A DNA stretch of 34,478 nucleotides, taken from NCBI GenBank assembly GCA_947585115.1, contig CANPWW010000021.1, forward strand, positions 1 to 34,478, given 5' to 3'. Source of the DNA: an uncultured Monoglobus sp. Lineage in GTDB: Bacteria; Bacillota; Clostridia; Monoglobales; Monoglobaceae. Under the pieces are notes generated by a model that worked only from the letters and a program-made list of their open reading frames with translations, made no database searches and had not been told where the DNA came from. Positions 1 to 34,478 of this stretch are shown here, one piece after another. The position numbers and the translations under genes are program-made. Positions within the stretch are counted from its first letter, which is position 1; the number at the start of each line of letters is the position of its first letter.

Positions 1-450
1 CAGGATATTTTTGCCCGCCGTCAGCAGCACTCCGCCGCCCAGCGTCAGATACGCCGCGGCGAGCAGCGCGACCTTTATCCACTCCGCCGAATCAAATATC
101 CCCAAGGCGCCGAGCACGAGCGCCGCGACATACAGCGCGGCTCCGACGATAAGCGTTATAAGCTCGGATTTTTCGTCGTCATCCTCTTCCTCCCGTTTTT
201 GCTCCTCGGGCGTGAAATTTATCTCGTCCTCAACCGTGCGCGCGGTCTTGAGTATGGCGGGCATCAGCCTGTCGGGATCGTCTGCCGTGACCGAAAGCCT
301 CATCAGCGGAAACGACAGCGCCGCAGCGCTCACCCCGTCCATCTCGGATATAAGCTTTTCGATCTTCGCGCCGCAGTTGGCGCAGTCTAAGTTTTCTATC
401 TTATATTTTTTGGTGACCGCTTTCGCTTTTTTATGATCATCGCTCTTCAT
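1..450 (-). CDS. Heavy-metal translocating P-type ATPase, N-terminal part (runs off left edge)
   Basis: This is the first 150 residues of a leftward gene; the rest lies outside the window. The protein starts MKSDDHKKAK and carries a soluble metal-binding (HMA/ferredoxin-like) domain at about residues 15-80 with the motif LDCANCGAKIE, whose CxxC pair binds soft metals. A very acidic linker follows (EEQKREEEDDDEK, about residues 83-95), then two predicted membrane segments (about 98-118 and 124-145). This layout is usual for Cd/Zn/Pb-exporting P1B ATPases (CadA/ZntA type), which pump metal out of the cytoplasm. The phosphorylation (DKTGT) and CPC motifs would lie beyond the edge, so metal specificity cannot be judged. 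The ATG at 450 is preceded by GGGAGG (about 456-461). An SmtB/CadC-like operator lies just upstream, which supports a metal-efflux role. Confidence 0.85.
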   Translation of the reverse strand, partial: MKSDDHKKAKAVTKKYKIENLDCANCGAKIEKLISEMDGVSAAALSFPLMRLSVTADDPDRLMPAILKTARTVEDEINFTPEEQKREEEDDDEKSELITLIVGAALYVAALVLGALGIFDSAEWIKVALLAAAYLTLGGGVLLTAGKNIL

Positions 451-476
451 AATTATGCCTCCCTTATAATCATTTA

Positions 477-502
477 AACATCTGAACATCTGTTCAATTG
501 TT
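477..502. promoter_or_regulatory. ArsR/SmtB-type operator upstream of metal ATPase
   Basis: The core is a perfect inverted repeat TGAACA-TC-TGTTCA (483-496), extended by AACA at 477-480 and TGTT at 499-502, giving an interrupted 12-2-12 palindrome. ArsR/SmtB-family metal sensors (SmtB, ZiaR, CadC) bind sites of this form. It sits immediately downstream of the leftward -10 element, over the expected transcription start, the right place for a repressor released by metal. No arsR-like gene is in this window; it may lie left of the ATPase. Confidence 0.7.
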
Positions 503-510
503 ATATTGAT

Positions 511-539
511 ATAATACCACTGTATTATACACTTGTCAA
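511..539 (-). promoter_or_regulatory. Sigma-A-type promoter for metal ATPase
   Basis: Read leftward, TTGACA (539-534), a 17-bp spacer and TATTAT (516-511). This is near consensus. The predicted start falls in the operator at 477-502. Confidence 0.75.
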
Positions 540-578
540 GGGAAATTGTTAAAATATTTTTAATTATTTTTTGATATA

Positions 579-607
579 TTGACTTTTATATGAGGCGGTG
601 ATATAAT
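579..607 (+). promoter_or_regulatory. Sigma-A-type promoter for CorC-like gene
   Basis: TTGACT (579-584), a 17-bp spacer and TATAAT (602-607). It is back to back with the ATPase promoter in a 220-bp AT-rich divergent intergenic region. Confidence 0.75.
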
Positions 608-633
608 GATATTTGTAAAAATTTATGTAAAAG

Positions 634-662
634 AAAGGAGTAGCGCGGATTTTTTGCGCGCT
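634..662 (+). promoter_or_regulatory. Remote ribosome binding site followed by hairpin
   Basis: AAAGGAG (634-640) is the only good Shine-Dalgarno sequence, but it ends 30 nt before the ATG at 671. Between them lies AGCGCG (642-647) / CGCGCT (657-662), a 6-bp stem with a 9-nt loop. When folded, the site would lie about 9 nt from the ATG. A TGA at 662-664 in the same frame rules out any earlier ATG, GTG or TTG start. Confidence 0.5.
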
Positions 663-670
663 GACTTATT

Positions 671-1903
671 ATGGACAGTTATGTCGGGCTTAGCCTTGTA
701 ATTATTTTTCTTATCGCTTTTTCGGCATTTTTTTCCGCGACCGAAACGGCGTACACATCGATCAATCGTATTCGTATAAAGAACCTCGCCAAAGAGGGCA
801 ACAAAAAGGCAAAGCTTGTTGACAGGCTTTCGGACAACTACGACAGACTGCTGTCCACGATTCTTATCGGAAACAATATCGTTAACATTCTCTCATCTTC
901 TCTGGCGACCGTGCTTTTCACGAGCCTTTTGGGAAACGCGGGCGTCACGGTCTCGACCGTTGTTATGACTGTGCTCGTCCTTATTTTCGGAGAGATAACG
1001 CCAAAGAACGTTGCAAAAGAGAGCCCCGAAAAATTCGCGATCGCGGTGTCAAAGCCCATCTCATTTTTCGCGGTCATACTCACGCCGTTTAACTATCTGT
1101 TTGGGCTGTGGAAAAAACTGATCGACAGGATAATCAAGTCGGACGACGGCGGCGGCATTACCGAGGAAGAGCTGATAACCATAGTTGACGAGGCCGAGAG
1201 CGGCGGCGAGATAGATTCCGAGGAGCGCGACCTCATCAAGAGCGCCATCGAGTTCAACGACCGCGAGGTCGAGGACATACTGACCCCCAGGATCGACGTC
1301 TGCGCCGTGGAGCTGGGCACCGACAGGAGCGAGATAATCGACACCTTTCTGGATACAGGATATTCGCGCCTGCCTGTGTTTAAAGACACGATCGACAACA
1401 TAATCGGCGTTATCCACCAGAAGGATCTGTTCCACCAGATGCAGAAGGGCACGGGCGAAAAGATTGACGATATTATATCGCCCGTCAACTACATTCTGCC
1501 CTCAATGAGCGTTTCCGACCTTATCAAAACGCTGCAAAAATCCAAGAACCACTTCGCCGTGGTCGTGGACGAGTACGGCGGAACCGAGGGTATCGTGACG
1601 CTGGAGGACGTGCTTGAGGAGCTCGTGGGCGAGATATGGGACGAGCACGACAAATTCGTTGAGAACTTCAAAAAGCTGTCGGACGGCGTGTATGAGGTGC
1701 TGGGCTCGTCTGACCTTGAGGACTTTATGGAGCTTATAGGAGAGGAACCCGACGAGGACGACCCGAACACGGTGTCGGGCTGGGTAATGGAAAAGCTCGC
1801 CAGAATGCCCGAGCTGGGCGACCGGTTCGAATACAACGGACACAAGGTCATGGTTACCGGAATGGAGAACCGCAGAGTGGCGAAAATCAAGCTTATAATA
1901 TAA
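671..1903 (+). CDS. CNNM/CorC (HlyC/CorC) family membrane protein with CBS pair
   Basis: This 410-residue integral membrane protein has the full architecture of the family: an N-terminal DUF21/CNNM transmembrane domain (about 1-190, with hydrophobic stretches at 5-23, 60-80, 90-107 and 127-147), a CBS-domain pair (about 205-325) and a C-terminal CorC/HlyC domain (about 340-410). The DUF21 signature [11 protein letters not shown] near the start and [12 protein letters not shown] near residue 105 are both present. Family members are linked to Mg2+/Co2+ export or resistance; the old name 'hemolysin' is misleading. The CBS pair probably senses adenine nucleotides, as known for CNNM proteins. The length is normal for the family. 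It has its own promoter. The ATG at 671 is the only workable start although its ribosome binding site is remote. No terminator is visible before the next promoter, so some read-through into the isomerase gene is likely. Confidence 0.9.
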
Positions 1904-1910
1904 GTTTTTG

Positions 1911-1939
1911 TTGACTTGCTGAAAAATATATATTAAAAT
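1911..1939 (+). promoter_or_regulatory. Promoter for sugar isomerase gene
   Basis: TTGACT (1911-1916), a 17-bp spacer and TAAAAT (1934-1939). The -35 box starts 8 bp after the preceding stop codon. GGAGG at 1974-1978 lies 7 nt before the ATG at 1986. Confidence 0.65.
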
Positions 1940-1985
1940 ATACTAAAGAATATTATATAAATTTTAAATAAGCGGAGGTACTAAT

Positions 1986-3473
1986 ATGATCAACAACATT
2001 CCAAAAGTTAAAATCGGCATCGTGGCCGTGAGCCGCGACTGTTTCCCCGAATCTCTGTCCGTGAGCAGACGCGAGGCGCTCGTTAAGGCTTACGCCGACA
2101 AGTATGACGCGGCGGATATTTATGAATGTCCCGTCTGCATCGTTGAGAGCGAGATACATATGCAGCAGGCCCTGGAGGATATAAAAAAGGCGGGCTGCAA
2201 CGCGCTTTGCGTATACCTTGGCAACTTCGGCCCCGAGATATCCGAGACCATGCTGGCTCAGCAGTTCGAGGGACCGAAAATGTTCGTGGCCGCCGCCGAG
2301 GAGAGCATCGGCTGCCTCAGCGACGACAGAGGCGACGCCTACTGCGGCATGCTCAACGCCAGCTACAATCTGTATCTGAGAGGCACAAAGGCGTATATCC
2401 CCGAATATCCCGTGGGCACCGCCGAGGAATGCGCCGAGATGATACACGGATTTCTGCCGATCGCCAGAGCGGTCATCGGCCTGTCGGACCTCAAGATAAT
2501 TTCCTTCGGCCCCAGACCCTTAAACTTCATGGCCTGCAACGCGCCCATATATCAGCTGTTCAAGCTCGGTGTTGAGATCGAGGAAAACTCGGAGCTTGAC
2601 CTGTTCGAATCGTTCAACAACCACGCGGGCGATGAGAGAATACCCGATGTTGTGGCCGACATGGAAAAAGAGCTGGGCGAGGGCAACATGAAACCCGAAA
2701 TACTGCCCAAGCTGGCCCAGTATGAGCTGACCCTGCTCGACTGGATAGAAAATCACAAGGGCTCCAAGAAATACGTGGCTGTAGCGGGCAAGTGCTGGCC
2801 CGCGTTCCAGACCCAGTTCGGTTTTGTTCCCTGCTATGTGAACAGCCGTCTCACGGGCCGCGGTATCCCCGTTTCCTGCGAGGTGGACATCTACGGCTGC
2901 CTCAGCGAGTACATCGGAACCTGCGTCAGCGAGGACGCCGTGACGCTGCTTGACATCAACAACTCGGTTCCCGCTGACATGTTCAAAGAGGACATCGAGG
3001 GCAAGTTCGACTACACCCACAAGGACACGTTTATGGGCTTCCACTGCGGAAACACCTGCTCGTCCAAGCTGGCGGACTGCTCGATGAAGTACCAGAAGAT
3101 TATGGCGAGAAGTCTGCCCGTTGAGGTGACAAACGGCACTCTCGAGGGCGACATCGCGCCCGGAGACATCACGTTCTTCCGCCTCCAGAGCACATCGGAC
3201 GCTAAGCTGCGCGGCTATATCGCCAACGGCGAGGTTCTGCCCGTGGCTACGCGCTCGTTCGGCTCGATCGGCGTGTTCGCGATACCCGAGATGGGTCGGT
3301 TCTACCGCCACGTGCTTATCGAGAAGAACTATCCGCACCACGGCGCCGTAGCATTCGGACACTTCGGCAAGGAGCTGTTTGAGGTGTTTAAGTATATCGG
3401 AGTTCCCGTTGAGGAGATCGGATACAATCAGCCCAAGGGCGTGAGATATCCCACCGAGAACCCGTGGGGATAA
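1986..3473 (+). CDS. L-fucose/L-arabinose isomerase family protein
   Basis: This 495-residue protein belongs to the FucI/AraA fold: cytoplasmic, Mn2+-dependent aldose-ketose isomerases acting on L-fucose, L-arabinose or D-arabinose. It has an N-terminal Rossmann-like region (KVKIGIVAVSRDCFPES at 7-23), a middle domain with SFGPRPLNFMACNAP (173-187) and a C-terminal domain. E299 (CEVDIYG) and D323 (LLDINNS) are spaced 24 residues apart, the same spacing as the metal ligands E337 and D361 of E. coli FucI as I recall them. Histidines in GFHCGNT (353) and YPHHGAVAFGHFG (451/452) are candidates for the remaining ligand and base. It is shorter than E. coli FucI (591) and about the length of AraA (500). 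There is no neighbouring kinase, aldolase or transporter, so the substrate cannot be fixed; a pectin-derived or host-glycan sugar fits the lifestyle. It is monocistronic, with its own promoter and terminator. Confidence 0.8.
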   Translation: MINNIPKVKIGIVAVSRDCFPESLSVSRREALVKAYADKYDAADIYECPVCIVESEIHMQQALEDIKKAGCNALCVYLGNFGPEISETMLAQQFEGPKMFVAAAEESIGCLSDDRGDAYCGMLNASYNLYLRGTKAYIPEYPVGTAEECAEMIHGFLPIARAVIGLSDLKIISFGPRPLNFMACNAPIYQLFKLGVEIEENSELDLFESFNNHAGDERIPDVVADMEKELGEGNMKPEILPKLAQYELTLLDWIENHKGSKKYVAVAGKCWPAFQTQFGFVPCYVNSRLTGRGIPVSCEVDIYGCLSEYIGTCVSEDAVTLLDINNSVPADMFKEDIEGKFDYTHKDTFMGFHCGNTCSSKLADCSMKYQKIMARSLPVEVTNGTLEGDIAPGDITFFRLQSTSDAKLRGYIANGEVLPVATRSFGSIGVFAIPEMGRFYRHVLIEKNYPHHGAVAFGHFGKELFEVFKYIGVPVEEIGYNQPKGVRYPTENPWG

Positions 3474-3485
3474 TAAAAGAATATA

Positions 3486-3520
3486 AAAGCGGGCGGCAAT
3501 ATGCCGCCCGTTTCTGTTTG
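3486..3520 (+). terminator. Rho-independent terminator of isomerase gene
   Basis: CGGGCGGCA (3490-3498), a 3-nt loop and TGCCGCCCG (3502-3510), extended by AAg/tTT pairs, then TTTCTGTTT. The stem strongly resembles the arms of the inverted-repeat element at 22010-22112, so it may have been recruited from that repeat family. Confidence 0.8.
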
Positions 3521-3643
3521 CCTCCTCCCGGGAGGAGGTGTCAGGCGACAGCCTGACGGAGGTGGGAACATAGTGATTAGCGAATAGTGATTAGGTTCCC
3601 CCCTCAGTCGGGCTATGCCCGACAGCTCCCCCGAGGGGGCGCC
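3521..3643. repeat. Inverted pair of two-hairpin intergenic repeats
   Basis: Two copies of one repeat face away from each other. Each has a GTC-stem-loop-GAC hairpin followed by a C-rich/G-rich hairpin. The left copy (3521-3567, reverse orientation) holds the perfect palindrome CCTCCTCCCGGGAGGAGG and TCAGGC/GCCTGA. The right copy (3598-3643) holds GTCGGGC/GCCCGAC and CTCCCCC/GGGGG. Between them AGTGATTAG occurs twice (3572-3580 and 3586-3594), bounded by GGGAAC and GTTCCC. Related copies lie at 22118-22223. On the minus strand the hairpins could also end transcription of the six-gene operon. The remaining bases to 3681 hold a weaker GGCGCC-rich inverted repeat and no gene. Confidence 0.7.
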
Positions 3644-3681
3644 TAACGGGACGCCGAGGGCGCCGTCCTCTACAAACGTAG

Positions 3682-5085
3682 TTATTTGAAATCTATGCTT
3701 TGGCGCTCGATCTCGCCCCAGTCGGTTTTCTTTTTGTGGTAGCCGATCAGCGACGTCATTCTCACCCACGCCAATATAAATCTCAGGCACGACACCTCGA
3801 TCGCGCACAGGCCTATCGCTTTTAATACATCGGTAAAGCTCAGGTGCTGGTCTATAGTGTGTATCCTGGCGAAAAACGCCGTCAGCGACAGTATTGACGA
3901 ATACGCCACGTATATGCCCAGATACAAAAGCATAAACGGCACGTTCAGAAAATCAAGCAGCATCGCGACAACCATTGTGACAACGCCGAATACCTCAATA
4001 TACGGCGACAAAAGCTCATATATCAAAAAGTACATATATGACACAAAGCTGACAAGTCCGTAGCGAGGGTTGCCCAGAATACTTCTGTGGGTCATCATGC
4101 TCTGGAACAGGCCTATATGCCACCTGCGCCTCTGCTTGCTCAAATCGCCGAGCTTTTCGGGGACCTGCGTCCAGCATATGGCGTCGGACGCGTATCTTAT
4201 CCGATAGGGCATCATATTTTCGCGGCAGAACACGTGGAGCTTTACCACCAGTTCCATATCCTCGCCCATGGTGTCGGCGTCGTAGCCCCCGGCGCTTATG
4301 ACCGTGCTCTTTTTGAACAGGCCGAACGCGCCCGAAATCATAATGCTTCCGTTGAATTTGTCGAACAATATTCTCGCCGCAAGAAACGAGCGGTCATACT
4401 CCAGCACCTGCATACAGGAAAGGATCTTGTTCGGCAGGCGGTATTTTATCACTCTGCCGTTTTTTATTTCCGCGCCGTTGCACGGCCGCACAGCTCCGCC
4501 CACGGCTATCACGTTGTCGTCCTCAAGCACGGGACGCACGATTTTTCTGAGCGAATCGAACTGAAGCACCGAGTCGGCGTCTATGCTGAGAAAATACGGG
4601 TATCTGCCCGCGTTTATGCCCACGTTGAGCGCGTCAGCCTTGCCGCCGTTCCGCTTTCGGATCAGCGTTATCGGAATATTGTCAACCTCTGTCTCGTAGA
4701 TCTCGGTTACGGGCCTTGTCATGATCTGCCGCTGTATCGGACGGTTGGTCTTTTTCATATCAAAGGCGTCAAGCACCACCTTGGCGGTATTGTCCTTCGA
4801 ACCGTCGTCGACCACGATTATCTCGTACAATCTGTAGTCCTGCATCAGCAGCGATCTGACCGTCGAGACAATGGTCTCCTCCTCGTTGTATGCGGGCACA
4901 ATTATCGTGACGGGCACGTAGTAATCGTTTAGTATCTCGTTTTTCAGCGTATTTCGGCGCTTTGTGCTGTAGAGCGACGTTGAGCCGACTATGACCGCCA
5001 GAAACAAAAAACTGGCGTATCCTATCATATAGAGAACAAAAAATATCCCCACAAAGTTGAAAAATACCTGCAATATATCTCTCAT
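3682..5085 (-). CDS. Processive family 2 glycosyltransferase (PgaC/NodC-like)
   Basis: This 467-residue membrane glycosyltransferase has an N-terminal membrane segment (about 8-33), a cytoplasmic GT-A domain (about 55-330) and three or four C-terminal membrane helices (about 345-445). All hallmarks of processive beta-glycan synthases are visible: VPAYNEEETI with downstream VVDDGS (nucleotide binding), the DxD motif in SIDADSVL, TMGED (catalytic base) and QRRRWHIG (QxxRW, acceptor binding). Relatives make poly-N-acetylglucosamine, hyaluronan, chitin oligomers or beta-glucans, so the sugar is not determined. It is the last gene of the six-gene operon. Its ATG overlaps the stop of the HEAT-like gene by one base (TAATG) and GGAGG lies about 10 nt upstream, so the two are translationally coupled. 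It is presumably the polymer-making enzyme of the cluster. Confidence 0.9.
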   Translation of the reverse strand: MRDILQVFFNFVGIFFVLYMIGYASFLFLAVIVGSTSLYSTKRRNTLKNEILNDYYVPVTIIVPAYNEEETIVSTVRSLLMQDYRLYEIIVVDDGSKDNTAKVVLDAFDMKKTNRPIQRQIMTRPVTEIYETEVDNIPITLIRKRNGGKADALNVGINAGRYPYFLSIDADSVLQFDSLRKIVRPVLEDDNVIAVGGAVRPCNGAEIKNGRVIKYRLPNKILSCMQVLEYDRSFLAARILFDKFNGSIMISGAFGLFKKSTVISAGGYDADTMGEDMELVVKLHVFCRENMMPYRIRYASDAICWTQVPEKLGDLSKQRRRWHIGLFQSMMTHRSILGNPRYGLVSFVSYMYFLIYELLSPYIEVFGVVTMVVAMLLDFLNVPFMLLYLGIYVAYSSILSLTAFFARIHTIDQHLSFTDVLKAIGLCAIEVSCLRFILAWVRMTSLIGYHKKKTDWGEIERQSIDFK

Positions 5086-6209
5086 TACACAGCCGCCTCC
5101 GCCAATACATTTTTGCTCTCTGCCTCTTCCTCTTCCGCGCCCAGGCGATAGGCCAGCATCTCTTTGGCGTATCTGTCGCCTCCGACCATATGCTCGATAT
5201 CGGAATACTCTATGCCCTTCGCCTCAAGGCTCACAGCCGCGTTGTAGCGGACGTGCCAGTTGGGGCTGAGCATCGCGTCGGTCAGGACCTTTATCACGTC
5301 GTCGCCGTCGTAGGACGCCAGCGCCGTGACGCCGATGGCCGCGTATTCCCAATGCACGGGGTCGGCGTCCGAGCCGAACTCCAGAAGCTTTTCCCTCGCG
5401 GGCTCGTACGGATATTTGGCGAAATACCGAACCGCCGCCAGCCTCATCTCCTTGCCCCGATTTTCATCAAGCATGATGTCAAGCATTCTCTGCCGGTACT
5501 CGCCGTTTTCGAATCGTATGTAGTTGAGGATCGCGACGCGGGTCTCCTCGCTGAAATCGTCGAATCGGCCCCAAAGCAGATTTATCAGCTCATGATGGTC
5601 GCCCTCGAACATAAGCAGTCCGTCCTGCAATATCTTATCGTGCAGAAAGGCTCCGTTCCGATCGCTGCGGCTCACGGCGTCAACAACCGCCCGGGCGCTG
5701 CCGAACGAGTACAGCGCGTGCATGGTGTTGACTCTGCAATACAAGCTGTCCTTTTCCATATACTCGATCAGGATCCTTTGCAGGTCCTCGGCCGGAACGT
5801 GGTCCTTGAGCTTTTTGCCGCCGATAAAATAGGCGAAATACGCCGCCTGCAGGTTCTCGCGCTTGCTGTAGGTATAGGCGAGATTGACAAATACAGGCGC
5901 AAGCTCGTTTAAATACTCACCCGCGGCGGCCTTTTCAACGCTGTCGAAATGCTTGTCAAGAGCCGCGTCAAACGCCATGAGGCCGCTTGTTTTGGAGAGC
6001 ACGCGGGTCATGTGTTTTATATGCTCGTCGGTCACCCGCGCGCCGCGCCTTATCTTGTTCAGCTCCGCCGATATTATTTTGTCATAGTGCGCGACGCGCT
6101 GCTGCATTCTCTTGTCGCTGCCGCGCATAACGATATTGTAAACTATGTTAAACGCTATCATGCTGAGGCAAACAAAGCCGTATATGTATAGCAGCGCCTC
6201 ACTGCCCAT
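5085..6209 (-). CDS. Membrane-anchored HEAT-like repeat protein
   Basis: This 374-residue protein has a single N-terminal membrane helix (about 6-26, ALLYIYGFVCLSMIAFNIVY), then a basic, coiled-coil-like stretch (30-70) and a long run of helical repeats. The part from about 160 to 350 fits HEAT/armadillo-type repeats: SLYCRVNTMHALYSFGSA, EMRLAAVRYFAKYP, PVHWEYAAIGVTALASY and NWHVRYNAAVSLEAKG each mark a repeat. Such proteins act as scaffolds and no catalytic motif is visible. The topology places the repeats in the cytoplasm if the short N-terminus is outside. It overlaps the upstream glycosidase-like gene by 11 bp and the downstream glycosyltransferase by 1 bp, so it is probably a partner of the glycosyltransferase, for instance in organising the synthase. 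GGAGG lies 9 nt before the ATG. Confidence 0.75.
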   Translation of the reverse strand: MGSEALLYIYGFVCLSMIAFNIVYNIVMRGSDKRMQQRVAHYDKIISAELNKIRRGARVTDEHIKHMTRVLSKTSGLMAFDAALDKHFDSVEKAAAGEYLNELAPVFVNLAYTYSKRENLQAAYFAYFIGGKKLKDHVPAEDLQRILIEYMEKDSLYCRVNTMHALYSFGSARAVVDAVSRSDRNGAFLHDKILQDGLLMFEGDHHELINLLWGRFDDFSEETRVAILNYIRFENGEYRQRMLDIMLDENRGKEMRLAAVRYFAKYPYEPAREKLLEFGSDADPVHWEYAAIGVTALASYDGDDVIKVLTDAMLSPNWHVRYNAAVSLEAKGIEYSDIEHMVGGDRYAKEMLAYRLGAEEEEAESKNVLAEAAV

Positions 6210-8496
6210 CAGCGTCCACCTCCGTTTTTTGTTTCTCCGCGGTTTCTTGCTCCGCGTTCCAAAAGTCTTTCAGCATATAATAGGACTTTTTAAATCTCTC
6301 GTGGGTCTTGACGGTTTTGTACCACGGGTCCAGCTCGACCTCGCCCATCGACACGGGCGAGCTTTTGTCGGCCGACGCGCCCGCGCTCATTTTGTCTATG
6401 CTCAGATTTTCGATTCCGTAATGCTCGTAGTAGTCGTCGTGTATCATCATCTCGGACGGATTGCTGAAATTCAGCAGCTGCCACGGTATGCGTATCTCAA
6501 CGGCGTTTTCGCCGAACGCGAAGTCGGCCAGAGAATCATAGCTGTCCGAATCGGGATTGGCGTTTCCGAGCCTCAGCCGTCCGGTATTCGACTTCTTGCC
6601 CGTGGGCTGAGTGTTTGCTCTGTCGCGGATATACTCCTGCATGCTTATCGGCAGGTATATGTCGACAAACTTCGAGCTGTCTCGGGCGGGCGGGTCAGAG
6701 TAGGGTATCTCGCCGTAATATGTGTCGCCGTAGATCGCCTTCAGGACCTCATATCTCTCGTTTACCACAACGCGGCTGTCGTCCGCCCCGTGTATGACCA
6801 TCAAAAAGTCTGACGGTTTTTCAAACGAGACGTCATAATCCTCGCAGTAAGAGCTGCCGCTTTTGGGCGTGGTGTCTATCGGGATATACAGGGTGTCCTC
6901 TCCGGGCCTTAAGCCGTCGCCTCGGGCGAGAAAATATATAAACTTCTCGTCATACTTGACATACAGCTCGGTACCGTTGTTGCTCGCGATCGGTTCATCG
7001 CCCTCCCACTCGGAAATATCTCCGTCCGCGTAGCAGACGCTTTTTTCCTTTCCCGGATCGAAGGTCAGAACGCCGAAAAACTGCTCGTTGGTCTGATAGT
7101 CGCTCCAGTAGGGAGTTTTGTCGAGATCGACCGCGTGCATCGTGTTCCAGTTCCTTTTGAACCACTCGTCCTGCCATGTGAAAAGGCAGCTGCCCGCGCA
7201 GCCCGCGTTCATAATGTCGCTGTAGCAGTCGATCAGACCCTGTCCCTGCTCCGCCTCGGACATATAGCCCTGAGTCCGACCGACGCTGTCGCCATCCTGA
7301 GACAGGCCGCGTCCCGTCGCCAGACCGTACTCGGCTATCACCACAGGCATCGTGTGATAAGAGGTGAGCGCCTTTAAGTACGCCAGATAGGTGTTATATC
7401 TGCCGTATGGATCGATGTAGCTCTCGTCGCTCACATAGTCCTCGATATGCGGACCCTTGAGCTTTGATGTGCGGTACTTGACGGTAGCCCAGCGTGTGCT
7501 GCCCAGACGCTCGTTGATCTCGGCGTCGCTGTATTGACTTGTGTCGCGCATAACGTTCAGATAATCCGGGAAATACGAATACACATGGTACGAGGCGAAC
7601 ATTCCCGAAATAAAATTCTCGGCGCTCGGCTTTATGTGCTCAACATCGACCGAGGCCACCTTTTGACGCGCGAATACAACGCTCGGCGGGTACACGAACG
7701 GGTCGGTGTTTGCCCAGTTGGCGAACGCCACCAGCCGCTGCTGCTTGTAGCGCTCCGACTCATACTCCACCGCTTTATCGCCAACTTCCGCGAGGAACGC
7801 CTCAAAGGGCGCCGCGTCTTCGGTGGTGCTGAAATATTTTCCGCTGTATTTTGCGCGGTCATCGTTTTTCTGATTGGTGTACGTGACCGTGTACTGCTCC
7901 CAGTCGACGCCCAAGATATACCCGATGACCCACGGGCTCACATCCTTGCGGAAGCTTCCGTTTCCCTTGTTTCCGTAGCTCAGCGCAAGGCTCTTTTTGC
8001 CGTGGATAACGTCGATCATGGTGCGGCAGTCGTCGGAAAATGTGGTCATGATGTCCTCGTCGAACGCGTCCATATGCGAGAACATATCGTAGTCGCTTAT
8101 CCAGACGCCCTGCAAAAGATACAGCGGCTTGTCGTTATACTTATTGTACTCGTAAAAAGCGTTGTAAAAATCATCATTGAGGATAGTGTACACGCGCACG
8201 GTGTTGGCGCCCATGTCCTGAATTTCCTTGAACCATCTCAGATAGGTTTTTTTGTCTATCGCGAAATCGCTGGGCCACTCTCCGGGTATGCCGGGCTCAA
8301 GGTCCACGCCGCGTATCTCAAAGGGCGCATACTCCCCGTCTTTTTGCATATAGATATTTTTCTCGTCAGTTTTCATGAAGGTCGAAACCGGCTGGTCGGG
8401 GTGAAGGTCTATGTATATTCCCAAGCGGTAATAGGCGGTGTTCCATATAAACGCCGCCACTATGAAAATACCGACGGCAATAAGATATTTTTTCAC
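6199..8496 (-). CDS. Membrane-anchored TIM-barrel glycosidase/transglycosylase-like protein with C-terminal sugar-binding-like domain
   Basis: The protein is 765 residues. An uncleaved-looking N-terminal membrane anchor (4-20) exports the rest. Residues about 40-480 look like a clan GH-A (beta/alpha)8 barrel: GVDLEPG, GANTVRVYTIL (97-107, reminiscent of GH72 transglycosylases), VIGYILGVDWEQ (190-201), SYHVYSYFPD (302-311) and VVIAEYGLATG (385-395), where E389 would be the nucleophile. Where the acid/base Asn-Glu is expected the sequence reads V197-D198, so activity may be altered or lost. Residues about 485-690 form a DOMON/CBM9-like beta domain (DGDISEWEGD; LYIPIDTTP). The start is GTG at 8496, with AAGGAGG 6 nt upstream. 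It sits between the CotH-like and HEAT-like genes. It may trim, transfer or shape the polymer at the cell surface. The exact GH family is uncertain. Confidence 0.7.
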   Translation of the reverse strand: MKKYLIAVGIFIVAAFIWNTAYYRLGIYIDLHPDQPVSTFMKTDEKNIYMQKDGEYAPFEIRGVDLEPGIPGEWPSDFAIDKKTYLRWFKEIQDMGANTVRVYTILNDDFYNAFYEYNKYNDKPLYLLQGVWISDYDMFSHMDAFDEDIMTTFSDDCRTMIDVIHGKKSLALSYGNKGNGSFRKDVSPWVIGYILGVDWEQYTVTYTNQKNDDRAKYSGKYFSTTEDAAPFEAFLAEVGDKAVEYESERYKQQRLVAFANWANTDPFVYPPSVVFARQKVASVDVEHIKPSAENFISGMFASYHVYSYFPDYLNVMRDTSQYSDAEINERLGSTRWATVKYRTSKLKGPHIEDYVSDESYIDPYGRYNTYLAYLKALTSYHTMPVVIAEYGLATGRGLSQDGDSVGRTQGYMSEAEQGQGLIDCYSDIMNAGCAGSCLFTWQDEWFKRNWNTMHAVDLDKTPYWSDYQTNEQFFGVLTFDPGKEKSVCYADGDISEWEGDEPIASNNGTELYVKYDEKFIYFLARGDGLRPGEDTLYIPIDTTPKSGSSYCEDYDVSFEKPSDFLMVIHGADDSRVVVNERYEVLKAIYGDTYYGEIPYSDPPARDSSKFVDIYLPISMQEYIRDRANTQPTGKKSNTGRLRLGNANPDSDSYDSLADFAFGENAVEIRIPWQLLNFSNPSEMMIHDDYYEHYGIENLSIDKMSAGASADKSSPVSMGEVELDPWYKTVKTHERFKKSYYMLKDFWNAEQETAEKQKTEVDADGQ

Positions 8497-8530
8497 GCGG
8501 TTCCTCCTTCCGCTCCTTAAAGCAAAATCA

Positions 8531-10027
8531 TTACGGGTTCCATCTCTTGGTGTTGGACGGGTGCCCGAAGAATCTCAACACGTCTATGTTCTCATCGAGC
8601 CACGCGCCTCTTTCGGTCAGCCAGCCCTTGAGAACGCCGACAGCCTGCTCGGGCGTGTACTGATTGCGGTTGACGACCTCCGCGCCGTCTGTTTCAAGGC
8701 TCAGCATGTCGGTGTCAAAGGCGTTTTTCCAGCGGTCATAATTTCTGCCTACCGCAGGGCCCAGCCAGGCGTTCGCCTCTTCTATATAGTTATTTATGTT
8801 TTGGTCGCTGAGATATGTTTTTCTGAGCTCCTTGTATCTTTCGATTACCCTTTCGCAGAACGCCTCATCCTTAAACAGCATGTTGTAATATCCGCTCTCT
8901 GCCACGAAGAATCCCGCCCGGCCGTATATATCGTTGGGAAAGTTGTTGCACGCGTTGTTAAAATCCCACACGCACATCTTGTACTTGTCGCCGGGCTCCT
9001 TGTAAAGATACGTCGAAAAGTTGCCCACGTCGGCGTTGCTCGTGAACTCGTTTATTATATAGTAATCAATAAAGTTGTCAACGTCGATCCAGTTTTGGTA
9101 ACCGTAGTTCTCGTTGTCGTAGTCATAAGAGTATATGGATTTCTCAAACTTCGAAAAATCCAGCTCTATCTCCTTCGCGAGGGACGGGGTCAGCTTGGTC
9201 TTTCCCGGATAGCGCACGGCCACGTCGCCTCCGGTGATCTGAAGCCGCTCGCTCAAAACGTTTATATCTCTGGTGGTCTCCAGGTCCGCCTCAACGGGAC
9301 GGTCGACGCGCAGCAGATAGCCCGTGAATGTCTCGCCCTTAACGATCGTTTTAAGCTGCAGTCTGCAGTTCTCGCCCTCGGATATGGTCTCGGTCATCAG
9401 ATAAACGCCTCTGTAGTCCCCGTTTAAAAACACCTCGCAGAAACGCACATTCGGCGCGTACTCCATGATGTCGCCCGACAGGTTGTACCACAGATAGTTC
9501 CTCAAAAGTGTCTTGTCGAGGTAGGGGCCGCTGAGCGCCCACTCGTGGTGGGGCGCCATGCCCATGACCGAGATCTCGCGGTCGGCGCCGCTCCCGTCGA
9601 TAAACTTCATCAGATACGGCGCTTTTTCGAACCTGCGCGACGAGTGGCCGCGGACCCTGAACAGCGATTCGGTGGTGAAGTCCGGCTCGTCGGTCAGATG
9701 ATTGTTTCCGTTTTCGTTGTCGATCACGGATATGTTAACTTTGGTATAATCGGTGCCGTCCTCCGCCTTGGTGTAGACGCTCTCGTCAAATATGTCAAAT
9801 TCTCCGCTCTCAACTCCGGGCACCGCCCTGCCCTCGGTGTCGATCAGCACAAGCGGCAGGTGGGAGCAGAAAACATCATCGCCGTGGGTCGAGCAGGGCG
9901 CGTATCCCGGTTCCTCGCGGTGCTGGTGATAGCGCCGGGCCGGATCGTCCTTGTCAACGTTAGCCGTGATACAGGCGGCCAATATAACGACCGCAGCCGC
10001 GGCGATCCCGATAATTTTATATTTCAT
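8531..10027 (-). CDS. CotH-like kinase-fold lipoprotein
   Basis: This 498-residue protein begins with a lipoprotein signal: MKYKIIGIAAAAVVILAAC gives a lipobox LAAC with Cys19, predicting anchoring to the outer face of the membrane. The rest matches the CotH family: FRVRGHSSRRFEKAPY (the conserved RGnSS...K region), LSGPYLDKTLLRNYLWYNL, FLNGDYRGVYLMTE, VDNFIDYYIINEF and the metal-binding-type CVWDFNNACN. Bacterial CotH is an atypical protein kinase first known from spore coats; related proteins also occur in secreted-enzyme and surface clusters. Here it lies in a glycan operon after DUF4956, so spore-coat function should not be assumed. AAAGGA lies about 11 nt before the ATG. A small GCCTT/AAGGC hairpin (10049-10066) lies in the 58-bp gap to the upstream gene. 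Confidence 0.88.
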   Translation of the reverse strand: MKYKIIGIAAAAVVILAACITANVDKDDPARRYHQHREEPGYAPCSTHGDDVFCSHLPLVLIDTEGRAVPGVESGEFDIFDESVYTKAEDGTDYTKVNISVIDNENGNNHLTDEPDFTTESLFRVRGHSSRRFEKAPYLMKFIDGSGADREISVMGMAPHHEWALSGPYLDKTLLRNYLWYNLSGDIMEYAPNVRFCEVFLNGDYRGVYLMTETISEGENCRLQLKTIVKGETFTGYLLRVDRPVEADLETTRDINVLSERLQITGGDVAVRYPGKTKLTPSLAKEIELDFSKFEKSIYSYDYDNENYGYQNWIDVDNFIDYYIINEFTSNADVGNFSTYLYKEPGDKYKMCVWDFNNACNNFPNDIYGRAGFFVAESGYYNMLFKDEAFCERVIERYKELRKTYLSDQNINNYIEEANAWLGPAVGRNYDRWKNAFDTDMLSLETDGAEVVNRNQYTPEQAVGVLKGWLTERGAWLDENIDVLRFFGHPSNTKRWNP

Positions 10028-10085
10028 ATTATGCCTTATCCTTTCACTGCCTTGAATTTATAAGGCGCACGCAGCAAACGCTTGC

Positions 10086-10763
10086 TTAGCTGCTGATCTC
10101 GTCGTTCTGCATAACGGTGTTGAAGTACTCAACGCCGCCGAGGGCGTATATCTCATCGCTGATGCTGCCGCCCGTTCTCTCGCCTTTTTCAAGATTCTTT
10201 TTGCTTATCTCGTAGATCAGTTCAACGGTGTCGTCGGTGGTGTTCCTTACTCTCAGATTGGCCTTGCGCATATAGCGCTTGAAGATCAGCGCGGCTATTT
10301 TTTCCTCATTGGTTCGCGCCGCTCTTATGATTATCAAAATGCGGTTGTCGTTCTTGATACGTCCGAAAACAAGCAGCAGAACAAAGGCGAACGCGCTGCC
10401 TATGCCCGCCACGAGATAGTCGCCCGCGCCGCAGCATATGCCCACAACGACCGTCCAGAATATGTAGACCGTGTCGCGGGAATCCTTGATCGCCGTTCTG
10501 AAACGAACGATGGACAGCGCGCCGACCATACCGAGCGACAGGGCTATGTTATTTCCTATTACTATCATGACCGTGGTGGTGACTATAGTCAGCGCCACAA
10601 GCGAGACGTTGAACTTCTTGCTGTATATGCTTCCGTCGTGGGATAATTTGTACGACAGAAATATGAAGCACGCGATGATCGACGCCGCCGCGAGGCGCAG
10701 CACGATCATTTGAGCGGTCAGTTCGCCGCCCGACTCAAGTGTCTGCAACAGATATTCTCTCAT
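10086..10763 (-). CDS. DUF4956 integral membrane protein
   Basis: This 225-residue protein has about four membrane helices in its first half (about 18-38, 53-73, 78-90 and 102-135) and a cytoplasmic-looking C-terminal domain (about 140-225). The signature GMVGALSIVRFRTAIKDSRD (about 78-97) is the strongly conserved loop of the DUF4956 family. The biochemical role is unknown. Across bacteria this family is often next to VTC-domain and CotH genes, as here (general knowledge of gene neighbourhoods). It is 18 bp downstream of the VTC gene and in the same operon. A role in moving or sensing a phosphorylated or polymeric substrate through the membrane would be conjecture. Confidence 0.88.
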   Translation of the reverse strand: MREYLLQTLESGGELTAQMIVLRLAAASIIACFIFLSYKLSHDGSIYSKKFNVSLVALTIVTTTVMIVIGNNIALSLGMVGALSIVRFRTAIKDSRDTVYIFWTVVVGICCGAGDYLVAGIGSAFAFVLLLVFGRIKNDNRILIIIRAARTNEEKIAALIFKRYMRKANLRVRNTTDDTVELIYEISKKNLEKGERTGGSISDEIYALGGVEYFNTVMQNDEISS

Positions 10764-10781
10764 AATGTTAGTCCTCCTGTA

Positions 10782-11468
10782 TTAATTCATTGTAGCGAGC
10801 CGCGCCAGACAATATTTGCTTACCGACATTTCCGAGCAGTTGACCGCGCTCACCGTGCTTTTTATATAGCCCAGCAGAAATCCGTTATACTTGACTTCAA
10901 GAACCGAGTTATAGGGGTCAAGAGCGGGATAGAGCGGCAGACGCTCCGAAAATATGTCAAGATCCGCCTCGCTGCCCGTGATCTCGGAGTCGATAGTGAC
11001 CCGAATTTTATTTTCTTTGGCGATATAGGCCCTGCGGGAATACTCCACAACGGCTTTCGGCCGATAGCACAGCCGATTCATAAGGCCGTAGCACTCGGCC
11101 GCGAACGGCTCTTTGTATTTGAGCAGCGGGTAGTAGCGCCCTCTTATAAGCTCCTCGGCGTCGGCCCTGGTTATCCTGAGCGAGCGCTTTTTCTGGTACG
11201 CCCCCTCCTTTTGTTTCATTTCAAGCATTCCGAAATCGGATTTCGGGTCGTATATCCTGAGCCGTATTTTTCTGCGCAGCTCCAAGCCGTCGACCTTGCC
11301 GTAGTAATCCAAGTCCGCGGGCGTGTCAAAATACAGCGAGCGTATTTTATAACCCCGCGGCCCGTTGTGAGGGTCAAGCATCATTATTTTTTCAAGCCGT
11401 CCCCGCAGCGCTGCCTCGGCGGACGCGTTAAGCAGGAACTTTTTTTCCTGCCTCAGTACCTCGTTCAA
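10782..11468 (-). CDS. VTC-domain (polyphosphate-polymerase-like tunnel fold) protein
   Basis: From a TTG start at 11468 the protein is 228 residues. It has the charged-tunnel motifs of the VTC/triphosphate tunnel metalloenzyme fold: LRQEKKF at the start, YKIRSLYFDT, LRRKIRLRIY, LEMKQKEGAYQKKRSLR, RPKAVVEYSRRAY, RVTIDSEI and SVLEVKYNGF. In yeast Vtc4 this domain makes polyphosphate from ATP; the bacterial single-domain forms have poorly known substrates. Start choice: the reading frame extends to an ATG at 11528, but that ATG lies inside the possible extended -10 TGTTATAAT and inside the folded leader. GGGAG sits 10 nt before the TTG, and family members usually begin just before the ExKF motif. 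It is the first gene of the six-gene operon. Confidence 0.85.
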   Translation of the reverse strand: MNEVLRQEKKFLLNASAEAALRGRLEKIMMLDPHNGPRGYKIRSLYFDTPADLDYYGKVDGLELRRKIRLRIYDPKSDFGMLEMKQKEGAYQKKRSLRITRADAEELIRGRYYPLLKYKEPFAAECYGLMNRLCYRPKAVVEYSRRAYIAKENKIRVTIDSEITGSEADLDIFSERLPLYPALDPYNSVLEVKYNGFLLGYIKSTVSAVNCSEMSVSKYCLARLATMN

Positions 11469-11487
11469 GTTCTGTTCACTCCCATAC

Positions 11488-11564
11488 AAAAACCCCGCAA
11501 AAAACAACACTCTCCGATGCCCGCGCATTATAACAATACGCGCGCTTTACGTGTTTAAGCGGGG
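11488..11564 (-). promoter_or_regulatory. Structured 5' leader with terminator-like end, upstream of the VTC gene
   Basis: In the leftward transcript, CCCCGC (11564-11559) can pair with GCGGGG (11498-11493), AACAC (11555-11551) with GTGTT (11510-11506), and an inner stem forms between CGCGC (11544-11540) and GCGCG (11526-11522). The closing GCGGGG is followed at once by UUUUU (11492-11488), then the GGGAG ribosome binding site. A closed multi-stem structure ending in a U run and placed before the start codon is what an attenuator or riboswitch looks like. I could not match it to a known riboswitch core. Confidence 0.45.
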
Positions 11565-11592
11565 ATGTATTAACTCTTTGCCTCAGTTATTC

Positions 11593-11621
11593 AGTATAAT
11601 GAGCCTATCTTGATTTGTCAA
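11593..11621 (-). promoter_or_regulatory. Promoter of the six-gene surface-polymer operon
   Basis: Leftward TTGACA (11621-11616), a 17-bp spacer and TATACT (11598-11593). Predicted transcription starts near 11586, giving a leader of about 118 nt before the TTG start. Confidence 0.75.
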
Positions 11622-11730
11622 GGCAGATTGACGTTTTTCTTGCAAATTGCACAATATAATAACAGAAAATCATATTTAAATTCTTAATTTTAACGCCGAA
11701 CCTATTTTACAAATATTTCTGTTTGAGCGC

Positions 11731-11766
11731 AAAAATCGGCGGGCCCTTTTTCGGACCCGCCGATTT
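11731..11766 (-). terminator. Rho-independent terminator of pectate lyase gene
   Basis: A 14-bp stem (11753-11766 with 11733-11746; one G-U pair in the leftward RNA) with a 6-nt loop is followed leftward by U residues (11735-11731). It starts about 12 bp after the pectate lyase stop. The DNA between it and the operon promoter at 11621 is AT-rich and I see nothing else in it. Confidence 0.8.
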
Positions 11767-11778
11767 GCGTTTTTTGTG

Positions 11779-14700
11779 TTATCTGACGTTTGTATACGGC
11801 TGAAGATTTCCGCCGCTCCAGAGATAGAACCTGACGTCGGTGTAGTCCTTGTCAAAGGCCATATCGCTGACTATATACTCGGAATCCGACATGGGTATCT
11901 CCGCTATCTTCGCGTCCGCCAGAACGCCGTTTTCGTAGGCCGCGGCTATAAACATGGCGCCGCCCTGCTCTCCGACGTTCTTTATCGACGCCCTGACAGT
12001 CCTGCCGTCCATGGTCGGTTCGCTCACATAGAACACCTTGTCGCTAGAGAATTCTTTTTCAAGCCTCATGTTGGCGAAGTATGTGGGATCGGCGGTCTTT
12101 ACCAGACGTATCGAGCGCAGGGTCGTGTCTCTGCCCTCGATGCTGCCGATGGTCGTCTCGCCTAAAATCGTGCCGTCCTTCTTTGAGGCGGTCATTGTGA
12201 TAAATCCGTCGGTTCCGACCTTTGAGTAATCAATCTTGGTGTCAAAGTGTACCCAGCCGCTGCCGCCTATCTGGTCGTACGTAACAAACGGATTGGCTCG
12301 GTCGTCAAGGGCGGGGCCCTTGTTGATCTGATTGTTCGCGTTGTTGATTATCTCGGCGAACACGTTATCGCCGTTCTGCCAGTTGCCCGACTTGTTCTCA
12401 AAATATACCCTGAAGCTTCGCGCCACGTCTTTGTCCACATACACGTCGAAGTCAAAGTCCACAACTCCGTCGCTGTAGGGCTCCGCGAGCTGGCGGTACA
12501 CGTTGAAGGTCTCGACATAGAGGGCGGGCTCGCCGTCCTTATAAACGACGCTGTTGGTGCTCAGCGCTCCGTTCTCGGTGGATGCGCCGTCCTGCCAGAT
12601 GTCGTACTGCGAGGCGATATACGGCTCGACCGTGGGAGCCGGAGTAGGCGTGGGCTCTGGCGTGGGCAAGCCCTCAAAGTTTGACTTATTATCAAGCTTT
12701 AAATCACTGAAGCTCGCCATCGAGTAGTACGCCTTGGGCGACGCGTCCGACTGACCCTGATGGGAGTCGATCGCGACGCCTACATACATCGTTTCGGGGA
12801 GACCCTTGATGTTCATGATATAGGGCTGTCTGATATTGTCGGTGTAACTCTCGCCGCCGTTTGAAACCGAGAACACCAGATTATCGCCGTCGCGCTGGAT
12901 CCTGAGATAGCTCGGCAGCTCGTGCGCCTCGCCGGGCAGCCAGTTGTAGCCCTTTTTATTGCCGTCGTTATACTCGCCCAAATTATTCGCGGACACAACG
13001 CCGCCGTTTTTGTCCTCAAAGAAAATACCTATTTTCTGATCACTTTTCATATCATCAGAATTTCCGTCTTTTAAATCATTATATTTTTGACTGTTATCAA
13101 CCGCCATCGCTCCGCCCTTGGTGGTCCTTGCGACGATCCTGGGATTTCTGCCGAGCTTTATCCAGCCGTCCACCAGAGACGCCGATACCGAGTTGGCGTC
13201 CAGAGTATTGCGGACCATAAGACCCATGACGGGGCCGTTCTCGTTGCCCATCATATCTTCCATCTTGATCGAGATATCGAAGTTGCCCGATACCTGCCTG
13301 TACATAAAGGCGCAGCTGTCGCTCTTTCCGCCTATTTTTCCGCTGCCGCCGATCGTGTAAATTCCGTTTTCGTCAACCGAGGCCGCGCCGTTTCCGTATC
13401 CGGGCGAGCCGATCTTTGCCATCTGCCACCCCTCGGGGGTGTCGGTTCCGTTCACGTATACGATCGAGGTGGTGCTGCGGGTGCTCTCGCCCTTATCGTT
13501 ATACGCCATGCAGGACAGATAATGCTCGCCGATATCGAGAGAGATAGTGTCGTCTATCGCCGATGCGCCGTCGTATGTCTTTATCATGTTCGGGCCGTCC
13601 CACAATTCCATTTTAGTGATCGCGGTGCCGCCCACGGGTGACGCCTGCGCCTTATAAGCCACGGTCTGCGTGTCGTCTATGACCGTCCACCTTCCGTTGT
13701 TGACGTTCGTGTCACCAACCTTGCCGCTCACCGAGGCGATCGCGGGCGATGTGACAACTATCTCGGGGTTGGTCGGCAGCGACGCGCTCTGCTCCTCGGT
13801 CCAGTCGTTAACATAGGCCTCTATCCATGTGTAGCCCGCGTTTTCGCCCTCTTGTATAATATCCTCGTCCTTCGCGGTTCCCATGTTATTCGCGGTTTTC
13901 CAGTCCGCGGGGATCTCAAAGGTTTTTTCAACTTTTTCAAATCCGCTGATGCCGCCGACCTCGTCGGAGTTGTTTATTATCCTGCCTGTTCTGTTTTTCG
14001 CGTCGATTATTCTGGCGTCGGTCGCGTCGCGCTTGGGCAGCGTGGCTCCGATACCGGGAAGTATCGCGTCCTTGACCTCGGCGCCCGGGATAACCTCGCT
14101 GACGTTCAGGTCGGGATAAAGCTCATCGCCCAGCGAGAACGGCTCGCTCATTCTTTCAACCTGATCCGCCGCGTTATTTACGGCTTTGCCCAGCCAGTTA
14201 TCGGCGGTCACGTCGGAATATCCGTCAACATAGTTGTTCTCCATATAGAATTGGCTCTTGTATGTAACGCCGTCAACGGTTTTAGCAAGCTTGTCAAGAT
14301 CATAAATCCTCGGCTTTCTGTCCTCGCGGGTGCTGGGGCCGAAGCTGTAATAATTGTTGGCGTAGTTGATCTTTGAGGGGTTGAGCACCTGGTTATGGGG
14401 CGAGGTCGGCTCGCCGCCGTAGGCCGAGTTGGTAACGCCCCAGTTGTATACCATGTTGTTTTGAATATCGGTCTTTTGCAGCGCGCGGTCAAGTCTGGGC
14501 GAGCGGCTGTCGTGGTGGGCGAACAGATTCCGGTAATAGGTCGCGTTGGTGCCGCCTAAGATTCCGCCGTAGCCGTGAGCGCCCTTGAAATGGCCCGAAA
14601 GCCTCATGCTCTCGGCCGCTATCGTGTCCTGCACCGTGAGGCGCTGACCCTGCTTATAGGTGGCGTTCTCGGCATTGCCCGCGTAGAGCGTCAGGCCCTC

Positions 14701-15306
14701 GTCCACAAACCAGCTCGTTGAGCAGTGGTCTATGATAACGTCCTGGTTCCACTGACCGCCGATTCCGTCATACTCGCCGCCGTTCTTGTTGGTGGGACGC
14801 ACGCGCATATAGCGGATCATAACGTTTTTTCTGCCGTTGCCTATCCTGAGATCTCCGCCGGTCAGAGTAACGCCGTCTCCGGGCGCTGTCTGGCCAAGCA
14901 GAGTGATGTTGTTTCGATTGATATAGAGCGTGTCGGGCACCTCGATAATGCCGCCCACGTCAAACACAACGATCCTGCCGACAGTTTCTGAATCGTCGCC
15001 GGTCGTCACGCCGTCGCCCACCGCGTCGGCAAGCGTACCGGGGCCGTCAGCGTCAAGTTTCGTCACGTGGTACACCTCGACGGTACCGCCGTTGTCCAAA
15101 GCGGATCTCGCGCCCTTGGTGTATTTTCCTCCGCCCTCGGCGCCCGGGAAAGCGGGCAGCGGGTTCGGCACCGCGGTAGGATCGGGCTCCTGCGAAGGCG
15201 CCGCGCTTTCCGCGGGGTTTTCGTCGCCCTCGGCGAAAACCGGGCATGCCGAAAATACGGAAAACGCCACGCATAATACCAGAATGTAAGACAATAATTT
15301 TTTCAT
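11779..15306 (-). CDS. Secreted multidomain pectate lyase (PL1-like)
   Basis: This is a very large exported enzyme (1175 residues from the ATG at 15306), which cleaves polygalacturonate/pectin by beta-elimination. In order it has a signal peptide (MKKLLSYILVLCVAFSVFSA, cut after VFA), a Pro-rich linker, and a PL1 beta-helix from PAFPGAEGGGKYTKGARSA to about residue 450, with VIIDHCSTSW, DGIGGQWNQD and HHDSRSPRLDR (catalytic Arg region). Then come an Ig/Fn3-like segment (about 490-620), a concanavalin-like/DUF1349-like segment (about 625-855), a PTPEPTPTPAPT linker, a possible sugar-binding domain (about 880-1065) and a C-terminal beta domain ending YLWSGGNLQPYTNVR, resembling C-terminal modules of other clostridial secreted proteins. 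The second ATG is preferred over the one at 15324: GGAG lies 8 nt before it and it begins the typical signal peptide. No sortase motif, SLH domain or dockerin was seen. Confidence 0.88.
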   Translation of the reverse strand: MKKLLSYILVLCVAFSVFSACPVFAEGDENPAESAAPSQEPDPTAVPNPLPAFPGAEGGGKYTKGARSALDNGGTVEVYHVTKLDADGPGTLADAVGDGVTTGDDSETVGRIVVFDVGGIIEVPDTLYINRNNITLLGQTAPGDGVTLTGGDLRIGNGRKNVMIRYMRVRPTNKNGGEYDGIGGQWNQDVIIDHCSTSWFVDEGLTLYAGNAENATYKQGQRLTVQDTIAAESMRLSGHFKGAHGYGGILGGTNATYYRNLFAHHDSRSPRLDRALQKTDIQNNMVYNWGVTNSAYGGEPTSPHNQVLNPSKINYANNYYSFGPSTREDRKPRIYDLDKLAKTVDGVTYKSQFYMENNYVDGYSDVTADNWLGKAVNNAADQVERMSEPFSLGDELYPDLNVSEVIPGAEVKDAILPGIGATLPKRDATDARIIDAKNRTGRIINNSDEVGGISGFEKVEKTFEIPADWKTANNMGTAKDEDIIQEGENAGYTWIEAYVNDWTEEQSASLPTNPEIVVTSPAIASVSGKVGDTNVNNGRWTVIDDTQTVAYKAQASPVGGTAITKMELWDGPNMIKTYDGASAIDDTISLDIGEHYLSCMAYNDKGESTRSTTSIVYVNGTDTPEGWQMAKIGSPGYGNGAASVDENGIYTIGGSGKIGGKSDSCAFMYRQVSGNFDISIKMEDMMGNENGPVMGLMVRNTLDANSVSASLVDGWIKLGRNPRIVARTTKGGAMAVDNSQKYNDLKDGNSDDMKSDQKIGIFFEDKNGGVVSANNLGEYNDGNKKGYNWLPGEAHELPSYLRIQRDGDNLVFSVSNGGESYTDNIRQPYIMNIKGLPETMYVGVAIDSHQGQSDASPKAYYSMASFSDLKLDNKSNFEGLPTPEPTPTPAPTVEPYIASQYDIWQDGASTENGALSTNSVVYKDGEPALYVETFNVYRQLAEPYSDGVVDFDFDVYVDKDVARSFRVYFENKSGNWQNGDNVFAEIINNANNQINKGPALDDRANPFVTYDQIGGSGWVHFDTKIDYSKVGTDGFITMTASKKDGTILGETTIGSIEGRDTTLRSIRLVKTADPTYFANMRLEKEFSSDKVFYVSEPTMDGRTVRASIKNVGEQGGAMFIAAAYENGVLADAKIAEIPMSDSEYIVSDMAFDKDYTDVRFYLWSGGNLQPYTNVR

Positions 15307-15347
15307 GATCCTCGCTCCAATCATTGATTTTTTGTTCTTTAATACAA

Positions 15348-15376
15348 ATTATAACACATTTAGCCGCCTATTGCAA
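15348..15376 (-). promoter_or_regulatory. Promoter of pectate lyase gene
   Basis: Leftward TTGCAA (15376-15371), a 17-bp spacer and TATAAT (15353-15348), with the extended -10 TGT just before it. It begins directly after the hydrogenase operon terminator. Confidence 0.75.
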
Positions 15377-15384
15377 CAAAAAGT

Positions 15385-15416
15385 TAAAGAAAACCGCCGG
15401 CGGTGCCGACGGTTTT
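15385..15416 (-). terminator. Rho-independent terminator of hydrogenase operon
   Basis: A 12-bp stem (15405-15416 with 15390-15401, one G-U pair) with a 3-nt loop, ending in TTTTCTTT in the leftward direction, 14 bp after the hydA stop. Confidence 0.8.
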
Positions 15417-15429
15417 TGTATGCCGTAAT

Positions 15430-17181
15430 TTAGAACAGGCCTCTGCTCGTGTATGTTGTGTGAAGCAGCTCGTGAGCCCTGTGGGAGCCCGGCTTTTCGA
15501 GGTACTCGTTATAGAGAGTTACCATGTCGGGATTCTCGTGGCTCTTTCTGATACCGCTGGCTCTGTCCTCGGAATAGATGGCCTTGGCGCGCTCAACGCG
15601 GACGTCTTTATCCATCTTGTCCTTGGAGCTTACTATCGGCTGTCCGCCGCCGTTTACGCAGCCTCCGGGACACGCCATGATCTCAATAAAGTGATAGTCG
15701 GCCTTGCCGTCTCTGATGCTCTCGAGCAGCTTTCTGGCGTTGCCCAGACCGTGAGCGACCGCGACTTTGACGTCCATGCCGCCCATGTTGACCGTGGCCT
15801 CTTTGATGCCCTCAACGCCGCGCACGCCGTGGTACTCGATCTCCTCAACCGACTTGCCGCCGAGGGTGTCGGCAGCCGTTCTGAGCGCCGCCTCCATAAC
15901 GCCGCCCGTAGCGCCGAATATAACGCCCGCGCCGCTGGCTCTCTCGAATGGCTGATCGAAGTCCTCATCTGGCAGCTTGCTGAACATTATGCCCGCTTCC
16001 TTTATCATATCGGCGAGCTCGCGGGTTGAGATGACCGCGTCAACGTCTCTCAGGCCGCCGCACTCCATCTCGGGCCTGCCCGCCTCAAACTTTTTGGCAA
16101 CGCAGGGCATGACCGAAACCATGAATATGCTCTTGGGGTCGATGCCGTGTTTCTCGGCGTAGTAGCTCTTTACGATCGCGCCGAACATCTCGTGGGGAGA
16201 CTTGCAGCTTGAAAGATTGTCGAGGAAATCGGGGAAGTTATGCTCGCAGAACTTGACCCAGCCGGGGCTGCAGGAGGTTATCATCGGCAGCTTGCCGCCG
16301 TTTTTGATCCTCTCAACAAGCTCGTTCGCCTCCTCCATGATAGTGAGGTCGGCTCCCGTGTCGGTGTCGAACACCTTGTCAAATCCCAGTCTGCGCAGCG
16401 CCGCGGCCATTTTTCCTGTGACCGCCGTTCCCATAGGATAGCCGAATTCCTCGCCCAAAGCGGCTCTTACCGCGGGCGCGGTCTGCACGATAACGACCTT
16501 GCTGTCGTCGGCGATGGCATCCCAAACCTCTTTGGTGTTGTTCTTTTCTCTCAGCGCGCCCGTGGGACATGAGATTATGCACTGTCCGCAGTTGACGCAG
16601 GATGTGTCCGCAAGGCTCATATCAAAGGCCGAGCCGACCTTTGTCCTGAATCCGCGCTCCATCGTTTCGATGACCGAAACGGTCTGAACATTTTTGCACA
16701 TATTGACGCAGCGGCGGCAGAGCACGCACTTGTTGTTGTCGCGAACGATCGAGGGCGAAACCTCGTCTATGTCGTAGGTGTTCATCTCGCCCTCAAACGG
16801 GATGTTCTCAACGCCCAGATCATCCGCCAAAGCCTGAAGCTCGCACTTCTGGTTTCTCGGACAGCTGAGACATTTTCTGTCGTGGTCGGAAAGCAGCAGC
16901 TCAAGTGTCACTCTCCTCTGGTCCCTTACCTTCTTTGTATTAGTCAGAACCTCAAGACCCTCGGACACGGGATAAACGCAGGAAGCCTGCAGCGCTCTCG
17001 CGCCCTTAATCTCAACGATGCACATTCTGCACGCGCCTGTCTTGCTGACGTCCTTTAGGTAGCACAGGGTGGGGATATCTATTCCGTTTTCCCTTGCCGC
17101 CTCTAAAATTGTATAATTCTCGGGAACAGAAATTTCCGTTCCGTTTATTTTCATATTAACCATATTAATTTTTTCAGACAT
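15430..17181 (-). CDS. hydA: [FeFe] hydrogenase catalytic subunit HydA (electron-bifurcating type)
   Basis: This 583-residue cytoplasmic iron-sulfur enzyme makes or oxidises H2. The N-terminus has a [2Fe-2S] domain (C40, C51, C54, C68), a His-ligated [4Fe-4S] site (H100, C104, C107, C113) and two [4Fe-4S] sites (C152/155/158/162 and C195/198/201/205). The H-cluster domain carries the three signatures TSCSPGW (302-308), MPCVAKKFE (358-366) and MACPGGCVNGGGQP (502-515), with ligand cysteines C304, C360, C504 and C508. The first signature has Ser where many monomeric enzymes have the proton-relay Cys. With NuoF-like and NuoE-like genes upstream it forms a HydABC trimer, which in studied anaerobes couples NADH and reduced ferredoxin oxidation to H2. 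AAGGAGGG lies 7 nt before the ATG. It is 13 bp downstream of hydB. Confidence 0.95.
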   Translation of the reverse strand: MSEKINMVNMKINGTEISVPENYTILEAARENGIDIPTLCYLKDVSKTGACRMCIVEIKGARALQASCVYPVSEGLEVLTNTKKVRDQRRVTLELLLSDHDRKCLSCPRNQKCELQALADDLGVENIPFEGEMNTYDIDEVSPSIVRDNNKCVLCRRCVNMCKNVQTVSVIETMERGFRTKVGSAFDMSLADTSCVNCGQCIISCPTGALREKNNTKEVWDAIADDSKVVIVQTAPAVRAALGEEFGYPMGTAVTGKMAAALRRLGFDKVFDTDTGADLTIMEEANELVERIKNGGKLPMITSCSPGWVKFCEHNFPDFLDNLSSCKSPHEMFGAIVKSYYAEKHGIDPKSIFMVSVMPCVAKKFEAGRPEMECGGLRDVDAVISTRELADMIKEAGIMFSKLPDEDFDQPFERASGAGVIFGATGGVMEAALRTAADTLGGKSVEEIEYHGVRGVEGIKEATVNMGGMDVKVAVAHGLGNARKLLESIRDGKADYHFIEIMACPGGCVNGGGQPIVSSKDKMDKDVRVERAKAIYSEDRASGIRKSHENPDMVTLYNEYLEKPGSHRAHELLHTTYTSRGLF

Positions 17182-17194
17182 CTCTATTCCCTCC

Positions 17195-19078
17195 TTACTG
17201 CTTGCTGATAGCCTTAAAGGGGCACTTATCCATGCAAGCGCCGCACTTTACGCACTTATCGGTGTCGATCGTGAACGGACTCTTGACCTGACCCGAGATC
17301 GCGCCCACGGGACATTGCTTGGCGCACAGGCTGCAGCCGCGGCACTTGTCGGGGTCGATCGTGAACTTCAAAAGTCCCTTGCAGACATGGGCGGGACATG
17401 TTTTGTCCTTAATATGCGCCTCGTACTCGTTTCTGAAATACTTTAATGTGGACAGAACCGGGTTCGGCGCGGTCTGACCAAGACCGCAGAGCGATCCCGC
17501 CTTGATGGCGTTGGCCAACTCCTCAAGACGATCAAGATCCTCCATGGTGCCCTTGCCCTCGGTTATTTTTGTCAGTATCTCAAGCAGGCGCTTTGTGCCG
17601 ATTCGGCAGGGCGTGCACTTTCCGCAGGACTCGTCAACCGTGAACTCAAGGAAAAACTTGGCGATATCTACCATGCAGTTGTCCTCGTCCATAACGATCA
17701 GTCCGCCCGAGCCCATCATTGAGCCGATGGCCGTCAGCGAATCGTAGTCGATAGGCGTGTCTATAAGCTCCGCGGGGATACATCCGCCGGAAGGGCCGCC
17801 CGTCTGAGCCGCCTTGAACTTCTTGCCGTTCGGGATACCTCCTCCGATATCCTCGATTATCTCGCGCATGGTTGTGCCCATGGGAACCTCGACAAGACCC
17901 GTGTTGTGGATCTTTCCGCCGAGGGCGAACACCTTGGTGCCCTTGCTCTTTTCGGTGCCCGTGGACGCGAACCACTCGGCGCCCTTCAATATAATTCTGG
18001 GCACGTTGGCGTAGGTCTCAACGTTGTTGAGTATAGTGGGCACGCCGAACAGACCTTTGACCGCGGGGAACGGGGGACGGGGTCTCGGCTCGCCCCTGTG
18101 ACCCTCGATAGATGTCATCAAAGCGGTTTCCTCGCCGCACACGAACGCGCCCGCGCCCAGTCTGATATCAATATCAAAATCGAATCCCGAGCCGAAAATG
18201 TCCTTGCCCAGCATTCCGTATTCTCTCGCCTGCTTTATGGCGATCTTGAGTCTCTCCACCGCGATGGGGTACTCGGCTCTGATATATATGTAGCCTTGGC
18301 ACGCGCCTATAGCGTAACCCGCTATAGTCATCGCCTCAAGCACCGCGTGGGGATCGCCCTCGAGTATGCTTCTGTCCATGAACGCGCCGGGGTCGCCCTC
18401 GTCGGCGTTGCAGCACACGTATTTTATATCGCCCTTTGAGTTGGCGGCGAACTGCCACTTTGTGCCCGTGGGGAAGCCGGCGCCGCCGCGGCCCCTGAGG
18501 CCCGACGCGCTGATCGTGTCGATGACCTGCTGAGGCGTCATTTCTTTAAGCACCTTACCCAGCGCCGCGTATCCGTCTCTGGCTATGTACTCCTCGATGT
18601 TCTCGGGATTGATAACGCCGCAGTTCCTGAGCGCCACTCTGTGCTGCTTTTTATAAAAGTCGATCTCGTTGAGCGACTTGATCTCGTCGGTGCCCGCGTG
18701 AACGGACTCCTCATAGAGCAGTCTTGTAACGACCTTGCCGCCCATCAGGTGCTGCTCGACTATCTCGTGCACGTCCTCGGCCTTTACCATGCTGTAGAAC
18801 GCGCCCTCGGGATAAACTATAACGACCGGGCCCAGCGCGCAAAGACCGAAGCAGCCCGTCTTAACGAGCTTTACCTTATCGCCCAGATCGTTCTTTTCTA
18901 TCAGCTTCTCAAACTCGGCAATCAGCGTCATACTGCCCGACGAGGTGCAGCCTGTACCGCCGCACACCAGAACCTGATACTTATAATCACTATTGGTATT
19001 TTCGCTGTCATCATTTCTCATGTCCACCAGGTCGAACATTTTTTCGCGAATTGATTTAAGCTCTTCCAAACTTTTCAT
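17195..19078 (-). CDS. hydB: NADH-dehydrogenase-like hydrogenase subunit HydB (NuoF-like)
   Basis: This 627-residue subunit carries FMN and the NADH site. It has an N-terminal thioredoxin-like [2Fe-2S] domain (about 33-110, with CGGTGCTSSG and TGCFGLCALGP) and a NuoF core (about 140-545) with GLRGRGGAGFPTGTKW (194-209), NADEGDPGAFMDR and GAGAFVCGEETALM. The [4Fe-4S] site reads CGKCTPCR ... CGLGQTAPNP, and a C-terminal two-cluster ferredoxin domain holds CRGCSLCAKQCP and CVKCGACMDKCP. This order is the standard HydB of bifurcating hydrogenases and NADP-reducing relatives. It is the middle gene of the operon, 31 bp after hydC and 13 bp before hydA. The strict assignment to NADH rather than NADPH is from family knowledge. 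Confidence 0.95.
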   Translation of the reverse strand: MKSLEELKSIREKMFDLVDMRNDDSENTNSDYKYQVLVCGGTGCTSSGSMTLIAEFEKLIEKNDLGDKVKLVKTGCFGLCALGPVVIVYPEGAFYSMVKAEDVHEIVEQHLMGGKVVTRLLYEESVHAGTDEIKSLNEIDFYKKQHRVALRNCGVINPENIEEYIARDGYAALGKVLKEMTPQQVIDTISASGLRGRGGAGFPTGTKWQFAANSKGDIKYVCCNADEGDPGAFMDRSILEGDPHAVLEAMTIAGYAIGACQGYIYIRAEYPIAVERLKIAIKQAREYGMLGKDIFGSGFDFDIDIRLGAGAFVCGEETALMTSIEGHRGEPRPRPPFPAVKGLFGVPTILNNVETYANVPRIILKGAEWFASTGTEKSKGTKVFALGGKIHNTGLVEVPMGTTMREIIEDIGGGIPNGKKFKAAQTGGPSGGCIPAELIDTPIDYDSLTAIGSMMGSGGLIVMDEDNCMVDIAKFFLEFTVDESCGKCTPCRIGTKRLLEILTKITEGKGTMEDLDRLEELANAIKAGSLCGLGQTAPNPVLSTLKYFRNEYEAHIKDKTCPAHVCKGLLKFTIDPDKCRGCSLCAKQCPVGAISGQVKSPFTIDTDKCVKCGACMDKCPFKAISKQ

Positions 19079-19109
19079 TTTAACCCTCCAAACTTTATGC
19101 TCGTTTAAA

Positions 19110-19589
19110 CTAACTGTACTGCTTGACTATGCCTTCGACCTGATCAACGGTCAGTCTGCCGTGAACATCGTCGCCGATCGTCATAACGGGAGCCAGACCG
19201 CAGGCGCCTATGCAGCGCGTCGCGTCAAGCGAGAACTTGCCGTCGTCCGTGCACTCTCCGACGTCGATCTTTAAAATGTCCTTGAGCTTTTCGAGAATAT
19301 CGCCGCTGCCCTTTACGTAGCAAGCGGTTCCGAGACAGACACCGATGGGGTGCTCGCCCTTGGGATTCAGAGAGAACTGAGTGTAGAACGTCACAATTCC
19401 ATATACCTCGGCAAGAGACACACCCAGACCCTCGGCAATCATTTTCTGAACCTCGATCGGAAGGTAGCCGTAGATATCCTGCGCCTCATGCAGAACCGGG
19501 ATAGTGGCGCCTTTCTCACCCTTGTGAGCGGCTATGACAGCCTTTAGCTGCTCTTCCTGCTCTTTTGTACCCTTAAATGGGATCGCCAT
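19110..19589 (-). CDS. hydC: Hydrogenase subunit HydC (NuoE-like [2Fe-2S] protein)
   Basis: This 159-residue thioredoxin-fold subunit binds one [2Fe-2S] cluster through two Cys pairs, in CLGTACYVKG and CIGACGLAP. It has the family landmarks IPVLHEAQDIYGYLP and VSLAEVYGIVTFYTQFSL. It passes electrons within the HydABC complex. The start is the ATG at 19589, preceded by AGGAGG with an 8-nt gap; a TTG two codons earlier lies too close to that site. It is the first gene of the operon, with a leader of about 77 nt. Confidence 0.93.
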   Translation of the reverse strand: MAIPFKGTKEQEEQLKAVIAAHKGEKGATIPVLHEAQDIYGYLPIEVQKMIAEGLGVSLAEVYGIVTFYTQFSLNPKGEHPIGVCLGTACYVKGSGDILEKLKDILKIDVGECTDDGKFSLDATRCIGACGLAPVMTIGDDVHGRLTVDQVEGIVKQYS

Positions 19590-19672
19590 TTGCAAAACCT
19601 CCTATTAATTTCAATTTCGTGTATATGTTATAAGGTTAATCATATTTCAACACTTCTCCGAAAAACCAATTT

Positions 19673-19701
19673 ATTATATCACAAAAAAATTAAAACTGCA
19701 A
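19673..19701 (-). promoter_or_regulatory. Promoter of hydCBA operon
   Basis: Leftward TTGCAG (19701-19696), a 17-bp spacer and TATAAT (19678-19673), in a very AT-rich region. A single Rex-like half-site TTGTTAA at 19719-19725 lies upstream of it but lacks a proper second half. Confidence 0.75.
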
Positions 19702-19736
19702 CAATAACTTTAAAAATATTGTTAAAAAAAATACAC

Positions 19737-19789
19737 AAAAATTATCGGCAGCCGAAAATCAACGTATTTGCGTCGGTTTCGGGCTGCCG
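19737..19789 (-). terminator. Probable terminator of radical SAM gene
   Basis: CGGCAGCCCGAAA (19789-19777 read leftward) pairs with TTTCGGCTGCCG (19757-19746), one bulge, with a 19-nt loop holding a small ACG/CGT stem. A T-rich tail follows leftward. The 93 bp between this and the stop at 19883 contain a short direct repeat of TTACGCCAA (about 19811 and 19822) and no gene. Confidence 0.6.
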
Positions 19790-19882
19790 CGATTATAAAA
19801 TTTATTCGTTTTACGCCAATTTACGCCAAATGTCGGTTCGACGCTGCTGTTTTTACGGCAAATTGACACATTGGAAAAACGC

Positions 19883-20485
19883 CTATTCTATATACTCTCT
19901 GACGCGGAAGGTCACGCCTACGCTTTCGGCGATTCGGCGGCACAGCTCTATGTCGCTGTCGGGCATGGTCTTGTCGACCACGCTGAACACCACGTCTTTT
20001 ACATAGGGCTTTGCCTTTTTAGCAAATTCCTGAAGGGCCGCGAAGGATCCTTCCCCGTATCTGCTGTGACATATCTTTTGGTACGCCTCGGCTGTCGGAG
20101 CGTTCAGGCTGATAGAAACTATGTCAATAGCGCCGCGCAGCTCGGGCGTGACGTCCCTGCCGTTTATCAGGTTGGCCTGACCGTTGGTGTTGACGCGTAT
20201 CTGCACGTCATGATTCGCTTTTAGCCACTTCGCGATTTTTATCATATCGTCAAAGCGCTCGGTCGGCTCGCCGAAGCCGCAGAACACCACCGCGTCGTAT
20301 TTGTCTAAATCCCGCTTTTCAAAGTCGGCCTTGATCTCGTCGATAGTCGGCTCACGCTCAAGCCACAGATCGTCCCGGCCGTTCACGTTGTCGTGCTTTG
20401 AGCGCAGGCAAAACTCGCAGGCGTTGGAGCAGCGGTTGGTTATATTAACATAGAGGGAATTCCCCAATTCATAAGTTATCGTCAT
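19883..20485 (-). CDS. TatD-linked-type radical SAM protein
   Basis: This small radical SAM enzyme has 200 residues, the usual size of the group. The cluster-binding motif CSNACEFC gives C19, C23 and C26 (CxxxCxxC). Other landmarks are FCGFGEPTERFDDM (the GGE-like SAM region), IRVNTNGQANLINGRDV and IVSISLNAPTAEAYQKICHSRYG. This pattern matches the radical SAM family that is typically encoded next to, or fused with, a TatD-family nuclease; its reaction is unknown. No tatD gene is in this window and the gene stands alone between terminators. AAAGGA lies 8 nt before the ATG. It lacks the extra C-terminal Cys clusters of peptide-modifying SPASM enzymes. Confidence 0.8.
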   Translation of the reverse strand: MTITYELGNSLYVNITNRCSNACEFCLRSKHDNVNGRDDLWLEREPTIDEIKADFEKRDLDKYDAVVFCGFGEPTERFDDMIKIAKWLKANHDVQIRVNTNGQANLINGRDVTPELRGAIDIVSISLNAPTAEAYQKICHSRYGEGSFAALQEFAKKAKPYVKDVVFSVVDKTMPDSDIELCRRIAESVGVTFRVREYIE

Positions 20486-20508
20486 GGTACCGGTCCTTTC
20501 TATTGGGT

Positions 20509-20537
20509 ATTATAACACAAAACAATGTCAATTGCAA
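20509..20537 (-). promoter_or_regulatory. Promoter of radical SAM gene
   Basis: Leftward TTGCAA (20537-20532), a 17-bp spacer and TATAAT (20514-20509) with extended -10 TGT. A perfect TTGACA lies inside the spacer but is only 11 bp from the -10, so it is not the -35. Confidence 0.7.
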
Positions 20538-20545
20538 GCGGATAA

Positions 20546-20581
20546 TAAAAAAGGCCTCCCCCGCCTTTTTTAGGGGGAGGC
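20546..20581 (-). terminator. Rho-independent terminator of glutamate dehydrogenase gene
   Basis: GCCTCCCCC (20581-20573 leftward) pairs with GGGGGAGGC (20562-20554) across a 10-nt loop, followed by CTTTTTTA. It ends about 10 bp before the radical SAM promoter. Confidence 0.85.
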
Positions 20582-20600
20582 AATTATATTTAAAATTATA

Positions 20601-22004
<1,404 letters not shown>

Positions 22005-22009
22005 TTAGA

Positions 22010-22112
22010 GCGGGCGGCAGATTGCCGCCCCTACAGGTTTGGCGGAATTCGCATGTATAGCGGCAATTCGACGCATCAATGGCACCTGTAGGGGCGGATA
22101 TTATCCGCCCGT
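22010..22112. repeat. MITE-like inverted-repeat element
   Basis: Two 29-nt arms are near-perfect reverse complements: 22010-22038 (starts GCGGGCGGCAG, ends CCCCTACAGGT) and 22084-22112 (starts ACCTGTAGGGG, ends TCCGCCCGT). Each arm holds its own small GGCGG/CCGCC hairpin. The 45-bp centre has no coding potential. AGTGATTAG, also found in the repeat at 3521-3643, lies at 22000-22008. No transposase is present. Confidence 0.7.
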
Positions 22113-22117
22113 GTTAA

Positions 22118-22164
22118 CCCCTCTCAGTCACCTTCGGTGACAGCTCTCCCCAAGGGGCGAGCCT
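22118..22164 (+). repeat. Two-hairpin intergenic repeat, full copy
   Basis: CCCTCTCAGTCACC-TTC-GGTGAC forms the first hairpin and CTCTCCCC-AA-GGGGCGAG the second. It has the same architecture as the copies at 3521-3643. Confidence 0.65.
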
Positions 22165-22194
22165 AGTCTCTAGTCCCTATTTCCAAGTTTCTAC

Positions 22195-22223
22195 GCTGAC
22201 AGCTCTCCCCAAGGGGCGAGCCT
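22195..22223 (+). repeat. Two-hairpin intergenic repeat, partial copy abutting a stop codon
   Basis: The 27 bases from 22197 to 22223 are identical to 22138-22164, but the left arm of the first hairpin is missing. The copy ends on the last base of the NfnB-like gene's stop codon, so in the NfnB transcript this hairpin follows the stop immediately. Confidence 0.65.
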
Positions 22224-23617
22224 TACGCGTTTCTCAGATACTCGTCGATCGACGCGGCGGCGGTTTTGCCGGCGCCCATCGCGAGGATAACCGTCGCGGC
22301 TCCGGTCACCACGTCGCCTCCGGCGTAAACGCCCTTTTTGCTTGTGGCTCCGGTCTCCTCTTTCGCGACGATGCAGCCCCAACGGTTTGTCTCAAGGTCG
22401 GGGGTGGTGTTTTTGATAAGCGGATTCGGCGTCTGGCCGATCGCTATTACAACAACATCGGCGTCTATGTCAAACTCGCTGCCCTCAACGGGAACGGGCC
22501 TGCGTCTGCCCGACGCGTCGGGCTCGCCCAGCTCCATCTTTATGCAGGTGACGCTCTTTACCCAGCCCTCGTCGTCGCCGTTTATTTTAACGGGATTGTT
22601 AAGCAGCTTAAACTCTATATCCTCCTGCTTGGCGTGGTGGATCTCCTCGGCTCTGGCCGGCATTTCCTCCTCGCTGCGGCGGTACACTATGTAAACGTTC
22701 TCGGCGCCCAGGCGCTTCGCGGAACGCGCGGCGTCCATGGCAACGTTTCCACCGCCCACAACGACCACGTTTTTGCCGACGTAGATCGGGGTGTCGTACT
22801 CCGGGAACTTGTACGCCTTCATAAGATTAATACGGGTCAGGAACTCGTTGGCGGAATACACGCCGTTTAAGGACTCGCCCTCTATTTTCATAAAGCTCGG
22901 CAGTCCGGCTCCGGTGCCGATAAACACGGCGTCAAAGCCCTCGTCTGTCAAAAGCTCGTCTACCGACAGAACCTTGCCGATAACCATGTCGGTCATTATC
23001 TCAACGCCCAGATCGCGGAGCTTGTCGACCTCTTTCGCGACGATATCCTTTGGCAGACGGAACTCGGGAATACCGTATACCAGCACTCCGCCCGGAGTGT
23101 GGAACGCCTCGAAAACCGTCACCTTATATCCCATCTTCGCCAGGTCGCCCGCGCAGGTCAGGCCCGACGGTCCCGCGCCGACAACGGCGACCTTTTTGCC
23201 GTTGGGCTCGGGTTTTTGAGCTTCCTCGCCGCAGTTCTTCATATACCAATCGGCGACGAATCTTTCAAGTCTGCCGATCGCCACAGGCTCGCCCTTGACG
23301 CCGCGGACACAGTACTTCTCGCACTGGGTCTCCTGCGGACATACTCTGCCGCAGATAGCGGGCAGCGAGCTGGTCTCCTGTATCTTTTTGTACGCTTCCT
23401 CGAATTTTCCCTCGGCCACAAGCGCGATGAACTCGGGGATCTGCACCATAACGGGGCAGCCCTGCATACAGGGCTTATGCTTGCAGGAAAGGCAGCGCTG
23501 CGCCTCTTCCTTCGCCATTTCCTCGGTGTAGCCCAGAGTTACCTCTTTGAAGTTTTTGTTTCTCACATTGGGCTCCTGCTCGGGCATAGCCACTTTTTTT
23601 AAAGACATGTTAGGCAT
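22223..23617 (-). CDS. NfnB / GltA-like NADPH oxidoreductase subunit
   Basis: The protein has 464 residues from the ATG at 23617. It resembles the glutamate synthase small subunit and NfnB (the large, NADPH-binding subunit of NADH-dependent ferredoxin:NADP+ oxidoreductase). An N-terminal Fe-S domain has two Cys groups (CLSCKHKPCMQGCPV and ICGRVCPQETQCEKYC). It is followed by an FAD site VAVVGAGPSGLTCAGDLAKMG, an NADPH site VVVVGGGNVAMDAARSA and the C-terminal FAD motif KGVYAGGDVVTGAATVI. The start overlaps the NfnA-like stop by 8 nt and has GGAGGG 8 nt upstream; longer frames upstream are only the overlap. Pairing with an NfnA-like subunit, and the absence of a glutamate synthase large subunit in the window, favour NfnB (electron bifurcation) over glutamate synthase. 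Databases often label this gene gltA. Confidence 0.88.
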   Translation of the reverse strand: MPNMSLKKVAMPEQEPNVRNKNFKEVTLGYTEEMAKEEAQRCLSCKHKPCMQGCPVMVQIPEFIALVAEGKFEEAYKKIQETSSLPAICGRVCPQETQCEKYCVRGVKGEPVAIGRLERFVADWYMKNCGEEAQKPEPNGKKVAVVGAGPSGLTCAGDLAKMGYKVTVFEAFHTPGGVLVYGIPEFRLPKDIVAKEVDKLRDLGVEIMTDMVIGKVLSVDELLTDEGFDAVFIGTGAGLPSFMKIEGESLNGVYSANEFLTRINLMKAYKFPEYDTPIYVGKNVVVVGGGNVAMDAARSAKRLGAENVYIVYRRSEEEMPARAEEIHHAKQEDIEFKLLNNPVKINGDDEGWVKSVTCIKMELGEPDASGRRRPVPVEGSEFDIDADVVVIAIGQTPNPLIKNTTPDLETNRWGCIVAKEETGATSKKGVYAGGDVVTGAATVILAMGAGKTAAASIDEYLRNA

Positions 23618-24455
23618 CGCGCATTCCCTCCAATCTGCATCTGTGAGCCTCGCTAGACTCCGCCTCCTGCTTTCTGAACATTCTCGAGCGCGAGATAGCG
23701 CTGTCGAAATCGACCTGATGACCGTCGAAATCGGGGCCGTCGACGCAGGCGAATTTGGTCTCTCCGCCAACCGTCACGCGGCAGCCGCCGCACATTCCGG
23801 TGCCGTCGATCATGATCGGGTTCATGCTGACGATAGTCTTGATGTTGTACTTCTTTGTCAGGTCGCAGACGGCCTTCATCATAACAAGAGGACCGATGGC
23901 GATAACCATATCGTAGCCTCTGCCGCCCTCGATCAGCTCCTCAAGCTTGGCGGTCACAAATCCCTTGTTGCCGTTTGATCCGTCGTCGGTCATGGTGTAC
24001 AGATTGTCGCACGCGGCATCGCAAAGGTCCTCGATTATGATAAGATCCTTATTGCGGAAACCGTTTATCATGTCGACCTCAACGCCCATTGAGTGGAGCT
24101 TTTTCGCCTGGGGATAGGCGATCGCCGTGCCCAGGCCTCCGCCGATGACCGCGACCTTTTTCACGCCGTCAAACTTGGACGCCACGCCCAAAGGTCCGAC
24201 GAAGTCCCGGATACTGTCGCCCTCATTAAGCTCATTTAAACGCTGAGTACTCTGTCCAACGATCTGGAAAATTACCGTTATCGTGCCCTTTTCCCTGTCA
24301 AAATCCGCTATTGTGAAGGGAATTCTCTCACCTTTTTCGTCGATCCTGAGAATGATAAACTGACCCGGCTCCGCCTTTCTGGCGATATAGGGCGCCTCGA
24401 CCTCGATCAACGAAACGGTGGGATTGAGCTCTTGCTTTCTTACAATTTTAAACAA
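23610..24455 (-). CDS. NfnA-like FAD/NAD-binding subunit
   Basis: This 281-residue ferredoxin-NADP+ reductase-type protein has an FAD domain (about 1-95, with ARKAEPGQFIILRI and RIPFTIADFD), an NAD domain (about 98-220, with VAVIGGGLGTAIAYPQAK and AIGPLVMMKAVCDLT) and a C-terminal [2Fe-2S] site MCGGCRVTVGGETKFACVDGP. This is the layout of NfnA and of PyrK-like proteins; the adjacent NfnB-like gene decides for NfnA. The pair would interconvert NADH, NADPH and reduced ferredoxin. It starts with TTG at 24455, with GGAGG 8 nt upstream; no ATG exists nearby in this frame. Confidence 0.88.
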   Translation of the reverse strand: MFKIVRKQELNPTVSLIEVEAPYIARKAEPGQFIILRIDEKGERIPFTIADFDREKGTITVIFQIVGQSTQRLNELNEGDSIRDFVGPLGVASKFDGVKKVAVIGGGLGTAIAYPQAKKLHSMGVEVDMINGFRNKDLIIIEDLCDAACDNLYTMTDDGSNGNKGFVTAKLEELIEGGRGYDMVIAIGPLVMMKAVCDLTKKYNIKTIVSMNPIMIDGTGMCGGCRVTVGGETKFACVDGPDFDGHQVDFDSAISRSRMFRKQEAESSEAHRCRLEGMRDA

Positions 24456-24498
24456 TTACCACACCTCCAAAAATTTTCGCGATTATACGCTTTCTCCA

Positions 24499-24528
24499 AT
24501 TATATCATAACCGCTCTTATGTTTGCAA
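24499..24528 (-). promoter_or_regulatory. Promoter of nfnAB-like operon
   Basis: Leftward TTGCAA (24528-24523), an 18-bp spacer and TATAAT (24504-24499) with extended -10 TGA. Confidence 0.7.
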
Positions 24529-24565
24529 CAATAAATATTATGTATTAATATTTATATCAAATCCG

Positions 24566-24664
24566 TCAAAAAGGGGTGCGGCTAAAAAGCCACACCCCAT
24601 TGTGCGTCATTGAACATTCTTGATTTTTTATCGGAAACGCATCGTCGCGTGTATCAAATCCGAC
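24566..24664 (-). ncRNA. Candidate small RNA or attenuated leader upstream of nfnA
   Basis: A perfect consensus promoter and a strong terminator bracket about 100 nt of leftward transcript with no convincing gene. A longer frame here (MFEFILFYFK...) would need to begin upstream of the promoter. Two tiny frames exist, MFNDAQWGVAF and MTHNGVWLFSRTPF, but both run into the terminator hairpin and lack a good ribosome binding site. TTGAT near the 5' end can pair with ATCAA in the middle. The sequence TATCAAATCCG occurs on the plus strand at both ends (about 24554 and 24654). It could be a stand-alone RNA, or a leader whose terminator is overridden to add transcription into nfnAB. Confidence 0.45.
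24568..24598 (-). terminator. Rho-independent terminator of the small RNA
   Basis: GGGGTGTGGCT (24598-24588 leftward), TTTT loop, AGCCGCACCCC (24583-24573), then TTTTT (24572-24568). The 11-bp stem has one G-U-type pair. Confidence 0.8.
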
Positions 24665-24670
24665 TTTTTG

Positions 24671-24699
24671 ATTATATAACAGCCGAATATGTTTGTCAA
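24671..24699 (-). promoter_or_regulatory. Perfect consensus sigma-A promoter
   Basis: Leftward TTGACA (24699-24694), exactly 17 bp, TATAAT (24676-24671). It is the only promoter in the window matching both hexamers perfectly. Confidence 0.75.
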
Positions 24700-24846
24700 C
24701 AAAAAAATATAAATTGTTAAATTTAAAATAAAATAATATAAATTCGAACAATATTTACCCATATATTGACATGAAAAAAGCGGTATTTTAGCCGCCTTCA
24801 ATGGGATAATATATAAAGAATAAATTAGAAAAGGGAGGCGGCGCCG

Positions 24847-25170
24847 TTGCTCAGGGTTTATGACAATCTGATAATTGACAGCGACGCGGATGCGGCGAAA
24901 AAAATTTCCGAGCCGCGGGAGCTTTTGCTCATAACCTGCGGCCTCAAGCAGAATTCCAGCGTGACCGCGTCAAGCATAGGCGACGACGGATTTTTGTACT
25001 GCATACAGAGAGGATTCCGCACGCGGGGCGGAAACGCGCTGCTGCCCCAGGAATTCAAGGTGCGCTGGAGAAAAAAACGGGACAACATATATCCCTGCCT
25101 CGAGTTTGTCACCGCGCTGCTGCTGTCGGACATGAGCCCGAGCGACATCAGCGAGTTTTTTATACTTTAA
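24847..25170 (+). CDS. Small conserved-looking protein of unknown function
   Basis: This is a 107-residue soluble protein that I do not recognise. The start is TTG at 24847, preceded by GGGAGG with an 8-nt gap. Codon use is GC-rich at third positions like its neighbours, which supports a real gene. The body has a motif-like core, LLITCGLKQNSSVTASSIGDD followed by CIQRGFRTRGGNALLPQEFKVRW, and two or three Cys; there is no signal peptide or membrane helix. It points toward, and ends 10 bp from, the stop of the membrane protein on the other strand, with no terminator between. The 95 bp upstream contain a short GCGG/CCGC hairpin (about 24780-24795) and an AT-rich GATAATAT, but no promoter I would defend. 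Confidence 0.6.
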   Translation: MLRVYDNLIIDSDADAAKKISEPRELLLITCGLKQNSSVTASSIGDDGFLYCIQRGFRTRGGNALLPQEFKVRWRKKRDNIYPCLEFVTALLLSDMSPSDISEFFIL

Positions 25171-25180
25171 CGCACGCGCG

Positions 25181-26323
25181 CTATATCTTGATCTTACTTA
25201 ATAATTTAACCGCCGCGCCGCGTCCGCACATACCGCCGACCACGGCCGAAAGCGCGCAAAGCGACACGTTTAAAACAAACGGCAGACTCAGCATTGACGC
25301 CAGCAGAAACGCGGCGCAGAAATAAAACGCCATAGCCGTTATTTTGGAAAACAAAATTATCAAAACGTTGATTTTAAATTCCGCGATGTTTGTCTTTCCG
25401 CGGATCAGAGAAAAAACCTCGGCCGCCAAAAAGACAATGAGCGCGATAAGCGAGGCGAGCAGACCGGTTTTTACTACCTTGGGAAATCGGTTCACGGCGC
25501 CGCTCATCGAGGTGAACCCGCCTCCGGCTCCGGTTTTCACAGCCGCGTCAAATCCGAGCGCGGCGCGGCTCTTTTCGATCTCGGGAAAGGGCAGAGCCTT
25601 AAACAGAGCGGTTCTGGCGAACTGCGAACATATGATATGCGTTATGTATGACAGGCCGAAAACTCCGCCTCCGCATTTCAGCGCCGACTTCGCGGCTCCG
25701 CACTTGCCGCGACCGCCTTTCAGAGCCGAGACAAACGCCGCGGCGAATGTGACTGCGGCTAAAATAAAGCAGCGCAAAAATCCGCTCGCGCAGTCATACA
25801 GCAGCGACTCGCGGGTGAAGGGCGCGCACAGAGCGACCGACTGGTCGTATGTCAGATCAGATGGGCGCACAAACTCCTCGGCGCGGCTCTCGTCGCTCAC
25901 GCCGGGGACCTTGCCCTTTGATATCCTGAGCCTGAACTCCTTTACCGCTTCGACGTACATATCCTTCGGGACCTCGACGGGCATCGGGCTGCCGTCATCG
26001 TTGATATATCTGTAGGTCCCGCCGTTTTCGGAATCAAAGCAGGCTGCAACGCAGCCGCGTCCCGAGTTATAAAACTTGGTCTGGATATGCGTTCCGTCAA
26101 CCAGACGGTCGGCGCCGTTTTTAGCGTTGTCGCGTCCGACGACAAAAGCGCTCTTTCCACGCAGGCGGTCAATCATCGTCTGCGCCTCTTCCGCCATTAT
26201 CCCGTGGCCGCTCTTTGAGTTGTTTATCGAATAATTCGCGGGCGTCACCGCGTCTGCCGCTGCAGCCGCATTTCCCGCCTCCGCCGCGCCGACGCAGGCG
26301 CTTTTCTCTCTTGATATTATCAT
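25181..26323 (-). CDS. Membrane protein with possible PD-(D/E)xK nuclease-like N-terminus
   Basis: The protein has 380 residues from the ATG at 26323, 7 nt after the methyltransferase stop. Residues 39-170 are soluble and highly patterned: SGHGIMAEEAQ (H40, E45/E46), VGRDNAKNGADRLVDGTHIQTKF (61-84, split here as NGADRLVDG then IQTK), PVEVPKDMY and KGKVPGVSDESRAEEFV. The arrangement of an early Glu, then Asp76 and Q81-x-K83, resembles the D...(E/Q)xK active site of restriction-like nucleases. The C-terminal half has about four membrane helices (roughly 183-201, 286-308, 318-345 and 347-366) and small-residue-rich loops. I recall widespread proteins with the same GHG / NGADR-VDG / IQxK signature and no known function, but could not check. 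It may be the last gene of the pcrA operon. No immunity gene is adjacent. Confidence 0.65.
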   Translation of the reverse strand: MIISREKSACVGAAEAGNAAAAADAVTPANYSINNSKSGHGIMAEEAQTMIDRLRGKSAFVVGRDNAKNGADRLVDGTHIQTKFYNSGRGCVAACFDSENGGTYRYINDDGSPMPVEVPKDMYVEAVKEFRLRISKGKVPGVSDESRAEEFVRPSDLTYDQSVALCAPFTRESLLYDCASGFLRCFILAAVTFAAAFVSALKGGRGKCGAAKSALKCGGGVFGLSYITHIICSQFARTALFKALPFPEIEKSRAALGFDAAVKTGAGGGFTSMSGAVNRFPKVVKTGLLASLIALIVFLAAEVFSLIRGKTNIAEFKINVLIILFSKITAMAFYFCAAFLLASMLSLPFVLNVSLCALSAVVGGMCGRGAAVKLLSKIKI

Positions 26324-26330
26324 AGCTTGC

Positions 26331-27068
26331 TCACATTCTGCGGGCGGCGAAAAATATCCGCTCGGTACTGTCGTTCGGCTTTTCAAAGCCGAGATCGCCG
26401 AAAATTTCTATATGCCCGAATCCGCATTCTTTAAGCAGCTCGGCAACCTCGCCCGATTTAAATATCGTCTCCTCCTGATACTCGTTGTATCTTGAATATC
26501 CGCCGCCTCTGTCCTTCACAAAAAAATTCAGATCAAAGCTCACCACATTATCCTCGGGGAAATATCCGCAGTCCCACACGCAGTAGGCTGAATCGTCCTC
26601 ATATACAAAGGTGTTGTTCCCCAAGATCTCGCGGAGCTTGTACTCGGAGTTTATATCGAATATAAATATTCCGCCCGGTCTCAGGCTGCCGCACACGCAC
26701 TCAAATGCCGCTCTCAGCTCACTTAGACTTTCAAGATAATTCACGCAGTCAAGAGCCGAAACTACGCAGTCGACCGGCTCGAGAAGCGAGAAGTCGCACA
26801 TGTCCATATTCAAAAACATAATATCGAGGCCTTCTTCCTCCGCTTTGTTCTGCGCGATCGCCAGCATATCGGGCGATATGTCTACACCGGTCACATCAAA
26901 ACCCTCTTTTGCCAAAAGCAGCGTGACCGCGCCCGAGCCGCAGCCCAGATCGAGCACCGTCTCGGGATTTATGCCCGCGCGGCGAAACAGCGCCTTGTAG
27001 AAATCAACAAAGGCGCCGTAGTCTATTTTCTGGAACCTGTCGTAAATCTTAGCAAAATCGTCGTACAT
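26331..27068 (-). CDS. Class I SAM-dependent methyltransferase
   Basis: This 245-residue Rossmann-fold methyltransferase has motif I VLDLGCGSGAVTLLLA (about residues 35-50), motif II GVDISPDMLAIAQ, VVSALDCVNYL (motif IV-like) and GGIFIFDINSEYKL. The start MYDDFAKIYDRFQ is typical of a common Firmicutes group of small-molecule or tRNA/protein methyltransferases with no assigned substrate. The ATG at 27068 is preferred to a TTG six codons earlier inside the pcrA stop region. It lacks the NPPY/DPPY motif of DNA adenine methyltransferases. It begins 4 bp after the pcrA stop. Confidence 0.82.
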   Translation of the reverse strand: MYDDFAKIYDRFQKIDYGAFVDFYKALFRRAGINPETVLDLGCGSGAVTLLLAKEGFDVTGVDISPDMLAIAQNKAEEEGLDIMFLNMDMCDFSLLEPVDCVVSALDCVNYLESLSELRAAFECVCGSLRPGGIFIFDINSEYKLREILGNNTFVYEDDSAYCVWDCGYFPEDNVVSFDLNFFVKDRGGGYSRYNEYQEETIFKSGEVAELLKECGFGHIEIFGDLGFEKPNDSTERIFFAARRM

Positions 27069-27072
27069 ATTA

Positions 27073-29445
27073 TCACAGTCTTTCAAAATTGGCGTACGCC
27101 GCCATCATTTTTTTCGTGCCGACCGTCTCAAAATCCACTATCACGAACCAGTCTTTGCCCATCTCCTGAGCCGATACAACCGTGCCCACGCCGAATTTGC
27201 GGTGCTTTACTCGGTCGCCCGGGCTGTATGTGTCCCCCGCAGCCGCGGCAGGCTCGGGCTCTTTTTTCAGGAACGCGCTGTCGCCGAAGCCTCCGTAAAC
27301 GTTCGCGCGGCGTCCTCTGCCGGCCCCGAAGCTCCGTAGCTCCGTCTGCTCGAACGCGGGCGCGTCCTCGGTTTTGTCGATCAGATCATCGGGAATCTCG
27401 TCCAAAAATCTGGAGGGCATGTTGTACCTCGTCTGGCCGAAAAGCGTTCTCTGCTTGGCCGCCGACAGATAAAGCCGCTCCTTGGCGCGGGTTATTCCCA
27501 CATAGCACAGGCGGCGCTCCTCCTCGAGCTCCTCGGCGTCTCCGAAGGCTCGCGAGTTGGGGAAAACGCTCTCCTCCATACCGATTAGAAACACGTTTTT
27601 AAATTCAAGACCCTTGGCGCTATGGAGGGTCATCAGCGTCACGCTCTCCTGCGCCTCGTCGTAGTTATCAATATCCGAAATAAGCGAGATATTTTCAAGC
27701 AGCTCGCTCAGCGTTATGTCCTCGTTTTCTTTGACAGCCTCCTGCACCATCGACACGAACTCGTTCAGATTCTCAAGTCTTGTCTGGTTCTCAACGGTCT
27801 TTTCTTTTTGAAGAGCCTCGAGCATGCCCGAAGCCTTCATGACCGTTCTGACAAGCAGTTCAAGACCCATGCCGCCTAATGCGTCGGCTCTGAATCCGTT
27901 TATCAGCTCGGCGAATTTTTTGAGCCGCGCCGCCGCCGAGGAATTGAACTCGGAGAACTCGCCCGCCCTCTCGCAGACGCGGAACATTGATATGTTCTCG
28001 GCCGCTCCGATCGCCGCCAGCTTGTCAACGGACGCCGCGCCGATACCGCGCTTTGGCTCGTTTATTACCCTGCGCAGCGCCACGTCGTCGTCGGGATTGG
28101 CTATCAGCCTGAGGTATGAGCCTATATCCTTTATCTCTTTTCGGTCATAGAACCTGAGGCCGCCCACTACCTTGTAGGGTATGGCGGAGCGCAGCAGCGC
28201 GTCCTCAATAACGCGCGACTGGGCGTTTACGCGGTACAGGATGACAATGTCATTCAGCCCCGCGCCCAGTTTGTATATGTTGTCGACCACGAACCGCGCC
28301 TCGCTGTGCTCGTTGTCGGCTACGTGCAGGGCGATTTTTTCGCCCGAACCGTTAGATGTCCAGAGATTTTTTCCCTTGCGGCCGCCGTTGTTTTTAATAA
28401 CGCCGTTTGCGGCGTCAAGTATCCTTTGAGTCGAGCGGTAGTTTTCCTCAAGCTTTATCACCTTCGCGTCGGGGAAATCCTCCTCAAAGCCCAGAATGTT
28501 GCGGATGTCCGCGCCGCGGAACTTGTATATGCTCTGATCGTCATCGCCCACAACGCAGAGATTTCTGTGCTTTTCGGCAAGCAGGCTGACAAGCCGGTAC
28601 TGGGCGTGGTTGGTATCCTGATACTCATCGACCAGTATGTATTTATATTTGTTTCTGTAATAGTCCAAAACCTCGGGACATTCCTCAAACAGCCGCACCG
28701 TCAGCATGATAAGATCGTCAAAATCCAACGCATTGCTGCTTTTGAGCTTGCGGCTGTAGAGAGTGTATACCTCCGCGACAGACTTTAAATAATAGTCCTT
28801 CTCGGCCTCATCCCTGTATTCGATCGGATCAATTAGCTTGTCCTTGGCTCCGCTTATCAGGGTCTGCACCAGCCTCGGCGAATACTTTTTGTCATCTATG
28901 TTCAGCTCTTTAAGGCAGTCCTTGATTACGGTCTGCTGATCGGCGGTGTCGTATATAACAAAATCGCCGGTATAGCCGATCTTGTCAATATCCCGCCTGA
29001 GCATGCGTGCGCACATTGAGTGAAAGGTTCCCGCGTGAACGTCGGCTCCGTCGGGGCCCAGCCGCACCGCCAGCCTGTCCTTGAGCTCGCCCGCCGCCTT
29101 GTTGGTAAAGGTTATGGCGAGGATATTGTAGGGCCTCACCGGATCCTCGGAAAGGCACGCCTCAAGCTCGGGGGCCAGCTCGTCAACCTCGCCGTCTCTA
29201 TACCACTCGAAAAACTCAAGCTCCTCGTCGGTAAAATCACGGGGAAGTTTTTTGCTCTCATACGCCCTGCCGTATTTTATCAGGTGGGCGATCTTGTTGA
29301 TTATAACCGTGGTTTTGCCGCTTCCGGCTCCCGCCAGAACAAGCAAGGGCCCCTCGGTCGAAAACACCGCACGCCTCTGCATCTCGTTTAAATTTTTATA
29401 TTCGTTTTCAATTATGCTTTTTCGTATCTCTAAAAAATCACTCAT
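27073..29445 (-). CDS. pcrA: ATP-dependent DNA helicase PcrA/UvrD
   Basis: This 790-residue superfamily 1A helicase acts in repair and in removing stalled complexes. Motifs appear in order: Q-motif LNEMQRRAVF, Walker A AGAGSGKTTVI (about 37-47), Ia ITFTNKAAGEL, II VDEYQDTNHAQY, III VVGDDDQSIYKFRGADI, IV LEENYRSTQ, V TLHSAKGLEFKNVF and VI EERRLCYVGITRAKERLYL. The C-terminal tudor-like RNA-polymerase-binding segment is also present (DRVKHRKFGVGTVV, about 745-790), typical of Gram-positive PcrA. An insertion in domain 1A (DFTDEELEFFEWYRDGEVDE) separates Walker A from Ia, as in other clostridial PcrA. The AAAGGA site lies within the end of mnmA. Confidence 0.95.
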   Translation of the reverse strand: MSDFLEIRKSIIENEYKNLNEMQRRAVFSTEGPLLVLAGAGSGKTTVIINKIAHLIKYGRAYESKKLPRDFTDEELEFFEWYRDGEVDELAPELEACLSEDPVRPYNILAITFTNKAAGELKDRLAVRLGPDGADVHAGTFHSMCARMLRRDIDKIGYTGDFVIYDTADQQTVIKDCLKELNIDDKKYSPRLVQTLISGAKDKLIDPIEYRDEAEKDYYLKSVAEVYTLYSRKLKSSNALDFDDLIMLTVRLFEECPEVLDYYRNKYKYILVDEYQDTNHAQYRLVSLLAEKHRNLCVVGDDDQSIYKFRGADIRNILGFEEDFPDAKVIKLEENYRSTQRILDAANGVIKNNGGRKGKNLWTSNGSGEKIALHVADNEHSEARFVVDNIYKLGAGLNDIVILYRVNAQSRVIEDALLRSAIPYKVVGGLRFYDRKEIKDIGSYLRLIANPDDDVALRRVINEPKRGIGAASVDKLAAIGAAENISMFRVCERAGEFSEFNSSAAARLKKFAELINGFRADALGGMGLELLVRTVMKASGMLEALQKEKTVENQTRLENLNEFVSMVQEAVKENEDITLSELLENISLISDIDNYDEAQESVTLMTLHSAKGLEFKNVFLIGMEESVFPNSRAFGDAEELEEERRLCYVGITRAKERLYLSAAKQRTLFGQTRYNMPSRFLDEIPDDLIDKTEDAPAFEQTELRSFGAGRGRRANVYGGFGDSAFLKKEPEPAAAAGDTYSPGDRVKHRKFGVGTVVSAQEMGKDWFVIVDFETVGTKKMMAAYANFERL

Positions 29446-29451
29446 TATTTT

Positions 29452-30525
29452 CTATTCCTTTATTGTTCCTCCGCCGATAACGACGTCGAAGTCCATGTCG
29501 TAAAACACAACCGCCTGACCCGGCGTGACGGCTCTCTGAGGCTCGTCAAATCTGACCTTCGCAAGCCCTCCGTCTATCGGCTCAACGCGGCACCGCGCGG
29601 GTCTCGCCGCGTAGCGCACCTTCGCGAGAGCCTCAAACGGCTCAAAATCGGCGTTGTCAAACGTGATAAAATTCAATCTGTCCGCAACAAGGGACAACGA
29701 AAACTCGCTGCCCTTCTCGCCCAGCGTCACCCGATTGGTCTCGGGGTCTATCCGCGTGACGAACATCGGCCTGCCGAACGCCACGCCCAGACCCTTGCGC
29801 TGGCCGATCGTGTAATTGATTATACCCTTGTGCCTGCCGATAACGTTGCCGCTTGAATCGACAAAATCGCCGGGCTCGGACTTTGAGCCGTCGTACTTCT
29901 CGATAAACGAGGCGTAGTCGTTGTCGGGCACAAAGCAGATCTCCTGGCTGTCGGGCTTGTCGGCGACGTCAAGGCCCAGCCGTCTGGCGGTCTCGCGGAC
30001 CTCGTCCTTGTCGCGCATATCACCGAGGGGCAGTATCATTTTTGAAAGCTGCCTCTGTGTCAGGGAATACAGCACATAGGTCTGATCCTTCGCCTCGGCT
30101 CTCGCGCGGCGCAGCACGAATCTTTTAAGGCTGTCGTCATAGCCGACCCTCGCGTAGTGGCCTGTGGCTATGTAGTCCGCGTCCAATATCCGCGCCTTGT
30201 CGAGCATCGCGTCGAATTTTAAAAATCTGTTGCATGCTATGCACGGGTTCGGGGTTCGGGCGCTCTTGTATTCGTCCACAAAATAATCTACCACGTTCTT
30301 TTCAAAATCCGAGCGGAAGTCGAGCACGTGGTAGTCAATTCCCAATTTTATACAGGCCCGGCGGGCGTCCTCCACCGACGACAGCGAGCAGCAGGAGCCT
30401 TCCTCCTCTCCGTCCCAAAGCCGCATGGTGACGCCTATTACCTCATAGCCTTTTTCTTTTAAAAGGGCGGCGGCGACAGTACTGTCAACGCCGCCCGACA
30501 TTCCGATTACTACACGCTCAGGCAT
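29452..30525 (-). CDS. mnmA: tRNA-specific 2-thiouridylase MnmA
   Basis: This 357-residue enzyme thiolates U34 of tRNAs for Lys, Glu and Gln, using sulfur relayed from a cysteine desulfurase. It has the PP-loop GMSGGVDST (8-16), catalytic cysteines C95 (NPCIACN) and C197 (DSQEICFVP), YIATGHYAR, and the C-terminal beta domain with GQAVVFYD. The start ATG at 30525 overlaps the NifU-like stop by one base (TAATG); the longer frame to 30669 is the antisense-like overlap with that gene and is not used. Coupling to nifS- and nifU-like genes matches its sulfur need. Confidence 0.95.
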   Translation of the reverse strand: MPERVVIGMSGGVDSTVAAALLKEKGYEVIGVTMRLWDGEEEGSCCSLSSVEDARRACIKLGIDYHVLDFRSDFEKNVVDYFVDEYKSARTPNPCIACNRFLKFDAMLDKARILDADYIATGHYARVGYDDSLKRFVLRRARAEAKDQTYVLYSLTQRQLSKMILPLGDMRDKDEVRETARRLGLDVADKPDSQEICFVPDNDYASFIEKYDGSKSEPGDFVDSSGNVIGRHKGIINYTIGQRKGLGVAFGRPMFVTRIDPETNRVTLGEKGSEFSLSLVADRLNFITFDNADFEPFEALAKVRYAARPARCRVEPIDGGLAKVRFDEPQRAVTPGQAVVFYDMDFDVVIGGGTIKE

Positions 30526-30977
30526 TATTTTGCCCCGTGGACCTCGTCCGCCACCGTGCAGGACGAGCAGCAGCCGCTGCACTGAGGTATCGCCGACGCG
30601 TCCATTCCGCGGCTCTCGTAGTAGTTGGCGAGCGCCGCGTGCACCGCCTCCTCGGCGAGATTTGAGCAATGCATCTTAATGGGCGGCAAACCGTCCAGAG
30701 CGTCAGCCACAGCCTGATTGGTGAGCTTGAGGGCCTCGTCTATCGACTTGCCCTTAACGAGCTCGGTCGCCATGCTTGATGTGGCTATTGCGGCTCCGCA
30801 TCCGAAGGTCTTGAACTTAACGTCCTCGATAACTCCGGTGTCGTCGTTTATCTTCATATATATCTTCATTATATCTCCGCACTGGGGATTGCCGACCTGG
30901 CCGACGGCGTTGGCGTCGGGGATCTCGCCCACATTGCGCGGATTCGAAAAATGGTCCATTACTTTTTCACTGTACAT
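30525..30977 (-). CDS. NifU/IscU-type iron-sulfur scaffold with extra C-terminal Cys cluster
   Basis: This 150-residue scaffold protein assembles Fe-S clusters. The three ligand cysteines of the fold are present: C33 in NPQCGD (with D35), C60 in FGCGAAIATSSM and C104 in MHCSNLA. After the usual scaffold domain (about 1-125) there is a short tail PQCSGCCSSC (131-140) with four more cysteines, which is not part of the IscU fold. The N-terminus MYSEKVMDHFSNPRNVG is standard. It lies 30 bp after the desulfurase gene and overlaps mnmA by one base. Confidence 0.93.
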   Translation of the reverse strand: MYSEKVMDHFSNPRNVGEIPDANAVGQVGNPQCGDIMKIYMKINDDTGVIEDVKFKTFGCGAAIATSSMATELVKGKSIDEALKLTNQAVADALDGLPPIKMHCSNLAEEAVHAALANYYESRGMDASAIPQCSGCCSSCTVADEVHGAK

Positions 30978-31007
30978 AATATTTCCTCCTAATATAATCT
31001 AAGAAAA

Positions 31008-32183
31008 TTAAGAATTATTCTTTACAAAATCCTCATATAGAGGCGACATGCTGCGGAGCAGCGGCACTATCTCGGCGAGCGCGTCGGCTATGATGTCGAC
31101 CTGCTCTTTGGTGTTGCTCTCGTCGAACGTCACGCGCAGTGAGCCGTGGGCGTCCTCATGCTTGAGGCCTATCGCCAGCAGCACGTGGGACGGGTCAAGG
31201 GAGCCCGATGTGCAGGCGCTTCCACTTGAGGCCGATATGCCCTTCATGTCGAGGCGGAGCAGCATGCCCTCGCCCTCGATAAATCTGAAACTTATGTTGG
31301 TGTTGCCCGGCAGGCGCTCGGTCGGGTGGCCGTTGAGCCACGCGTAGGGCACCTTGTCAAGCACCTGTTTTATATAGTAATCCCGAAGCTCGGTCAGCTT
31401 TTTCGCCTTCGCGGGGATATCCGCCGTGGCAAGCTCTATCGCCTTGCCCATGCCGACGATACCGGGCACGTTCTCGGTGGCGGCGCGCTTGCCCCGCTCC
31501 TGTGCGCCGCCCGTGATAAACGGCGTAAGTCTGACGCCCTGTCTCACATACAGCGCGCCCACGCCCTTGGGGCCGTGGAACTTGTGCGCCGTCAGCGACA
31601 GCATGTCTATGTTAAGCTCATTCACGTCGATCTCTACCATTCCGATCGCCTGTACCGCGTCGGTATGGAACAGGACCTTTTTCTCGCGGCAGATCTCTCC
31701 GATCTCTTTTATCGGCATGATAGTTCCGATCTCGTTATTTGCAAACATGATCGAAACCAGAACCGTGTCGGGTCTGATCGCGTTCTTCAAGTCCTCGGCG
31801 GAAACTCTGCCGTACTTGTCTACCGGCAGGTACGTCACATCCCAGCCCTGCTTTTCAAGATCCTGACAGGTGTGCAGCACCGCGTGATGCTCAACGGCGC
31901 TTGTGATGATGTGCTTTCCCTTATCGGCGTACATCTTTGCCGTGCTTCTTATAGCCCAGTTGTCCGCCTCGGTTCCGCTTCCGGTAAAGTAAATTTCTTT
32001 TGGGCTCGCGCCTATGGCGTTCGCCACCTTTTCTCTCGCCGCCTCAACCGCGCGGCGCGCTTCCCGTCCCTCGGTGTAAATGCTGGACGGGTTTCCGGGT
32101 ATCTCTTTGATACACAAAATCATTTCCTCGGCGACCTCGTCCGCAATTCTGGTGGTCGCCGCGTTGTCAACATAAATTCTCAT
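31008..32183 (-). CDS. Cysteine desulfurase NifS/IscS type
   Basis: This 391-residue PLP enzyme converts cysteine to alanine and enzyme-bound persulfide. It has PLP lysine K201 in LTAHKFHGPKG, H99/H100 (VEHHAVL), N150 (FANNEIG), D175 (HTDAVQ) and active-site C324 in SSGSACTSG, the long flexible-loop type (group I). It begins a leftward operon with the NifU-like scaffold, mnmA, pcrA and methyltransferase, serving Fe-S assembly and tRNA thiolation. No IscR-type regulator lies in the window. The ATG is preceded by AAAGGTAGGA. The 74 bp to rnhA contain a GTAGATCTAC palindrome and no strong promoter. Confidence 0.94.
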   Translation of the reverse strand: MRIYVDNAATTRIADEVAEEMILCIKEIPGNPSSIYTEGREARRAVEAAREKVANAIGASPKEIYFTGSGTEADNWAIRSTAKMYADKGKHIITSAVEHHAVLHTCQDLEKQGWDVTYLPVDKYGRVSAEDLKNAIRPDTVLVSIMFANNEIGTIMPIKEIGEICREKKVLFHTDAVQAIGMVEIDVNELNIDMLSLTAHKFHGPKGVGALYVRQGVRLTPFITGGAQERGKRAATENVPGIVGMGKAIELATADIPAKAKKLTELRDYYIKQVLDKVPYAWLNGHPTERLPGNTNISFRFIEGEGMLLRLDMKGISASSGSACTSGSLDPSHVLLAIGLKHEDAHGSLRVTFDESNTKEQVDIIADALAEIVPLLRSMSPLYEDFVKNNS

Positions 32184-32257
32184 TATGCCTGTCCTACCTT
32201 TCGTTAAATTTTATACGTTCAACCCATGAAAAGTAGATCTACGTATTTTTCGGAAAT

Positions 32258-32716
32258 TCATCGGGCCTGCTCGGCGAATCTTTTGGACTGCTCCACCGCC
32301 ATTCGGTCGCACTCCTCGTTCTCGGGATTGCCGCTGTGGCCCTTGACCCAATGGAGCGTGACCTCATGGGAGCCGATCAGCTCAAGCACCTGCTCCCACA
32401 GATCGGGGTTCAGCGCCTTTTCCTTTTTGTTCCGCATCCATCCTCTGCGTTTCCAGCCCTCGGCCCAGCCGAGCTCGACCGCGTCGATAAAATACTTCGA
32501 ATCGCTGTATATATCGACCCTGCACCTTTGGTTGAGCGCCCGAAGGCCCTCGATGACCGCCGTAAGCTCCATGCGGTTGTTGGTGGTCTCCGCCTCGCCG
32601 CCGCTGAGTTTTTTCTCGTATTCTCCGTATCTGAGGATAACTCCGTAGCCGCCGGGACCGGGATTGCCGCTGCACGCGCCGTCGGTATAGATACGTACAT
32701 GTTTAAGCTCCGCCAT
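32258..32716 (-). CDS. rnhA: Ribonuclease HI
   Basis: This 152-residue enzyme cuts RNA in RNA-DNA hybrids. The catalytic residues are visible: D12 (IYTDGACSGNPGPGG), E50 (TNNRMELTAV), D72 (YSDSKYFID), H127 (HWVKGHSGN) and D137 (EECDRMA). The basic handle region WKRRGWMRNKKEK (88-100) is present, so it is the E. coli-like form. GAGGTG lies 4 nt before the ATG, a short spacing. No terminator is obvious before the desulfurase gene, so it may share some transcripts with that operon. Confidence 0.95.
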   Translation of the reverse strand: MAELKHVRIYTDGACSGNPGPGGYGVILRYGEYEKKLSGGEAETTNNRMELTAVIEGLRALNQRCRVDIYSDSKYFIDAVELGWAEGWKRRGWMRNKKEKALNPDLWEQVLELIGSHEVTLHWVKGHSGNPENEECDRMAVEQSKRFAEQAR

Positions 32717-32744
32717 AACACACCTCGCTAAATTTCCGCATAAT

Positions 32745-32753
32745 ATTATAGCA
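32745..32753 (-). promoter_or_regulatory. Extended -10 of rnhA promoter
   Basis: Leftward TGCTATAAT. The -35 region (TTTTAT at 17 bp) is poor, so the TGn extension probably carries the promoter. Confidence 0.5.
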
Positions 32754-32802
32754 CAAACAAATTCGGAATAAAAGCCCTTTTTTAAAAAATTTTCCTAAAA
32801 TA

Positions 32803-32832
32803 TTTGCGCGGCGCAAAAATTTGTGCTACAAT
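32803..32832 (+). promoter_or_regulatory. Promoter with overlapping palindrome, flavodoxin-fold gene
   Basis: TTGCGC (32804-32809), a 17-bp spacer and TACAAT (32827-32832) with extended -10 TGC. The -35 box is part of a perfect inverted repeat TTTGCGC-G-GCGCAAA (32803-32817), a good candidate operator. Confidence 0.5.
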
Positions 32833-32856
32833 ATTTCAATCGGAGGTAAATATATT

Positions 32857-33414
32857 ATGGACAAAATACTTTTTATAAACACCTGCGTCAGAAAGGATTC
32901 GCGCACAAATCGGCTGACGCGGCGGCTGCTCGACAAGCTGAACGGCGAGATAACCGAGATAGGCCCCGACTTAAACGGCCTTAAACCACTTGACGAAAGC
33001 TCACTAAATCGGCGCGATGAGCTGACCGCGGCGGGAAAATTTTCCGCGCCCGAGCTGGCCGCGGCCCGCGAATTTTCACAGGCAGACATAATCGTGATCG
33101 CCGCGCCGTACTGGGATCTGACGTTTCCGTCGATTCTTAAAATATATCTCGAAAACGTGACCGTGTGCGGAGTGACATTCCGCTACACCGACGAGGGAAT
33201 ACCCGAAGGCCTGTGCCGCGCGAAAAAGCTCTATTACGTCACGACATCGGGCGGGCCTATAATATACAACTTCGGATTTGAATACGTTAGCGCCCTCTCG
33301 ATGGAGTTTTACGGCATTGAGGAAACGCGCTTTATCTCAGCCGAGGGCCTTGACATAATCGGCGCCGACCCCGAAAAGATCCTGAGCGAGGCGGCGGAAA
33401 AAATTAAGCTTTAG
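32857..33414 (+). CDS. Flavodoxin-fold NAD(P)H-dependent oxidoreductase (azoreductase/quinone reductase-like)
   Basis: This 185-residue protein has a flavodoxin-like fold. N-terminal KILFINTCVRKDSRTNRLTR is the FMN phosphate-binding loop of the AcpD/azoreductase group. APYWDLTFPSILKIYLENV (about 78-96) and VTTSGGPI (about 127-134) bind the isoalloxazine in relatives. Such proteins reduce quinones, nitro or azo compounds with NAD(P)H, often for detoxification. The start is the ATG at 32857 with GGAGG 10 nt upstream; 12 codons further upstream overlap the promoter and are rejected. It is monocistronic with its own terminator. The substrate cannot be deduced. Confidence 0.82.
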   Translation: MDKILFINTCVRKDSRTNRLTRRLLDKLNGEITEIGPDLNGLKPLDESSLNRRDELTAAGKFSAPELAAAREFSQADIIVIAAPYWDLTFPSILKIYLENVTVCGVTFRYTDEGIPEGLCRAKKLYYVTTSGGPIIYNFGFEYVSALSMEFYGIEETRFISAEGLDIIGADPEKILSEAAEKIKL

Positions 33415-33433
33415 AAATCCCGTCAATATTACG

Positions 33434-33473
33434 CGGCGCGTGAGATGTTCGCCCTCTCACGAGCCGATTTTTT
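33434..33473 (+). terminator. Rho-independent terminator of flavodoxin-fold gene
   Basis: CGGCGCGTGAGA (33434-33445) pairs with TCTCACGAGCCG (33455-33466) with one mismatch and a 9-nt loop, then ATTTTTT. Confidence 0.8.
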
Positions 33474-33510
33474 ATCCTTATATTTAAGACATAAAAAATT
33501 AAAACAGACT

Positions 33511-33528
33511 TTGATAAAAATTTAACAA
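33511..33528. promoter_or_regulatory. Rex-like operator, upstream site
   Basis: TTGATAA-AAAT-TTAACAA, one mismatch to the clostridial Rex consensus TTGTTAA-n4-TTAACAA. It ends 42 bp before the adhE -35 box. Confidence 0.6.
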
Positions 33529-33570
33529 AAATATTTTAGAATGTATGTATATCTTAGTAAAATATGGATA

Positions 33571-33599
33571 TTGTAAAATATTATATACTGTGCTATTAT
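33571..33599 (+). promoter_or_regulatory. adhE promoter
   Basis: TTGTAA (33571-33576), a 17-bp spacer and TATTAT (33594-33599) with extended -10 TGC. Confidence 0.65.
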
Positions 33600-33610
33600 T
33601 TAAACATAGA

Positions 33611-33628
33611 TTGTTAAATAATTATCAA
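33611..33628. promoter_or_regulatory. Rex-like operator, downstream site
   Basis: TTGTTAA-ATAA-TTATCAA, one mismatch to the Rex consensus. It starts 11 bp after the -10 box, over the start of the transcript, and is exactly 100 bp from the upstream site. Rex senses the NADH/NAD+ ratio and commonly represses adhE in Clostridia. Confidence 0.7.
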
Positions 33629-33655
33629 TCAAAATTAAAGAAAGGAACTGATAGC

Positions 33656-34478
33656 ATGAAAGAGTATTTGGTTGACAGCGTTGAAACCCTTGAAAAACGG
33701 CTGGCCGAGGTCAGAGCGGCGCAGCGCGAATTCTCTACCTACTCTCAGAAGCAGGTGGACAAAATTTTCAAGGCTGCGGCGACCGCGGCGAACATGGCGC
33801 GGATACCGCTGGCTAAGATGGCTGTCGAGGAAACCGGAATGGGCGTTGTTGAGGACAAAGTAATCAAAAACAACTACGCGTCGGAGTACATCTACAACAA
33901 GTACAAAAACGAAAAGACATGCGGCGTTATCGAGGAGGACAAGGCGTTCGGCATAAAGAAAATAGCCGAGCCTATCGGAGTTCTGGCGGCGGTTATACCC
34001 ACCACAAACCCCACTTCCACCGCTATTTTTAAGACGCTTATCGCCTTAAAAACACGCAACGGCATCGTTATCAGTCCTCACCCGAGAGCCAAGAAATCGA
34101 CGATCGAAGCGGCGAGGATAGTTCTTGAGGCGGCGGTAAAAGCCGGAGCGCCCGAAAATATCATAGGCTGGATAGACATTCCCTCGCTTGAGATGACGAA
34201 CCTCATCATGCGCGAGGCGGACTGCATACTGGCAACCGGCGGCCCCGGAATGGTGACCGCGGCGTATTCATCGGGAAAGCCCGCCATCGGTGTGGGCGCG
34301 GGCAACACTCCCGCGATCATAGACGAGAGCGCGGATATCCTGCTGGCGGTCAACTCGATCATCCATTCAAAGTCATTCGACAACGGCATGATATGCGCCT
34401 CGGAGCAGAGCGTTATCGTGGATAAAAATATATACTCAAAAGTCAAAAAAGAGTTCGAGTACCGCGGCTGCTATTTTT
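33656..34478 (+). CDS. adhE: Bifunctional aldehyde/alcohol dehydrogenase AdhE, N-terminal part (runs off right edge)
   Basis: The first 274 residues of the acetaldehyde dehydrogenase half are present and the frame is open to the window edge. AdhE turns acetyl-CoA into ethanol with two NADH, forming spirosomes in the cytoplasm. Landmarks are IAEPIGVLAAVIPTTNPTST (about 103-122), ISPHPRAKKST, ATGGPGMVTAAYSSGKPAIGVG (split between 193 and 214) and the catalytic Cys C247 in DNGMICASEQSV. N-terminal coiled helices (1-60) are typical. A stand-alone CoA-acylating aldehyde dehydrogenase cannot be excluded because the iron-alcohol dehydrogenase half lies outside; the Rex sites and sequence favour AdhE. 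AAAGGA lies 9 nt before the ATG at 33656. Confidence 0.9.
   Translation, partial: MKEYLVDSVETLEKRLAEVRAAQREFSTYSQKQVDKIFKAAATAANMARIPLAKMAVEETGMGVVEDKVIKNNYASEYIYNKYKNEKTCGVIEEDKAFGIKKIAEPIGVLAAVIPTTNPTSTAIFKTLIALKTRNGIVISPHPRAKKSTIEAARIVLEAAVKAGAPENIIGWIDIPSLEMTNLIMREADCILATGGPGMVTAAYSSGKPAIGVGAGNTPAIIDESADILLAVNSIIHSKSFDNGMICASEQSVIVDKNIYSKVKKEFEYRGCYF

Follow-up and report, generated by a model that had tools for sequence, protein, structure and literature searches.

A probable NELoc-2-type exopolysaccharide operon with a polyphosphate/kinase module in an uncultured Monoglobus sp.

Six adjacent genes of an uncultured Monoglobus sp. are best read, with a fair degree of probability, as an NELoc-2-type operon for synthase-dependent exopolysaccharide production that carries a polyphosphate/kinase module. 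All six ORFs (VTC, DUF4956, CotH, GH, HEAT and GT2) lie on the minus strand of contig CANPWW010000021.1, and positions are numbered within the window, that is, the whole stretch of 34,478 nt that was analysed (Table 1). Taking the starts of the ORF list, neighbouring ORFs overlap by at most 11 bases or are separated by at most 58. The ORF list, together with the Pfam and fold evidence given below, confirms the original prediction of six leftward genes with short gaps or overlaps; as a whole, that interpretation is partly supported.

Table 1. Positions of the six genes and of the flanking signal-like sites
Feature	Position	Strand	Remarks
VTC-domain protein, polyphosphate-polymerase-like	10782..11468	-	about 228 aa from TTG 11468; ORF-list start 11528
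DUF4956 membrane protein	10086..10763	-	helices, then predicted C-terminal ferredoxin/ACT-like domain
CotH kinase-like protein	8531..10027	-	membrane-anchored, predicted extracellular
TIM-barrel glycosidase-like protein with beta-sandwich (GH), 765 aa	6199..8496	-	membrane-anchored
HEAT-repeat protein	5085..6209	-	one N-terminal membrane segment; body predicted cytosolic
GT2 synthase	3682..5085	-	membrane segments at N- and C-terminal ends
Promoter-like TTGACA-N17-TATACT, upstream of VTC	11593..11621	-	11/12 matches; consensus match only
Terminator-like stem 3′ of GT2	3490..3510	-	9 pairs, 8 G-C, T-rich tail; consensus match only

The genes had also been described as lying behind one strong promoter and a structured leader. 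A consensus-like promoter site is indeed present at 11621-11593 and ranks second of 10 such sites in the region, but the number of sites is not above that of shuffled sequence (mean 7.2, sd 3.0). A perfect promoter-like match also lies within CotH (9081-9054). The folding of the leader does not stand out from that of shuffled sequence (z -1.32; equally good in 17 of 200 shuffles), and Rfam at gathering thresholds gave no match anywhere in the window. A riboswitch or other structured leader was rejected on these grounds.

Conservation of gene order

Of 80 named loci, 67 keep the six genes in the same order and on the same strand, which is far beyond chance and supports the view that they form one operon-like unit. 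The same order is intact in 14 of the 29 regions of a second set and on a Planococcus plasmid, and it is found in both Clostridia and Bacilli; Planococcus maritimus XJ11 and Paenibacillus agaridevorans T-3040 are among the carriers. Across loci, the median intergenic gaps along the operon are 17, 26, 23, 17 and -4. Joint travel of the two gene halves, VTC-DUF4956-CotH and GH-HEAT-GT2, had been named beforehand as a test, and it holds in each of these settings; thus, the claim that the halves never travel together fails. In addition, the summed pairwise distances of the two halves correlate with a rho of 0.87, the best of 1000 permutations reaching 0.32. The GH-HEAT-GT2 core occurs without VTC, DUF4956 and CotH in 7 of the 29 regions of the second set and also in Deinococcus. 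Consequently, the core can do without the phosphate module, and Bacilli and Deinococcus also have either all six genes or the core. Within the window's own class, a sample of 391 genomes has the GH barrel protein in 27.

The glycan synthase and its neighbours

The GT2 protein matches Glycos_transf_2 (95.3 bits, cut-off 23.3) and has four hydrophobic segments, as is expected of a processive GT2 with membrane helices. Its motifs DDGS, DADS and GEDME are present in all 67 homologues, and Q[RK]RRW in 57 of them. The HEAT protein matches Pfam HEAT_2 (34.3 bits, cut-off 27.7), and in 57 of the 64 homologues having a membrane segment, the charge pattern is N-out/C-in, which places the body inside the cell. 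In one locus (L060), HEAT and GT2 are fused as a single 1010-aa protein, in support of the proposal that the two form the synthase. In line with the statement that this is no textbook cellulose or PNAG operon, cellulose synthase (BcsA/CelA) was rejected for the GT2 by its CelA score (32.8 vs a cut-off of 699.1) and PNAG synthase by its PgaC score (150.8 vs 422.3). The latter is nevertheless the best NCBIfam match of the window GT2, which is in this respect like the poly-GlcNAc synthases PgaC/IcaA; unlike their systems, the six window proteins include no PgaB/IcaB match. A Pel operon was also rejected, as there is no Pel match among the six.

For the 765-aa GH protein, neither Pfam nor a PDB sequence search gave a match. 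Its AlphaFold2 model (pLDDT 84.5, pTM 0.87) is a glycosidase-type barrel that is predicted to fold like GH157 (9g4n: Z 30.0, rmsd 2.8, 313 aligned residues, 16% identity), followed by GH2 at Z 25-26; Foldseek gave a TM of only about 0.3 in the best 50 of 167 matches at E <=0.001. Like these fold matches, GH5, the family of the hydrolase in the ccsZABHI system discussed below, is a barrel family. The predicted fold and topology are compatible with an extracellular glycan-active enzyme and bear out the expected outward-facing, membrane-anchored barrel. On the preferred reading, the GT2 and its cytosolic HEAT partner would polymerise a beta-linked glycan and push the chain across the membrane, where the barrel enzyme anchored outside may trim or re-link it.

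In related loci, the operon is commonly followed by a gene encoding an EAL protein, often GGDEF-EAL, which lies on the same strand and starts within 1.5 kb 3′ of GT2 in 53 of 68 cases (8 of 76 GT2-bearing loci were dropped, having less than 2.5 kb of sequence after GT2). In locus L094, EAL is fused to GT2. In these relatives, the EAL protein would set activity through c-di-GMP. The genome that contains the window (90% complete) has three GGDEF matches and no EAL or PilZ match, so c-di-GMP control is not claimed for it; its lineage may have lost the EAL gene or never had one.

The missing EAL gene might be taken to mean that the operon is a degenerate or inactive remnant in the window lineage, as might the distribution of GH within the genus Monoglobus, where 4 of the 12 members have it, the window's own genome counted. 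Moreover, one congener (G009) has shortened CotH, GH and GT2 genes, with DUF4956 and HEAT not detected. This reading is nevertheless highly improbable, as all six ORFs of the window are full length and keep the motifs that were checked, and two congeners are 95-96% identical to it across the full-length GH.

VTC and its DUF4956 partner

The first two genes encode proteins that match Pfam VTC (133.8 bits, cut-off 23) and DUF4956 (49.3 bits, cut-off 30.6). The true VTC start is probably TTG 11468 rather than the ATG 11528 of the ORF list, since most aligned relatives begin at about this place and GGGAG lies just upstream. A PDB search with the single VTC sequence gave no match; when 13 homologues were combined in a profile, yeast Vtc4 was matched with an E of 0.0021. 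In this alignment, the seven basic residues that we take to line the yeast tunnel all fall on K or R. Together with the VTC domain, these residues argue for membership of the polyphosphate polymerases. Unlike the yeast VTC complex, the window protein matches the VTC domain only and has DUF4956 as its partner. K458, a tunnel residue named in the available text of PMC4641920, lies outside the alignment. Furthermore, E28 is nearly invariant, two residues before the K200-equivalent, and by our own residue count it matches the position of an acidic-patch Glu of AtTTM3 (PMC4641920, same text), which leaves some doubt as to whether the protein acts as a polymerase or as a phosphatase.

The pairing of VTC with DUF4956 is near-obligate: they are found together in 192 of the 391 genomes, while VTC alone occurs in 7 and DUF4956 alone in 4 (11 in total). 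The context of the six-gene operon suggests a function for a pair that is present in nearly half of these genomes. Outside the operon, DUF4956 adjoins 80 of 81 VTC genes, and CotH lies within 4 kb of just 25 of these 81; the 80 outside regions were hand-picked, best first, from the best 150 or so matches listed, with six-gene loci, the majority of one genus and some other matches passed over, and are not a random sample. Their neighbours are diverse. The scanned representative of the largest neighbour cluster is a Cthe_2159 protein and those of other clusters a response regulator and a histidine kinase (ten clusters, one representative each; among the second and third downstream genes, n=59, all 38 second genes were scanned and the third ones in part).

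Such varied contexts, and a dockerin carried by one scanned CotH, could indicate that VTC, DUF4956 and CotH form an all-purpose surface module, for which the operon is no more than a place of storage and whose targets are unrelated surface proteins. This seems unlikely in view of the common gene order of the 67 loci, which is shared by Clostridia and Bacilli and comes with short gaps. On the preferred reading, VTC and DUF4956 would be a general unit for forming polyphosphate from ATP and probably for passing it to the outside, where the anchored CotH kinase would use phosphate to modify the glycan or a surface protein.

The structural model of DUF4956 is of lower quality (pLDDT 75.4, pTM 0.54). 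Its C-terminal domain resembles the C-terminal domains of MgtC (Z 9.3); domains of elongation factors tie with these (9.6), and many others of the same arrangement score as well. MgtC itself was rejected (Pfam 22.1 vs a cut-off of 31.4). Foldseek found no match at E 0.001, a PDB sequence search gave nothing better than one chance-level match, and the structure comparison barely covered the membrane part.

Gene trees

The inner genes VTC, DUF4956, HEAT and GT2 share one tree, from which that of the extracellular CotH differs; the CotH tree also differs from that of VTC-DUF4956. Consequently, the two halves of the original grouping were rejected as evolutionary units. For GH, the signal is mixed: it departs from the inner-gene tree less clearly than CotH, a chunk scan ranges from -28 to +266 log units, and there is no type movement (one change on either tree). 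The chunk scan relied on trees of the very genes that it examined, which leaves the left/right cross-tests as the independent ones; it covered GT2 without its last chunk. Tree likelihoods were tested with 1000 replicates, which are too few for the AU test according to the program; CotH and GH were rerun with 10000. The inner/outer split of the 67-locus correlations is not seen in a 13-locus set (locus L051, with GT2 in two ORFs, left out; L050 with the higher-scoring CotH piece only). Thus, the mosaic claim rests on the trees of loci that were selected because their GH resembles that of the window.

CotH and the supply of phosphate

The third gene encodes a clear CotH (Pfam 196.6 bits, cut-off 23.8) that matches the CotH structure 5jd9. 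N331, D333, W354 and D355 are invariant in 14 of 14 sequences, and among 67 relatives, N.D.G is present in 59 and WD[FLYW][ND] in 64. In Bacillus subtilis, the variant D228Q of CotH is inactive, according to the part of PMC7821199 available; with this numbering transferred by us, both the domain and the catalytic Asp appear to be kept, as would be expected of a kinase. The window protein has one N-terminal hydrophobic segment and carries a lipobox-like LAAC. The description as a CotH-like protein thus stands, while that as a conserved lipoprotein was rejected, since a lipobox-like motif occurs in just 6 of the 67 relatives. In 63 of the 67, there is no excess of positive charge after the membrane segment, which predicts a location outside the cell. 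ATP is scarce there.

Among the 147 genomes in which CotH was matched, 138 have both VTC and DUF4956, a count that includes weak matches. Of the nine others, four have fragments or weak matches and five have a clear CotH without the pair. B. subtilis matches the CotH profile and has no VTC or DUF4956 match; its CotH acts on the spore coat. These observations would be explained if VTC-DUF4956 made and exported polyphosphate as the donor for extracellular CotH, with the CotH type being swapped around a fixed inner machine. We offer this as a speculative reading that is rather unlikely. If true, exported polyphosphate would let extracellular CotH kinases decorate a glycan or its partner without ATP, and the operon would offer a possible answer to the phosphate supply of secreted kinases.

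Alternatively, CotH could phosphorylate, and so regulate, the synthase or a surface protein, with VTC-DUF4956 acting as an energy or phosphate sensor and no export of polyphosphate. The predicted location of CotH speaks against such regulation, and a pure sensor would not predict that CotH is mostly found in VTC-DUF4956 genomes. This alternative is possible, though less likely than not. In its favour, the DUF4956 model ends in the ferredoxin/ACT-like domain, the tree of VTC and DUF4956 is that of HEAT and GT2 and not that of CotH, and Whitfield et al., in the text at hand, suggest that phosphorylation by CotH regulates Pel synthesis (PMC7112168).

Relation to known systems

In existence, though not in function, the system is better described than had been thought. 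As tabulated by Lepp et al. in 2010 (Table 4 of PMC2879425, the portion relied on here), the NELoc-2 locus of Clostridium perfringens (CP4_0460-CP4_0468), a disease-associated locus of this poultry (chicken) pathogen, lists VTC, 'tubulin/FtsZ' (222-226 aa) and CotH (497 aa) in the order of the window, and continues with a hypothetical protein (685 aa), HEAT (377 aa) and 'chitin synthase' (466 aa). The window has this order on one strand, the likeness being one of names, order and lengths. By position and length, 'tubulin/FtsZ' would correspond to DUF4956. NELoc-2 differs in having two copies each of VTC and its partner, placed around a resolvase, and a sigma-factor gene at the head of the table (PMC2879425); a later survey, in its available part, adds an anti-sigma factor and, in 18 of 23 strains, a polysaccharide deacetylase (PMC11677781). 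New here are the HEAT-GT2 fusion, the EAL neighbour, the VTC-DUF4956 pairing, the tree shared by the inner genes and the predicted GH157-like fold.

Gram-positive exopolysaccharide systems are still emerging one at a time. Scott et al. (2020, PMC7710045, as far as available) describe the clostridial cellulose synthase operon ccsZABHI, in which a GT2 likewise goes with a membrane partner and a GH5 hydrolase; unlike in that system, the window GT2 has no PilZ match and no MBOAT/DHHW gene is among the six. According to the text at hand of Whitfield et al. (2020, PMC7112168), Gram-positive Pel operons adjoin CotH, polyphosphate polymerase and DUF4956, that is, the same accessory trio beside synthase-dependent exopolysaccharide genes as in the window, and those of bifidobacteria include a DGC/PDE gene. 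Their synthase genes are pelDEADAFG, whereas the window core is GT2-HEAT-GH. In genome G103, CotH, VTC and DUF4956 were likewise found beside Pel genes.

Conservation of the gene order

A search with the glycosidase-like barrel protein (GH) returned matches in 27 of 391 genomes of the class, the window's own among them, and 29 regions were examined (the window and 28 others, two of them added from a search of relatives). All six genes, VTC, DUF4956, CotH, GH, HEAT and GT2, occur in the same order in 14 of the 29, with CotH as two ORFs in L050 and GT2 as two in L051; contig ends cut five. The original refuting condition, that the GH/HEAT/GT2 genes never accompany VTC/DUF4956/CotH elsewhere, is contradicted by these regions, by the complete order in 67 of the best 80 of at least 547 relatives, chosen by similarity to the window barrel protein, and by a Planococcus maritimus plasmid with six individually annotated genes in the same order. 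Contig ends truncate ten of the remaining 13 of the 80. L126 does contain the six genes but shows an ORF-overlap artefact, and in L090 and L112 the set is incomplete despite spare flank. Record titles among these best 80 are many from Clostridia and one from Paenibacillus agaridevorans; the nearest two are uncultured Monoglobus (GH identity 95–96%).

In seven of the 29 regions, GH, HEAT and GT2 are present and VTC, DUF4956 and CotH were not detected; two have GH alone, one of these on a 3-kb contig. A shortened copy is found in one region, L037 of the congener G009 (6498-9958), where CotH has 230 aa, GH 361 aa and GT2 276 aa, and DUF4956 and HEAT were not detected. A Deinococcus radiophilus plasmid carries only barrel, HEAT and GT2. 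The core of these three genes is therefore more widespread, and VTC-DUF4956-CotH seems to have been added to it within Bacillota. Among operons lacking VTC, DUF4956 and CotH, HD_5 proteins are neighbours in L056 and L058, a receiver-domain protein lies between GH and HEAT in L057 (scanned) and L059 (by position and size), and L060 adjoins an ODP-GGDEF-receiver protein.

Searches of open-licence papers showed no functional study of the six-gene set. The gene order is that of CP4_0460-0468 in the Clostridium perfringens locus NELoc-2, as tabulated by Lepp et al. 2010 (PMC2879425), whose passages on this locus describe mostly membrane or cell-wall products and discuss a chitin-synthase label. According to later reports, NELoc-2 occurs in 23 of 41 strains (2024 survey, PMC11677781), and its first VTC and the partner of that gene were lower in vivo by RNA-seq (PMC4983038).

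Proposed glycan synthesis and processing

All 67 relatives keep the GT2 motifs DDGS, DADS and GEDME, and 57 of them keep Q[RK]RRW. HEAT has a single N-terminal segment in most; of the 64 whose segment lies near the N-terminus, 57 have a body predicted to be cytosolic. In L060, HEAT and GT2 form one 1010-aa protein, a fusion that argues for a stoichiometric complex of the two. An amino-sugar polymer is a possible product, since a polysaccharide deacetylase is the second downstream gene in some relatives (3 of 38).

For the barrel model (pLDDT 84.5, pTM 0.87), structural matches include GH157, with Z up to 30.0 (rmsd 2.8 over 313 aligned residues at 16% identity), and GH2, with Z 25–26; its Foldseek full-length TM-score is only about 0.3. 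Across 54 barrel sequences, W199-E200 never varies and E389 reaches at least 90% conservation; in a broader 20-sequence alignment, E, D or N occupies the E200 position.

From fold, topology and fusion, GT2-HEAT would make and extrude a glycan that the barrel enzyme would process outside the cell. Co-occurrence and topology suggest that VTC-DUF4956 would produce polyphosphate, perhaps exporting it as well, and that the outward CotH would use phosphate on either the glycan or a partner.

Co-occurrence of VTC, DUF4956 and CotH

Yeast Vtc4 is matched by the VTC profile at E 0.0021, and its seven tunnel residues all fall on K or R; the window residues there are invariant in 13 of 13 sequences. A tripolyphosphatase is described as having an acidic patch at the place of the Vtc4 basic residues (PMC4641920). 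The window VTC has R26 but E28 there (our position count), so polyphosphate polymerase activity is likely, not certain.

Among the 391 genomes, which are related so that the counts overstate independence, VTC occurs in 199, DUF4956 in 196 and both in 192, and CotH in 147, of which 138 also have the pair and nine lack it as such, five of these with a clear CotH match. In 14 control genomes, VTC and DUF4956 give the same three hits. Outside the operon, DUF4956 adjoins VTC on the same strand in 80 of 81 regions (80 hand-picked, plus the second VTC copy of the window genome), and for the 81st (L178) a separate profile listing has a DUF4956 match just after VTC. CotH lies within 4 kb of VTC in 25 of the 81. 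The largest neighbour cluster (52 regions) holds CotH proteins and others, the scanned representative of the latter being a Cthe_2159 carbohydrate-binding protein. The second pair of the window genome (L143, contig C6, 7101-10593) is followed by a Cthe_2159/Cu_amine_oxidN1 protein in place of CotH.

Pel operons with CotH, polyphosphate polymerase and DUF4956 alongside are described by Whitfield et al. 2020 (PMC7112168). PelG was matched in 7 of 75 genomes searched, five above cut-off; its gene adjoins CotH-VTC-DUF4956 in L217 (genome G103) and CotH in contig G181:C3.

Two evolutionary layers

In 67 operons selected by GH similarity, the VTC+DUF4956 and HEAT+GT2 trees share 36 of 64 splits; both pairs flank CotH-GH, whose tree shares 19 splits with the former and 23 with the latter. 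Scored on the VTC+DUF4956 alignment, the HEAT+GT2 tree is 135 log units worse and the CotH+GH tree 1277; for the HEAT+GT2 alignment, the penalties are 496 with the VTC+DUF4956 tree and 2413 with that of CotH+GH. Between the two CotH types there are five changes on the inner-gene tree, against a shuffle mean of 19.8, and a single one on the CotH+GH tree; for the two GH groups there is one on either. The CotH and GH trees are also mutually discordant. These results argue that the inner machine (VTC, DUF4956, HEAT and GT2) is inherited together and that a separate history, probably through exchange between operons, applies chiefly to CotH and also to parts of GH. Counting against this reading are the selection of the 67 operons by GH similarity and the 13-locus set, in which correlations did not show the split.

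Operon boundaries and neighbouring genes

Features of the operon and its flanks in the window
Feature	Position	Strand	Basis
Six genes: VTC, DUF4956, CotH, barrel protein, HEAT, GT2	3682-11468	minus	
Sigma-70-like promoter site	11621-11593	minus	consensus match
Terminator-like stem	3510-3490	minus	consensus match

The ATG at 11528 in the ORF list is probably too early as the VTC start; TTG 11468 is favoured because most aligned relatives begin near the residue encoded there and GGGAG lies directly upstream. Promoter-like sites show no excess (10 against a shuffle mean of 7.2). A structured leader had also been proposed, but folding was no better than that of shuffled sequence, and Rfam gave zero matches in the window at gathering thresholds. 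A perfect 12/12 sigma-70-like site (TTGACA-N16-TATAAT) lies inside CotH (9054-9081, minus strand); it could permit separate expression of the last three genes, or the match may be explained by conserved protein sequence there. Just upstream of the operon, a secreted-looking 1181-aa protein (11779-15324, minus strand) reads like a pectate lyase and gives no hits in Pfam at E 1 or in NCBIfam at E 0.1.

Downstream of GT2, 53 of 68 loci have a same-strand EAL-domain gene whose start is less than 1.5 kb away. Among chained genes, EAL is matched in 18 of the 47 in first position and in 18 of the 38 in second; in L094, SBP_bac_3, GGDEF and EAL follow GT2 within one ORF. Such a gene is absent after GT2 in the nearest two relatives (L063, L064) and in L065 and L067-L069, and the window's own genome has no EAL or PilZ matches and three GGDEF matches. 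By clustering, 25 of the 80 loci (L104, 9539-10048, and relatives) encode a small protein (about 170 aa) directly after GT2, and DivIVA is weakly matched by 12 of the 47 genes that come first downstream.
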